Assembly (NCBI GenBank): GCA_001464965.1
Contig: LNEJ01000048.1
Span: 1-63,126, forward strand
Length of the DNA stretch: 63,126 bases
From: Gammaproteobacteria bacterium Ga0074134
GTDB lineage: Bacteria; Pseudomonadota; Gammaproteobacteria; Ga0077554; Ga007554
Reading direction: 5' to 3'
Shown: piece after piece, positions 1 through 63,126 of the stretch
How positions within the stretch are numbered: the stretch's first letter is position 1
Layout: each line of letters begins with the position of its first letter
Notes under the pieces: model-generated
What the model saw: only the letters and a program-made list of their open reading frames with translations
Told to the model about the DNA's origin: nothing
Databases searched by the model: none
Translations under genes and position numbers: made by a program

Positions 1-24
1 ATGTCAGATTACCCTTGTTGTTTC

Positions 25-92
25 GGTAACCTTTAACTTGAGGCAACGATCCCTTTTCCTGACTACCTTGGGTAACTTTTATCTTGAGGCAA
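25..92. repeat. pair of 22-bp imperfect direct repeats
   Basis: Copies at 25-46 and 71-92 both begin GGTAAC and end CTTGAGGCAA, and match at 20 of 22 positions. The start-to-start distance is 46 bp. They lie upstream of the HicBA pair. Two copies are too few for a CRISPR array; they could be part of a dispersed repeat or a regulatory iteron. Function unknown. Confidence 0.6.
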
Positions 93-120
93 TTCGACTC
101 GTTAGACGCATTAGATTTAC

Positions 121-137
121 ATCTCAATTTGCGAGAT
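121..137. promoter_or_regulatory. candidate operator/-10 region of hicBA
   Basis: A 5-bp inverted repeat, ATCTC (121-125) and GAGAT (133-137), overlaps a GATAAT -10-like hexamer just upstream of hicB. Antitoxins of this type usually repress their own promoter by binding palindromes, so this is a plausible operator. The arms are short and no clear -35 is visible. Confidence 0.25.
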
Positions 138-169
138 AATCACCTAGCGTTAAAGCCAGGAGGCAGCCT

Positions 170-379
170 ATGCAACTCACAGCCGTTTTAATCCCCGCCC
201 AAGAGGGTGGTTTTGTGGCAATTAACCCAGAAACGGGCACCAGTACTCAAGGCGAGTCAATTGAGGAGGCTCTTGCCAATCTGCAAGAAGCTACTGAGTT
301 ATATCTGGAAGAGTTTCCGTTAACTTCCTATGGTCAGCCTCTCATGACTACGTTTGAAGTTCCTGTCCGTGCCGCCTAG
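170..379 (+). CDS. hicB: HicB-family antitoxin
   Basis: A 69-aa protein with the HicB-like partial RNase-H fold pattern: an N-terminal strand (LTAVLIPAQEGGFVAINPE), then a helix with IEEALANLQEATELYLEE. It would neutralise the HicA toxin encoded immediately downstream. A strong Shine-Dalgarno AGGAGG sits seven bases before the ATG. The stop overlaps the start of hicA, which suggests translational coupling. The usual C-terminal DNA-binding domain of longer HicB proteins is absent, so autoregulation is less certain. Family assignment rests on the size, the domain pattern and the HicA neighbour. Confidence 0.82.
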   Translation: MQLTAVLIPAQEGGFVAINPETGTSTQGESIEEALANLQEATELYLEEFPLTSYGQPLMTTFEVPVRAA

Positions 380-587
380 CCTGCCACATATTTCTGGTGC
401 TGAGGCGATTCGCGCACTTCAAAAACTCGGGTTTGTAATTGCGCGCCAGAAAGGAAGCCATGTCATTCTACGCCGAGGCTCCACAGGTTGCGTTGTCCCC
501 AATCACCGTGAGATAAAAATTGGCACGTTGTCGAGTGTTCTAAAACAAGCGGGTGTCTCCTCTGACGAATTCATCTCAGCATTGTAA
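369..587 (+). CDS. hicA: HicA-family mRNA interferase toxin
   Basis: About 72 aa from a GTG at 369; a TTG at 354 in the same frame is the alternative start. The core (AIRALQKLGFVIARQKGSHVILRR) is the dsRNA-binding-like HicA/YcfA fold, and the His of GSHV is the expected catalytic residue. HicA proteins cleave mRNA and arrest growth until inhibited by HicB. The reading frame overlaps the end of hicB by 11 bases, so the antitoxin is made first. The antitoxin-first order hicB-hicA is seen in some HicBA loci. Confidence 0.82.
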   Translation: MPPSLPHISGAEAIRALQKLGFVIARQKGSHVILRRGSTGCVVPNHREIKIGTLSSVLKQAGVSSDEFISAL

Positions 588-659
588 TTTGTGGCATAAC
601 ACGTCATTCAAGCGGGGAACGCTAAAGCACTCTCTTTAATTCAAACGCTATAACCCCCC

Positions 660-1550
660 ATGTGGCACGCCCTAACCAAACAAATCTCGGCAGCAACAAA
701 CTCCCCATTCAAGCTGCGCCACCGCCATTCCGTTGGGGGCGGCTGCATCAACTCCGCCCATGTCATAGAGAGCGAAGACGGCAGGAAATACTTTATCAAA
801 CTCAATGAGGCCTCCAGGGCCGGCATGTTTGAGGCGGAGGCGGCGGGGCTGCGGGAAATCGCCCACACCCAAACCATCCGTGCGCCTGAGCCAGTCTGCT
901 GGGGCACGGCGGACGGTGCCGCTTACCTTGTGCAGGAATATCTCGACCTGCGCGGCAGCAATTCCCCAGCCAGCGTGGAAAAGTTAGGGCTCAAGATCGC
1001 GCAGATGCATCGCGTCACCGCCCGCACCGGGCACTACGGCTGGCAGATCAACAACACCATTGGCAGCACTCCCCAGATCAATACCCGCGCCGATAACTGG
1101 CTGGCGTTCTGGCGCGAACAGCGGCTTGGGTTTCAATTGCAACTGGCGGCCAATCACGGTTATGGCGGCGCGCTACAGCGCAAGGGTGAGCGGCTGCTCG
1201 CCGATATTCCCGCTTTTTTTACGGATTACACCCCCGCACCTGCTCTGCTGCACGGCGATCTGTGGTCTGGCAACTATGGCATTCTTGCCTGCGACAACCC
1301 CGTGATTTTTGACCCGGCGGTTTATTATGGCGACCGCGAAACCGATATGGCGATGACGGAGCTGTTCGGGGGGTTTTCCCCGGCGTTTTATCACGCCTAC
1401 AACGACACCTACCCGCTGGACAGCGGCTATCAGAACCGCAAAACCCTCTATAACCTCTACCACATACTCAATCACTTGAATTTGTTCGGTGGCGCCTATT
1501 TGTCGCAGGCAGAACGGATGATGGATGCGTTATTGAGTGAAATTCGTTAA
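660..1550 (+). CDS. fructosamine kinase family protein
   Basis: A 296-aa protein of the fructosamine-3-kinase/ketosamine-3-kinase family (protein-kinase-like fold). These enzymes phosphorylate sugar adducts on protein lysines and so promote deglycation. Visible motifs: Gly-rich loop [11 protein letters not shown] near residues 25-35, Lys in YFIKLNE near 47, the catalytic loop HGDLWSGN at 198-205, and the metal-binding [10 protein letters not shown] at 218-227. Length is typical of the bacterial family. No good Shine-Dalgarno precedes the ATG. Its end lies about 35 bases before msrB, another protein-repair gene, so the two may be co-transcribed. Substrate specificity cannot be read from sequence. 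Confidence 0.88.
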
Positions 1551-1584
1551 TCTTCTCTCATCGCACCAACAATGGAGCATCGTC

Positions 1585-1989
1585 ATGGCTGAAAAAATCC
1601 ACAAATCCGATGATGAATGGCGGGCGCAACTGACGCCGGAGCAATACCGCATTGCACGGCAGGGCGGCACCGAACCGGCGTTTACCGGAGAACACTATGA
1701 CCGCAAGGAAAAAGGCATTTATCGCTGTGTGTGCTGCGGCGCGCCACTGTTCAGCTCCGCGCAAAAATATGATTCCGGCAGCGGCTGGCCAAGTTTCTGG
1801 GAGCCCATCAGCGGCAAAGACCTGGAAACCACACATGACTCCAGCCATGGAATGAACCGGACGGAGGTGACGTGCGCCTCTTGCCAGGCGCACCTGGGAC
1901 ATGTCTTCAGCGACGGACCACCGCCTTCAGGGCTGCGTTACTGCATTAATTCCGCGGCGCTGGATTTTGACGCCGAGAGGGAAACCTGA
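1585..1989 (+). CDS. msrB: peptide-methionine (R)-S-oxide reductase
   Basis: A 134-aa MsrB that reduces methionine-R-sulfoxide in proteins. Zinc is bound by two CxxC pairs (Cys48/Cys51 and Cys97/Cys100). The catalytic motif RYCINSA carries Cys120, and the substrate-binding GSGWPSFW is at residues 65-72. The frame is open from 1537, but the ATG at 1585 is preceded by GGAG at a proper distance and gives the family length. It follows the fructosamine kinase gene closely, forming a possible protein-damage-repair pair. An msrA lies separately at about 37.8 kb. Confidence 0.95.
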
Positions 1990-2102
1990 AAATAGCCCGG
2001 CAGGCTTTTCAGCCAAAAATATCACAAAAAAATCATTGCGCCTCTTGAAGTTCCTGGAAGACGCCCGATATAAGGTACTGAGTGCGATTAAGTTTGCACT
2101 TT

Positions 2103-2128
2103 CCCGTCCCACCCCCTCCCGGGACGGG
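2103..2128. other. 8-bp perfect hairpin downstream of msrB
   Basis: CCCGTCCC (2103-2110) and GGGACGGG (2121-2128) form a perfect stem with a 10-nt loop. No T-run follows. It is the first of three hairpins in a row between msrB and engB. Confidence 0.5.
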
Positions 2129-2135
2129 GACCCCC

Positions 2136-2165
2136 ATACCCGGTTTCCCCAAGCCGGGTATTTTT
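2136..2165 (+). terminator. Rho-independent terminator after msrB
   Basis: The stem ATACCCGG / CCGGGTAT (2136-2143 with 2154-2161) is followed by TTTTT on the plus strand. It lies 147 bp beyond the msrB stop and fits an intrinsic terminator for the fructosamine kinase-msrB unit. Confidence 0.75.
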
Positions 2166-2208
2166 GCCCCGGCAGCTCCTCCCCTTTTTGAAGCGCCGGG
2201 GCTTTTTT
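2166..2208 (+). terminator. second Rho-independent terminator, tandem
   Basis: The stem GCCCCGGC (2166-2173) / GCCGGGGC (2195-2202) is followed by six T residues. It abuts the previous terminator and its T-run overlaps the stop codon of engB on the other strand. Together the two would insulate the convergent units. Confidence 0.75.
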
Positions 2209-2821
2209 ATGGCCTTTTCAGCCACTCGTCAAGTTTGGTATGCGCCTCTTCTATGCCTATCCCCTGCAAGGCCGAGAACAACTGAACTGTGGGTGACAAT
2301 GCTTTATTCTCCACGTAATGCTTGCTCAAGGTATTACGCACCTTTTGCAACACCGCGCCCGCCGCGCCCTTGCTGAGCTTGTCGGCCTTGGTCAGCAGTA
2401 TATGGACGGGCCGTTGCGCGTGGCGGCATATCTCGAGCATTTGCCAGTCAAAATCGGTGAGGGGATGGCGGATATCCATCATAATCACCAAGCCGCTCAA
2501 GGACTCGCGGGCAGCTAAGTAATGCTCCATTACTTGTTGCCAGTGCTGTCGTGTGGTGAGCGCCACCTTGGCGTAGCCATAGCCGGGCAAGTCCACCAGG
2601 CGGCGCGTCTCATCCAGCGTGAAGAAATTGATCTGCTGGGTACGCCCCGGCGTTTTACTCACCCGCGCCAGCGCGCGCTGGTCGGTTATGCGGTTAATGG
2701 CGCTGGACTTTCCGGCATTGGAGCGGCCTGCAAAGGCCACCTCGCTGCCGATGTCGGGGGGGAATTGATCGGCGGTGTGAGCGCCGGTGGCGAATGTCGC
2801 GCGCCGGTAAAGGGGGTTCAT
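2207..2821 (-). CDS. engB: ribosome biogenesis GTPase EngB/YsxC (YihA)
   Basis: A 204-aa TRAFAC GTPase required for 50S ribosomal subunit assembly. The G1 motif GRSNAGKSS is at residues 32-40, followed by KTPGRTQ (G2 region), DLPG at 77-80 (G3) and TKAD at 144-147 (G4). Size and the N-terminal context (TGAHTADQFPPD) fit the EngB family. In gammaproteobacteria engB (yihA) commonly lies near dsbA, as here. It is encoded convergently to msrB, with tandem terminators at the junction. Confidence 0.96.
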   Translation of the reverse strand: MNPLYRRATFATGAHTADQFPPDIGSEVAFAGRSNAGKSSAINRITDQRALARVSKTPGRTQQINFFTLDETRRLVDLPGYGYAKVALTTRQHWQQVMEHYLAARESLSGLVIMMDIRHPLTDFDWQMLEICRHAQRPVHILLTKADKLSKGAAGAVLQKVRNTLSKHYVENKALSPTVQLFSALQGIGIEEAHTKLDEWLKRP

Positions 2822-2874
2822 GGTGTTGTTACCGGTGTGTGGGCGGCCACTGCGGCCGCCCCGAATGTCGAAAA

Positions 2875-3372
2875 TTATTTCTTGCCAGGACCAAAGATAT
2901 AGCGGGACAGGGTCGCTTCATCCTCGCTGACGCGGCGCACCAGATGATCCAGGCTGATGATGGCATGTTCGAGCAGGTTCACCGCGATGTAGGGGTGCTC
3001 CACCCGCAGGCGCTTATATTTGGCGCGAGCCAGCTTCAGAAGTTGGGTGTCGTCGGTCATGGCGACGATGCGTAACAGGCGCGGCTCCCGGTCAAAGAAC
3101 GACATTTCGCCCATCAGCTCGCCTTCTTTCATGCGCCCCACCTCGACCACTTGACTACCGTCGTCGTGCAGCAGCGCAACTTCGCCTCCGACCACGAAAT
3201 ACAGCGCCTCGCCGACGTCACCAATATCGGCTATGACGGCATCTTTTCCGTAGTCGACATATTCGGTGTATTCAAGCAGGGTTTCCACCTCCTTGACGGT
3301 AAGTGACGCACACAGGTATTGCTGGTTCAGGAACTGGGTGAGATTGATTTTTTCTTTTGGGGACATGGGCAA
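2875..3372 (-). CDS. cyclic nucleotide-binding domain protein, no DNA-binding domain
   Basis: A 165-aa protein that is mostly one cNMP-binding beta-roll: GEALYFVVGGEVALL, then GELMGEMSFFDREPRLLRIVA, which matches the phosphate-binding cassette region of CRP-type domains. The C-terminal HTH of CRP/FNR is missing and replaced by a short helical tail. It is therefore likely a sensor or regulatory subunit rather than a transcription factor. It starts 120 bp from the divergently transcribed dsbA and ends 53 bp before the engB start, so it may be co-transcribed with engB. The ligand is not determinable. Confidence 0.8.
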   Translation of the reverse strand: MPMSPKEKINLTQFLNQQYLCASLTVKEVETLLEYTEYVDYGKDAVIADIGDVGEALYFVVGGEVALLHDDGSQVVEVGRMKEGELMGEMSFFDREPRLLRIVAMTDDTQLLKLARAKYKRLRVEHPYIAVNLLEHAIISLDHLVRRVSEDEATLSRYIFGPGKK

Positions 3373-3492
3373 CGCTCCTTGATCGGGACTGTCTATAGCA
3401 TAGCAAATAATCAGGCGCTTGCTTTAGTACAATGACTTGCATAGGCTAACAAGCCTGTAGCGGTTTCATTCAAATACCAAGGAAATAGACAT

Positions 3493-4119
3493 ATGAAGTA
3501 TATGGCAAAATGGCTGTTGTTTCTGCTATTTGTTCCGGCGCTGGCGTCGGCGGGGCTGTTTTCGCCCGCGCTTGAGGAAGGGGTTTCCTATCGGGTGATC
3601 ACCCCCGAGCAACCCACTGTCAGCGGTGAAAAGGTTGAGGTGGTGGAACTGTTTTCATATGCCTGCCCGCATTGCTACCACTTTGAGCCAAATATCGAGC
3701 GCTGGCTCAAGAACAAGCCAGAAAACGTCAAGTTCGTGCGCATGCCGGTCATCTTTCGTGACGACTGGATTATCTTTGCCAAGGCGTACTATGCCGCGGA
3801 AGCGCTAGGCGTGCTGGATAAAATCCACGGGCCGCTATTCAAAGCCCTACACGCGCAGAAACGCCGCTTGGGAGATGAGGCATCGCTGATGGCCTTTTTT
3901 GCGGAACAAGGCGTCAGCAATGCGGATTTCAAGAAAGTATTTAATTCCTTCGCCGTGGACAGCAAGGTGAAGCGCTCCAGGGATCTGACGCGGCGCTACG
4001 GCATCAACTCCACCCCGTCCATGGTGGTGAACGGAAAATACCGGGTTGACGGCCAGATGGCGGGCGGGCTAAACGACCGGTTTCTGCAAATTGTTGATGG
4101 CTTGATCGCTAAAAAATAG
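3493..4119 (+). CDS. dsbA: periplasmic thiol:disulfide interchange protein DsbA
   Basis: A 208-aa exported oxidoreductase that donates disulfides to folding periplasmic proteins. A signal peptide (MKYMAKWLLFLLFVPALASA) precedes a thioredoxin fold. The active-site CPHC is at residues 58-61, and the cis-proline loop is NSTPSMVVNG near residue 176. Length is typical for DsbA. It is transcribed divergently from the cNMP-binding gene. No dsbB is in the window. Confidence 0.95.
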   Translation: MKYMAKWLLFLLFVPALASAGLFSPALEEGVSYRVITPEQPTVSGEKVEVVELFSYACPHCYHFEPNIERWLKNKPENVKFVRMPVIFRDDWIIFAKAYYAAEALGVLDKIHGPLFKALHAQKRRLGDEASLMAFFAEQGVSNADFKKVFNSFAVDSKVKRSRDLTRRYGINSTPSMVVNGKYRVDGQMAGGLNDRFLQIVDGLIAKK

Positions 4120-4140
4120 GGGCAAGGTGCCGCTATCTGG

Positions 4141-4190
4141 ATGAACGTGCTCCCTCTCCCCACTCTCTCCCGCCCTGCGGGAGAGGGTTA
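4141..4190. repeat. REP-like palindromic extragenic sequence
   Basis: CTCTCCCGC (4165-4173) and GCGGGAGAG (4177-4185) form a 9-bp stem with a 3-nt loop, embedded in a CCCTCTCCC...GGGAGAGGG context. This composition is a common dispersed extragenic palindrome in proteobacteria. It ends just before the downstream start codon and leaves little room for a ribosome site. Confidence 0.55.
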
Positions 4191-4202
4191 CAATGGAATA
4201 AC

Positions 4203-5834
4203 ATGAAAGCAGCCGAACTCTTTGTCAAATGCCTCGAAAACGAAGGGGTGGAATATGTTTTCGGCATCCCCGGCGAGGAAAATCTGGCGGTAATGGATGC
4301 CTTGCTGGATTCCCCCATTACGTTCGTCACCACGCGCCATGAGCAGGGCGCGGCGTTCATGGCGGATGTCTATGGGCGGCTTACGCGGCGCGCGGGCGTG
4401 TGCCTGTCCACACTCGGCCCCGGCGCGACGAACCTGATCACGGGTGTGGCGGACGCGAACATGGATCACGCGCCCGTGGTGGCGATTGCCGGGCAGGCGG
4501 GCACCAACCGCCTGCATAAGGAGTCCCATCAGGTGCTTGATCTGCAAAAGATTTTTGACCCCATCACCAAATATTCCACGCGGCTGCTGACGCCCAACAC
4601 CATCCCCGAGGTGGTGCGCAAGGCATTCAAGCAGGCGCAGATGGAGAAATCCGGGGCTTCATTTATCGAATTCCCGGAGAATCTTGCGGAGATGCCCATC
4701 GAGGCCGCGCCGCTGCGCTCGCAGTACCCAACGCCACCTGAACCGCCCACCGGCCGGGTACAGTACGCCGCCGAAGTTATCTCCAATGCGCGCAGTCCGA
4801 TCATCCTGGCGGGCAACGGTGTGATACGCGCCCAAGCCTCGGCTCAGCTTGCCGCCTTTGCGGGCAAACTCAATATCCCTGTCACCAACACCTTCATGGC
4901 CAAGGGCGTTATCCCCTTCAAGCACCCGATGGCGCTGGGCAGCGCGGGCCTGCAGGCCCATGATTATGCAAATTTCGGCTTTGATGAGGCCGATGTCATC
5001 ATTTGCGTGGGCTACGATCTGGTCGAGTATCACCCTTATCTGTGGCACCCGACATGCGACCGCAAGATCGTCCACATCGACATGTCGCCTGCGGAAGTGG
5101 ATGCGCACTATGTGGTGGAGGTCGGCGTGATCGGCGACATCGGGCACAGCCTGGATCGCATCGCGGAGCTTGCCGCGCCACATCAGGGCCACCGCCTGCG
5201 CCCGCTGCGCCAGGCGCTGATCGACGAGATGAAGGTGCACAGCGCGGATCAGGGCTTTCCTGTCAAACCGCAAAAAATCATCTGGGATTTGCGTACTGCG
5301 CTGGGGCTGGAAGACATTGTGATCTGCGATGTCGGCGCGCACAAGATGTGGATGGCGCGCATGTTCCGCTGCGAATATCCCAACACCTGCATCATCTCCA
5401 ACGGTTTCGCCAGCATGGGCATTGCCGTGCCGGGCGCGATTGCCGCGAAGCTGGCCTACCCGAACCGCGCGGTGGTGGCGGTGACAGGGGATGCCGGGTT
5501 TCTGATGAATTCGCAGGAGATCGAAACCGCGATGCGCATGAACACGCCGGTTGTGATCCTGATCTGGAATGACTGCGGTTACGGGCTGATCGAATGGAAG
5601 CAGATGAATGCTTATGGCCGCGCGGCGCACGTTAAATTCACCAACCCGGATTTCGTCAAATACGCCGATTCATTTGGCGCCAAAGGCTATCGCGTTGAGC
5701 ACGCGAATGATTTGCTGCCGATCTTGAAAACAGCGCTGGCGGACAACACTGTAAGTATTATAGATTGCCCTGTCGATTACAGCGAAAATCTCAAGCTCAC
5801 CGAAAAATTGGGGGAAATGATCTTTCAGTTATGA
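4203..5834 (+). CDS. acetolactate synthase large subunit-like TPP enzyme
   Basis: A 543-aa thiamine-diphosphate enzyme of the acetolactate synthase family, expected to condense two pyruvates to acetolactate. Three domains in order: an N-terminal PYR domain with the catalytic Glu47 (HEQGAAFMADVYGR), a central domain from about residue 190, and a C-terminal PP domain with VTGDAGF near 427-433 and NDCGYG near 455-460 (metal/TPP site). No ilvH/ilvN regulatory subunit is adjacent, so it may be a catabolic or stand-alone form rather than the branched-chain biosynthetic enzyme. Its stop overlaps the next start (ATGA). Confidence 0.85.
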   Translation: MKAAELFVKCLENEGVEYVFGIPGEENLAVMDALLDSPITFVTTRHEQGAAFMADVYGRLTRRAGVCLSTLGPGATNLITGVADANMDHAPVVAIAGQAGTNRLHKESHQVLDLQKIFDPITKYSTRLLTPNTIPEVVRKAFKQAQMEKSGASFIEFPENLAEMPIEAAPLRSQYPTPPEPPTGRVQYAAEVISNARSPIILAGNGVIRAQASAQLAAFAGKLNIPVTNTFMAKGVIPFKHPMALGSAGLQAHDYANFGFDEADVIICVGYDLVEYHPYLWHPTCDRKIVHIDMSPAEVDAHYVVEVGVIGDIGHSLDRIAELAAPHQGHRLRPLRQALIDEMKVHSADQGFPVKPQKIIWDLRTALGLEDIVICDVGAHKMWMARMFRCEYPNTCIISNGFASMGIAVPGAIAAKLAYPNRAVVAVTGDAGFLMNSQEIETAMRMNTPVVILIWNDCGYGLIEWKQMNAYGRAAHVKFTNPDFVKYADSFGAKGYRVEHANDLLPILKTALADNTVSIIDCPVDYSENLKLTEKLGEMIFQL

Positions 5835-6667
5835 CTTCCGCCGCCCGTACCGCCCATTCGATGTATCACCAATCCAGCGCCACACCTGCGGTGATGACGC
5901 GCCTGCGCTTATTGAGTTACAACATCCAGGCGGGGGTTGCCGCAACCCGTCCCCACCATTACTTCACCCAGAGCTGGAAGCATGTGCTGCCGCATCTGGG
6001 CAGCTTCGACAATCTGGACCGTATCGCGCATCTGGCGAGCGATTATGACGTGGTTGCGCTGCAGGAGGTCGATGCGGGCAGCATGCGCAGTTACTTTGTC
6101 AATCAGGTCGAATACCTGGCGCGCCGAGGACGTTTTCCTTATTGGTACCACCAGACCAACCGCAATCTCGGCAAGTTCGCGCAGCACAGCAATGGCCTGC
6201 TGAGCAGAATTCAGCCACGGGAAATCATCGAACACAAACTGCCTGGACTGATCCCCGGACGCGGCCTGATGATGGTGCGTTATGGCAGTGATGACCACCC
6301 GCTGATTGTCTTGCTCGCCCACCTGGCGCTCAGCAAGCGCGTGCGCTTGCAGCAGTTTGCATTCATTGGCGAGATCGCAAACCAGTATGAACATGTGGTG
6401 CTGATGGGCGACCTGAATTGCCAGCCGCAGAGTAATGAAATGGAAACGCTGCTGGAAAATACCCGGCTGTGCGAACCATTGGAGGCATTGCATACCTTCC
6501 CCAGCTGGCGCCCGTTCCGCAATATCGACCACATTCTGGTCACGTCCTCCCTGAAGGTGTGTGACATGCGCGTATTGAGTCACGCGGTATCAGACCATCT
6601 GCCTATTGCGCTGGAAATCGCCGTACCCGGAAATGTCCATCTAACCGGACAAGCCCTCCTCAGCTGA
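5831..6667 (+). CDS. endonuclease/exonuclease/phosphatase family protein
   Basis: About 278 aa from the ATG at 5831, which overlaps the upstream stop as ATGA. EEP-fold signatures: LLSYNIQAG near the N-terminus, DVVALQEVDAGS (metal-binding Glu), VVLMGDLNCQP (Asp/Asn), IDHILV and a terminal SDHLPIALEI (catalytic His). This fold covers nucleases, sphingomyelinases and phosphatases; nothing here fixes the substrate. No signal peptide is evident. Translational coupling to the acetolactate-synthase-like gene suggests a conserved two-gene unit. Confidence 0.85.
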   Translation: MTSAARTAHSMYHQSSATPAVMTRLRLLSYNIQAGVAATRPHHYFTQSWKHVLPHLGSFDNLDRIAHLASDYDVVALQEVDAGSMRSYFVNQVEYLARRGRFPYWYHQTNRNLGKFAQHSNGLLSRIQPREIIEHKLPGLIPGRGLMMVRYGSDDHPLIVLLAHLALSKRVRLQQFAFIGEIANQYEHVVLMGDLNCQPQSNEMETLLENTRLCEPLEALHTFPSWRPFRNIDHILVTSSLKVCDMRVLSHAVSDHLPIALEIAVPGNVHLTGQALLS

Positions 6668-6747
6668 TCCCCAAAGGAAGCACCCTACGCAGCAATGGTC
6701 ATGAAAGGCGCTTTAGTTGTCTGAGACGCCCAACCACAACATCAGGA

Positions 6748-9192
<2,445 letters not shown>

Positions 9193-9243
9193 CTAAAGCC
9201 GGGGGGTGATTATTGTAACATATTGTTACTGTATAGAATCTGG

Positions 9244-10326
9244 TCAAAAAGCCTGCTCCGTTACCACGCCGTGTTTCACGTGGAACATCTTCCTCCCAAT
9301 TATTTCAGGCGCGGCGATCAATTCTTTGTCGGTTGTAGTGACCATTATTTGTGCATCGAGCCCGCAGAGCAGCGCCATCAATTTTTTGCGGTGCTCTATA
9401 TCCAGCTCGGCGGGCAGGTCATCCACCAAAATAATGCACTGCCGTTGCACACGGGATTTCAGAAGCGCAGCCTGGGCCAGATACATTGCGCATATCAATA
9501 GTTTCTGCTGACCCCCTGATGTGTATTCCTGCGCGGGTTTGCCACCAATTTCTATCATAACATCGGCGCGGTGCGGACCCCTGCTGGTATAGCCTAGCGA
9601 ACGATCTTTTTCCAGCGAACGCGCCAGCACCTCATGGTATTCGGCATCCTGAGCCCATCCGCGCAAATAACGCAATGATAGCCCTTCGATGGGTAGCAGT
9701 TTTTCCGCAAAACCAGCAAATAAAGACGCATAATCCCGCAGGTAGTTGCGCCTGAGCAGGTCTATCCGGCTTGCGCTTTCCTGCAACTCTATACTCCAGA
9801 CATCTTCCGGCATTGAGCGGCCAGAACAGCGCAGTGATGCATTCCTTTGCTTGAGGGCGCGGCAGTAGCGTGCCCAGAGGGGCATAAAGGCATGTTCCAC
9901 GTGGAACACACCCCAATCCATAAAACGGCGGCGCTGCCGTGGACCCAGGGTTAGTATCTTGTGGCTATCAGGGTTAATTAAAAGGAGTGGGAGATGGCTG
10001 ACCAGATCAGACGTGCGCTCCAGTGTTTGGCCCGCCGCACGCATGCGCATTTTTTCCGGCGCATATTCAATGCCCAAGGGAATACGCTGATCAACACCAA
10101 TGTTGACCTGACCGGCTATAGTAAAACCGTCCGTGCCCTTGCTAATGACATTCTGGACATGAGACGAACGAAAAGAGCGTGCCCGCCCCAGCAGGTAAAT
10201 AGCCTCCAGAAGACTTGTTTTTCCGCTGGCGTTAGCGCCGTGAATAATATTCAGGCACGGGGCAGGTTCGATATGAGTCTCGGCAAGATTCCGGACATTT
10301 TTGATATAAAGGGAGGCCAGGCTCAT
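9244..10326 (-). CDS. recF: DNA replication and repair protein RecF
   Basis: A 360-aa SMC-like ATPase that loads RecA at ssDNA gaps with RecOR. Walker A GANASGKTS is at residues 30-38, the ABC-type signature YTSGGQQKLL lies near 270, and Walker B is CIILVDDLPAELD. It sits between dnaN and gyrB in the canonical order. Unusually, two parS palindromes are embedded in the coding sequence; they encode the repeated FHVEH (near residue 142) and FHVKH (near the C-terminus). Confidence 0.96.
   Translation of the reverse strand: MSLASLYIKNVRNLAETHIEPAPCLNIIHGANASGKTSLLEAIYLLGRARSFRSSHVQNVISKGTDGFTIAGQVNIGVDQRIPLGIEYAPEKMRMRAAGQTLERTSDLVSHLPLLLINPDSHKILTLGPRQRRRFMDWGVFHVEHAFMPLWARYCRALKQRNASLRCSGRSMPEDVWSIELQESASRIDLLRRNYLRDYASLFAGFAEKLLPIEGLSLRYLRGWAQDAEYHEVLARSLEKDRSLGYTSRGPHRADVMIEIGGKPAQEYTSGGQQKLLICAMYLAQAALLKSRVQRQCIILVDDLPAELDIEHRKKLMALLCGLDAQIMVTTTDKELIAAPEIIGRKMFHVKHGVVTEQAF
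9272..9287. promoter_or_regulatory. parS: parS centromere site
   Basis: The sequence TGTTTCACGTGGAACA matches the bacterial chromosomal parS consensus at all 16 positions. It lies near the 3' end of recF, about 4 kb from oriC. ParB encoded at about 50 kb would nucleate here to form the segregation complex. Confidence 0.93.
9893..9908. promoter_or_regulatory. parS: second parS centromere site
   Basis: TGTTCCACGTGGAACA is a perfect palindrome and one base from the consensus. It is 606 bp from the first site on the same gene. Pairs of nearby parS sites around the origin are usual for ParABS chromosomes. Confidence 0.92.
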
Positions 10327-10377
10327 TAATAAGGTTAGCCTGAATATTCCAAGCTGAAAACAATCATCACCCGTGCA

Positions 10378-11478
10378 TTAGAGCCGCATTGGCATCACAA
10401 CATACTTGCAATGCTCCATGCCGATACCCTGTATCAAGCAACAGCTATTGGCATCTGAAAGTACCAGCTGCACCTGCGCTCCAGTGACGGCAGAAAGCGC
10501 GTCTATCACGTAACTTACATTAAAGCCTATTTCAAGAGCATCGCCCTGATAGTCAACAGCGACCTCTTCTTCCGCCTCTTCCTGCTCAGGGTTGTGGGCA
10601 AAGATGCACAGACTACCCTTCGCCAACTGGAAACGCACGCTACGGTGTTTTTCATTGGAAAGAATCGAAGCGCGCACCAGCGCCTGTTTGAGCGTTTCCT
10701 TGTCACTGATAACAAGTTTGTCGCCACCCTGCGGTACAACGCGCTGATAGTCGGGGAAACGTCCATCGATCAGTTTGGAGGTAAAGCTTATTTCCGGCGT
10801 TGAAAGCTGGATATGGTTTGCGCCAAGTTGAACCTGAACCATCCGGTCTGAATCCTCAAGCAACCGTGACAGCTCTTGTATACCCTTGCGGGGTATAATA
10901 ATTTGTTGTATTTCAGACACTTTAATATCGACATCAGCATCACATAGTGCGAGCCGGTGGCCATCGGTGGCAACCGTGCGCAACCTGCCATCGGCAATCT
11001 CCAGCAACAGTCCATTCAGGTAATAGCGAATATCTTGTTGCGCCATCGCAAAACTTGTCCGATCAATGAGATTTTTCAAGATATTCTGTGCGACGGAAAA
11101 GCTGAGTACTTCATTGAATGAACCGATATTCGGAAATTCAGCTGCAGGCAGTGACGAGAGGGTAAAACGGCTCTTGCCGGAACGGATTACAGTACGTTCT
11201 CCCTCTACCGTCAGTTCCACTTGGGCCTGATCTGGTAATGCACGGCAGATATCCAGAAACTTACGGGCAGGCACAGTCGTTTCCCCGGCTTCGGACCCAT
11301 CGAATTGGGTATGCGCCATCATCTCGATTTCCAGGTCTGTCGCCGTAAGAGACAGTCCATCCCTTCCAGCTCTGAGCAGCACGTTGGATAGGATGGGCAG
11401 GGTCTGCTTGCGCTCCACAACACCACAGACCAATTGAAGCGGTTTCAACAAGTTTTCGCGCTGTATTGTGAGTTTCAT
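10378..11478 (-). CDS. dnaN: DNA polymerase III beta sliding clamp
   Basis: A 366-aa DnaN, the ring-shaped processivity factor for DNA polymerase III. The N-terminus MKLTIQRENLLKPLQLVCGVVERKQTLPILSNVLL and the C-terminus KYVVMPMRL are typical, and three repeated clamp domains of about 120 residues fit the length. It lies between dnaA and recF on the same strand, 51 bp from recF. A 126-bp AT-rich gap separates it from dnaA and probably holds a promoter. Confidence 0.97.
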   Translation of the reverse strand: MKLTIQRENLLKPLQLVCGVVERKQTLPILSNVLLRAGRDGLSLTATDLEIEMMAHTQFDGSEAGETTVPARKFLDICRALPDQAQVELTVEGERTVIRSGKSRFTLSSLPAAEFPNIGSFNEVLSFSVAQNILKNLIDRTSFAMAQQDIRYYLNGLLLEIADGRLRTVATDGHRLALCDADVDIKVSEIQQIIIPRKGIQELSRLLEDSDRMVQVQLGANHIQLSTPEISFTSKLIDGRFPDYQRVVPQGGDKLVISDKETLKQALVRASILSNEKHRSVRFQLAKGSLCIFAHNPEQEEAEEEVAVDYQGDALEIGFNVSYVIDALSAVTGAQVQLVLSDANSCCLIQGIGMEHCKYVVMPMRL

Positions 11479-11604
11479 AAAATTACCTGAATATTTAAAG
11501 TTATTGTTATAGTTATAATGCCCTATATTTTTCTAAAATTCATTTAAAAACATAATCTTATTATAATTAATAAAGATACATAAAACCACAGCTTAGAAGC
11601 TTGC

Positions 11605-12963
11605 TCAATTAGTCAGGGTTCTTAACAGGTTCGAATAATCCTGGTTAATGTGGTTATCACCCTCTTTCAGTTCCACTACTTTTCTGCACGCGTGCAATAC
11701 TGTAGTGTGATCCCGCCCCCCAAAGGATTTTCCTATTTCAGGCAGGCTGTGCTTGGTCAGCTCCTTGGCAAGCGCCATGGCAAGCTGGCGCGGACGAGCA
11801 ACCGAACGTGTGCGCCGCTGGGAAACAAGATCGGTGACACGGATCTTGTAGTAGTCCGCGACAGTCTTCTGGATATTTTCAATCGTCACCAAGCGGTCCT
11901 GAACAGCCAGCAAGTCGCGTAGCGCCTCTTTGGTGAACTCAACGGTAATGGGTTTGCCGGTGAAGCGTGCATTGGCAATAACGCGGCGTAGCGCCCCTTC
12001 CAATTCGCGTACATTGGAACGAATACGCTTTGCAATGAAAAAGGCAACCTCACTGGGTAGCTCACATTGGGTTTGTTCAGCCTTGTTCATTAGGATAGCA
12101 ACGCGTGTTTCCAGCTCAGGCGGTTCGATGTGTACCGTCAATCCCCACCCAAAACGCGATTTGAGACGTTCTTCCAGACCATCCACTTCTTTCGGATAAC
12201 GGTCGCAGGTCATGATGATCTGCTTCTGTCCTTCCATCAAGTAATTGAATGTATGAAAGAATTCTTCTTGAGAACGTTCCTTTCCGGCAAAGAATTGAAT
12301 ATCGTCGATAAGCAGGCCATCCACCGAGCGGTAATAGCGCTTGAAGTCGTCGATGGTGTTGTGCTGCAACGCTTTTACCATGTCGACAACAAATTGCTCT
12401 GAATGCAGGTAGATGACCTTGGCATCGGGCTTGGCCTTTAACATCATGTTACCGACGGCATGCATCAAGTGCGTTTTGCCCAAGCCAACGCCCCCGTAGA
12501 TGAATAAGGGATTATAGGCCCCGCCAGCGTTCTCTCCCACCTGCAGGGAGGCAGCATGCGCCAACTGATTGGACTTGCCGCTCACAAAGGTATCGAAAGT
12601 GAACTCAGGCTTCAGATTGCTGACGTGGTCCATCTCAGACGTGTCTTCTTTTGCGCTGTGATGACCCCGTCTTTTGATTGAAGTAGGCTTGGCGGCGGCG
12701 GAAGAGGCGTTTGCCGCCTTGGAACTGCCGATTTCCAGAATCAACCGAGGACACTCGCTATCCCCTGATTTTGTAAGAATATCGTTGATCTGACTGGAGA
12801 AGCGTTCATTAACCCAGTCCAGAACGAACTGATTGGGCGCAAGAAGGCGTAGCGAAGACGCATCCTCAACCGCATGCAGTGGGCGAATCCAGGTATTGAA
12901 CTGTTGTGGCGTGAGCTGGCTTTCCAGCCGCTCAAGACATCGTTGCCACAAAGAAAGCTCCAC
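11605..12963 (-). CDS. dnaA: chromosomal replication initiator DnaA
   Basis: A 452-aa AAA+ initiator that binds DnaA boxes and melts oriC. Domain I starts [28 protein letters not shown] Ser/Ala-rich linker occupies about residues 80-115. Walker [10 protein letters not shown] is at 157-165 and Walker B is [12 protein letters not shown]. The C-terminal HTH carries [16 protein letters not shown] chose the GTG at 12963 (the frame is open to 12990): it gives the family N-terminus and has TGGAG upstream. It is transcribed leftward, away from the adjacent origin. Confidence 0.96.
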
Positions 12964-13032
12964 GGATATAAATCTCCAGAAAGATGGCAATAGGGGACAC
13001 CAAGGACGAAAGTCTATACCTCTTGAGTGAGG

Positions 13033-13041
13033 TTATCCACA
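13033..13041 (+). promoter_or_regulatory. DnaA box (TTATCCACA)
   Basis: A perfect match to the high-affinity DnaA box, 70 bp upstream of the dnaA start codon. It is suitable for both origin function and dnaA autoregulation. Confidence 0.85.
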
Positions 13042-13400
13042 ACCTTGCGGCAGTTTTTTTTAACTTTTTGAAAGAAAAGATAATTTTGTTAATTGTTTGT
13101 TTTAAATAGTTTTTTTAAAATATTTCAGGGTAATTAAAGCGGTAGACTTGACATCTGGCTGTCCAGGTGCGATTTACAATACAACACTATTAATATGGAT
13201 ATTTATATGGTTTCGAAAATATTTCGCAGATGGCAACCCCATTCTTTAATTATCTAAATATTTAAAACCTTATTATTACTATAATTAAGAGCTTCATATT
13301 GCTGTATATGTTTAAAAAAACTTTTATATACATAGTATTGAATTAATCATAAGAAGGCGTAAAACCGCACGTCAAAGTGCCCGGGATCTTGTTGATGCTT

Positions 13401-13409
13401 TGTGGATAA
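13401..13409 (-). promoter_or_regulatory. DnaA box (TTATCCACA, minus strand)
   Basis: TGTGGATAA on the plus strand is the exact complement of the DnaA box. It faces the box at 13436 with 26 bp between them. Confidence 0.85.
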
Positions 13410-13435
13410 CTTTGGTTTATTAAAAACTTAGAAAG

Positions 13436-13444
13436 TTATCCACA
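13436..13444 (+). promoter_or_regulatory. DnaA box (TTATCCACA)
   Basis: The third perfect DnaA box, close to the 3' end of mgtE. Confidence 0.85.
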
Positions 13445-13496
13445 TGTTGTAAACACGAAACAGCTATTCTTCTTAACAGATCAGGCTATCTGTAAA

Positions 13497-14870
13497 TTAG
13501 ATCAAAAACACTGTCGCTAGCCCTAAAAAGGCCATAAATCCAATAACGTCGGTGACGGTGGTCAATACCACGGAACCCGCCAGTGCCGGATCGGCGCCCA
13601 TCCTGCGCAGTAGCAGCGGCAGGGTGGCGCCAACGAGGGCGGCGGTGATGAGGTTAATGGCCATTGCCGCTGCGATGATTGCGCCTATCCTGTAGTCCTT
13701 GTACCAGACGCTGGCGACGACGGCGACGACCGCTGCCCATAGGATGCCGTTCAATGCGCCTACGGCAAGCTCTTTCATCACTACACGCTTGGCGTTCGCG
13801 GCGCCAACACGTCCCAGCGCCATGCCGCGTATCACCAGCGTGATGGTCTGGCTGCCGGCGATGCCGCCCATGCTGGCGACGATGGGCATCAGCACCGCCA
13901 GCGCCACGATCTTTTCGATGGTCGCCTCGAACAAACCGATTACCCAGGAGGCGAGGAAGGCGGTCATCAGATTGATGCCCAGCCATACCGCGCGGCGTTG
14001 CGCGCTGATTACCACGGGGGCGAAGATGTCTTCCTCTTCGCGCAAACCGGCCATGCTCATCAGGGAGTGTTCGGCTTCGTCGCGGATGACGTCCACTACG
14101 TCGTCGATGGTGATGCGGCCCAGCAATTGTCCGGCATCGTTAATCACCGGCGCGGAAATCAGGTCGAGCTGCTCGAACAGGTTCGCTACCTCGCCCGCGG
14201 GCAGAGTGGCCGGGATACCTTCGACATCGCGCATCATGACTTCGGCCACGGCCAGGGAGGGATCTTGTGTCAGCAGATCGGCGAGCGATAGCAGACCGAT
14301 GTATTGGTCGGCGCGGGTCACCACGATCAGGCTGTCTGTCGTCTCGGGGATCTCGCCGCGCCGCCGCAGGTAGCGCAGCACAACATCCAGCGTCACATCC
14401 GGTCGCACCGTGATGGTGTCGGTGTTCATCAGACCACCTGCGGTGTCTTCTGGATAGGAGAGTACCGCCTCCACCCGCTGACGGTCCTGCTCGTCCATGG
14501 ATTGCAGTACGGTCCGGATTACCACGCGTGGCAGGTCTTGCAGAATATCCGCCAGGTCGTCGGTTTCCATGCCTTCGGTGGCTGCTACTAGCTCGTTGGT
14601 GTCCATGAGGCGCAGCAGGGACGCGCGTACTTCGTCACCGATGTGAGACAGCACATCTCCCTCAAGCTCCGCGTCTACCAGCTCCCATGCCAGGGCGCGT
14701 TCGCGGGGAGGCACGGATTCCAGCAAATGTGCGATCTCGGCGGGATGCAGGCTGTTGAGCATCTTGCGGGCGTTCACCAGCGCGCCGCCGCTCTCGAGCG
14801 CGGCGGCCAGCGCAGTGGTGAGGGTTTTCAGGCGCCCCTGGCGTGTTTCCTGTGCGACGGGTTCGGTCAT
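13497..14870 (-). CDS. mgtE: magnesium transporter MgtE
   Basis: A 457-aa Mg2+ channel. The N-terminal superhelical domain (LLESVPPRERALAWELVDAE) is followed by two CBS domains (about residues 140-265) that sense Mg2+. Five membrane helices follow from about residue 290, including the family signature PIVASMGGIAGSQTITLVIRGMALG. The start has GAGGG upstream. It lies between oriC and the Druantia island and is transcribed toward oriC, on the same strand as dnaA. I see no M-box or other riboswitch in its leader. Confidence 0.95.
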   Translation of the reverse strand: MTEPVAQETRQGRLKTLTTALAAALESGGALVNARKMLNSLHPAEIAHLLESVPPRERALAWELVDAELEGDVLSHIGDEVRASLLRLMDTNELVAATEGMETDDLADILQDLPRVVIRTVLQSMDEQDRQRVEAVLSYPEDTAGGLMNTDTITVRPDVTLDVVLRYLRRRGEIPETTDSLIVVTRADQYIGLLSLADLLTQDPSLAVAEVMMRDVEGIPATLPAGEVANLFEQLDLISAPVINDAGQLLGRITIDDVVDVIRDEAEHSLMSMAGLREEEDIFAPVVISAQRRAVWLGINLMTAFLASWVIGLFEATIEKIVALAVLMPIVASMGGIAGSQTITLVIRGMALGRVGAANAKRVVMKELAVGALNGILWAAVVAVVASVWYKDYRIGAIIAAAMAINLITAALVGATLPLLLRRMGADPALAGSVVLTTVTDVIGFMAFLGLATVFLI

Positions 14871-15076
14871 TTCAATCCCTCGATCCTCAGTGACCGTAAG
14901 TGTATGAAAAAGCGGAGGAGATTGGAAAGGCTATTGCAGCCCGGAAGGCTCGCCAATGCAGATCGGAGCTCCGCTTCGGTGCGCCAGCGCGCTCTTAAGT
15001 ATGTGCTTCTTGCCGTCACTTTGGACCTTGTCACGCCATAACATAAGGTAGCCTGAATAAAACGGACGCTCCCGAT

Positions 15077-15085
15077 TGGTATAAT
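15077..15085 (+). promoter_or_regulatory. extended -10 promoter element
   Basis: TGGTATAAT is a perfect extended -10 (TGn plus TATAAT). No good -35 is needed for this class. Transcription would begin near 15092, directly before the AGGAGGT of the small ORF. Confidence 0.5.
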
Positions 15086-15104
15086 CACTTATCAGGAGGT
15101 TGGT

Positions 15105-15182
15105 ATGAAAAAGGGCATAAACTACACTGTACCCACCGGAGTTTCGGGCGGAGGCAGTGAAAATAGTATTGGAATACCCTGA
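15105..15182 (+). CDS. hypothetical 25-aa small protein
   Basis: An ORF of 25 codons plus stop, beginning MKKGINYTVPTG and ending SIGIP. It has a near-ideal ribosome site (AGGAGGT, six bases before ATG) and a perfect extended -10 just upstream. It is too short for family recognition and has no membrane helix. It runs convergent to druE. It could be a real small protein, or the 5' stub of a gene cut off when the island arrived. Codon content alone cannot decide. Confidence 0.4.
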   Translation: MKKGINYTVPTGVSGGGSENSIGIP

Positions 15183-15255
15183 CCAGCATCACCATTTACA
15201 TTGGCCAATTTGACATAATTGTTCAGGTAATGTCCATCTCGTTTGTTTCAGAACG

Positions 15256-18200
15256 TCATTTGTGTCGTATTTTAGCAAACAAGTGTGTGGCAAAGGCTCC
15301 AGACTCTACGTCAATAACCAGTTCGGCGATTCGCATGCCTTGGATGAACAAGTCAGGCTCCTCGAAATCGAAGAATTTTCCACGACTAGCATTGTTAGCT
15401 CTCCAGTAAGAGACCCCTTGATCTAGTCGCACTGTCAGTACATGCGTAGAAGAAAACCGCATCATTAATGTACGACCATGCGGTGACTTTCGTTTATCGA
15501 CGGCACGAATTACTGCGTTCATGCTATTACAATCCAGAGCATGGCAAATTGCCCCATTACGTGATGCCATATCAGTCCAATCGTCCCAAACAACATTTCT
15601 TCTTCGATTGTTTCCGCAAGAAGGTTCATTGGTAGTGGTTATATTTATGGGCGGATTGTCCCAGCGCGCTATTCCAACTGTATCTCGAAGTCCCATGATC
15701 AAATTGACCAATAAGGCAGCGGCAAGGGGGGAGAAGAGATAGCGGTCATGGTATGAAATGCTGATGATATCTGCTGCGGAATCTGACAACAGTGCATTCG
15801 CTGCGGGATGCGACTGGGCAATGAGACTCCAAAACCGCTTGCCGAACCCCTGCAAAGGGCCATCTAATTCGTTACGCACTTCGATCTCTTTGTCACCAAT
15901 ATTTTCGGAACGTGAGCGCAAAGATTGGACAGCAATCCTTTCTCCGCCAATTGCCAGCGGCTCAAGTTTGTCTCCCACAATAAGCGGAGCCTGCCCAATT
16001 CCCCATGTCATGCCAAAAGCCAACGCCGAAACGTCTGAAGTTGTCCATCGGTACGCTTTCCCGTCTTCACGCAGTTCGGCCAGCACCAACGCATCACTAG
16101 CCTTGGGCAGCGTTTTCACAACACTCACCACGATAAGGGATCTTGGATAATCTACAAGGCTGGCAAGAAGTTGGCGATCCATATCCTCAAGTACGTCGTA
16201 ACAGCGCTTCTCAAGTACGATCTCGACCTTTCGATTGCCCGTAGCCAACTGATAGGCCAATGCGCGTAATGGTGAGGGGCCAATGTCCCAGTCATCTGGT
16301 GATCCACCGGCAAAGAGTCGCACCTCTCCGTCGCCTGATTTCCTACCTACTCGCAATACAGCTCCGACAATACCGCCGTACTCGACACGGGAAGATGGCC
16401 CGAAGAACGCCAACTCATCGGGTAGCCGCAGGGATTGTAACCATGTGTCTGTCAATAGTTTTAAAGCCGCGTGGCGATTGAGGTTCTCGGCAGCGAAGCG
16501 TTGATCGAAGTCGAGTACACAGTGAGGGCAGGCGCTATCACAATCCGCCCGGCAGTTGAGGCGATCACGAGCAATACGAAATATTTGGCCCATGAATTGG
16601 CTGGCGTTAGAGGCATAACCCGCTGCGAAACGATCATAGATAAGGATGGAGCGACAGCGAGTTCTGGAGTCCTCGGGACGGGCCTCTTTTTCGTCACAAC
16701 CTAACTCATTTGCTTGCACACCCAGCAGTTCGGCCAGAGAATCACGCAACGCTACGGCCAAGGTCAGCGCTGTTACTCGGTCATTCAGCCAGAGCCCCGA
16801 CTCATTCTTGAGTTGTATCTCCAATACGTCGGTGTAACCCTCATGACCGAGTGTAATACCGGGCTTGATGGCCCACTGCTCGTGGCTGCCCGGACACTCC
16901 TCGCGCCCCTCATTGCTGCCTTTAGTGTTCTTGCCACCGCGCAACTTTTTGTGAGGCGTGAGCTTCGTTGGCGTCGTTTCATCGCTCATGGGTACAGCAC
17001 GACCGCAGACGAGGCAGATGGCGTAGCCCTTATCATGTAAACCTTGGGATTGGTGAAACAGATGTCCTCGTGTAGTGATACGGAATTGGCCAAAATCAGG
17101 ATTAGGTAGCGGTGCCCATTCGCCATTGGCGCTCACCCATGGCGCCTCGACCGGAATAAAATCCTGGGACGTAACGTCGTTATCGGGCTCGTCGTAGAAA
17201 TCGACAGAAAATCCAGCGGGTTCCAAAAATGTGCGTCTGTTCTCCTGCTTTATTTCAGCATTGCACTCTGAACAATGGAGCGCTTCGTTCATGAGTCGTG
17301 ATGATCCGTTGTGGTTACAACGGTCACAGCGCCACGCATATCTGATTGCCTGTACTTCCCTTGCCTCTTGCTCGCTGGCTGGTGCTTTCCAGTTGAGTGT
17401 GATACCAGCAGAACGATAGACCAGTCCATCCATGACCACTTCCGCGCCCGGCGCGTATTCACGTAGTGCCATCACACTATCGCGACTGGCCAGTTCGCGA
17501 CGGCGATAATGATTGTCCTCACGCCCCTTCTTCTCGTCCTCGCGCTTCATCCGTTTGAATTGCGATACGGTGAGGTTGTCAAACGCGGCGATGTGGGTAG
17601 GGAATCCATAAGCAGGCAGAAAACCCTGGGTGGCAAGCTCCCGCAAAAGATACTCACCAGCCATTCGCTCCTTCTGGTATTGAACCGCTTTATGGGCCGG
17701 GTTGCTCTCGCCAGAACCTTTGGTGGCCTCGTCCTGACGATTTAGCGCCTCCCATTCAGGCCGCCAAATCGCAAGTACTTCCTCCATCGCCTTGCCTGCC
17801 TCCCGCACCAATTGCGCCGATTCTCGTCCCTCGTAGAGGCTATGGCGAACCAGTTGGCACAGCCCCCTGACGAGCCGTTCTTCTTGACCATCGAATGTTT
17901 GGCACCACTCGGAAAAACGTTCCGCAGGAGTTAGCCCTTCAGATGCAGTAAAAAACCAGCCACAGGTAAGCTTGGAAGCGTCTTGCCCGCTGGCGGCTAT
18001 TTCTGCCGCCAAAAAGTGGGTAAGCACTAGGGAGTTGACGTGACGCTGGACAATCACCGCGCTATTGAGTGCAACCATTGGGGCGGGTAGTGGGGTAGTG
18101 AAAGGCCAATCGGTCTTCGAGAAGACTATTTGGTCGTGAGGGTTGGATTTACATAAGGTGAGCGAAACTGAACGCGGTTCCTTGCGCCGCCCTGCTCGCC

Positions 18201-21200
18201 CGGCACGCTGAAGATAGCTGGCAGGATGAGGCGGGACGTTGTTCATCGCCACCATCGCGATGCCGCCAATGTCGATCCCCATTTCCATGGTGGTGGAGCA
18301 AGATAGGAGATTCAAGTCTCCGGTCTTGAACGCCTTTTCATAGCGATCAAGGCGATTGGCGGGCTGTTGGGCGGAATGTTCGGCGGCAACGAAATATGGA
18401 GAGAGCTCGATAGCGAAGTCATTGACTATCGGCCATAGTCCTTCTTCCCGTAGCTGACCAATTTCCACTTGCTTATTCAGCCACTCACGGCTGCGTGCCA
18501 TATGGGTCAGCGCGTCGGCATCTCCGCCAAACGGGTCATCGAAGAGAGGAATTTTGACCTGCTGGCATTTCATCGTGGCCTCTGCGTGCTGAAATGGCAA
18601 ATACGGAGTAATGCCACGGAGGGTGGTATCGAGAAAATGGCGGGTAACCGGGCAGACCCAAGCGGTCGTAATAGGTGCAAACGCCATCTGGTTCAGCGGT
18701 AGAATCCTGCGACCGCCGGCTGATGACTGAAGAATCCCGCTCTCATCGGTCAAAGCCTTCCAAGCGGCGGTCAGCGCTGAATCCACCACATCCTCGCTAT
18801 AGGGGGTCGCGATGTTGGCCTTGAGTACATGGGCTAATAACCTCACCAGGGTACTGCGAATATTAGGTTGTTTCTTGCCTTTTTGCAGGACATATTGGGC
18901 ACGGGGCCAGCGTCTTTCCTCCCTCGCTTTTTCCTTGCGATCCTGGTCTACCAACCAAGTTTGTGGAAACGGTATCCCCAGCCAGTGGCGACAGCTCTTC
19001 GATATATCCAGTGAACCGCCCGCGCGAACAAAGAAATCCAGCGCGATTTTCAACAGGCTGCGCCACTCGTCGAGAGTGAAGCCTGGGTGGGGCACGGTGA
19101 TTCTATTTAGCGCAGGATAGTGCACTGCCACCAGCCCCATAGACTCCAGATTATTGAGCCGTTTTGGCCGCCGCCCGAACTCCCTGACCAGAAACATACG
19201 CGCCAAGGCTAACGGCCCCTCCGATCCGCCGAAACTTTCATGCGATACATCATCGCGGTAGTGATGCAGCATGCGCTCGAAGTCCTGCCCCTGATTAGCG
19301 AGTTGACGCGCCATTTCATCTAAGGGAATAGGCGTGGGTTGGGACAAGGCAGTCAGCTGGCCTCGTTTTTTTTCCAATTCTTTTTCAAAGAATCCTCGTC
19401 CTTCTTTCTTCACATGAGCCAGTTGCGCCTCGAAATTTTCGATTTCTTCCTGGAGTTTTTTTGCCTCGACGTCAGACCGTTTCATGCCATCCCGCAATGC
19501 CAGGTGATAGACCAAACCACGCACCCGGTTCCGCTCCGATTCCTGCTGAAGCTTGGCAGCGACGCGGGCAGTTCCTTGACGGCTGTCATTGAAGGTAAGG
19601 AGGCGGCGACCGCGATAGGGGTGATCGGCAGGCTTGTCGCCGTCGGGCGCGAACTCCAGCAACGTCGGCAGAATTACGCCAAGCGAAAACGGCGCGCCGA
19701 TGCGCGCTTCCTGGAAGAGCTTGCGGCGACGAGTGCCATTACTGCCACCGCCGCAGCAGGGGCAAACGAGGCCGTCGCCACCATCATCTTGAACAATCAG
19801 CCGAAGGGTCGTCGTGGCGCCGCCGTCGTCAGCTTCCACATATTGGCGGCTCTGCCGCTGAATCACTTGCTCGCCGGTTTTGTCCAGCGGCCGATTGACT
19901 ATTAGAACCTTTCTCTCTGGACTTTGATGTGCCTCGTCATCGGGCTCTTGCTCCTCCTGATCAACATCCTCTTCGCCAGGTTCTGCCTCCAGTTCGAATT
20001 CATCAATGGCGTTAAAACCACGGGGTTGCAGTAACCTACCGCCGCGATCAGCAGCAAGAAGATGGGGCGCGCCGCAATCGTCACAGGCAACCAGTTCATA
20101 GGCCGGACTACCGCAGCGGCAATGCTGGCGTGGCTCCAGATAGATCTGCCCGAAGGGCCACTTGTCATCCTGCAATTCTGTGCCCGCCTTTTCAGGGCAG
20201 TTGGGATCGGCACAGGCCCAGATCCCGGAGAGGGTTTGATGAAAGAGGTGGGCGCGTAGCGGCAGGAATGAGAAACCATCGGCACTACGGGTAGCGCTCA
20301 GGAGGTCGAGCCAGCAGAGTGCCTCGTGCTGTTGGTCGCGGGTAAAGGGCGTCTCAGTTCGATAGAGCGTTTTGCATACATCGGACAGCCGCACGACCAT
20401 CCCATTGCCGCCCTTTTCCCTGTTCGTTTTTTCGTTCTCAATGAATAGATGGCGCATGGCTCGTGCCGTGGGGTGGGCCGACAGGGCGGTGTAGCGTTCC
20501 GGCGTCGCTTCTTCAGGTTTCTTCTCCGACTCTATTGTCAGCAGCTTGCCCAACGAGCTTTGCCGATCCGGGTCTTCGTCAGGCAGCACAGGAATATGGC
20601 GATGCCCGGCGACGAGATGAACCCGTTCTAGCCCAACCCCGGCCACGTCGGCCAAAAAACGCTTCAGCTTCTCACCCGCTTCACCGTTCGGGTCGCCAAT
20701 GGTGGCCGATGTAGCGACAAAACGCACCTGCTCAGGCTGCACGCCGAAGGCATGGAGCACGCGCCGTATAAGCAGCGCGATCTCTGCGGCCTGTGATCCC
20801 ACATAGGTATGCGCCTCATCCAGTACCACCCATTCCAGCTTGCCTTGGGACTGTTCCAGAATAGGCGCGTCTACAGTGCGTACCAACATGTACTCCAGCA
20901 TGGTGGCGTTGGTAACCAGGATCGGTGGCGGTGACGCGCGCAGCGTTTCTCGATCCATCGCCTCATTGGGATAGTCCCGCTTCTGGTGGGTAGGGAGCTT
21001 ATCCGGTGTATTGCCGTTGAACAGGCAAAATCGAATGTTGTCATCGAAGGCGTGGGTCCATGCCCGTAAGCGTTCCCGCTGGCTATTGATCAGGGCGTTG
21101 AGAGGATAGAGGAAAAGCGCCCGTACCCCGATCAAACGACTATTCTTCTCTGCCTGTAACCGTGCGAGCCGATCGAGGATCGGCACCATGAAGCACTCGG

Positions 21201-21600
21201 TCTTGCCTGAGCCAGTGCCGCTGGCGACCACCAGCGATTGCGGTGTCTCGTTCGCCAAAATCCGCCACGCTTCTAGTTGATGCTTGTAGGGATGACGGTC
21301 TCTGTTGAAGCGATAATCCTCGGCCAATTCTTTGGGTGGCTGATCCATCGCCTGCACCAGCTCCGCTGTCAATAATTGCCCTGCCAGATGGGACATGGTT
21401 TTCTGATCCTCTTCCCAACCGAACACCGCCTCGAAAGTGGGGTCGGCCAGGAAACTTCCCGTCTCGCCGAAGGGACGAGAAAAAAGCTCAGAGAGATGAC
21501 GATACAACGGCACATGCGCAAACCCCAGCCGACTCAATACCGCTGATCGGGAGCGGTCTGCCAATTGGTATAATAGACTGGCAAAATACTGCTGATCCAT
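15256..21600 (-). CDS. druE: Druantia DruE: giant DEAH-box helicase with DUF1998
   Basis: A 2114-aa superfamily 2 helicase. RecA-like domain 1: Walker A ASGTGSGKTE (126-135), DEAH (261-264), SAT (298-300). A long insertion carries Cys clusters (CRCG...CDDCG near 493-510; CPCCGGG near 610). RecA-like domain 2: TTMEMGIDIGG near 1100 and QRAGRAGRR near 1130. A zinc ribbon CDRC...CSEC is near 1424-1446. The DUF1998 signature with ADCDSACPHCVLDF is near 1690. Residues 1750-2114 form an unassigned tail. Size, DUF1998 and a single large partner fit DruE of Druantia type III anti-phage systems. It starts 10 bases after the druH stop, with AGGA in between, so the two are translationally coupled. DISARM and Dpd helicases also carry DUF1998 but have different partners. 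Confidence 0.87.
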   Translation of the reverse strand: MDQQYFASLLYQLADRSRSAVLSRLGFAHVPLYRHLSELFSRPFGETGSFLADPTFEAVFGWEEDQKTMSHLAGQLLTAELVQAMDQPPKELAEDYRFNRDRHPYKHQLEAWRILANETPQSLVVASGTGSGKTECFMVPILDRLARLQAEKNSRLIGVRALFLYPLNALINSQRERLRAWTHAFDDNIRFCLFNGNTPDKLPTHQKRDYPNEAMDRETLRASPPPILVTNATMLEYMLVRTVDAPILEQSQGKLEWVVLDEAHTYVGSQAAEIALLIRRVLHAFGVQPEQVRFVATSATIGDPNGEAGEKLKRFLADVAGVGLERVHLVAGHRHIPVLPDEDPDRQSSLGKLLTIESEKKPEEATPERYTALSAHPTARAMRHLFIENEKTNREKGGNGMVVRLSDVCKTLYRTETPFTRDQQHEALCWLDLLSATRSADGFSFLPLRAHLFHQTLSGIWACADPNCPEKAGTELQDDKWPFGQIYLEPRQHCRCGSPAYELVACDDCGAPHLLAADRGGRLLQPRGFNAIDEFELEAEPGEEDVDQEEQEPDDEAHQSPERKVLIVNRPLDKTGEQVIQRQSRQYVEADDGGATTTLRLIVQDDGGDGLVCPCCGGGSNGTRRRKLFQEARIGAPFSLGVILPTLLEFAPDGDKPADHPYRGRRLLTFNDSRQGTARVAAKLQQESERNRVRGLVYHLALRDGMKRSDVEAKKLQEEIENFEAQLAHVKKEGRGFFEKELEKKRGQLTALSQPTPIPLDEMARQLANQGQDFERMLHHYRDDVSHESFGGSEGPLALARMFLVREFGRRPKRLNNLESMGLVAVHYPALNRITVPHPGFTLDEWRSLLKIALDFFVRAGGSLDISKSCRHWLGIPFPQTWLVDQDRKEKAREERRWPRAQYVLQKGKKQPNIRSTLVRLLAHVLKANIATPYSEDVVDSALTAAWKALTDESGILQSSAGGRRILPLNQMAFAPITTAWVCPVTRHFLDTTLRGITPYLPFQHAEATMKCQQVKIPLFDDPFGGDADALTHMARSREWLNKQVEIGQLREEGLWPIVNDFAIELSPYFVAAEHSAQQPANRLDRYEKAFKTGDLNLLSCSTTMEMGIDIGGIAMVAMNNVPPHPASYLQRAGRAGRRKEPRSVSLTLCKSNPHDQIVFSKTDWPFTTPLPAPMVALNSAVIVQRHVNSLVLTHFLAAEIAASGQDASKLTCGWFFTASEGLTPAERFSEWCQTFDGQEERLVRGLCQLVRHSLYEGRESAQLVREAGKAMEEVLAIWRPEWEALNRQDEATKGSGESNPAHKAVQYQKERMAGEYLLRELATQGFLPAYGFPTHIAAFDNLTVSQFKRMKREDEKKGREDNHYRRRELASRDSVMALREYAPGAEVVMDGLVYRSAGITLNWKAPASEQEAREVQAIRYAWRCDRCNHNGSSRLMNEALHCSECNAEIKQENRRTFLEPAGFSVDFYDEPDNDVTSQDFIPVEAPWVSANGEWAPLPNPDFGQFRITTRGHLFHQSQGLHDKGYAICLVCGRAVPMSDETTPTKLTPHKKLRGGKNTKGSNEGREECPGSHEQWAIKPGITLGHEGYTDVLEIQLKNESGLWLNDRVTALTLAVALRDSLAELLGVQANELGCDEKEARPEDSRTRCRSILIYDRFAAGYASNASQFMGQIFRIARDRLNCRADCDSACPHCVLDFDQRFAAENLNRHAALKLLTDTWLQSLRLPDELAFFGPSSRVEYGGIVGAVLRVGRKSGDGEVRLFAGGSPDDWDIGPSPLRALAYQLATGNRKVEIVLEKRCYDVLEDMDRQLLASLVDYPRSLIVVSVVKTLPKASDALVLAELREDGKAYRWTTSDVSALAFGMTWGIGQAPLIVGDKLEPLAIGGERIAVQSLRSRSENIGDKEIEVRNELDGPLQGFGKRFWSLIAQSHPAANALLSDSAADIISISYHDRYLFSPLAAALLVNLIMGLRDTVGIARWDNPPINITTTNEPSCGNNRRRNVVWDDWTDMASRNGAICHALDCNSMNAVIRAVDKRKSPHGRTLMMRFSSTHVLTVRLDQGVSYWRANNASRGKFFDFEEPDLFIQGMRIAELVIDVESGAFATHLFAKIRHK

Positions 21601-21610
21601 TCCTGAACTC

Positions 21611-24600
21611 CTAAAGTTGCATTACACCGGCAGAGAGGCAGCGGGCAATGGTCAAATCGAATGCCTCTGTAAACCAGTCCGGGTCGAAAGCTTGATATGT
21701 GCGAAGGATGTGGATGCGTTCGGGATGATTGAACCACTCTCCGGTAACATTGGTGGCAACCTGAATCGCCAAGAGGATCGGCAGGCCGATAACTCCATCC
21801 CTGAAGGTAAGACTCTCCTTCGGGAATAGATGCGCGAACGAGCCGTGTTGGCGAGCGTCATTCACCCAAGCAAACAGGCCGGAATCACTGGGCCAGGTTT
21901 CATCGGCATGGTCGCGGAGGAGTCTTTGCAGTGCGCTCTGTTCTCCGACAAAAAGTCGTTGCTGAAAATGCTTGTCGCTTCCTGGGTCGCGCATCATCCG
22001 AATTTCCCTGCAACCGTCCTGCAGAATCACCGACCTTATAATTCCCAATAAATTTCTCAGCGTCGGTTGGTGTCTGGTTAGCTCTATTACTCGCTCAGTC
22101 AAAAAGTCACCGAGTCGCTGTTGAGCAATCTCCTCACCAAACCAAGAGGCGCATTGCTGTTTCAACTGATCTGCGGCTGCAATCCATTCTTTGATGGATA
22201 CCATTTCCCAAATAAAAGGCTGTTCCAGCGGAAACCGTCGCAGAAACCCATCGGGCAAGTTGTGCAACCGTAACCCAAGGGCCGCCATACCCACTGGCGA
22301 GTGAACCAAGCGCCTCCAAAGATCGAGGGCGGCCAATGGCAAATGGCCGAGGTGCTTGACCAGTCGTTCCAGGTCCGCCCAACTCGGATCACAAAAATCG
22401 GCAGCCATAGCCTCGATCACCTGTGACAACGCCGCCGCGCGTTCATCTCTGTTCTCTATTGCGAGCGCTCGCGTCAGTGGACTGGTCGCAGAGGTTTCCC
22501 CTGGGACTATCCACAATGTCGGCCTGAACGGCAGCGCGGAGTCGGCGCCGGGATAGATGAGCCAGGAGCCCGGCTCGCGACTCTCGGCTGCGAATTCCCA
22601 TGCGCCTGTGGGCACTCCTTCCGAGAGTTTTGCCAAAAGCGCAATGGCATCCTCACCCGGTTGATCCAGACGCAGGGCGAACACGGAAAGCTCGCCCAAA
22701 GCTTCTAGTGAAGTCTGCTTCATTTCCTGTATCTTGAGGCTGACGTTATTGCCATCGCGCTGCATGGGACAGACATAGCGTGACACTCGAATACGCAAAG
22801 TTTCTTTGTGATTAAGTGAGAGCGTTACCTCAACCCAGGCATCCAGGAGTTCATCGGCGGCCAACAGTCGCTCGATGTCGTCAACGTAATCCTGAAGGCG
22901 AATGTCGATGCGCAATGAACCAGCGACGGGGCGTATGCGATGACGCGCTTCATGGGCGTTTTGACGATCCTTGGTGTGTCGTAGACAAAAAAATAGTTCC
23001 ACGGGGACATGATGGCGGCTGATTGTGACAAGGCGAATCCCCGCCAGCCGTTGCGCGGATAGCCAAGCATCAGCGGGAAGCTCAGCTCCGTTACAATCGA
23101 AGGCACGAGCGCCTTCGGAAGGGAATGGCAGTCGAATCCGCGCGGGAGTTACATTTCCGTCCCAAACCACCTCGATCTCGATCCACTCAGGAGGAGTCGC
23201 ATCATGTGATGAACAGATTAACGCCATGGAATCACCGTCACGGTTCGTCCGCATATCTATACCGGAGTTTTCCAGCAAGTGCGCGCCCGCTGCTTTCCAG
23301 TGTCGCAAATAGATAGTTCCGCGACTCAGATTCTCGGGCTCAAGATCAACGGTTGCTTCTTTGGGAAGCAATACCATGCGGGCGCGATGCCGCAATTCCT
23401 GGCGCTCTGTATAAGTGACCTCTACTGGCCCGGCAGCAACGTCTTTTGGCACCCGGCTCAGAGAGTGTTCAGAAACGGGGAATTGACTTGTCTCGCTGCG
23501 AATCATCCGAAGGGCTGGTCTTCCTCGAAAAGCCAGAGCCGGGCGCAGGAATTCTGCCCACACTCGATCTCCAGACCACTGGAAACTCTCTTCAGATGCG
23601 TTTGCCTGACCAGTTCGAATCGTCCAGCGATGTCCTAGAGTATCTGTAATGATGACCTCGCCTTTGACTTCATAAACTTCGCGATCTGGCTCTTCGATAA
23701 ATGCCTTGAGAAGACAAGGAGTCTCTGTCCCCATTACCATCTTCCAACCATTGGGTATCGCGACTAGCGCTTCAACCGTTTGCACGCTGCCGCCACCTTG
23801 GCGAATTAATCGAGGCGAATTCTCTTGGGTCTGTTCGAATATCCACGGCAAATCCCGGTCAAGAGGCTCTCCACTACTCAAGGCCGCCGACCAAGATCTG
23901 CCATCTGTTGCGCGAAGAGTGAGTCTGTATTCCTCCATGGCCACCTGACCTGTGAACTGACACGGACGGCGGTCCAGGCGATAACAGTCATGCCCAGCCA
24001 GTCGTCGGGCATTGATTGATAGACGGTGATCTGAGACCTCGATGACGAACTCAACGGTACGCGGAATGTCGTTAGAGTCGGCAATGCCAAAGAGTGTACA
24101 AATAGCTTGACTGGCTAACGTCTCCGGCAGTGCGATGCTCGAACAGAGTCTCCAGATTTCATCGCCCTGTGATTCCAGTGAGCGCTCTACTTTGAGCGAA
24201 CAACCTGAGGGCTTTCCTGAATCGTCTGCCACATCGCGAATCAACTGCTCGATAAGTCCCTGGACTTCACTGTCTTCCACTGGGAGAGGGAATCGCTCAC
24301 GCCAGGAAGGTATTCGTTGATCAAGCTGAGCGATGGCATTCGTGCTTTTCGTGAGATTGGCATCCTTTCTGAGACTGAGCACCGTTGTAATGACATCGGT
24401 CAGGAGGATGTATATCTCTTCTCTCTGGTAACTCTTGGGCAGTTCGTCCTTGAGGCTCTCTATCCAGCCACGAATCTCTCTGAATCCCGCTGTACTTCCT
24501 CGCGCAAGCCCGAGCACACGCCGCAGGACTCGACCGATATTGCCTCTGGCGATAGCAAGGAGCTGCATCGGCAAACCACCCTGGACAGCCACCGAACCGA

Positions 24601-25009
24601 GGTAACGCAGGCCACTGGTTTCTGACAGATTCAGTTTCCACTCCCGTAAACCACGCTCGATGCATTCTCCCCGTTGAGTGGCCGCCCAACTCTCTGCTTG
24701 CGCGCCAATATCCCTCTGGATTGGCTCCCAAGACCATTTCGAACCATCGTATCGGCGACGCCACCATTCGGAAGCGTAAAGAACGAAGAGAGCGCAAAAG
24801 AGAGGGTTTGAGTTGACGATCAACCCCAGGGTTCCAGAATTCGGGTAACCATCGAGTTTGCTGCGCAACGTTGTTTGAAGTGTTGCGTACTGCTCTTCTG
24901 TCAACCGATAGGCATAGAGTGGACGCCCATCAGGAACGAGGAGGCTGTGGCAATCCAGGAGGTGACGCATCCATTGCGACAGCAACGACTCACCCGCATT
25001 GAATGTCAT
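21611..25009 (-). CDS. druH: Druantia type III protein DruH
   Basis: A 1132-aa protein immediately upstream of druE. I see no catalytic motif, membrane segment or signal peptide. The N-terminal 200 residues are helical and basic (QLLAIARGNIGRVLRRVLGLARG), the middle is rich in beta-type segments, and the C-terminal 300 are again helical. Similar proteins are annotated as the STY4851/ECs_5259 family beside giant helicases, and type III Druantia is defined as DruH plus DruE. The assignment therefore rests on size, order and partner. AAAGGGG lies six bases before the ATG. Biochemical function is unknown; a nucleic-acid-binding or sensor role is only inference. Confidence 0.8.
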   Translation of the reverse strand: MTFNAGESLLSQWMRHLLDCHSLLVPDGRPLYAYRLTEEQYATLQTTLRSKLDGYPNSGTLGLIVNSNPLFCALFVLYASEWWRRRYDGSKWSWEPIQRDIGAQAESWAATQRGECIERGLREWKLNLSETSGLRYLGSVAVQGGLPMQLLAIARGNIGRVLRRVLGLARGSTAGFREIRGWIESLKDELPKSYQREEIYILLTDVITTVLSLRKDANLTKSTNAIAQLDQRIPSWRERFPLPVEDSEVQGLIEQLIRDVADDSGKPSGCSLKVERSLESQGDEIWRLCSSIALPETLASQAICTLFGIADSNDIPRTVEFVIEVSDHRLSINARRLAGHDCYRLDRRPCQFTGQVAMEEYRLTLRATDGRSWSAALSSGEPLDRDLPWIFEQTQENSPRLIRQGGGSVQTVEALVAIPNGWKMVMGTETPCLLKAFIEEPDREVYEVKGEVIITDTLGHRWTIRTGQANASEESFQWSGDRVWAEFLRPALAFRGRPALRMIRSETSQFPVSEHSLSRVPKDVAAGPVEVTYTERQELRHRARMVLLPKEATVDLEPENLSRGTIYLRHWKAAGAHLLENSGIDMRTNRDGDSMALICSSHDATPPEWIEIEVVWDGNVTPARIRLPFPSEGARAFDCNGAELPADAWLSAQRLAGIRLVTISRHHVPVELFFCLRHTKDRQNAHEARHRIRPVAGSLRIDIRLQDYVDDIERLLAADELLDAWVEVTLSLNHKETLRIRVSRYVCPMQRDGNNVSLKIQEMKQTSLEALGELSVFALRLDQPGEDAIALLAKLSEGVPTGAWEFAAESREPGSWLIYPGADSALPFRPTLWIVPGETSATSPLTRALAIENRDERAAALSQVIEAMAADFCDPSWADLERLVKHLGHLPLAALDLWRRLVHSPVGMAALGLRLHNLPDGFLRRFPLEQPFIWEMVSIKEWIAAADQLKQQCASWFGEEIAQQRLGDFLTERVIELTRHQPTLRNLLGIIRSVILQDGCREIRMMRDPGSDKHFQQRLFVGEQSALQRLLRDHADETWPSDSGLFAWVNDARQHGSFAHLFPKESLTFRDGVIGLPILLAIQVATNVTGEWFNHPERIHILRTYQAFDPDWFTEAFDLTIARCLSAGVMQL

Positions 25010-25206
25010 GCAAACCCCTTTAACCTCTTGTCTACACTTATCAACAACCCCAATCAGTCTACAGAGACCCCATACGAGATCGAAGTGACAAGGGTTCCAA
25101 ATTGTCCGTTTATTAACCTAAATCCGGCGATTACCCCGCCGAAAGGAAAAAGCGCATAACGCGCGGTTTATTCTAAATAACTGGATGACCTATTTACGAG
25201 TAACTG
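25010..25206. other. 197-bp gap between ptsI and druH
   Basis: On the minus strand this contains the end of the PTS unit (weak terminator, separate entry) and the druH leader. I could not identify a convincing sigma-70 promoter for druH. It is AT-richer than its surroundings. It forms the right boundary of the defence island. Confidence 0.45.
25147..25164 (-). terminator. weak intrinsic terminator after ptsI
   Basis: On the minus strand GCGCG-TTA-TGCGC (one G-U pair) is followed by TTTTT. The stem is only five pairs. It would separate the PTS operon from druH. Confidence 0.4.
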
Positions 25207-26952
25207 CTACATTTCGATAGCGTTGATTTTTCCGATCAGCATGCGAATTTCCTCGGCATCGCTGCATTTCAGCACCTTGCGTGCCATTTTGGTTAATTCC
25301 GTCAAGCGGCTGGAGTGGATGATGCTCTTTATTTCCAGCAGCATGGAAGGATGCATGCTGAACTCGTTCAATCCCATGCCAAGTAGCAAGCGGGTGTAGC
25401 GCACGTCACCCGCCATCTCGCCGCACATCGCCACTGGGATGCCGATGTCGCGTCCGGCACGGAGGGTCATGTCGATCAAGCGCAGCACGGCGGGGTGGAG
25501 CGGGTCATAGATATAATTAACCGCCTCGTTGGTCCGGTCGGTGGCAAGGGTGTACTGAATCAGATCATTGGTGCCGATGGAGAGAAAGTCCAGGTGGCGG
25601 GCCAGGCTTTCGGCGATGAGAGCGGCGGCAGGCACCTCGATCATAGCGCCCACGCGCATGTTTTCATTGTATTTGAGGCCTTGCCCTTTCAGTTCATTTT
25701 TCACATCTTGCACAAGCTGTAATACCTGGAGCAGCTCCGGCAGGCTCGATAGCATGGGGATCATCATGCGCACCCGCCCATACGCTGAGGCGCGCAGGAT
25801 GGCGCGCAGTTGCGGGCGGAACAGGGACGGTTCTTTCAGGCACAGGCGTATCGCCCGCAGTCCCAGCGCGGAATGCGTGGTGGATGGGGCTATTTGTTGT
25901 CTGCCGCCCGGCATCTTGTCGGCACCAAGATCAAGGGTGCGGATGGTAACGGGCGCCCCTCGCGCGGCCCGCGCGATGCTCACATAAGCGCGGAGCTGCT
26001 CTTCTTCGTCAGGGATGTTCGGCCGGTTCATAAAAAGAAATTCGGTGCGGTATAAGCCTACGCCTGCCGCCGCCGTGCGCTTGATAGCCTGGGTATCCTC
26101 GGGTAACTCAACATTGGCGCGCAATGTAATCGACCAGCCGTCACGCGTTACCGCAGGCTGTTTTTTGAATCTGGAAAGTGCCGCAAGGTGACGTTTATCT
26201 TCCCGCTGTTTGCTGCGGAAATAACGCATTGATTTCGCATCGGAGTCCACCAGTACAGTCCCTTGCTGGCCATCCATGATCAGTCGAGAGCCGGGGGGTA
26301 TATTGCGCCGCGCGTGTGCGACTCCAATGATGGCGGGGATGCCCAGGCTACGGGCCAGGATGGTGGTGTGGGAGGTGGGGCCGCCTGCTTCGGTAATAAA
26401 TGCGGCAACGCCCTGATGCTGCATCAAGAGCAGATCCGCCGGGGAGATATCCCCGGTAACAATGATGACGCCCTTTAACCGGTCATCGGAAAATTCCAGA
26501 GGATGGGCGGGCTGGTTAAGCAGAATGCGTTGAATACGGTTGACGACATGATCCACGTCATCCTTGCGTGTGCGCAGGTAGGGGTCATCCATGGCTTCGA
26601 ATACGCTTACCAGGATGTCGCGCTGCTGCTTGAGCGCCCACTCGGCATTGCACCGCTGGGTTTTAATCAGTTTCACTGGCGCATCCGTCAATGCGCTATC
26701 TTCGAGCATCAACACATGGGTTTCAATAAAGGCGGCAATGTCCGCCGGGGTGCCGCGCGGAATCTGCTTGCGTATCGCGCTGAGCTGTTGCCTGGCGGTG
26801 TCCAGTGCGGCCTTGAAGCGCGTTACCTCGTCAGCGACGAGATGTTCCGGCAGGGCATATTCGATGATTTCGGGTGCTTCAGGCTGTAACAGATAGGCAT
26901 TGCCTATCGCAATACCTCTGGATACCCCCACCCCTGTCAGCGTCAATCCCAT
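25207..26952 (-). CDS. ptsI: phosphoenolpyruvate-protein phosphotransferase (enzyme I)
   Basis: A 581-aa enzyme I that moves phosphate from PEP to HPr. The N-terminal His domain has GGPTSHTTILARSLGIPAIIG (phospho-His). The PEP-binding barrel shows LYRTEFLFMNR, GAMIEVPAAAL, GTNDLIQYTLATDR and CGEMAGD (catalytic Cys). No GAF domain is present, so it is PtsI-type rather than PtsP. The start is taken at 26952 (MGLTLTGVGVSRG); an ATG at 26964 is also in frame. It is the last gene of the regulatory PTS run. No sugar EIIBC is near. Confidence 0.94.
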   Translation of the reverse strand: MGLTLTGVGVSRGIAIGNAYLLQPEAPEIIEYALPEHLVADEVTRFKAALDTARQQLSAIRKQIPRGTPADIAAFIETHVLMLEDSALTDAPVKLIKTQRCNAEWALKQQRDILVSVFEAMDDPYLRTRKDDVDHVVNRIQRILLNQPAHPLEFSDDRLKGVIIVTGDISPADLLLMQHQGVAAFITEAGGPTSHTTILARSLGIPAIIGVAHARRNIPPGSRLIMDGQQGTVLVDSDAKSMRYFRSKQREDKRHLAALSRFKKQPAVTRDGWSITLRANVELPEDTQAIKRTAAAGVGLYRTEFLFMNRPNIPDEEEQLRAYVSIARAARGAPVTIRTLDLGADKMPGGRQQIAPSTTHSALGLRAIRLCLKEPSLFRPQLRAILRASAYGRVRMMIPMLSSLPELLQVLQLVQDVKNELKGQGLKYNENMRVGAMIEVPAAALIAESLARHLDFLSIGTNDLIQYTLATDRTNEAVNYIYDPLHPAVLRLIDMTLRAGRDIGIPVAMCGEMAGDVRYTRLLLGMGLNEFSMHPSMLLEIKSIIHSSRLTELTKMARKVLKCSDAEEIRMLIGKINAIEM

Positions 26953-27001
26953 GATCGCAAGCATACCCAGTTAAAATTTGAAACCGCGCCTATCCGGACG
27001 A

Positions 27002-27271
27002 TTACTCCTCTTCCCCAAAGCGCATTTTGATCAAATCATCAAGCAGGCGGATGGCGTCTTCCTCGTCCGCTCCATCGGCCATGATTTCCAGGGAAGTGCC
27101 GCGCCCCGCGGCCAGCATCATTACCCCCATGATACTTTTGCCGTTCACTTCGCGGCTGCCCCGCGCCACGCGGATATCGCTCTCGAACCCCGACGCCAGG
27201 GTGACGAACTTCGAGGCGGCGCGCGCATGCAGCCCCAGTTTGTTGATGATCTCGACTTCCTTGCGTAGCAT
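27002..27271 (-). CDS. ptsH: HPr-family phosphocarrier protein
   Basis: An 89-aa HPr. The active-site His15 is in KLGLHARAA and the regulatory Ser46 is in NGKSIMGVM. It accepts phosphate from enzyme I and passes it to EIIA proteins. Ser46 would be the target of HprK, encoded four genes upstream in the same cluster. The gap to the preceding EIIA gene is 5 bases. It could equally be called Npr (ptsO), given the neighbouring rpoN-ptsN. Confidence 0.93.
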   Translation of the reverse strand: MLRKEVEIINKLGLHARAASKFVTLASGFESDIRVARGSREVNGKSIMGVMMLAAGRGTSLEIMADGADEEDAIRLLDDLIKMRFGEEE

Positions 27272-27276
27272 GGGCG

Positions 27277-27675
27277 TTAAGTATCCGAACCAGGGGTGCT
27301 CAGCAAAATACCATCCCTTCCCCCGCTTAACGCCTTGTTGACCAGCTCATCGAGGCTCAGACGAGGATAGTTGAGCACGCGCACCAGCATGGGCAGATTG
27401 ACGCCGGCGATAACCCGAACCTGATTATCGTCGGTCAACTGCGCGGCAATGTTGCTTGGTGTTGAACCATAGATATCCGTTAGCACCAGCACGCCGGTAC
27501 CTTGATTGAGCCGCGCTACGTGATGCCGCGCCTCGTTTAGAACATCGTCGGGATCGTTCTCTGGTGCCACTGACAAGGCTACCGTCATGACGGGGCACAT
27601 GCCGAGCATCCCTGTGGCCGTTTTCAATAATTCGTCACCGATATGGTAATGCGTGATGAGCAATAATCCGATCAT
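27277..27675 (-). CDS. PTS mannose/fructose-family EIIA component
   Basis: A 132-aa EIIA-Man domain protein. The N-terminus MIGLLLITHYHIGDELLKTATGMLG carries the phospho-acceptor His9 in the THxH context. VLVLTDIYGSTPSNIAAQL matches the family. It stands alone, without IIB, IIC or IID, so it is likely regulatory. Its start overlaps the rapZ stop by one base. A similar ptsI-ptsH-EIIA run near rapZ and hprK is common in beta- and deep gammaproteobacteria. Confidence 0.92.
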   Translation of the reverse strand: MIGLLLITHYHIGDELLKTATGMLGMCPVMTVALSVAPENDPDDVLNEARHHVARLNQGTGVLVLTDIYGSTPSNIAAQLTDDNQVRVIAGVNLPMLVRVLNYPRLSLDELVNKALSGGRDGILLSTPGSDT

Positions 27676-28526
27676 TATGTCAGCTCCCTGTGGCGGGTCA
27701 GTACATTATCACGCGCGAGAAGAAAATATTCCGCCAGCCGCTCAACCAGGTAAACGGAACGGTGTTGGCCGCCGGTGCAGCCGACCGCCACGGTGATATA
27801 GCTGCGATTTTCCGCCTCGAAACGGGGTATCCAGGTTTCCAGGAATACTTTCATATCCTCCAGCATTTGCGTAACCAGGGGCTGATTTTCCAGAAAGGCC
27901 ACGACTCCCGCGTCCAGGCCCGTCAACGAGCGCAAATGTGCCTCCCAGTGGGGATTGGGCAGGCAGCGCACATCGAATACAAAATCGGCATCCACCGGCA
28001 GGCCGTGTTTATAGCCGAACGACACAAACAGCAACGACAAGGCGGTACGATTTGCGACGCGCGCCTGAATCATGCTGCGTAACTGATGGACATTGGTGCG
28101 GCCGGTATCGATGTGCCAATCGGCACGGGCGGCGATGGGCTCAAGCAGCTTGCGTTCGGCACGGATCGCTTCCGCGAGCGATACGTCACCGCTGGTCAAC
28201 GGGTGTTTGCGGCGCGTTTCGCTGAAGCGTTTGAGCAGGGTGGCGTCATCGGCATCGAGAAAAAATATCTCGCATGCCAGCCCCTGCGCCTCGATATCTT
28301 TCAATATCTCCGGAAAGTGCAAAAAATCCGCGGAAAGGTTGCGCGCGTCGATGCCGACGGCGGCGTCTTTGGGAAGACGTCCGGCTGCGCTCTTCATTTG
28401 TGCCGCAAAGGCTGGCAACAACCCTACGGGAAGGTTGTCGATACAGTAGTAGTCCAGGTCCTCCAAGGCATGCAGTGCGATGCTCTTGCCGGAACCGGAC
28501 AGACCGCTGACGATCAATAGCTTCAT
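27675..28526 (-). CDS. rapZ: RNase adapter protein RapZ
   Basis: A 283-aa nucleotide-binding adapter. Walker A GLSGSGKS is at residues 8-15, and DARN lies near residue 61. The C-terminal domain contains GCTGGQHRSVYLVERLA. RapZ controls glmS through sRNA decay in enterobacteria; here only the family is certain. The start overlaps the hprK stop (ATGA). Conserved position next to PTS-Ntr genes. Confidence 0.95.
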   Translation of the reverse strand: MKLLIVSGLSGSGKSIALHALEDLDYYCIDNLPVGLLPAFAAQMKSAAGRLPKDAAVGIDARNLSADFLHFPEILKDIEAQGLACEIFFLDADDATLLKRFSETRRKHPLTSGDVSLAEAIRAERKLLEPIAARADWHIDTGRTNVHQLRSMIQARVANRTALSLLFVSFGYKHGLPVDADFVFDVRCLPNPHWEAHLRSLTGLDAGVVAFLENQPLVTQMLEDMKVFLETWIPRFEAENRSYITVAVGCTGGQHRSVYLVERLAEYFLLARDNVLTRHRELT

Positions 28527-29509
28527 GCTGATTGCTGCGCCATGATGTGCCGTTGCTGCTCCATAAAGGCCTTGCTGGCATGATATCCGCCGAGCGACAG
28601 GATGTGGTTGCGCACCGCACCCTCCACAAGTACGGCAAGATTGCGCCCCGGCGCCACTGGCAACAGGATTTGCGGGATCTCGACCTCCAGCACGGTGCGG
28701 ATGCTGTGTTCACCGCGCAGGCGATCCATTTTATAGACCTCTTCGTCTGTCATACGCCGCAAATGAACGATCAGCCGCAAGCGTTCACTTTGTTTTATTG
28801 CGCTGTCGCCGAACATGGCGCGGATGTCGAGCACTCCCAGCCCGCGCACCTCGAGGAAATCGCGCAGCAACTCGGGGCACGTGCCGTCCAGCGTGTCGGG
28901 GGCGATATGCGAGAACTCAGGCGCATCATCGGCGATCAGGCAGTGGCCACGGCTCACCAGCTCCAGCGCCAGCTCGCTTTTGCCCACACCGCTATCGCCG
29001 GTAAGCAGCACGCCAATCCCCAGCACATCCATAAAAACGCCGTGCAGGGTGGTTTTGTCGGCCAGGAAGTTGACCAGATAGTAATGCAGGTGATCGACTA
29101 TTTTGTTACTCGACTGGCGCGATGCAAACAGCGGCGTGGCGGTGCGCTCGGCATATTGTTTGAGTTCCGGTTCGGCCGGCTGTCCGTCGGCGATAATGAC
29201 GGCGGCAGGGGCATAATCGAACAGGTGCTTGATGGCGTCATCGTGTGAATTCTTTCCCAGTCCCCGCAAGTAATCGCATTCCGAGTGCCCCAGCACCTGG
29301 ATGCGGTTGGGATGAATAAGATTAAGATGCCCTACCACGGCTGGGCTGGATGAAGAGCCCCAGGAACTGTCCGGGGAATGACCGGCGGCATAATGCCGCT
29401 TTTCCAGCTCTACGGCACGCCCCTCCCCCGCATGGCCCGCCAGCCATTCCAGCACGAGCTTTTCGTGATGGACTTCAAACAGGGCTCCGGCGGTAAGGGG
29501 GGTAGGCAT
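28523..29509 (-). CDS. hprK: HPr(Ser) kinase/phosphorylase
   Basis: About 328 aa from the ATG at 29509. The frame is open to 29575, but that would overlap ptsN, whereas 29509 follows the ptsN stop by 5 bases and gives the family length. Walker A is GVLLTGDSGVGKSELALELV; the HPrK signature LEVRGLGVLDIRAMFG is present, and ILLPVAPGRNLAVLVE is near the C-terminus. It phosphorylates and dephosphorylates Ser46 of HPr. Its presence with an incomplete PTS indicates a signalling rather than transport role. Confidence 0.94.
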   Translation of the reverse strand: MPTPLTAGALFEVHHEKLVLEWLAGHAGEGRAVELEKRHYAAGHSPDSSWGSSSSPAVVGHLNLIHPNRIQVLGHSECDYLRGLGKNSHDDAIKHLFDYAPAAVIIADGQPAEPELKQYAERTATPLFASRQSSNKIVDHLHYYLVNFLADKTTLHGVFMDVLGIGVLLTGDSGVGKSELALELVSRGHCLIADDAPEFSHIAPDTLDGTCPELLRDFLEVRGLGVLDIRAMFGDSAIKQSERLRLIVHLRRMTDEEVYKMDRLRGEHSIRTVLEVEIPQILLPVAPGRNLAVLVEGAVRNHILSLGGYHASKAFMEQQRHIMAQQSA

Positions 29510-29514
29510 AAGGA

Positions 29515-30000
29515 TCAGGCATGATGCATGGTGAGCGGCATATCGGAAGGCGGTCTGTGGGTGACCAAAGTACACAGCTCATCGCGTGTCTGGGCGCAAT
29601 GTAGTTTCTCGCGCAGCCTCTCATCGCTGAACATCTCTGCCAGTTGGGCGATTAGCTGCAGGTGTTCTTCGGTTGATTTTTCCGGCACCAGCAGCACAAA
29701 CAGCAAGTCCACCGGTTGATTGTCGCTGGCATCGAAGTCTATGCCTTTTTCCAGCTGTACGAAGGCGCCCAGCGCCTTGTCGATCTTCTTGAGGCGGCCG
29801 TGGGGAATCGCCACCCCATGACCCAACCCAGTGCAGCCCAGCCGTTCACGCGCAAGCAGGCTATCGACAATTTCTGCCTGCGTCAGTCCTGCCTGGCTGC
29901 CCGCCAGCAATTCACCCAACAATTCAAATACGCGCTTTTTGCTGTTTGCCTTGACATGGCAAGCAACGCGATCAAGTGTAATGATATCCGCTATTTGCAT
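29515..30000 (-). CDS. ptsN: nitrogen-regulatory EIIA (PtsN)
   Basis: A 161-aa EIIA-Ntr. The phospho-His motif GLGHGVAIPHGRL lies near residues 57-69, and PVDLLFVLLVPEKSTEEHLQLIAQLAEMF is the family core. PtsN receives phosphate from HPr and regulates K+ transport and nitrogen/sigma-54 responses in relatives. It lies directly downstream of rpoN. The hpf gene that normally separates them is missing here. Confidence 0.95.
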   Translation of the reverse strand: MQIADIITLDRVACHVKANSKKRVFELLGELLAGSQAGLTQAEIVDSLLARERLGCTGLGHGVAIPHGRLKKIDKALGAFVQLEKGIDFDASDNQPVDLLFVLLVPEKSTEEHLQLIAQLAEMFSDERLREKLHCAQTRDELCTLVTHRPPSDMPLTMHHA

Positions 30001-30028
30001 ATTTGCTGGAACATCTCCCCCTTATAAT

Positions 30029-30059
30029 CGCAGGGGCGTGCCTTAAATCTACCCCTGCG
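30029..30059. other. hairpin between rpoN and ptsN
   Basis: CGCAGGGG (30029-30036) and CCCCTGCG (30052-30059) form a perfect 8-bp stem with a 15-nt loop. No T-run follows on either strand. It could be an mRNA processing or stability element in the rpoN-ptsN transcript. Confidence 0.5.
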
Positions 30060-30071
30060 TGCTTGTGTATT

Positions 30072-31649
30072 TCAGGCCATCCGCTTGCGCTCGCTGGAAG
30101 GCGCGATAGTCATGGCCTCGCGGTATTTCGCCACAGTCCGGCGCGCGACATTGATCCCCTGCTGGGAGAGGATGTCCGCAAGCTGGCTGTCGCTGAGCGG
30201 CTTTTGTGGATTTTCCGCCGCCACCAGCTTCTTGATCAGAGCGCGTATCGCGGTGGCGGAGCACACGCCGCCAGTGGCGGTGGAAACGTGGCTGGAAAAA
30301 AAGTATTTTAGCTCGAAAATGCCTTGCGGGGTATGCATGTATTTTTGGGTGGTGACGCGCGATATGGTGGACTCGTGCATCCCTACCACCTCGGCGACAT
30401 CGTGCAATACCAGCGGCTTCATCGCCTCCGGGCCGTAATCGAGAAAGGCGCGCTGCCGCTCGACGATGCACGAAGCCACCTTGAGCAGGGTTTCGCTGCG
30501 GCTTTGCAGGCTTTTGATAAACCAGCGCGCCTCCTGCAGGTGATTTTTCAGATAAGTGTTGTCCGTGCTGTTGTCGGCGCGCCGGATCATATTGGCGTAG
30601 CGGGCGTTGACACGTACCCGTGGCATAGCCTCAGGGTTGAGCTCGACGCGCCAGGCGCCGCGCTTTTTCGTGACGACCACGTCGGGAATCACATATTCAG
30701 GCGCCTTGCTGGAAAAAATGCTGCCGGGGCGTGGGTTTACAGTCTGGATCAGCGCATTTACCTGGCTTAGCTCCTGCTGGGTCAGCTTCATGCGGCGCAG
30801 CAACTGCGCGTAATCGCGGCCCGCCAGCAGATCCAGGTGCTCCCGCACCAGTTGCAGCGCCTGCGCGCGCCAAGGCGTTGCCGGATCGTACTGCTGGAGC
30901 TGGATCAGCAGGCATTCGCGCAGATCGCGCGCCGCCACGCCGGGCGGGTCGAAATGCTGGAGACGGCGCAGTACGGCCTCCACCTCGTCCAGCTCGACAT
31001 CCAGATCACTGTGCAGTCCGGCACGGATCTCTTCCAGCGGGCTGGTGAGATAACCGTCATCGCTAATCGAATCGATAAGCGCGGTGGCGATGGCGCGGTC
31101 GGTGTCACTGAATGGGGTAAGCTGCATCTGCCACATCAGGTGCTCATGCAAACCCTCGACAGATTCGCCCTGAACCTCATAGTCGCGTCCATCTTGATCG
31201 CCGCTTTGCGTCTGTGGCGCGATGCTGTCATAGACATCGTCCCAGGAGCTATCGACCGGCAGGTCGTCGGGCATGTCTGACGACTGCAAATCGAGCGTGG
31301 ACTCGGATGTGGTTTCCCTCGCCGCGGGTTGATCATCCATGGCCATGCCACCGCCGGCATCAATGCCTATATCCATGGGCGTAGGCGGCAGAAATTCGTC
31401 GGCCCCGCCGGTTTCGCCCTCGCCCGGCACGTAGTCTTCGGATGTGCTGGACGCTTCAAGCCCGCCACCGGCCAAGGCGCTTTCGAACTCCCCCTCCTCG
31501 GCAAGCTCAAGCAGGGGGTTGGATTCAAGGGCCTGCTGCACTTCCGTCTGCAATTCGAGTGTGGACAACTGCAACAGGCGAATCGCCTGCTGTAGTTGTG
31601 GCGTCATGGTCAGATGCTGACCCAGGCGAAGCTGAAGTGATTGTTTCAT
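30072..31649 (-). CDS. rpoN: RNA polymerase sigma-54 factor
   Basis: A 525-aa sigma-54. Region I starts [29 protein letters not shown]. Region II is a long acidic stretch (about residues 50-150, rich in D/E/S/G). The core-binding domain and HTH follow, and the RpoN box [11 protein letters not shown] lies near the C-terminus. It requires enhancer-binding ATPases, none of which is in the window. It lies 81 bp downstream of lptB in the usual lptB-rpoN order. Confidence 0.97.
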
Positions 31650-31730
31650 GGTAAAACGGCTGACTCAATCATGCGTAAGAAAACAATATACGCCTATGTG
31701 GCGAAGGACGGCTAGTCTATCCCCAAATCA

Positions 31731-32456
31731 TCAAAGTTGGAACTGCTGTCCCAGGTATACATCCCTAACCTGCTGATTACTCAAGATCTCGGCAGGTGCG
31801 CCTGCGGCGATTACCTTGCCTTCACTTACTATATAGGCGCGGCCGCAAATTCCCAAGGTTTCCCGCACGTTGTGATCAGTGATCAATACGCCGATGCCCT
31901 TGGCGCAGAGGTGATTTATTATATTCTGAATATCAACCACGGAAAGGGGGTCGACGCCGGCAAACGGCTCATCCAGAAGGATAAAGCGCGGCCGGGTGGC
32001 CAGGGCGCGGGCGATTTCGACGCGCCGCCGTTCGCCGCCTGACAGGCTCATTCCCAGGCTGGCGCGGATATGGCCGATGTGGAGTTCTTGCAGCAACTGC
32101 TCCAGTTCCTGCTCCTGCTGTTCACGGCCCAGCCCCGGCACGGTTTGCAGAATGGCGCGGATGTTGTCGGCGACGGTAAGTTTGCGGAATACCGAGGCCT
32201 CCTGCGGCAGGTACCCTATCCCCAGCCGTGCCCGCGCGTGCATGGGATAGGCGGTGATGTCCTGGCCATCGAGCATGATGGTGCCCTGTTCACAGGAAAT
32301 CAGGCCGACGATCATGTAAAAGCAGGTGGTTTTGCCCGCCCCGTTGGGGCCTAGCAAACCCACTACCTCACCGCTGTTTACTTCCAGGGATACGCCGTTG
32401 ACGACATTGCGCGCACGGTAGCGCTTGGCGATGTCGTGTGCGCTTAAAACACTCAC
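31731..32456 (-). CDS. lptB: LPS export ABC transporter ATP-binding protein
   Basis: A 241-aa ATPase of the LptB2FG exporter that extracts lipopolysaccharide from the inner membrane. Walker [11 protein letters not shown]-loop [13 protein letters not shown], signature [10 protein letters not shown] and Walker [15 protein letters not shown] are all present. The GTG start overlaps the lptA stop (GTGA). The lptF and lptG partners are not in the window. Confidence 0.96.
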
Positions 32457-33172
32457 GGGGTTTTTTCCTTGCGCCGCGGCTGGATCACGGCCTGCACGCG
32501 CTCCTGGCCGGTTTGCGCCTTGCTGGCCTTGACCGTCTCCTCGCGGCCGCTGTATTCAATGACGTTGCCAGAAAATTCACTGCCTTCTTTCCAGAGATAG
32601 GCGCTTCTTTGCAGTACGACGCGCTCCTCGCTGGCAAAATAGTCGATGCGTTCGGCGCGGGCGCGCAACTCTTCATTCTTGCCGGTCACGGCATCCTTAC
32701 TGTCCAGAAGCTGGCGATAATTCGCCAGCTTGCCTTCAGCGATGATCTTGTCCAGTTGCCGCTCCTTTTTTTTGCCCTCCGCGCCGGGCTTGGTCTCGGT
32801 GACGAAGGAGGCATAGGTTGTTACCGTGTCAGCGGTCAGCACGATGCTGCCCTGGGTCATGCGCACATTCCCCCGGTAGACACTGATGCCTTTTTTGTCG
32901 TCGATATCGACACTGTCGGCTTCGATGTGGATGGGCTGTTCCCGGTCGCCGGTCATGGCCATGACGGCGGCCGGCAACAACCCTAGCGATGCGGCGATCA
33001 GTATAAGTTTAAGGACACCTCTATAAATTCGATCAAGGTGCGAGGGCAAGGCGGAAATGCGCGAAAAAGCGGAGTGTACACGGAGTACACGAGCATTTTG
33101 AACGCATTTCCAACGCCGCCATCGCGGCTTCAGCGAATTTATAGAGGTGTCCTTAAGGTGTTTCAGATACAT
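32453..33172 (-). CDS. lptA: LPS transport periplasmic protein LptA carrying an in-frame element insertion
   Basis: A 239-aa frame. Residues from about 70 on are a normal LptA/OstA domain ([30 protein letters not shown]), the bridge that carries LPS across the periplasm. The N-terminus is abnormal. It opens MYLKHLK, followed by 48 residues encoded by an inverted-repeat element (33009-33156), and only then the hydrophobic signal segment [17 protein letters not shown]. Removing the element with one TTAA copy joins MYLKHLK directly to LILIAAS, a normal signal peptide. The ATG at 33172 has AGAGGA before it. A TTG within the insert could also initiate a shorter signal peptide. Export of the long form is uncertain. 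Confidence 0.9.
33009..33156. mobile_element. MITE-like inverted-repeat element with TTAA target duplication
   Basis: The core is 33013-33152 (140 bp). Its ends are perfect 19-bp inverted repeats, GGACACCTCTATAAATTCG at 33013-33031 and its complement at 33134-33152. TTAA occurs on both sides (33009-33012, 33153-33156). Internal palindromic pieces (GGAAATGCG with CGCATTTCC; GTGTAC) make it nearly palindromic overall. It has no coding capacity of its own, so it is non-autonomous. The four-base TTAA fits the YTAR target of IS5-group transposases, which is inference. It sits where the lptC end overlaps the lptA start. Confidence 0.88.
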
Positions 33173-33746
33173 AAGTTCCTCTTACTTTAGAGAGCAATTG
33201 CAGGTGTTCGTCTTTCAGGCTGGCGCGCATCCCCACCGCATCGACCACGCTGCCTGCATTGTTGCTGAAGGTGACGGGCCGGTCCGTTTCCGCGTATTCA
33301 TCATCCGGTTTGAGATGCAGTTCGGTGGTGCGCACTATTTGTTCGCGCCCCATCGCGGGATCGGTTTGCCGCATCATCACATTGCCGTGCAATATCACGG
33401 CCTTGCCCCCCGACGATATCCATCCCTGCTCGGCGTCGATGTGCCATGGCGGATCATCCTTGCGGAATACGGTCATGTGCGGCAGCGTGAGCAGCGCGCT
33501 GTCGTCGTCCGCGTAATGCACCATGGAAGGCGCGGCCAAGTGGTTGCGCGGCGCCCCCGCCTTGTCCATGGTGGTCAGCGTGAAGTCCTTCAGATAAAAG
33601 TCAGGGTCGTGCCGCGTCGATCCGGGGCGGCTGGCCTGCGGGGTCTGTGCGGATTGCAGCAGCCACCAGCTCAGGGCGGCGAGCGCGGCGAGAATAATCA
33701 GGATGAACCAATAGCGCCAGTGAAAATGGATGCTTGTATTAACCAA
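33153..33746 (-). CDS. lptC: LPS export system protein LptC
   Basis: A 197-aa bitopic inner-membrane protein that passes LPS from LptBFG to LptA. One N-terminal membrane helix (YWFILIILAALAALSWWLL), then a periplasmic OstA-like domain (DFYLKDFTLTTMDKAGAPRNHL; GWISSGGKAVILHGNV). The start is a TTG at 33746, inside the last codons of the upstream PIN-toxin gene, with no clear ribosome site. Its stop TAA lies within the TTAA duplication, so the stop is preserved despite the element. It overlaps lptA by 20 bases. Confidence 0.9.
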   Translation of the reverse strand: MVNTSIHFHWRYWFILIILAALAALSWWLLQSAQTPQASRPGSTRHDPDFYLKDFTLTTMDKAGAPRNHLAAPSMVHYADDDSALLTLPHMTVFRKDDPPWHIDAEQGWISSGGKAVILHGNVMMRQTDPAMGREQIVRTTELHLKPDDEYAETDRPVTFSNNAGSVVDAVGMRASLKDEHLQLLSKVRGTYVSETP

Positions 33747-34167
33747 GGGCTGTGTAATCCTGCAAGCTAATCACCGCGCCCGCCGACCCGGCTTTTTGCA
33801 CATATTTGCAATCAGCGGTGACGAATAGCCCGTTTTCCACAAGGGCCAGCGCATGGTAAGCGGCGTCGTAGAAAGTCACGTTGAACTGCTGCGTCAACGA
33901 TAGGGTTTGATTTAGCCATGCCTTGCCTGGCAGGCTTTCCTCCATGCCAAATTCCATCAAGGCTTCCAGTATTTCCTTTGCCTGATTGGGAAAGCACCGG
34001 GCGAGGGTATTGCCTACCTCATAAAGCCACAGGGAAGGGACTTTAACAAAGATTTCCCCTTGTACCGCAGCATCGCGCAAATGCAGTGCTGCAGCGAGAT
34101 CTCGCTCTTCGGGGCCAGGCAGAACCCATTTCAGGATGACCGAGGCATCCGGGACAATCAGCATCAC
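33739..34167 (-). CDS. PIN-domain toxin, VapC-like
   Basis: A 142-aa PIN-domain RNase. Acidic residues at the expected positions: Asp in IVPDASVILKW, Glu in LWLYEVGNTL, Asp in TFYDAAYHALAL and Asp in FVTADCKY. Such toxins cleave tRNA or rRNA and are held by a cognate antitoxin, here the preceding gene (ATGA overlap). The module lies between kdsC and lptC, inside what is normally one LPS operon. Its 3' end overlaps the lptC start by 8 bases. Confidence 0.87.
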   Translation of the reverse strand: MMLIVPDASVILKWVLPGPEERDLAAALHLRDAAVQGEIFVKVPSLWLYEVGNTLARCFPNQAKEILEALMEFGMEESLPGKAWLNQTLSLTQQFNVTFYDAAYHALALVENGLFVTADCKYVQKAGSAGAVISLQDYTALG

Positions 34168-34394
34168 TGCATGCGTTCCCGGTCTTCACGAATCCAGTCG
34201 GCGATATCTTGAGTTGATACATCAGGCAGTTTGGCACGCAGTATGTCCATTTTTTGCGCCGCCTTGATCCGTTGGCGGGTCTTGAACCATGTGGTAATGG
34301 CGTTGTTCACCACCTTGCTGCGCTCACCTTTGGCGCACGCCTGTAAGGCGTTCCACGCATCCTCATCCAGCATGATGTTTACGCGATGTCCCAT
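34164..34394 (-). CDS. ribbon-helix-helix antitoxin, VapB-like
   Basis: About 76 aa from the ATG at 34394 (preceded by GAGG); an ATG at 34409 is in frame. The N-terminus MGHRVNIMLDEDAWNALQAC with GERSKVVNNAI is a ribbon-helix-helix DNA-binding pattern. The C-terminal part would wrap the PIN toxin. The end overlaps the toxin start by four bases. A palindrome directly upstream is a probable autoregulatory operator. Confidence 0.8.
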   Translation of the reverse strand: MGHRVNIMLDEDAWNALQACAKGERSKVVNNAITTWFKTRQRIKAAQKMDILRAKLPDVSTQDIADWIREDRERMQ

Positions 34395-34410
34395 AACATA
34401 AGTCCTCATC

Positions 34411-34432
34411 AGTGTGTATGCGGTTACACACT
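34411..34432. promoter_or_regulatory. palindromic operator candidate for the VapBC-like module
   Basis: AGTGTGTA (34411-34418) and TACACACT (34425-34432) form a perfect 8-bp inverted repeat with a 6-bp spacer, just upstream of the antitoxin gene. Ribbon-helix-helix antitoxins repress from such sites. It suggests the module has its own promoter inside the LPS gene cluster. Confidence 0.55.
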
Positions 34433-34453
34433 ACTGAAACAGGCCGGTTCCTG

Positions 34454-34990
34454 TCAAGAATCATCCGCCACCAAATACCTGCCCAGTTGCGCCTCCAGTG
34501 TCCCCTGTGCTTCCATAATCAGTTCGCATACGTCCCTGGCCGCGCCACGCCCGCCTGCGCTGGGGGTTTGCCAGTGCGCGTGTTTTTTGACCAGATAATG
34601 GGCGTCCTGCACCGCAATTGCCAGGCCGGCGCGCCGCATCACTGGCAGGTCGATCACATCGTCGCCGGCATAAGCCACCTGCTGCGTATCCAGCGCCAGC
34701 TTTTCCAATAGCGCTTTAAACGCGGCGAGTTTGTCCTGCTGTCCCTGGTAGACGTGCTTGATATTGAGGCTGGCCATGCGGTGGGCGACGGCTTCGGAGG
34801 TGCGTGCGGTGATCACCGCAATATTGACACCGCTGTTTTGCAGCATTTTCATGCCATGCCCGTCGCGTGAATGAAACACTTTGAGTTCTTGGCCTGCGGC
34901 GTCTATGTACAGGCTGCCGTCGGTGAGCACGCCATCCACGTCAAAGATCATCAGTTTGATGTGTGACGCCTTTTCGAGTATGTCTTGCAT
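34454..34990 (-). CDS. kdsC: 3-deoxy-D-manno-octulosonate 8-phosphate phosphatase
   Basis: A 178-aa HAD phosphatase of the KdsC/YrbI type that makes KDO for lipid A. The nucleophile motif is IKLMIFDVDGVLTDGSLYI (DxD), then VITARTS, a conserved Lys (QQDKLAAF) and YAGDDVIDLPVM. There is no cap domain, which is typical of this tetrameric family. The frame is open to 35083, but the ATG at 34990 (MQDILEKASHIK) gives the family length. kdsD is not adjacent. Confidence 0.93.
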   Translation of the reverse strand: MQDILEKASHIKLMIFDVDGVLTDGSLYIDAAGQELKVFHSRDGHGMKMLQNSGVNIAVITARTSEAVAHRMASLNIKHVYQGQQDKLAAFKALLEKLALDTQQVAYAGDDVIDLPVMRRAGLAIAVQDAHYLVKKHAHWQTPSAGGRGAARDVCELIMEAQGTLEAQLGRYLVADDS

Positions 34991-35079
34991 GGGAATATCC
35001 TGAATTTTTAAGTCAACGTTAGCATGGCTGGGTTGGATATCGCAAAAAACATGAAAATCCGTTGCACTTTTGCGAAGAT

Positions 35080-35580
35080 TCACTTACCCGGATAATGGAC
35101 TTCGGTTATGTAATAGCGTGTACTTCCCTCTGGCGTCTGCACTATAACCTCGTCATCCACGGCCTTTTTCATCAAGGCGCGCGCAACGGGTGAGTCTATG
35201 CTGATGTAACCTTTTTTCACGTCGAATTCATCGGGGCCGACGATGCGGTAGACCACTTTCTTGCCGTGCTCGTCTTCAAGATGCGCCCAGGCGCCAAAGA
35301 AGATGCGGGTTTGATCCTGCGGGATATCCCGTACTACTTTAAGGTCCGGCAAGCGCTTTTGCAGGTAACGGACGCGCCGGTCGATCTCGCGCAGCTCTTT
35401 TTTGCGATAGATATATTCGGCGTTTTCCGAGCGGTCCCCCTCGGCGGCCGCGGCCGTCAATGCCTTGGTCACCTCGGCGCGCCGTTTCCATAGGCTTTCC
35501 AGCTCATCCTGTAGGCACTGATAGCCTTCGGGTGTGATGTAAGGGGAAGATTTTGGCTGTGGCGGGCGGTAGCGTGACAT
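35080..35580 (-). CDS. greB: transcription elongation factor GreB
   Basis: A 166-aa Gre factor that stimulates RNA polymerase to cleave backtracked transcripts. The N-terminal coiled coil ([55 protein letters not shown]) carries the acidic tip with the D/E pair in [10 protein letters not shown]. The C-terminal FKBP-like domain contains [24 protein letters not shown]. The [12 protein letters not shown] form is the GreB rather than the GreA version. Confidence 0.93.
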
Positions 35581-35692
35581 CTTGGTGATCTCAAGTATCC
35601 ATTTTCAAATCCGCGCGAGTATGGCATAGATAGCAGTGTAGAATAATCATTTTTAGAGCTGGCCGGTTACAACGATTTAACGAGTGTAGATA

Positions 35693-36955
35693 ATGAATAA
35701 TTCAAGCAAGGCAGCGCAGGATTTCTCCGTGGTGTATTACCTCGGCGACCGCAATACAGGAGCTATCCATGTTGTAAGCCGCAGCAACGGCCAAACCACG
35801 ATTGAGCACCTCCCGGTTGCACCGGGCACGGGTCTGGACAAGCTGCTCAAACCCGTCATGGCCGGATTGACGCAAGATCGTCAGGTCGTTCTGCTTGATC
35901 CGCGCAGCAAGGAGGTTCGACTGCAGGTGGATTTTCCGGCGGATACCTTTCCTGCCCATCTTTATGCCGATCCGTATTCCAGCCGCGACTGGTTCATGAA
36001 CGACGGCGACAAAGCGACCGGCAACGACACCTTGAATTGCGGAGATAAGGGCTCCTCGGTGACTGTTATCGCAAGCACAGCGAGCCACGATGCAACAATG
36101 CTGAAGACAATTTGCATTGGGCGAGGTCATCACCAGGCGGCGTTTACCCCGCCCCCCGCATCAGCACACAACGTGCCGCAGCGCGCCTACATCAGCAATC
36201 TCAACGATGGCACGGTCTCTGTCGTCGGCAACGACCCCGACGATGCCGCAAGCCATCTGAAATTGCTCGCCACCATCAACCTGTGCGAGCCGGAGCGCGA
36301 AGAGGGCGTAGCGGACAAGATCCCGAACACCGCGTATCCACATGGCCTGGCGTATTCCACGGCCGCAAGCAAGCTGTATAACCTCAACAGCGGTTACGGC
36401 ACGGTGGCAATCATCGACCCGATCACAAACGTCATTGAACAGTGCCTGAATTTCAAGGGTTACAGCAACCTGTTTGCGGCGCCAGGCGGACGCTATCTCA
36501 TCGGGCGCGGCGCGGATCGCAAGTCCGACCCCAACCACGTTATCGCCAAGATAGCCGCGCTGGACACCGCCACCAACAACGTGGCGGACAACCTCGACCT
36601 GCCAGACATTTATTTCAGCAAGTACTATTTCAATGCCGAAGGCACCAAGCTGTATATGACCACCAGCAGCTCGGGCAGCCCTGAGCAGCAGGCGAACATC
36701 AAGGCCGATGTGGTGCTGGTGTTCGACCTCACCACCTTGCCGAAGCTGCGGCTGATCCAGGAGATCAAGACGGGGCCTTCAGGATCCCTGGCTTTTCTGG
36801 TTCAGAACGGTGTCACGGAGCTGGTATTTTCCGCCAACGCGGAGGCTGGCTCGCTGGTGGTGATCGACGGCAAGACGGACGCCGTGCTGGAGACTGTCGA
36901 GGTTGCGGCGGGCGCATCGCATGCGCGGATCTGGATGTTGGGTGAACGGGCGTAA
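35693..36955 (+). CDS. YVTN-type beta-propeller protein
   Basis: A 420-aa protein with repeated propeller blades: AYISNLNDGTVSVVGND, YNLNSGYGTVAIIDPITN, AKIAALDTATNNVADNL, VLVFDLTTLPKLRLIQEI and LVVIDGKTDAVLETVEV. These resemble surface-layer or cytochrome-d1-like seven-bladed propellers. It lacks a signal peptide and heme motifs, so it is probably cytoplasmic, and its function is unknown. It is followed within 12 bases by a secreted dienelactone hydrolase and then msrA, so the three may form one operon. Confidence 0.75.
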   Translation: MNNSSKAAQDFSVVYYLGDRNTGAIHVVSRSNGQTTIEHLPVAPGTGLDKLLKPVMAGLTQDRQVVLLDPRSKEVRLQVDFPADTFPAHLYADPYSSRDWFMNDGDKATGNDTLNCGDKGSSVTVIASTASHDATMLKTICIGRGHHQAAFTPPPASAHNVPQRAYISNLNDGTVSVVGNDPDDAASHLKLLATINLCEPEREEGVADKIPNTAYPHGLAYSTAASKLYNLNSGYGTVAIIDPITNVIEQCLNFKGYSNLFAAPGGRYLIGRGADRKSDPNHVIAKIAALDTATNNVADNLDLPDIYFSKYYFNAEGTKLYMTTSSSGSPEQQANIKADVVLVFDLTTLPKLRLIQEIKTGPSGSLAFLVQNGVTELVFSANAEAGSLVVIDGKTDAVLETVEVAAGASHARIWMLGERA

Positions 36956-36967
36956 CAGGAGGAGCAC

Positions 36968-37759
36968 ATGAAACATTTTTGGATAATCGTTGCGTTGTTT
37001 ATTGCCGGTATCTCCTCCGCTCAGGCGGCGGTGCAAGGCGAAGAGGTTGACTATAAAGCTGGTGGCACGGTGCTGAAAGGCTATCTGGCCTATGACGACA
37101 GCATCAAGGGCAAACGCCCCGGCGTGCTGGTCGTGCATGAGTGGTGGGGTCATAACGAATACGCACGTAAGCGGGCGCGCATGCTGGCGGAGCTGGGCTA
37201 CACGGCGCTGGCGGTGGATATGTATGGCAACGGTCAGCAGGCCGAACACCCGGATGACGCGGGCAAGTTTGCCAATGAGGTGGCGCAGAACAGGGAGGCC
37301 GCCAAGGCGCGTTTTCTGGCGGCAATGAAGCTGCTGCAAAGCCAGTCAACAGTCGATCCGCGTCATATCGCGGCGATCGGCTATTGTTTCGGGGGCGGCG
37401 TGGTACTGGAGATGGCGCGCATGGGCGTGCCTCTCGACGGAGTGGTGAGCTTTCATGGCAGTCTGGGCACGGCCCATCCCGCGCAGCGCGGTAAAGTAAA
37501 AGCCAAGGTGTTGGTATTGCATGGCGCTGACGATCCCTTCGTCAAGCCCGAGCAGATCGCACAATTCAAGAAGGAAATGGAGCATGCCAAAGTGAATTAC
37601 AAGTTCATTTCCTACCCCGGCGCCAAGCATTCCTTTACCAATCCCGATGCCGATGCCTACGGCCAGAAATTCAACCTGCCACTAGAGTACAACGCCGAGG
37701 CCGACCGGCGCTCCTGGGACGAAATGCAGGCGTTTTTCGTCAAGCTCTTCAGAAAATAG
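36968..37759 (+). CDS. exported dienelactone hydrolase family protein
   Basis: A 263-aa alpha/beta hydrolase. The signal peptide [20 protein letters not shown] is followed by a DLH domain. Cys140 in GYCFGGGVV is the expected nucleophile. Asp in HGADDPFV (near 189) and His221 in GAKHSFTNP complete the triad, and the VVHEWWG motif is near 56. Ribosome site AGGAGGA. Dienelactone hydrolases open lactones in aromatic degradation, but the wider family has many unknown substrates. It lies four bases from msrA. Confidence 0.9.
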
Positions 37760-37763
37760 CACA

Positions 37764-38438
37764 ATGATTTTTCGCCCCGGCAAAAATGTCACCCTACCCG
37801 CGCCGCACGAGGCGCTGCCGGGCCGCAACGAGAAGATGCCGGTGGCGGAGCATCATTACGTAAACCGTCATCGTATCGTACCGCCCTTCCCGGAAGGTAT
37901 GACGATGGCGATGTTCGGCCTTGGGTGTTTCTGGGGCGCGGAACGCAAATTCTGGCGTGTGGACGGCGTTTACTCCACGGCGGTGGGCTATGCGGGTGGC
38001 TACACACCGAATCCCACCTATCAGGAGGTCTGCTCCGGGATGACCGGTCACAATGAGGTGGTGCGGGTGGTATACGACCCCGGGGCCGTGAGCTACGAGC
38101 ACTTGCTGAAGGTGTTCTGGGAGTCGCACGACCCGACCCAGGGCATGCGTCAGGGCAATGACATCGGCACACAATACCGCTCGGGAATTTATGCCTGTGA
38201 CGATGCGCAAAAGACCGCGGCGCTGGCCTCAAGAGAGATCTATCAACAGGCGCTGCACGTGGCAGGTTATGGAGCAGCCATCACCACCGAGATCATCGAC
38301 GCACCGGAATTTTATTATGCGGAAGACTATCACCAGCAATACTTGGCAAAAAATCCTGACGGCTACTGCGGCCTGGGGGGTACCGGAGTGGCGTGTCCAG
38401 CGGGGCGCGTCTCCGTGCAGCCGCTTCCAGGATGTTAG
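37764..38438 (+). CDS. msrA: peptide-methionine (S)-S-oxide reductase
   Basis: A 224-aa MsrA. The catalytic motif [13 protein letters not shown] has Cys55, and [26 protein letters not shown] and [21 protein letters not shown] are family signatures. The N-terminal extension of about 45 residues is like that of E. coli MsrA and has no signal peptide. It repairs methionine-S-sulfoxide and complements the separate msrB. Confidence 0.95.
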
Positions 38439-38483
38439 GGTTTTTGGAAAACCCGCTGACAAACTGAAATAGGAGTGATGCAC

Positions 38484-38774
38484 ATGTTTGTAATTCTGCT
38501 CAAATTTTCGGCAAACAAAGCCAATGCCAGCCAGTTCATGGACGGTCACAATGCTTGGCTGAGAGATGGTTTTGAGAAAGGAGTTTTCCTGCTGGCTGGC
38601 ACTATCCAGCCCAAATTGGGTGGCGCCATCGTTGCGTACAACGCCAAGATCGAACAGATTCAGGAAATCGTCAAAAAAGATCCTTTCGTTTCTGAAAATG
38701 TCGTAGTCGCAGAAATCCTTGAAATTACTCCGTCAAAAACGGCCGCCCATCTAAGTTTTTTGATGGCGCAGTGA
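38484..38774 (+). CDS. YciI-like protein
   Basis: About 96 aa from the ATG at 38484, eight bases after AGGAG; GTG and ATG codons just upstream are too close to that site. The family pattern: MFVILLKF, then HNAWLRDGFEKGVFLLAGTIQPKLGG and DPFVSENVVVAEILEI. YciI proteins have a ferredoxin-like fold and unknown or lyase-like activity. It lies 11 bases before tag, and both look less GC-rich than their neighbours. Confidence 0.85.
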   Translation: MFVILLKFSANKANASQFMDGHNAWLRDGFEKGVFLLAGTIQPKLGGAIVAYNAKIEQIQEIVKKDPFVSENVVVAEILEITPSKTAAHLSFLMAQ

Positions 38775-38785
38775 GGTGAGCACAG

Positions 38786-39403
38786 ATGAGCCAAACTATT
38801 GTCGGTCCAGACGGAAAACCACGTTGCCGTTGGTGCGCTGCCGCACCAGAGTTTCTTAATTATCACGATAAAGAGTGGGGCTTCCCAGCAGATGATGATT
38901 TCAAACTCTTCGAGAAACTCAGTCTTGAGGGATTTCAGTCAGGGCTTAGCTGGCGCACCATACTTGCCAAGCGTGAAAATTTTCGTAAAGCATTCCAAGG
39001 CTTTGATTACAAGAAGCTCGCCAAATTTACGGCAAAGGACATAGACCGCCTGCTTCAAGATGACGGCATAGTTAGGCACCGAGGAAAGATTGAGGCAGTC
39101 ATCAATAACGCGCAACGGGCTGTTGAGCTAGCAAAAGAAGAAGGTTCTCTCGCAGCCTTCATTTGGCAGTATGAGTCAACACCTGAAAGTGCCCCCGCGC
39201 CGCAAACGGTGTCAACATCACCTGGGTCAGTCGCCCTATCAAAGGCGCTGAAAAAACAAGGGTGGAAATTTGTTGGTCCAACGACAGTTTATGCTTTCAT
39301 GCAAGCAATGGGTTTGATCAACGACCATGTTGATGGCTGCATAGTTCGCAGCAAGGTTGAAAGTGCGAGGAAGAAATTCCGTGTGCCCCACAAAAAGCCT
39401 TAA
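38786..39403 (+). CDS. tag: DNA-3-methyladenine glycosylase I
   Basis: A 205-aa Tag-type glycosylase that removes 3-methyladenine from alkylated DNA. The N-terminal zinc-binding CRWC and YHDKEWG, FEKLSLEGFQSGLSWRTILAKRENFRKAF and the C-terminal HVDGCIVR match the family. A Gln/Pro-rich insertion (APAPQTVSTSP) lies near residue 140. Base composition appears lower in GC than neighbours, as for the YciI gene, which hints at joint acquisition. Confidence 0.92.
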   Translation: MSQTIVGPDGKPRCRWCAAAPEFLNYHDKEWGFPADDDFKLFEKLSLEGFQSGLSWRTILAKRENFRKAFQGFDYKKLAKFTAKDIDRLLQDDGIVRHRGKIEAVINNAQRAVELAKEEGSLAAFIWQYESTPESAPAPQTVSTSPGSVALSKALKKQGWKFVGPTTVYAFMQAMGLINDHVDGCIVRSKVESARKKFRVPHKKP

Positions 39404-39455
39404 CAACGCAAGCCAAAAAACCTGATACGAGTTTGATATGGTCAAGGAAAGGCCG

Positions 39456-40448
39456 CTAAAGACGCGCCGCGGCCAGTGTCGCGCCCATCAGCCCTACCTT
39501 GGGGTTGACGATCACATACACAGGCACGCCGCCCAGCAGCGCGGACATCCTGCCTTTGTTGGCGAAGGCGCGCATGAACGCGCCGGAGGTGATGTGGCTA
39601 AGGATCTTGGGGGCAATGCCTCCGGCGACGTAGACCCCGCCAAAGGCGAGATTGATCAGGGCGAGGTTGCCCGCTTGCGCGCCATAGATCGACACAAACA
39701 TATCCAGCGCGTCACGCGCCAGGGGATCGCTGCCCGTAACGGCGGAGGCGGAGATCGCTGTCGCAGGATCGGCGCGCTGCATGATTTCCTGTAGCCCGGC
39801 GGGTGATGCACCGGCGTTTTCGTGCAAGAAAGAATAGATATGCGCCAGTCCCGGCCCCGACAGGATACGGTCGTAGGAGACGTGGGCGTAGTGGCGCTGC
39901 ATGTAGCGCAGCAGCCCGATCTGATATTCGCCGACAGGGGCAAAATCGGCGTGGCCGCCCTCGGAGGGAATGACCTCGTAGCGCTCGCCCTGCCAGATCA
40001 TTTGACCCACGCCCAGCCCGGTGCCCGCGCCGATGATGATACGCGGCGCGTGGGGTTGCGGCTGGCTGGTCTGCAGCACAGCAATGTCATCCGCTGCAAG
40101 CGCTTCGATGCCGTATCCCACCGCCTGGAAGTCGTTGATCAGGGACAGCCGGGGGATGTTGAGGGCGGCGGCGAGAGGCCGGGCGTCGATGTGCCAGGGC
40201 AGATTGGTGACCTTTGCATATTGGCCGGTGGTGGTTGTGCTGATGGGACCGGCAACAGCAATACACGCATGTTCAATGCCGGACGCCACGGGCGCGGCGC
40301 GCAGAAAGTCCTGGATCAGCGGCAGCAGCTCACTGTAATGGCGGTTTTCCAGGCGTTGCTCATGCAGCACCCGACAATCCTTGCCGGTAATATCCGCGAT
40401 TTGCAGCAGTGTCTTGGTGCCGCCGAGATCGCCCGCCAGCACTCTCAT
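39456..40448 (-). CDS. glk: glucokinase
   Basis: A 330-aa bacterial glucokinase (ROK-unrelated Glk type). The phosphate loop MRVLAGDLGGTKTLLQIAD is at the N-terminus. Sugar binding and catalysis involve NLPWHI, LINDFQAVGYGIEAL (catalytic Asp) and GAGTGLGVGQM, with SEGGHADFAP further on. The frame is open to 40496, but the ATG at 40448 overlaps the pgl stop (ATGA) and starts the domain. With pgl it supports entry of glucose into the hexose/pentose phosphate pathways. Confidence 0.94.
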   Translation of the reverse strand: MRVLAGDLGGTKTLLQIADITGKDCRVLHEQRLENRHYSELLPLIQDFLRAAPVASGIEHACIAVAGPISTTTTGQYAKVTNLPWHIDARPLAAALNIPRLSLINDFQAVGYGIEALAADDIAVLQTSQPQPHAPRIIIGAGTGLGVGQMIWQGERYEVIPSEGGHADFAPVGEYQIGLLRYMQRHYAHVSYDRILSGPGLAHIYSFLHENAGASPAGLQEIMQRADPATAISASAVTGSDPLARDALDMFVSIYGAQAGNLALINLAFGGVYVAGGIAPKILSHITSGAFMRAFANKGRMSALLGGVPVYVIVNPKVGLMGATLAAARL

Positions 40449-41188
40449 GGCGTGGCCTCGGGCAATGCCTGCGCGGCGGCGGCATCGAGATACCACTCGA
40501 ACGTCCCGGCGGGGTGAATCATTTGCACGGGATACGGTACGCTACGCTGACCTTCCGTGAGTATCTGGCGCACGATCTCCGCCTTCGCCGCCCCTGCCAC
40601 CAGCACTATGATGTGCCTGGCACTGTCGATGACCGGCAGCGTCAGACTGATGCGCCACGTGTTCAGTTTATCCACATGCACGGCGGCAACCTGGCGCACG
40701 CGCTCCTGGAGGATGGCAGTATCGGGAAACAGCGATGCCACATGGCCGTCCGGACCCAGCCCGAGCAGGATCAGGTCAAATTGCGCCACGCCTGCCGCAG
40801 ATCTGGGAATAGAGGCGGTAATCAGAGTCTCATAGGCCTGTGCGGCAGCGTCCTTTTCGGCCTCGATGCGATGCACGTGAGCGGGTGGAATCGGCACATG
40901 GCTTAGCAACGCCTCACAGGCCATGCGATAGTTGCTGTCAGGGTGACCGGGCGGGACAGTGCGCTCGTCGCCGAACCAGACATGGACATGCTGCCAGTCG
41001 ACACGCCCGGCAAACTCCGGTGAAGCCAGGCATTCATACAGGCTGCGCGGGGTCGTGCCGCCGGAGAGTGCGATATGGAATTGACCGCGTGCCTTGATGG
41101 CTTGCTCTGCAAGCTCGATCCAGCGCTGCGCGGCGGCGCGGCTTAGCGCGTCAGTGTTGTTGTAAATGTGTACAGGATATTGGCTCAT
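40445..41188 (-). CDS. pgl: 6-phosphogluconolactonase
   Basis: About 247 aa from the ATG at 41188 (MSQYPVHIYNN); the frame is open to 41254. The NagB-like fold motifs are ALSGGTTPRSLYECL, VHVWFGDERTVPPGHPDSNYRM and LGLGPDGHVASLFP. It hydrolyses 6-phosphogluconolactone in the pentose phosphate pathway. It overlaps glk by four bases. No zwf is in the window. Confidence 0.94.
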   Translation of the reverse strand: MSQYPVHIYNNTDALSRAAAQRWIELAEQAIKARGQFHIALSGGTTPRSLYECLASPEFAGRVDWQHVHVWFGDERTVPPGHPDSNYRMACEALLSHVPIPPAHVHRIEAEKDAAAQAYETLITASIPRSAAGVAQFDLILLGLGPDGHVASLFPDTAILQERVRQVAAVHVDKLNTWRISLTLPVIDSARHIIVLVAGAAKAEIVRQILTEGQRSVPYPVQMIHPAGTFEWYLDAAAAQALPEATP

Positions 41189-41210
41189 GGCTTTCTGGCA
41201 CCAGATTTGG

Positions 41211-42761
41211 TTACTTGTTGATATGCAGCAGGGCGAGCTCCGCCTGTGCCACAAATTGCGAGAACCCGCGCCGCTCTTCGGCTGTCATCGGCGAGTTTGA
41301 GACAGCCTTGTCGGCATAAAACAAACCTACGGGCTTGTCGCGATGGTGCAATGACGACAACATAAAACTGGACGCCTTGGTGTGGGCAAAAAAATCATCG
41401 CGGATCAGGCCGTGCCAGGAGGCATCCAAAACATTTTCGACAACCAACTCGTTGCCTTCCATGAGCACCTTTGAAAGTAAGTCGCACGTAGTGTTGATCG
41501 GCAAACAAAAATAGCGCTTGAGGTCTTCCGCGCCTTCCCCAAGAGCAAGCCTGCCGGCATAAGATGTACGATCCGTACTCAACAGGCACAGTACCGCCCG
41601 TTCAAAACCTACACCAAGATGGATGCCTTCCAGCACTTTGAGAAATATCGTGCTGAGGCTCGCCGAATGGGTGATGAGGCCAGTGATCTGCTGGATGATT
41701 TCCAGTTGGAGCATGGGGTTGCTGCTATGCCTCGCAAAGGGGCGCTCTGTGTCTTGTGGCGTGGCAAGGGTGGTGATTGTACTATCCGGCACCGGGTTTT
41801 GATTGGCCGCGTAATAGGCAAATGTACGGGCTATCCTGTCACGTGATTCGTCTTCATCTTCCCGCATCAATGGCTGGAGCATCTTCCTGTTGAGCCCGTA
41901 TTCACCCGCCAGGTCGCATGACATCCTGAAAGAAGCGGACAGCCTCTCTTCTATCACCCCGACATCGGTGCCGGCGGCCTTGGCCAGTTCACCTAAAAGA
42001 TGCTGGAAAGCTACCTCGGAGGGGGCGTGCTCTACATACAATTGATCGACCACCCGGCTGGCGAGCGATGACAGCGCACGGTTTAGCTGGCCACTGCTGC
42101 GTATCGGCCCCTCGCGATTGGGCAGGTAATCGGCCAAGGTGCTGGTCACTGCAGAAGGAAACCCCCAGTTCGTCGCCAGTGTTTTGCCTATGCTCATGAA
42201 TGACATGCCCAGCACGGCCTGCTCAGCCTCCCCAGCGCGTAGCGTTTGGGTTTTTTTCAGGCGGAGTATTTCGATATATTTTTCAGGCAGGAAGTAGGCG
42301 CACGCCACCTCGCCGAGGTTATGCAGCAATGCGCAGATATAACTTTCTTCCGCATCCTTCACGCCGCATTTGATGGCCACATTACGCACAAAGCCTGCCG
42401 TGAGGTAACACCGTACCAGGATCTTGCCCATGTCTATGCCTGGGTAGTCTTGCTGAAAGCTTTCGATGAACTTCAGCGTGAAACCCAGGTTTTTGACCAT
42501 ATTGAAACCCAGCAGGATCACCGCGCGGGAGATGGATCCAATCTTACCCAAACCGCGGTTGTAATGGGTGGAGTTGGCCAGACGCAGCAATTTGACACTC
42601 AGATTTGTGTCCTTCATTACCTCCTGCGCCAAATCCATGGCATTGCTGTCGGGATTAGTGCTGATCAGGCGGATGCGGTTGACGCTGGCGCTGAACACCG
42701 GCAAATCGCCCATGCGGTCCATCTGCGCGTATATTTCCCTGATGGTCTGCGAGTGTTCCAA
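41211..42761 (-). CDS. HDOD domain protein with C-terminal GAF-like region
   Basis: About 516 aa from a TTG at 42761, chosen because AAGGAG lies seven bases upstream; the frame is open to 42878, but that would overlap dgkA. Residues about 10-210 are an HDOD domain (LPVFSASVNRIRLISTN; HNLGEVACAYFLPEKY; FMSIGKTLATNWGFP). The C-terminal 170 residues (IIQQITGLITHSASLSTIFLKVLEGIHLGVGFERAVLCLL) resemble a GAF sensor. HDOD proteins act in signalling, often with second messengers. No partner kinase is adjacent. Confidence 0.85.
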   Translation of the reverse strand: MEHSQTIREIYAQMDRMGDLPVFSASVNRIRLISTNPDSNAMDLAQEVMKDTNLSVKLLRLANSTHYNRGLGKIGSISRAVILLGFNMVKNLGFTLKFIESFQQDYPGIDMGKILVRCYLTAGFVRNVAIKCGVKDAEESYICALLHNLGEVACAYFLPEKYIEILRLKKTQTLRAGEAEQAVLGMSFMSIGKTLATNWGFPSAVTSTLADYLPNREGPIRSSGQLNRALSSLASRVVDQLYVEHAPSEVAFQHLLGELAKAAGTDVGVIEERLSASFRMSCDLAGEYGLNRKMLQPLMREDEDESRDRIARTFAYYAANQNPVPDSTITTLATPQDTERPFARHSSNPMLQLEIIQQITGLITHSASLSTIFLKVLEGIHLGVGFERAVLCLLSTDRTSYAGRLALGEGAEDLKRYFCLPINTTCDLLSKVLMEGNELVVENVLDASWHGLIRDDFFAHTKASSFMLSSLHHRDKPVGLFYADKAVSNSPMTAEERRGFSQFVAQAELALLHINK

Positions 42762-42793
42762 TATCTGAGCTCCTTGAAACGAGGTTCTTAGGT

Positions 42794-43150
42794 TTAATTC
42801 TCCATTACTGATAACAGCATAAGCACACCTACCCACATCGCCCCTATGCTTAGAAGTAAAACGGCCGCGGCGGCGCAATCTTTAACGATTTTGATGCGCG
42901 GGTGGCGTTCGGGGTGCAAATGATCCACCAGATGTTCCAATGCGGTGTTGATCAGTTCCGCCGCCAGCACCAGGGTAATCATCATTCCCGTCAGCGCCCA
43001 CCATAGCAGCGCGGGCCGCAGCACCGCCATGACGGGGATTACCGCCAGCCCGATCCAAACCTGCGTGCGCAGGCTGCGCTCACTGCGCCATGCCACGCGC
43101 AAGCCCGTCCATGCGAAGCCGAGGCGCGCGCCAAAGCCCTGGTTTTTCAT
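42794..43150 (-). CDS. dgkA: diacylglycerol kinase
   Basis: A 118-aa small integral-membrane kinase that recycles diacylglycerol to phosphatidate. Three membrane helices and the signature VLAAELINTALEHLVDHLHPERHPRIKIVKDCAAAAVLL. The frame is open to 43225, but the ATG at 43150 gives the family length and overlaps the upstream stop (ATGA). Confidence 0.93.
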   Translation of the reverse strand: MKNQGFGARLGFAWTGLRVAWRSERSLRTQVWIGLAVIPVMAVLRPALLWWALTGMMITLVLAAELINTALEHLVDHLHPERHPRIKIVKDCAAAAVLLLSIGAMWVGVLMLLSVMEN

Positions 43151-45213
43151 GGACGATTCCCCGCCGCGGCGGGTTGCTGGGGTTTGTTCCCTTGAGGGTA
43201 CATCAACACCACGGCACCGTTCCAATGCGCATTTTGCACCGAGGGGCGTTGCGCCAGCCGCCAGGTTATACTTGTAAGAAAGGGCTGCAACGCGCGCAGT
43301 GGGCTGTCAAACTCGTTTTCGGTGAACGGGACAGTAAATAGCGGCAGTGGATGCGCCAAGTGCTGCCAGGTTACGGTGCCGGCCCAAAGCGGAACCTCCT
43401 GTCCCGGCAATAGCCGGCTCAACGTTGTGTCGGACGGCCACAGGCGCAACACAAGCTGACGGTCTTTAGCCGCCGTGGCGCGAACCAGCAGTAACGCCTC
43501 ATGACGGCCATCGTGCGCCTGCGGCAATACCGGCAACTGCGCAAGAGCAGGGTTGGGTGTCAACCAGCTCAGCGTCCCGGCGGCGCTGAGCGGCGCCGGG
43601 GCACGCCAGCCCTGCGCCTGTAAATGCCCGCGCAGATTTTCAATAGTCCCCGCCCATTGCACGGTGAGCGGCTGCTCCAGCCTGCCTCCCAGATCGATGC
43701 GGCGGGCAGGCAAGGTTTGCCATTCGTGCGTCCACCACGCCTGGGCTTCCAGAGTGCGGATCGCATAACGTGGCGCGTAACGCTGCATATCCTGATCATA
43801 GTGACGGCTGATATACCAGCCTCCGCCCACGACCAGCGCCGCCAGCGTGGTGATAAGCATCCCGCGCACGGATAAGCCCGGTGGCTGATGCCTGACATAG
43901 GCGATACCCAATAGCGCGACCCAGGCCAGGCCCAGCGTGAGGCCGCCCACCACATCCGACAACGAACGCGCGCCGAGATACAGATGGGACAGCGAAACAG
44001 CAATGATGATCAGACCTCCTGTGGCATACGGCAGCCAGCGTTGCGGCCCGGGCAGCTCGCGAGCCACCAGTACCGAGAGAAATCCGTACATGATCATGCT
44101 CATCGCGGCATGGCCGCTGGGAAAGCCAAGAATATCCAATGTGTCATAGATTGCTGCCGGGCGTGGTACCTCTAGCGTCACCTGGAGAACAAGCGGCAGC
44201 AGGGCGGCAAAGGCTACGGCCGCCGCCCAATGCGCCACGGCAAACCAGCGGCGCTCCCAAGCCAGCCAAGACAGGATCGCCAACACCACCAGCAGAACAA
44301 CTGAAGCATCACCCAGCCCCGACAGCAGCACCATGAATTGATCCGCCCAGGGAGTACGCAGGCCCTGCATGATATGGGCAACAGAGCTATCGAGATAGGC
44401 CAGCGGGTTGCCGCTTACCACATGATCCACCGTCCACAAAAAGGCCCACGAGGCGAGCGCCAGGATGCCCGCCATGATAACTAGGCCCTTGGCCTCGGGG
44501 TGATCGGGATCAATCACTGCTGCGGTAACACCGCCGAGCACCGGATGTGCGCGGCTCCATGCCAGCAGACGCGACAGCAGCACCTCGGCGCGTGGTTGCA
44601 GCACCAGAAACAGGCGGCGCACTCCCCATACCGTCAGCCATACCCCCGCCAGCAGCCCCACCACCAGCACCGCCAGGCGCGTCGCAACCTCCGAGGCCAG
44701 TCCCAGCGACGCACCAAAAATTATCCCCGGCAGCAGATAGGCGGGCGCCCAGGTCACCGCCGAGGCGACGTTGACCACTGTGAAACGGGCGGGGGACATG
44801 CCCATCATCCCCGCGATAGTCGGGATAACGGGCCGTACCGGCCCCACGAAGCGCCCGAATAGCACGCTCTTGCCGCCATGACGGAGGAAAAAGGCCTCGC
44901 CCCGCGTTACCAGCCCCGGATAACGCCGCAGCGGCCACATGCCGCGCAGGCGGTCTTTATAGTAATAGCCGATCCAGTAACTGATACCATCCCCGACGAT
45001 GGCGCCGAGCGTCGCCCACCCCAGCGTCTCCCATAATTCAAGGCTCCCCGTCGCCACCAGTGTTCCTATGCCGAACATCACTATCGTGCCCGGCACGAAC
45101 AGCCCCACGATCAGCAGCGACTCGGAGATGGAAAGCAGAAAAACGGCAAGACCCGCCCAGGTCTGATGCTGGGCGATCCAATCAAGCAACGGTTGCAGGT
45201 ACTCGGAATGCAT
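43147..45213 (-). CDS. DedA-PAP2-LssY three-domain membrane protein
   Basis: A 688-aa fusion. Residues about 1-210 form a DedA/SNARE-associated domain (LFVPGTIVMFGIGTLVATG; GRFVGPVRPVIPTIAGMMGM). Residues about 270-430 form a PAP2 phosphatase with LEVPRPAA, FPSGHAAMSM and HLYLGARSLSDVVGG (catalytic His residues). About 470-670 is a periplasmic LssY-type C-terminal domain. DedA proteins flip undecaprenyl or phospholipids, and PAP2 dephosphorylates lipid phosphates. Coupling to dgkA fits lipid recycling. Exact substrate unknown. Confidence 0.9.
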   Translation of the reverse strand: MHSEYLQPLLDWIAQHQTWAGLAVFLLSISESLLIVGLFVPGTIVMFGIGTLVATGSLELWETLGWATLGAIVGDGISYWIGYYYKDRLRGMWPLRRYPGLVTRGEAFFLRHGGKSVLFGRFVGPVRPVIPTIAGMMGMSPARFTVVNVASAVTWAPAYLLPGIIFGASLGLASEVATRLAVLVVGLLAGVWLTVWGVRRLFLVLQPRAEVLLSRLLAWSRAHPVLGGVTAAVIDPDHPEAKGLVIMAGILALASWAFLWTVDHVVSGNPLAYLDSSVAHIMQGLRTPWADQFMVLLSGLGDASVVLLVVLAILSWLAWERRWFAVAHWAAAVAFAALLPLVLQVTLEVPRPAAIYDTLDILGFPSGHAAMSMIMYGFLSVLVARELPGPQRWLPYATGGLIIIAVSLSHLYLGARSLSDVVGGLTLGLAWVALLGIAYVRHQPPGLSVRGMLITTLAALVVGGGWYISRHYDQDMQRYAPRYAIRTLEAQAWWTHEWQTLPARRIDLGGRLEQPLTVQWAGTIENLRGHLQAQGWRAPAPLSAAGTLSWLTPNPALAQLPVLPQAHDGRHEALLLVRATAAKDRQLVLRLWPSDTTLSRLLPGQEVPLWAGTVTWQHLAHPLPLFTVPFTENEFDSPLRALQPFLTSITWRLAQRPSVQNAHWNGAVVLMYPQGNKPQQPAAAGNRP

Positions 45214-45370
45214 GGCTTGGGATTATAGACATATCACGCCTGTTTTGGGGACGATAAATGGCACGCGCCATCCCGGTATCTTTGCGAAGCTGTGACGGGT
45301 TTAACAGAAAAGCCCAGCCGTCACTTCTACAATCTCCTCACAACAACCCAATCCGTCAGGAGAGACAACC

Positions 45371-45748
45371 ATGTTTAAAAAAACGTTTTTACCCGTAGCG
45401 CTGATCCTTGGTGCGCTAACGGCCACGCCGCTGGCGCAGGCGAGTGATGCCTTTGACGGCCTGGATGCTGCCCGTGCCGGTGATTATGGCCAGGCCGCCA
45501 CGCTCATCGCCCCTCTGGCGATGCAAGGCAATCCTCAGGCTCAGTTTAATCTGGCGCTGATGTACCACAGTGGCGCTGGGGTGGCACAGAATGAAGCGGA
45601 GGCCGTGGCGTGGTATCACAAGGCGGCAGAAAACGGCTCAAGCCAAGCCCAGGAATTCTTGGCGGCGGGTTACGCGGAGGGTTGGTTTGGATTGCCGCAC
45701 GACGTGGCAAAGGCCAAATACTGGTATCAAAAATCCCAGATTGAATAA
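45371..45748 (+). CDS. exported Sel1-repeat protein
   Basis: A 125-aa protein. The signal peptide MFKKTFLPVALILGALTATPLAQA is followed by about three Sel1/TPR-like repeats: DYGQAATLIAPLAMQGNPQAQFNLALMYHSGAGVAQNEAEAVAWYHKAAENG, then SSQAQEFLAAGYAEGWFGLPHDVAKAKYWYQKS. Ribosome site AGGAGAG. Such small secreted repeat proteins usually mediate protein contacts; no partner can be named. Confidence 0.85.
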   Translation: MFKKTFLPVALILGALTATPLAQASDAFDGLDAARAGDYGQAATLIAPLAMQGNPQAQFNLALMYHSGAGVAQNEAEAVAWYHKAAENGSSQAQEFLAAGYAEGWFGLPHDVAKAKYWYQKSQIE

Positions 45749-45913
45749 TGCCCGTATGATCCATCAAGCGGGCCACGCGCCAATGTAGTTGGCGAATAAG
45801 AGCCTGTCTGTGAATACATCATCCCCGCGACGGAGGCCGGTTTTGAGCAGGGGCAAGGAACGCTGAGCGTAAGTGTGCTGGTTGCACATGAGCAAAGCGC
45901 GACGCCGCACTGC

Positions 45914-46414
45914 TCACCCTGTTTCTTTGAAATGCGCATCGGTCCAGCGCTTCATGGCATCTGCTTCCCCCTGCACAAGCAGCCTTTCCTGAGTGGCGAC
46001 CAGCGACTGATAGGCGGCAATGTCGGCATTCTGATGACCCCAGGCGGTAACTTTTTCGATCTCCTCAGGGGCGAGGCTGGTCAAGGACGCAAGGGCGTCA
46101 TTCACTTCCTTTTTTGGTGCCTCGATTCGGCCCTGGCGGATGTTGCCGTATATGGCGAATACCCAGAAAACGATGTATGGGGTGAAAAGAACGAGGGCGG
46201 TAACGATGGTGGGGCTGCTGCTTCCTTTCTCTAGGATTGGGCGTCCCACCGTCAGCGCCAGAACCAACAGCGCGACCATTACCATGATCATCGCCAGAAA
46301 AATCTTCCAGTCCCGGCGTTCGAGGACAGCCTTGTCCTGCAATAGCCGCTCGCGTGCGGCCGCGATGTCGGCGGCCGTGGGCGGGGCGCTCTGGATGTCA
46401 AACGTAATTCCCAT
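45914..46414 (-). CDS. hypothetical protein with two membrane segments
   Basis: About 166 aa from the ATG at 46414 (MGITFDIQSAPPTAADIAAARERLL); the frame is open to 46480. Two hydrophobic helices, IFLAMIMVMVALLVLALTVG and IVTALVLFTPYIVFWVFAIYG, are flanked by charged soluble ends. The C-terminal half is helical (EEIEKVTAWGHQNADIAAYQSLVATQERLL). I do not recognise a family. Confidence 0.65.
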   Translation of the reverse strand: MGITFDIQSAPPTAADIAAARERLLQDKAVLERRDWKIFLAMIMVMVALLVLALTVGRPILEKGSSSPTIVTALVLFTPYIVFWVFAIYGNIRQGRIEAPKKEVNDALASLTSLAPEEIEKVTAWGHQNADIAAYQSLVATQERLLVQGEADAMKRWTDAHFKETG

Positions 46415-46599
46415 GCTCGGTTCTCCGGTAATCATTCGCCGATTGCCGTGTTGAGGTTGGATGGCAGGTGAGTGTCCCATATTTCAAGGCGCATCAACAA
46501 CCGGAGGCTGCCAGGAGATTTTTCAGGATTGCCAGCAGAATTAAACGGTAAAATCGGGTAGAATCCGGTTTTCCCCCTCAAAACACGCTGAAACCAGGA

Positions 46600-47148
46600 A
46601 TGCGTAAACTCCCGCGGATTTTGGATGCGCAGACGATAGCCAGGACACGGCTCTTTCATGTGGAGCAGATGGATCTGGAGTTTTCCAACGGCGTTGTCGT
46701 GCAATATGAGCGGCTGAAAGGATCGAGCCGTGGCGCGGTGCTTGCGGTGCCGATGCTGGATGCGGATACCGTATTGCTGATCCGGGAGTACGCCGCCGGG
46801 GTGCAGCGCTATGAGCTGGCGTTGCCCAAGGGCCGCATCGAGCTAGGCGAAGACCTGCTGGAGGCTGCTAATCGTGAGCTTACTGAAGAGGTGGGGTACG
46901 CCGCAAGGAAATTGCGGCATATCACTTCGCTGACGGTGGCGCCGGGTTATCTGAGCCATACCACGCATGTGGTGCTGGCTGAAGATCTGTATCTCAGCAA
47001 GTCCGTGGGTGACGAGCCGGAGGAGATCGAGGTGGTGCCGTGGCGGTTGAGCCGTCTTGGCGAATTGCTTGAATGTGAAGACTGTACTGAGGCGCGTTCG
47101 ATCGCGGCGCTGTTTATGGTGAGGGAGTTATTGCGTAATGATGATTGA
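46600..47148 (+). CDS. nudE: Nudix hydrolase, ADP-sugar diphosphatase type (NudE)
   Basis: A 182-aa Nudix protein. The box GRIELGEDLLEAANRELTEEVGY is complete, with the metal-binding REx2EE. The N-terminus MRKLPRILDAQTIARTRLFHVEQMDLEFSNG and MLDADTVLLIREYAAG match NudE, which hydrolyses ADP-ribose, NADH and Ap3A. It overlaps the cysQ start by 11 bases, an arrangement seen in gammaproteobacteria. Confidence 0.9.
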   Translation: MRKLPRILDAQTIARTRLFHVEQMDLEFSNGVVVQYERLKGSSRGAVLAVPMLDADTVLLIREYAAGVQRYELALPKGRIELGEDLLEAANRELTEEVGYAARKLRHITSLTVAPGYLSHTTHVVLAEDLYLSKSVGDEPEEIEVVPWRLSRLGELLECEDCTEARSIAALFMVRELLRNDD

Positions 47149-47956
47149 AGGCCTTGGCAAGCTGCTTATTCCGGTAATCGATATAGCCGAGGACGCCGGG
47201 CGCAGGATCATGGAAGTCTATGCGCAGGATTTTAGTGTCGCGAGCAAATATGACCGCTCCCCGCTTACCGATGCCGACATGGCTGCGCATGATGCGATCC
47301 TGGCGGGATTGGAAATACTCACGCCTGATGTGCCGGTGCTATCCGAAGAGTCGGCGGATATCCCCTTCGCGGAGCGGGCGGCGTGGAATCGTTACTGGCT
47401 GGTGGACCCGTTGGACGGGACGCGCGAATTCATCAAGCGCAACGGTGAGTTCACGGTCAATATTGCGTTGATCGAGAACCATCAGGCCGTGCTGGGAGTG
47501 GTGTACGTGCCGGTGAGCGGCGTTTGTTATTTCGCGAGTAAAGGCGGCGGCGCCTATAAGCAAGAACGTGGCGGTGATCCCGCGCAGATCCGTGTGAGGC
47601 CTTGCGATGGCGGACGCATCACGGTGGCGGGCAGTCAATCGCACCGCAACGAGGCGTTCGACGCCTTTCTCGCCAACCTCCCCGATTCCGAGGTGATCTG
47701 CATCGGCAGCTCGCTCAAGTCCTGCCTGGTGGCGGAGGGCAAAATAGATATTTATCCGCGTCTCGGGCCGACCTCCGAGTGGGACACGGCCGCGGCCCAG
47801 TGCGTGGTCGAAGAGGCGGGCGGCCAGCTCACCGACACCCGTCTGCGGCCGCTGCGCTACAACACCAAGGATTCGCTGCTCAACCCGTCTTTCCTGGCGT
47901 ATGGCGATGCCCGGCACGAGTGGTCGAAGTACGTGCCGGAAGAGTACCGCGATTGA
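47138..47956 (+). CDS. cysQ: 3'(2'),5'-bisphosphate nucleotidase CysQ
   Basis: A 272-aa inositol-monophosphatase-fold enzyme that hydrolyses PAP to AMP, relieving product inhibition of sulfate assimilation. Metal-site motifs are PVLSEES, WLVDPLDGTREFIKRNGEFTVNIALI and SEWDTAAAQCVVEEAGG. An ATG three bases in (47141) is an alternative start. The stop overlaps the rsmG TTG start. Confidence 0.93.
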   Translation: MMIEGLGKLLIPVIDIAEDAGRRIMEVYAQDFSVASKYDRSPLTDADMAAHDAILAGLEILTPDVPVLSEESADIPFAERAAWNRYWLVDPLDGTREFIKRNGEFTVNIALIENHQAVLGVVYVPVSGVCYFASKGGGAYKQERGGDPAQIRVRPCDGGRITVAGSQSHRNEAFDAFLANLPDSEVICIGSSLKSCLVAEGKIDIYPRLGPTSEWDTAAAQCVVEEAGGQLTDTRLRPLRYNTKDSLLNPSFLAYGDARHEWSKYVPEEYRD

Positions 47957-48630
47957 CCAGTAAAGTGACAGAGTCTGTTGCAACCGTGTCGAACGACGAG
48001 GGCTTGTCTACGCTGCTGGCGCGCGGCCTGGAGCAGATGAATTTGCCCCTGCCGCCGCAAACCCAGGCCAAGCTCCTTGGCTACCTGGCGCTGCTGGCCA
48101 AATGGAATCGTGTCTATAATCTGACTGCCGTGCGTGATCCCACGCAAATGGTGATGCGTCACTTGCTCGATAGCCTTTCCGTGGTGCCCTATATCAAGGG
48201 TTCCCGTGTGCTGGATGTGGGGACGGGAGCGGGCCTGCCGGGCATTCCTCTGGCGTTGGCGTTACCTGATGTGCAATTCGTGCTGCTCGACAGTAACCGC
48301 AAAAAAACCCGTTTCGTCACCCAGGCCGTTGCGGATCTGGGGTTGAGCAATGTCACTGTCGAGGCGTGCCGGATTGAGGATTATCGTCCTGGCGAGTCCT
48401 TCGATACGGTGATCTCGCGGGCGTTTTCGGAGCTTGTTGAAATGCTGACCGCCACCGGACGCCTGTGCCGCGCGGGTGGCGTCATGCTCGCCATGAAAGG
48501 CGAGTATCCGGCGCAAGAGCTGGCTGGGGTGCCGGAAGGTTTCGCGGCCGCCACCGTGCATCCTTTGATCGTGCCGGGGCTGGATGCGAAACGGCATGTC
48601 GTGTGTGTCACCGCTAACGGAGCGAGCTAA
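47953..48630 (+). CDS. rsmG: 16S rRNA (guanine527-N7)-methyltransferase RsmG
   Basis: About 225 aa from a TTG at 47953 (overlapping the cysQ stop as TTGA, with GAAGAG upstream); a GTG at 47965 is possible. The SAM-binding motif VLDVGTGAGLPGIPLALALPD and the substrate region KWNRVYNLTAVRDP...MVMRHLLDSL are typical of RsmG/GidB. It normally follows mnmG (gidA) at the origin, but here it follows nudE-cysQ. It leads directly into parA (5-base gap). Confidence 0.94.
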   Translation: MTSKVTESVATVSNDEGLSTLLARGLEQMNLPLPPQTQAKLLGYLALLAKWNRVYNLTAVRDPTQMVMRHLLDSLSVVPYIKGSRVLDVGTGAGLPGIPLALALPDVQFVLLDSNRKKTRFVTQAVADLGLSNVTVEACRIEDYRPGESFDTVISRAFSELVEMLTATGRLCRAGGVMLAMKGEYPAQELAGVPEGFAAATVHPLIVPGLDAKRHVVCVTANGAS

Positions 48631-48635
48631 TACCC

Positions 48636-49478
48636 ATGGCCAGGATTATTGCGGTAGCCAACCAAAAGGGCGGGGTCGGCAAGACCACCACCACGGTCAA
48701 TCTCGCCGCCTCGCTGGCGGCAACCAAGCGCCGTGTCCTGCTGGTTGATCTCGACCCGCAGGGCAATGCCACCATGGGCAGCGGGGTCGACAAAAAGACC
48801 CTGGAGCTTTCCAGCTACGACCTCTTGCTCGGCGAGCAAGAGGTGGCGGGCGTCACCGTGGCGACAGGGCAGGCAGGTTATGCCCTGGTGCCCGCCAACG
48901 CCGACCTGACCGCCGCCGAAGTGAGCCTGATGTCCTTGACCGCGAACGAGCAGCGGCTGCGCGAGCGCCTCGATGTTGCGCGCGGCAAGCTGCCCCTGGC
49001 CGCGCGCGAACAGCGGCTGCGGCAGGCCCTGGAACAGGTGCGGGCGGAGTATGATTACATACTCATCGACTGTCCGCCCTCGCTGAACATGCTTACCGTC
49101 AACGCCCTGGTGGCGGCGCATTCGGTGATCATTCCCATGCAGTGCGAATACTACGCGCTGGAAGGCTTGACGGCGCTGATGGAAACTATCGAACAGATTC
49201 GCGCCACCCTCAACCCGCAGCTCAGGATCGAAGGACTGCTGCGCACCATGTTTGATCCGCGCAACAACCTTGCCAATGAAGTCTCCGGCCAGCTTGCCGA
49301 GCACTTTGGCGAGCAGCTCTACCGCACCGTGATCCCCCGCAATGTGCGCCTCGCCGAAGCTCCCAGCCACGGCCTGCCGGTATTGCTGTATGATAAGGCC
49401 TCGCGCGGCGCCCTGGCTTATCTGGCGCTGGCCGGGGAAGTGCTGCGCCGCGAAGAAAAAGCGGGTGCAGTTGCCTGA
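48636..49478 (+). CDS. parA: chromosome partitioning ATPase ParA (Soj)
   Basis: A 280-aa deviant-Walker ATPase. NQKGGVGKTTTTVNLAA (P-loop), VLLVDLDPQGNATMGSG, and DYILIDCPPSLNMLTVNALVAAH. An insertion of about 20 residues (LDVARGKLPLAAREQRLRQALEQ, near 110-130) is unusual for chromosomal Soj. With ParB and the parS sites in recF it segregates the replicated origins. Confidence 0.95.
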   Translation: MARIIAVANQKGGVGKTTTTVNLAASLAATKRRVLLVDLDPQGNATMGSGVDKKTLELSSYDLLLGEQEVAGVTVATGQAGYALVPANADLTAAEVSLMSLTANEQRLRERLDVARGKLPLAAREQRLRQALEQVRAEYDYILIDCPPSLNMLTVNALVAAHSVIIPMQCEYYALEGLTALMETIEQIRATLNPQLRIEGLLRTMFDPRNNLANEVSGQLAEHFGEQLYRTVIPRNVRLAEAPSHGLPVLLYDKASRGALAYLALAGEVLRREEKAGAVA

Positions 49479-49542
49479 TGCTCAAAATTAAACGCCGGGG
49501 GACGTGTTTCATGCGCCCCGGCCTATTCGAAGCGTAAAGTTT

Positions 49543-50421
49543 ATGTCGACAAAAAAACGCGGCTTGGGTAAAGGCCTTAACGCCTTGCTGGGTGATATCC
49601 GTCCTATCGGGCTTGATGGGGGTGAGGCCGCAGGTGATCTGCGTAATCTGCCGGTAGATCTGATCCAGCGTGGCAAATATCAGCCGCGCGTCGACATGCA
49701 TACCGAAAGCCTGGAAGATCTGGCCAGCTCGATCCGCGCCCAGGGCGTAGTACAGCCCATCGTAGTGCGCCCGCTGGCTGATCCCGGCCGCTACGAGATC
49801 ATCGCCGGCGAACGCCGCTGGCGTGCCGCGCAGATCGCCGGCCTGCAGGAGATTCCCGCCATAGTACGCGATGTGCCGGACCGCGCCGCTATTGCCATGT
49901 CGCTGATCGAAAACATCCAGCGCGAGAACCTTAACCCGCTTGAAGAAGCCAACGCCCTGCAGCGGCTGATCGATGAATTCGCCATGACCCACCAGCAGGC
50001 CGCTGAGGCGGTGGGGCGCTCGCGCGCTGCAGTAAGCAATCTGCTGCGCTTGCTGGAGCTGGCCGACGACGTCAAGCGCCTGATTGAGCACGGCGACCTG
50101 GAGATGGGGCATGCGCGTGCCCTGCTGGGCCTGCAAGGCGCGGGCCAAGGCGAGGCGGCCCGGCACGTTGTTGCCAAGGGGCTGTCCGTGCGCGAAACCG
50201 AACAGCTTGTGCGCCGTTTGCAATCAATCGCTCAAGGAAAGGGCGAGCAACCCAAGGAAAAAGGGCATCTTGATCCCGATATCCGCAAATTGCAGGAAAA
50301 CTTGTCTGAAAAGATCGGCGCCAAGGTGGATGTGCAGCATGGCGCGCGCGGCACGGGAAAGCTGGTCATCCATTACAACAGTCTCGACGAGCTCGACGGC
50401 ATCCTGGCGCACATAAAATAG
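49543..50421 (+). CDS. parB: chromosome partitioning protein ParB
   Basis: A 292-aa CTPase/DNA-binding protein. The N-terminus MSTKKRGLGKGLNALLGD is followed by the ParB box YEIIAGERRWRAAQIAGL, ENIQRENLNPLEEA, a helix-turn-helix MTHQQAAEAVGRSRAAVSNLLRLLELAD, and a C-terminal dimer domain. It binds TGTTTCACGTGGAACA-type sites, two of which are at 9272 and 9893. The frame is open to 49504. Confidence 0.95.
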   Translation: MSTKKRGLGKGLNALLGDIRPIGLDGGEAAGDLRNLPVDLIQRGKYQPRVDMHTESLEDLASSIRAQGVVQPIVVRPLADPGRYEIIAGERRWRAAQIAGLQEIPAIVRDVPDRAAIAMSLIENIQRENLNPLEEANALQRLIDEFAMTHQQAAEAVGRSRAAVSNLLRLLELADDVKRLIEHGDLEMGHARALLGLQGAGQGEAARHVVAKGLSVRETEQLVRRLQSIAQGKGEQPKEKGHLDPDIRKLQENLSEKIGAKVDVQHGARGTGKLVIHYNSLDELDGILAHIK

Positions 50422-50536
50422 TGCCATTCCCCCCCCTTTTGTCTGGTTGAAGTGTGATTTTGGCAAAGTTTGGGGTTGTGATGTACGTTCCTCGGGTGTT
50501 AGAATGCCGCCCGTCTTTTTGTTCGGTGCGCGCACC

Positions 50537-50737
50537 ATGAAGTCCCCTCCGCAAATGGGTTGGCTGCTGGTCGGAGTAGGCTCTCATCTGGCGGCAATGG
50601 TCATAGTGGGCTTTGTGCTGGGGTACGCCCTGGATGCTTGGCTGGAGACCCGTCCCCTGCTGATGTTTATCTTTGGTTGTCTCGGTTTTGTCGGTGGCAT
50701 CCTGAAGGCGCATAAGATGTTGAGCAGGTGGGGGTAG
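50537..50737 (+). CDS. AtpZ/AtpI family protein
   Basis: About 66 aa from the ATG at 50537; the frame is open to 50447. Two membrane helices, WLLVGVGSHLAAMVIVGFVLGYALD and LLMFIFGCLGFVGGILKAHKM, with the polar turn typical of AtpZ proteins found at the head of ATP synthase operons and thought to help Mg2+ supply or assembly. It lies one base before atpI. Confidence 0.8.
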   Translation: MKSPPQMGWLLVGVGSHLAAMVIVGFVLGYALDAWLETRPLLMFIFGCLGFVGGILKAHKMLSRWG

Positions 50738-50738
50738 A

Positions 50739-52020
<1,282 letters not shown>

Positions 52021-52073
52021 AAGCGGTTTTTTGAGTTTTATCTTTAATTTTCATCAATGAGGAGAGCAGTAAA

Positions 52074-52367
52074 ATGACACCCGATATGGTTGCACAAATT
52101 TATGCCTACACCGCGATTGGCGTTGGCGTCATCCTGGCCGCCGCTGGTTTAGGTTCCGCCATCGGCTGGGGCTTGATCTGCGCCAAGACCCTGGAAGGTA
52201 TTGCGCGCCAGCCCGAGATGCGCCCTGCCTTGATGACCAACATGTTTATCTTTGCCGGTTTGATGGAATCCTTCCCCTTCATCATCTTGGCGTTCGCCAT
52301 GTGGTTCCTGTTCGCCAACCCCTTCGTTGGTGCCCTGGAAGCTGCGCTCAAGACGGTGGGCGGCTAA
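52074..52367 (+). CDS. atpE: F1Fo ATP synthase subunit c
   Basis: A 97-aa hairpin proteolipid. Two membrane helices around the RQPEMRP loop; the ion-binding Glu65 is in FAGLMESFPFII. No Gln is present at the Na+-ligand position of the first helix, so proton use is likely. GAGGAGAG ribosome site. Confidence 0.96.
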   Translation: MTPDMVAQIYAYTAIGVGVILAAAGLGSAIGWGLICAKTLEGIARQPEMRPALMTNMFIFAGLMESFPFIILAFAMWFLFANPFVGALEAALKTVGG

Positions 52368-52410
52368 TTCTGCCGGTTTTGTACGGTGATCATGCCGAGA
52401 GGAATGTAAC

Positions 52411-52881
52411 GTGAATATAACCGCAACCCTGATAGCCCAGATGATAGCCTTCGTGCTGTTGATCTGGTTTGTGAACAAGGTGCTGTGGGGACCGATGTCC
52501 GCCATGCTGGCCGAGCGCCAGAAACGTATCGCGGATGGTTTGGCTGCGGCGGAAAAGGGCAAACACGACCTTGAGCTCGCCGAGAAGCGTGCCAAGGAAG
52601 AGTTGCAGACGGCGAAAGCAAAGGCTGCCGAGATCATGGCCCAGGCCGAGAAGCGTGCCAATGCGATAGTCGATGAGGCCCGGGTTAACGCCCGCGCCGA
52701 AGGCGAACGCCAGCTTGCTGCCGCCCAGGCCGAGATCGAGCGCGAAACGAATCGTGCCAAGGAACAGTTGCGGGGTCAGGTGGCATCCGTCGCCATGGCC
52801 GGCGCGGCCAGGATCCTCAAGCGCGAAATCGATGCCAAATCGCACGGTGAAGTACTTAACGACGTAATTGCGCAGATCTAG
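52411..52881 (+). CDS. atpF: F1Fo ATP synthase subunit b
   Basis: A 156-aa stator subunit with a GTG start. One N-terminal membrane helix ([23 protein letters not shown]), then a long charged coiled coil (Ala/Glu/Lys-rich). Joins atpH after 2 bases. Confidence 0.95.
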
Positions 52882-52883
52882 CC

Positions 52884-53420
52884 ATGGCAGAAAAATCTAC
52901 AGTTGCCCGCCCGTATGCCCAGGCCATTTTTGATCTGGCGCGCAGCCAGGGGGCATTGCGCGAGTGGTCCGATAGCCTGCATCTGGTGACGGCGATTGCC
53001 GCTGACGCCAGGGTGCAGCGTCTGATCGCCAATCCGCGGGTCCGTGGTGACCAGTTGCAGGCCTTGCTGCTGGATATCGGCGGCGCGCGATTCACCCCGG
53101 GTGTTCAAAACCTGATCAAGGTGTTGGTCGTAAACCGCCGCTTGGTGCTGCTGCCTGAAATTGCGGCGCTCTATGAGCTTTATCGCGCGGAAGCGGAGCG
53201 TACCTTGCAGGCTGAGGTGGTTTCCGCATTCCCGGTCAGCGGCGAACAGCAAAAAGATATTGCCGCCGCCCTGAAAAAACGTTTGGGGCGTGACATCAGC
53301 CTGACCTGCAAAGTTGACAATGGCCTGGTGGGCGGAGCGATTATCCGCGCCGGTGACTTGGTGATCGACGGTTCAGTGAAGGGGCAGTTGGCCAAGCTCG
53401 CCGGTGCTCTGGCGCGCTGA
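52884..53420 (+). CDS. atpH: F1Fo ATP synthase subunit delta
   Basis: A 178-aa stator subunit linking F1 to subunit b. The N-terminus is STVARPYAQAIFDLARSQGAL, and the C-terminal signature is VDNGLVGGAIIRAGDLVIDGSVKGQLAKLA. Confidence 0.95.
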   Translation: MAEKSTVARPYAQAIFDLARSQGALREWSDSLHLVTAIAADARVQRLIANPRVRGDQLQALLLDIGGARFTPGVQNLIKVLVVNRRLVLLPEIAALYELYRAEAERTLQAEVVSAFPVSGEQQKDIAAALKKRLGRDISLTCKVDNGLVGGAIIRAGDLVIDGSVKGQLAKLAGALAR

Positions 53421-53430
53421 GAGGATAAAA

Positions 53431-53459
53431 TAGGGGCGGTCTTAAACGCCGCGCCCCTA
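53431..53459. other. hairpin between atpH and atpA
   Basis: TAGGGGCG (53431-53438) and CGCCCCTA (53452-53459) form a perfect 8-bp stem. No T-run follows. It lies in the 106-bp atpH-atpA gap and may be an mRNA processing or stability element that adjusts F1 versus Fo expression. Confidence 0.5.
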
Positions 53460-53526
53460 GAAAAATACCGGCGCACCCCGCGCCACGCAAGGTTTCGCTA
53501 ATTTAAGGTTTATAGAGGATTAGATA

Positions 53527-55068
<1,542 letters not shown>

Positions 55069-55082
55069 CCAGGAGCAGATAA

Positions 55083-55946
55083 ATGGCCGTCGGTAAAGAA
55101 ATCCGCACCAAGATCAAGAGCGTAAAAAATACGCAAAAGATCACCCGCGCCATGGAAATGGTGGCCGCCAGCAAGATGCGCAAGGCGCAGGATCGCATGG
55201 GCGCCGCGCGCCCTTATGCGGAGAAGATCCGCAATGTGATCGGTCATCTGGCGCACGCGCACCCGGAGTACAAGCATCCTTATTTGCAGGAGCGGGAAGT
55301 CAAAAAGGGTGTAGGGTTTATCATCATTTCTTCTGACCGTGGCCTGTGCGGTGGACTGAACGCCAATATGTTCAAGGCCACCGTGCGCGCCATGCGCGAA
55401 TGGAATGACAAAGGTGTCAAGATCGATTTGTGCACCATTGGTGCCAAAGCCAACGCATTCTTCAAGCGTCTGGGCGGCAATGTCATCGCTCAGGCCTCGC
55501 ACTTGGGCGATACGCCGCAGGTGGCGGACCTGATCGGGGTGGTGAAGGTCATGCTGGATGCCTACGATGCTGGCCAGATTGACCGGCTGTTCCTGGTGTA
55601 CAACGAGTTCGTGAACACCATGACGCAGCGGCCCCACGTCGAGCAACTGCTGCCGATTCATGGCGTGGAAGACCCGCAGCTCAAGCATCATTGGGATTAT
55701 CTCTACGAGCCGGACGCCAAAGACGTGCTGGACGGTTTGTTGATGCGTTATATCGAATCGCTGGTCTATCAGGGCGTGGTGGAAAATCTCTCCTGCGAAC
55801 AGGCGGCACGCATGGTGGCGATGAAGAGCGCCTCCGACAACGCGGGGAATCTGATTGGCGATTTGCAGTTGGCCTACAACAAGGCGCGTCAGGCGGCGAT
55901 TACCCAGGAATTGTCCGAGATCGTGGCGGGTGCTGCGGCCGTTTAA
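55083..55946 (+). CDS. atpG: F1Fo ATP synthase subunit gamma
   Basis: A 287-aa rotor shaft. The N-terminus [38 protein letters not shown] and the C-terminus [41 protein letters not shown] are both intact; [11 protein letters not shown] is present. Confidence 0.96.
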
Positions 55947-56009
55947 CAAGTGGTTGGGGTGAACCCCATCCGCATCGTTTTTTATCTTTTGTGTGAGGAA
56001 CTGAAGCAA

Positions 56010-57339
<1,330 letters not shown>

Positions 57340-57365
57340 TCCGGTAGTCCACGCAGGAGTAAAAT

Positions 57366-57791
57366 ATGGCTATGACCATGCACGTAGACATCGTTAGCGC
57401 AGAGGCGGAAATCTTCTCCGGTCCTGCGCATATGGTGTTCGCGCCCGGAGTAATGGGCGAGCTCGGTATCATGCCGCGCCATGCCCCGCTCCTCACCCGC
57501 CTCAAACCGGGTGAGGTAAGGGTGCGCACCCCTGAGGGTGAAGAAGAGTTCTTCTATGTTTCCGGTGGTGTTCTGGAAATTCAGCCGCACAGTATCACTA
57601 TTCTCAGCGACACCGCACAGCGCGCCAAGGATCTTGATGAGGCGGCGGCGCTTGAGGCCAAGCACCATGCCGAACAGAGATTGCAGGATCAGGTTTCTGA
57701 GTTTGATTATGCTCAGGCTCAAACTGAGCTTGCCGAGGCAATGGCGCAACTGCAGGCCATACAAAAGTTGCGCAAGAAGCTGGGCCGTTAA
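57366..57791 (+). CDS. atpC: F1Fo ATP synthase subunit epsilon
   Basis: A 141-aa subunit. The N-terminal beta sandwich ([41 protein letters not shown]) is followed by a helical hairpin. It inhibits ATP hydrolysis. Last gene of the operon; a hairpin follows 27 bases after the stop. Confidence 0.95.
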
Positions 57792-58214
57792 GCTTCGAGC
57801 CTCAATCTGAAACAAACGGCCAAAGATCCACGCACGGATCTTTGGCTATGATTTAATCCCTTCTGAATTTCGGCTACCTCTCTGTAATATCGAGGTCTGC
57901 TGCCATTGTCAAACATGACAGGAACTGCATAACAAGCACATCCATTCGGCGGGCGCCTTGGCAAGATCTGGTGTTCCCTCTGCATTCTCTGTGCGCTCTG
58001 CGGTGAATCACCGTTTTTAGGTTGATTCAGAGGTTTCGCGGCACAAGGGCGTGGTTGAAAAATTCTTCGAATGAATTTTTCAGAATCTTCTTAAATTAAG
58101 CCATAAGCCTGGGGGCGGAAAGCACGCCAGGGGAGGTGCGGCGTTTTGTTTCACCCTGTCAGCGCCATGAACCGGCCCGTTGACTCAAGACCCATGAAGG
58201 GGCGGGTTACCGCC
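57792..58214. other. 423-bp gap after the atp operon
   Basis: Contains the atpC hairpin (57819-57846). A stretch at about 57979-58006 reads CTCTGCATTCTCTGTGCGCTCTG, a type of CTCTGCG-rich dispersed repeat I recognise from many genomes. It runs into CCGTTTTTAGGT at 58011-58022, which equals 12 bases of the inverted-repeat end described at 58958. A second hairpin, GAAAAATTC/GAATTTTTC, is at 58057-58081. No coding sequence is convincing. Confidence 0.5.
57819..57846 (+). terminator. hairpin at the end of the atp operon
   Basis: GCCAAAGATCC (57819-57829) and GGATCTTTGGC (57836-57846) form an 11-bp perfect stem with a 6-nt loop. Only a weak U-rich tail follows (TATGATTTAAT). Probable end of the atp transcript. 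Confidence 0.65.
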
Positions 58215-58709
58215 TCAATGATGATGCCCACCATCACCATGCACATGCCGATGAGAGATTTCTTCCGCCGACGCCGCACGTACGTCAACCACCTCTATTT
58301 CAAAGGTCAGCGTTTTGCCCGCCAAAGGGTGGTTGGTATCCACGTCAATCGTTTTGAGCCCTGCCTTAACCACAACAACCTCACGCGGGCCGTCGTTGGT
58401 ATTCACCTGCACCACCATGCCTGGCTTATAGGCAATTTTTCTGCCGGCAGGGTTGACCACGTGTTTAATCGATACCCTCTGTTGTGAATTTTCCCGTCTC
58501 ACACCATAGGCCTGTTCTGGTGGCAGCGTTACCGTAAACTTGTCACCAGCCTGCTTGCCCGCCAGCGCGTCTTCCAGTCCAGGTAGCATTCCGTGATGTC
58601 CATGCAAATAAACCACGGGATTACCCTGATGCGAGTCTTCCAAAACCTCTGTGCCAGGCTCACTCAACCGATAATGAAACGTCACCACTTTGTTGGTTTC
58701 AATCAACAT
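58215..58709 (-). CDS. FKBP-type peptidyl-prolyl isomerase, SlyD-like
   Basis: A 164-aa SlyD-type chaperone. The N-terminus NKVVTFHYRLSEPGTEVLEDS, the inserted chaperone flap with GDKFTVTLPPEQAYGVRRE, then NHPLAGKTLTFEIEVVDVR. A short His-rich tail (HRHVHGDGGHHH) suggests Ni2+ binding, as in SlyD. It has no signal peptide and should act in the cytoplasm. Confidence 0.92.
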   Translation of the reverse strand: MLIETNKVVTFHYRLSEPGTEVLEDSHQGNPVVYLHGHHGMLPGLEDALAGKQAGDKFTVTLPPEQAYGVRRENSQQRVSIKHVVNPAGRKIAYKPGMVVQVNTNDGPREVVVVKAGLKTIDVDTNHPLAGKTLTFEIEVVDVRAASAEEISHRHVHGDGGHHH

Positions 58710-58732
58710 GCTTGTTTTCTCCAGATGCTTTA

Positions 58733-58975
58733 ACCTAAAAACGGCAGTTGACCGCTTCTCTGGGCGGCTAGCAATATGTTTCTAATAAATTTTATTCTGC
58801 CCTGCAGGCTTACCCGTTTGGTTAGTCCGCTACAGGGCGGATTGCACGATTTTCAGTGCGCATGGCAGCGTTGCAACTCCTTGGAATGGAGCAACCATTC
58901 CAAGGAGTTGCGCCTCATTGTGCCCTTCACCCCGAAAACCGTGCACTCCACCCCGTCCAACTGCCGTTTTTAGGT
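58733..58975. mobile_element. MITE-like element with 18-bp terminal inverted repeats
   Basis: ACCTAAAAACGGCAGTTG at 58733-58750 is repeated as its exact complement at 58958-58975, giving a 243-bp unit. TTA flanks both sides (58730-58732 and 58976-58978), a possible 3-bp target duplication. Inside is a perfect 17-bp hairpin (58873-58889 with 58895-58911). No transposase or other ORF is present. This is a non-autonomous element or a large structured extragenic repeat. Confidence 0.65.
58873..58911. repeat. perfect 17-bp inverted repeat (hairpin)
   Basis: GCAACTCCTTGGAATGG and its exact complement are separated by 5 bases (AGCAA). A very stable hairpin on either strand, with no T-run. It sits centrally-right within the 58733-58975 element. 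Confidence 0.85.
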
Positions 58976-59101
58976 TTAATTTTGCCTTGTCCGCAATTTT
59001 ACTACCAAACGTGGCACATGGCTCGTAGCGTTTTAAGGAATCGCTGATTTATTCGGTATCTCTGCGATACAAGGGCGTCTACTCTCGATTTGGAAATGAA
59101 A

Positions 59102-59971
59102 TCACGTCCATGGCCGGTTTCCCCATTGATGCAAGACCAGACCCACCATGATCAATGCCGCACCCGCCCAGACTTGCATGCCTACATGCTCACCATTCAA
59201 GAAAGACCCCAGCAGCAAGGCTGTCACCGGCGTTATCAAGGTTATCAAGGCGATGCGTCCTACCGCCATGTGTTTGAGGGCATAGTAATACAGTATAAAA
59301 CCCAGCACAGAGCCTACCGTCCCTAAATAGACGATGGACAACATCGCGCGAATGGGCAATGCCCGTGGCAGCGCGCCCTCCGCCAGCATCCACGTCGTCA
59401 AATACAGCGGCGCTGCCACCAATAGACCACCCCCCGTTACTGCCATGGCAGGCAAATCCGCACCGATGCGTTTAATCCACACGGCGCTTACCGCATGCAG
59501 AAATACAGAAAGTAGCACGGCCGCCATGCCTAATACCGCGAAGGTGTCCGTACGCGCGCCCACGCCGAAGATAACCGCCAGCCCCGCTACGCCTGCCGCC
59601 ATGCCCGCAAGCTTGCCTGGTGTAACGCTGCTTTCACCCAAAAACACAGCGGCCAGCACACCTGTCATCAATGGCGTCAATCCATACAAAACCGAGATCA
59701 AGCCTGAGGGAATATACTGCGCACCCCAATAAACGCTGATCATAGAACCATAGATACCCAGCCCGGCCGCCACATAGGTGCGCCGCGCGTTTTTATACCA
59801 AGGCATGTCGACACGTAGCGCGCGGACGAGCGCCAGACAGAGTGCGGCGCCAAGCAACATACGCCCGGTCACCCCAAACAAAAACCCGCCGCCCTCACTG
59901 CTCCACTTGATCGCCAAAGGCGTGGTGGACCAAATGAGAATGACGCCGATAAAAGCGGCCGGTACAGACAC
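59102..59971 (-). CDS. EamA/DMT-family transporter
   Basis: A 289-aa membrane protein with about ten hydrophobic helices in two EamA repeats (AAFIGVILIWSTTPLAIKWSSEG... and ...AVLLSVFLHAVSAVWIKRIG). LGTVGSVLGFILYYYALKHMAVGRIALITLITPVTALLLGSFLNGEHV is the second-repeat signature. DMT transporters commonly export amino acids or metabolites. It starts with a GTG after AAGGAGA. A terminator hairpin lies only 34 bases upstream of the start, suggesting attenuation control. Substrate unknown. Confidence 0.92.
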   Translation of the reverse strand: MSVPAAFIGVILIWSTTPLAIKWSSEGGGFLFGVTGRMLLGAALCLALVRALRVDMPWYKNARRTYVAAGLGIYGSMISVYWGAQYIPSGLISVLYGLTPLMTGVLAAVFLGESSVTPGKLAGMAAGVAGLAVIFGVGARTDTFAVLGMAAVLLSVFLHAVSAVWIKRIGADLPAMAVTGGGLLVAAPLYLTTWMLAEGALPRALPIRAMLSIVYLGTVGSVLGFILYYYALKHMAVGRIALITLITPVTALLLGSFLNGEHVGMQVWAGAALIMVGLVLHQWGNRPWT

Positions 59972-60006
59972 GGCTTTCTCTCCTTGATGATGACGCCAAA
60001 AACAAA

Positions 60007-60036
60007 AAGGCCGCGGAACATGGGTTCTGCGGCCTT
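60007..60036 (-). terminator. intrinsic terminator in the leader of the DMT transporter gene
   Basis: On the minus strand a 13-bp stem (one G-U), AAGGCCGCAGAAC with GTTCCGCGGCCTT, is followed by TTTTTGTTTTT. It stands directly upstream of the transporter ribosome site, rather than after a gene; the nearest upstream gene ends 215 bp away. This is the arrangement of a transcription attenuator. Confidence 0.85.
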
Positions 60037-60064
60037 CGGAATACTACTGACTAATACTAAATGA

Positions 60065-60166
60065 TCAGCGGGTTAAATCCCTCCAGCACGCAAGCGCACG
60101 CCATGCGCGCAGCTTGGGCAAGCAACGTGCCGCGGGAATAGCCATTGAATGGAGATTGGTAAACAT
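60065..60166 (-). CDS. candidate 33-codon leader peptide
   Basis: The ORF starts MFTNLHSMAIPAARCLPK and has two Trp codons near its end (AWRALACWRDLTR). It stops 28 bases before the terminator stem. Position and Trp content fit an attenuation leader that would respond to charged tRNA-Trp. The ribosome site is weak, and I have not shown an alternative antiterminator fold, so this is tentative. Confidence 0.35.
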   Translation of the reverse strand: MFTNLHSMAIPAARCLPKLRAWRALACWRDLTR

Positions 60167-60250
60167 GCTGTGAGTCTGCCAGCACATAAATTTATATGCA
60201 AGCGAAAACTGACAGAGTGAAAAAATGCAGCGGAGCTTCACATGTCCAAA

Positions 60251-61153
60251 TCACTTCCCGCGCCACCCCTGGATTTGCTTGCGGATCAGCGGTAATGCCG
60301 CTTGCGCCGCCTTCTCTCCTTCCAGAATAGCAAGATGCTTGCTTTCGAAATCGGTGGCGCCGATCATGCCAGTGTTAGGGCGGATCACTATGTCGGCGCC
60401 GGCCAACTCATAGCTGCTGATCGATTGACCCATGATGGTGAAGGTCTGCAACAGGACGTCCAGCGTATCTTCGATTTTGGCATTGCCTGGCTTTTTGGAG
60501 ATATCTACCGCGATCACTATATCAGCACCGAGGGTTCGCGCCGCGTTGACAGGAACGGGGCTGACCAACCCGCCGTCCACATATTCGTGTCCGGCAATCG
60601 AGACCGGTTGAAACACGCCTGGCACGCTGCTGGAGGCGCGCACCGCCATGCCGGTATTGCCGCGCCGGAACACGATCATCTCCCCGCTTTGCAAGTCGGT
60701 AGCCACGGCGGCATAGGGCTTGGGCAAATTCTCTATGCCCCGGTTCTGCAGCGCCTTGTTTATAAATGCCTGTAGTTGCTCGCCCTTGATGAAGCCGCGA
60801 GACGGCAGCATATAATCGCTGACGCTGGATTCCTCCAGCTGGAATGCGATTTTCTGTAGATCAAAGCCGCTATACCCGCCGGCGTACAACGCACCGACCA
60901 CGCTTCCGGCGCTGGTGCCGACCACCATATCCGGCACGATACCCTGCGCCTCCAGAACCTTGATGACACCGATGTGAGCGAATCCCCGCGCCGCTCCACC
61001 ACCCAGCACCAAAGCAATCTTCGGTGGTGGCGGCGGCTTGACGGCCGCTGGCGGAGGCATGGGCGGCACCTCCTTTACTACTACAGGAGCAGCACAGGCG
61101 GCCACGAGCCAGATTATTAGCGGGAAGCATAGCCGGCGGATTAAAGAGAACAT
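60251..61153 (-). CDS. patatin-like phospholipase lipoprotein (RssA-like)
   Basis: About 300 aa from the ATG at 61153; the frame is open to 61210. Lipoprotein signal with lipobox LVAAC, a Pro-rich linker (PPMPPPAAVKPPPPP), then the patatin domain: oxyanion GGGAARGFAHIG, nucleophile GTSAGS, and catalytic Asp in YVDGGLVSPVP. A membrane-anchored periplasmic serine hydrolase acting on lipids is likely. Confidence 0.9.
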   Translation of the reverse strand: MFSLIRRLCFPLIIWLVAACAAPVVVKEVPPMPPPAAVKPPPPPKIALVLGGGAARGFAHIGVIKVLEAQGIVPDMVVGTSAGSVVGALYAGGYSGFDLQKIAFQLEESSVSDYMLPSRGFIKGEQLQAFINKALQNRGIENLPKPYAAVATDLQSGEMIVFRRGNTGMAVRASSSVPGVFQPVSIAGHEYVDGGLVSPVPVNAARTLGADIVIAVDISKKPGNAKIEDTLDVLLQTFTIMGQSISSYELAGADIVIRPNTGMIGATDFESKHLAILEGEKAAQAALPLIRKQIQGWRGK

Positions 61154-61254
61154 GGAAAAGTGCCAGGGTCCCCTGCATTCGGCATTCATGTATGTACGTT
61201 TTATGATCAACCTACCCCCTCGATGAGGATCAAAGCTAACGCTGGTCCGCCAAC

Positions 61255-62391
61255 CTACACGTCCCTGCCCGCAATCTGCCCTTTGATTTCCAGCGCCACG
61301 GCCAACGCGCTCTCCACCGAGGCATCCACACAGGTATAGTGACCCATTTTGCGCCCTGGGCGGGCTTCACGTTTGCCGTAGAGATGGAGTTTGGTTTGGG
61401 GATGGATAAGCAGGTGTTCCCACTGCGGCGCGTCCTTGCCCCACAGGTCGCCGAGGAGATTGACCATCACGGCAGGGGTGAGCAAGCGGGTATCGCCGAG
61501 CGGCAAGCTGCACAGGGCGCGCACCTGTTGTTCGAACTGATTTGTAACGCAGGCGTCCAGCGTGTAGTGGCCGCTGTTGTGGGGGCGCGGCGCCATTTCG
61601 TTGATAAGCAGACGTCCGTCGTGCAGCACGAAAAATTCCACTGCCAGCACGCCGCAATATTCGAGCTGCTCCGCCAGCGCAACGGCCGTCTGCGTGGCGT
61701 TGCGCGCCAGGTCACCGGAGATGCGCGCGGGGACGATACTCACGCCGAGGATGCCGTCGTGGTGCTGGTTTTCAGCCACGGGATAGACAGCCGTTTGACC
61801 GTCCGCGCCGCGCGCCAGCACCACGGAGACTTCCCGTTCCAGCGGCAGCAACTCCTCCAGCACGCAGGGCACGCCGCCCATCTCATCAAAGGCCGCCAGC
61901 GCCTCTTCAACGCTGTTCACCCGCGCCTGGCCCTTGCCGTCGTAACCAAACTGGCTGACCTTGAGCAGGGCGGGTGCGCCAATCTGCTGCATCGCCTGGA
62001 CTATCTCTTGCCGGGAGCGGATCACCGCGAAGCGGGCACAAGGGAAACCGTTCGCCGCCAGGTAATTCTTTTCCGTGATGCGATCCTGGGCTACCGCCAC
62101 TGGCTCCGCCGCTGGACGCACAGCGCAGAATTGGGCGAGAAAACGCAAGGTATCGGCAGGGACATTTTCGAATTCGGTGCTGATGGCGGCACACGTTTTA
62201 GCTAGCTGTTCCAGCGCCCTCGTGTCAGAAAAGCCGGCAACGATATGGACGTCGGCAAAGTGCGCCGCCGGACTGTCAGGGTCGGGGTCCAGAACAGCGA
62301 CCCGATAGCCCATGGTACGCGCCGCGACGGCAAACATGCGGCCCAGCTGGCCACCACCAAGGATGCCTAGCATCGCACCCGGCAGTATCAT
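61255..62391 (-). CDS. purK: 5-(carboxyamino)imidazole ribonucleotide synthase
   Basis: A 378-aa ATP-grasp enzyme that carboxylates AIR to N5-CAIR in purine synthesis. The N-terminus [23 protein letters not shown], central [12 protein letters not shown] and [27 protein letters not shown] are typical. It overlaps the purE stop by four bases. Confidence 0.96.
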
Positions 62392-62882
62392 TGCGGCGCG
62401 GGCAGTTCCATCGCCAAAACAGTTTCTTTCTGGCGGGCGCGAAAGGCGTTGAGGCGTTGCGCAAGATCGGGATCAATGCGCGCCAGCAGGGCAGCGGCAA
62501 ACAAGCCGGCATTGGCGGCACCCGCCTCACCGATGGCGAAAGTGGCGACAGGAATGCCCTTGGGCATCTGCACGATGGAAAGCAGGGAGTCCATGCCATT
62601 GAGGTGTTTGGAAGGTACTGGCACACCGAGCACCGGCACGATGGTTTTGGCGGCCAGCATCCCCGGCAGATGCGCCGCACCACCCGCGCCCGCAATGATG
62701 CAGGCGAGGCCGCGCCCCTCGGCGGTCTCGGCATAGTGAAACAGGAGATCGGGTGTGCGGTGCGCCGACACCACTTTGGCTTCATACGGAATGCCAAAGG
62801 CGTCCAACTGCTTGGCCGCGTGCTGCATGACATCCCAGTCACTGTTGCTGCCCATCACCACGCCAACCAATGGGTTGCTCAT
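62388..62882 (-). CDS. purE: N5-CAIR mutase
   Basis: A 164-aa class I PurE that converts N5-CAIR to [34 protein letters not shown] (catalytic His), [18 protein letters not shown] and [23 protein letters not shown] are hallmark motifs. Coupled to purK (ATGA). Confidence 0.96.
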
Positions 62883-62906
62883 GTCTTCGATCTTTGTTTT
62901 CTGTTG

Positions 62907-62983
<77 letters not shown>

Positions 62984-63034
62984 GGAATCGCGTAGAATAA
63001 CTTATTATTGGGGATAACGTCCAGATACAGCCTC

Positions 63035-63091
63035 TTCCAATATGAAATGAGTCTGAAGTGGTTACGTATTTCCAACATGGAATGAGTCTGA
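63035..63091. repeat. pair of 22-bp imperfect direct repeats
   Basis: Copies at 63035-63056 and 63070-63091 start TTCCAA and end AATGAGTCTGA, matching at 20 of 22 positions, with start-to-start distance 35 bp. They lie at the window end, upstream of the tRNA-Arg. They may be the beginning of a longer array or a remnant next to an integration site. Confidence 0.6.
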
Positions 63092-63126
63092 GAGACTAAG
63101 ATTCTAATCGGTCATTATGCAAGGCA

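What the first reader, a model, noticed from the sequence alone, without database searches (positions are those of the whole stretch)
15256..25009. Druantia type III defence system placed next to the replication origin
A 1132-aa protein is followed, 10 bases later, by a 2114-aa DEAH helicase with DUF1998 and several Cys clusters. This two-gene order and these sizes match DruH-DruE. It sits about 2 kb from oriC, between mgtE and ptsI, within a core region. No integrase or attachment repeat is visible, so how it arrived is unclear. DruH has no recognisable catalytic motif.
Basis: partly seen in the sequence, partly recalled or inferred. Interest (0 to 1): 0.7.

Follow-up and report, generated by a model that had tools for sequence, protein, structure and literature searches.

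The report
Ordinary Druantia III beside the origin
Two bacterial genes next to the chromosome's replication start form a complete, already described anti-virus system (Druantia type III) that was inserted as one block between two housekeeping genes; the system is known and only its exact landing site is new.

Summary
Window 21611-25009 (-) encodes an 1132-aa DruH and 15256-21600 (-) a 2114-aa DruE, 10 bases apart. Type-III profiles from PADLOC hit both over nearly full length (DruE3 2363 bits; DruH3 433 bits), far above DISARM or Dpd models (94 bits or less), and NCBIfam calls DruH YjiT_fam (778 bits). The best solved-structure matches are DruE (9tu7) and DruH (9tud). Walker A, DEAH, motif VI, Zn-binding cysteines and the C-terminal PLD-type motifs are intact. 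[quoted passage not shown]

New here is how it sits. In relatives ptsI and mgtE are adjacent; two congeners show the empty site. The block (about 10.2 kb) lies between two copies of CCTTTC, single in the empty site, and a truncated IS3-family end lies beside druE. An 86% identical druHE in another gammaproteobacterium has unrelated flanks, so only the two genes are shared. No other window gene tested against PADLOC is a defence gene. The host genome has no detectable RecD, on which E. coli Druantia III depends. New member of a known kind; low interest.

The parts
21611..25009 (-). druH (Druantia type III, YjiT/STY4851 family), 1132 aa, first gene of the pair
   Evidence: PADLOC DruH3 models up to 433 bits over residues 114-1124; NF038336 YjiT_fam 778 bits, cut-off 150, residues 13-1121; PDB 9tud DruH E=2e-32; 9 of 14 loss-of-function residues of the DruH N-terminal surface conserved
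15256..21600 (-). druE (Druantia type III, YprA-family SF2 helicase with C-terminal PLD-type region), 2114 aa, second gene
   Evidence: PADLOC DruE3 PDLC00037 2363 bits over residues 2-2110; PDB 9tu7 DruE 1164 bits; motifs
15044..15174 (+). relic of the 5' end of an IS3-family element (terminal repeat plus start of orfA, frameshifted)
   Evidence: 74% identical to the start of an intact IS3-like element (orfA plus orfB) in family relative G006; peptide YPPEFRAEAVKIVLE resembles annotated IS3-family transposases (weak E-values)
25141..25146 (-). CCTTTC, left copy of the 6-bp repeat bounding the insert
   Evidence: single copy in empty sites of G002 and G003
14925..14930 (-). CCTTTC, right copy of the 6-bp repeat bounding the insert
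25207..26964 (-). ptsI, left flank of the insertion
   Evidence: Pfam and NCBIfam; adjacent to mgtE in relatives
13497..14870 (-). mgtE, right flank of the insertion
   Evidence: Pfam and NCBIfam; 97% identical in congeners
12991..13496 (.). oriC region with three perfect DnaA boxes
   Evidence: low G+C

Best explanation
The pair is a complete, apparently functional Druantia type III anti-phage system acquired by horizontal transfer as a two-gene block and inserted between ptsI and mgtE. By homology, DruH senses a late phage structural protein and nicks or helps to expose phage DNA, and DruE loads on 3' single-stranded DNA of phage replication intermediates, assembles along it and cleaves it with its C-terminal PLD domain. 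Shown here: identity, intact motifs, empty site in relatives, 6-bp repeat at the junctions, IS3-family relic, sharing of only the two genes with a distant genome. Inferred: anti-phage activity in this host, the trigger, and transposition-like insertion as the cause of the repeat.
For: Full-length type-III profile hits for both proteins, YjiT_fam, direct homology to the DruE and DruH cryo-EM chains. Walker A at 127, DEAH at 261, SAT at 298, motif VI at 1131, CxxC pairs, PLD-type HDRYLFSP at 1951 and HGR...LDQGVSYW at 2041-2066. ptsI-mgtE adjacent in family members G002-G007, not in G001 where rsmB precedes mgtE. CCTTTC single in empty sites and present at both block ends. 86% identical druHE in a gammaproteobacterial MAG, where homology covers druHE only (window 24976-15187). 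Only 4 of 185 relatives, own genome included, hold a DruH. Mechanism: PMC13192584 and PMC13316683.
Against: No experiment in this host. RecD, on which E. coli Druantia III depends, is not detectable in the genome, so the coupling to host DNA processing must differ or be dispensable. The 6-bp repeat could also reflect illegitimate recombination at a short match instead of transposition. The two 2026 papers disagree on whether DruH and DruE form a stable complex.
Confidence: 0.95

Rival explanations
1. A DISARM, Dpd or other YprA-family system (ARMADA, BRIGADE, type III-like) rather than canonical Druantia III.
For: The helicase belongs to the YprA family shared by all of these; weak hits to DpdJ and DrmA.
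Against: DruE3 2363 bits against DpdJ 94 and DrmA 45 bits; the partner is DruH, specific to type III; no DrmB/DrmC or Dpd partners; C-terminal PLD-type region as in canonical type III (PMC12458937).
Confidence: 0.02
2. A decayed remnant of Druantia III, intact in frame but no longer functional.
For: It is isolated, beside an IS relic, and the host has no detectable RecD.
Against: No stops over 3246 codons, motifs intact, purifying selection against L035 (dN/dS 0.24 and 0.14).
Confidence: 0.08
3. The block was brought in by an integrative element (SPIDER-like or prophage), since lost.
For: In E. coli cluster 11 the system often rides on SPIDER elements (PMC13192584). A stretch of 131 bp before druH and about 115 bp next to mgtE are of unknown origin.
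Against: No integrase, long att-like repeat or other cargo; the insert is bounded by only 6 bp; no DruH homologue in 50,697 phage records.
Confidence: 0.15

Closest known systems
Druantia type III of E. coli (DruH-DruE; PDB 9tu7-9tud, PMC13192584)
   Same: Gene content, sizes (chains of 1119 and 2108 aa there), near full-length homology, helicase motifs, Zn module, PLD-type C-terminus, most of the DruH N-terminal functional surface
   Different: Distant DruH (phmmer 115 bits only); no other defence gene found among the window genes tested; host lacks detectable RecD; inserted between core genes instead of in a defence island
Druantia type III of Mycolicibacterium smegmatis (PMC13316683)
   Same: Two-gene DruH-DruE with SF2 helicase and DUF1998
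   Different: The M. smegmatis DruE is shorter (1667 aa) and said to lack a canonical nuclease domain
druHE of Gammaproteobacteria MAG nzgw582 (locus L035, JAHFRV010000007.1)
   Same: 86% nucleotide identity over the whole pair, same 10-base spacing
   Different: Unrelated flanking genes, so a different site

Membership tests
Druantia type III | DruE, a YprA-family SF2 helicase of about 2000 aa matching type-III profiles | tested here: met
   PDLC00037 2363 bits, full length
Druantia type III | DruH partner, absent from other Druantia types | tested here: met
   DruH3 models up to 433 bits and YjiT_fam 778 bits
Druantia type III | Adjacent co-directional druH-druE genes | tested here: met
   10 bases apart, same strand
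Druantia type III | Two C-terminal PLD-like domains, the last active | tested here: inconclusive
   Region aligns with the solved DruE C-terminus; HDRYLFSP and HGR/LDQGVSYW motifs shared; domain boundaries not modelled and activity not assayed
Druantia type III | Anti-phage activity | not testable with these tools
   needs phage challenge
DISARM | DrmA and DrmB encoded separately with a DrmC PLD nuclease | tested here: not met
   helicase and Zn module are one protein; DrmA only 45 bits
Dpd (7-deazapurine) system | Dpd modification genes with a DpdJ-type helicase | tested here: not met
   DpdJ 94 bits in PADLOC, and 82 bits against a cut-off of 800 in NCBIfam; flanks are ptsI and mgtE

The most novel reading that the evidence does not exclude
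This Druantia III works in a host without RecD, so its coupling to host DNA processing differs from the RecD-sensitive E. coli system (for example through an AddAB-like or RecBCD-independent route).
Probability: 0.25. Interest if true: 0.35.

Novelty: new member of a known kind. Interest (0 to 1): 0.18.

Why it matters
It adds a well-delimited case of Druantia III moving as a bare two-gene block into a core gene cluster near oriC, with the empty site in relatives, and a host in which the proposed RecD dependence of the system can be tested. Nothing about the mechanism is new.

Tried and rejected
Inverted repeats between the two insert ends: TTTGGA(AC)CCTTGTCAC is shared, but 2 of 500 shuffles reach its score, and its order relative to the IS-end-like sequence differs on the two sides; not counted as ends of an element. 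A second IS end beside druH (AATAAACGGACA) matches the IS3-type end only at about chance level. Pfam found no transposase in the 28-aa relic peptide, which is too short; the IS3 assignment rests on the DNA match to an intact element. No long IS relative in plasmids. Ten other window genes tested against PADLOC gave nothing. Foreign base composition: G+C 54-55% against 50-63% in neighbours, uninformative. Structure prediction was skipped because solved homologues exist.

Full report
Observation. Two adjacent ORFs on the - strand, 21611-25009 (1132 aa) and 15256-21600 (2114 aa), are separated by 10 bases. Their neighbours are ptsI (25207-26964) and mgtE (13497-14870), followed by dnaA, dnaN, recF and gyrB. 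Three perfect DnaA boxes at 13033, 13401 and 13436 mark oriC between dnaA and mgtE. The druE end is about 1.8 kb away. The stated coordinates, order, sizes and setting are all correct.

Identity. PADLOC profiles give DruE3 at 2363 bits over residues 2-2110 and DruH3 at up to 433 bits over residues 114-1124. DpdJ reaches 94 bits and DrmA 45. NCBIfam assigns DruH to YjiT_fam (STY4851/ECs_5259) with 778 bits against a cut-off of 150. The best solved-structure matches are DruE (9tu7 and five further entries) and DruH (9tud). Walker A (127), DEAH (261), SAT (298), motif VI (1131), paired CxxC clusters and the C-terminal PLD-type motifs HDRYLFSP and HGR...LDQGVSYW are present and aligned to the solved DruE. 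Of 14 DruH N-terminal residues whose substitution abolished defence in the E. coli system (in several cases as double or triple mutants), 9 are identical here: F69, E75, R78, R79, W88, W115, L129, G136 and G137.

How it works. The mechanism is taken from two papers. In E. coli (PMC13192584) DruH is the likely sensor of late phage structural proteins, with a nuclease activity that rises on dimerisation. DruE is a dimeric helicase that loads on 3' single-stranded DNA, assembles on long ssDNA and cleaves it. In M. smegmatis (PMC13316683) a minor tail protein triggers the system, DruH-DruE interaction is needed, and phage DNA circularisation and replication are blocked. The papers disagree on a stable DruH-DruE complex. 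For the window's pair all of this is inference from homology.

How it arrived. In family members G002-G007 ptsI is directly followed by mgtE; G002 and G003 (same genus, mgtE 97% identical) give the empty site. In G001 mgtE is preceded by rsmB instead (named from its sequence), so this slot has changed more than once. Comparison with the empty site places the ends of the block at CCTTTC, present once there (TTTTTCCTTTCCAATC) and at both ends here (25141-25146 and 14925-14930). A 6-bp overlap at a random junction is unlikely; it fits a target-site duplication, or recombination at a short match. Beside druE, 15044-15174 is 74% identical to the 5' end of an intact IS3-like element in family relative G006. 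It is truncated and frameshifted. Copies of the same end occur at two other places in the genome. Whether this element carried druHE cannot be said.

Distribution. DruH occurs in 4 of 185 relatives, the own genome included, the others at 25-27% identity. One MAG, nzgw582, holds an 86% identical pair; homology spans window 24976-15187 and stops near the gene edges. dN/dS is 0.24 (DruH) and 0.14 (DruE): both are kept, and DruH changes faster relative to its silent sites, as published for the family. Plasmids hold distant DruH homologues (19 records, none above 60% identity); phage records hold none.

Host context. TIGR01447 (recD) finds nothing in the own genome at E <= 0.001, while 10 of 14 control genomes ring. 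PDDEXK_1 finds three places, so an AddAB-like enzyme is possible but was not identified. E. coli Druantia III is sensitive to loss of RecD (PMC13192584), so that dependence cannot carry over unchanged. This is the only point that goes beyond a routine member, and it is untested. The genome is in 80 contigs with an estimated completeness of 100%.

Verdict. This is a canonical Druantia type III pair, a new member of a known kind, with a cleanly defined insertion. Interest is low.

Noticed in passing
L047 (G001:C45) 13556-16233: In a congener rsmB directly precedes mgtE in place of ptsI: the slot next to mgtE has been rearranged independently.
   Followed up: partly
L041 (G002:C42) 7506-9618: About 2.1 kb separate mgtE and dnaA in this congener, against about 0.5 kb in the window and in G003: extra DNA at or near oriC.
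   Followed up: no
L040 (G003) 8449-8504: ptsI of this congener aligns in two overlapping pieces in different frames, possibly a frameshift or a sequencing error.
   Followed up: no
G000:C4:85529 and G000:C77:1882: Two further copies of the IS3-type end TGAATAAAACGGACNCTC, each followed by unrelated sequence.
   Followed up: partly
whole genome G000: No RecD or RecD2 detected with TIGR01447, though 10 of 14 control genomes ring.
   Followed up: partly
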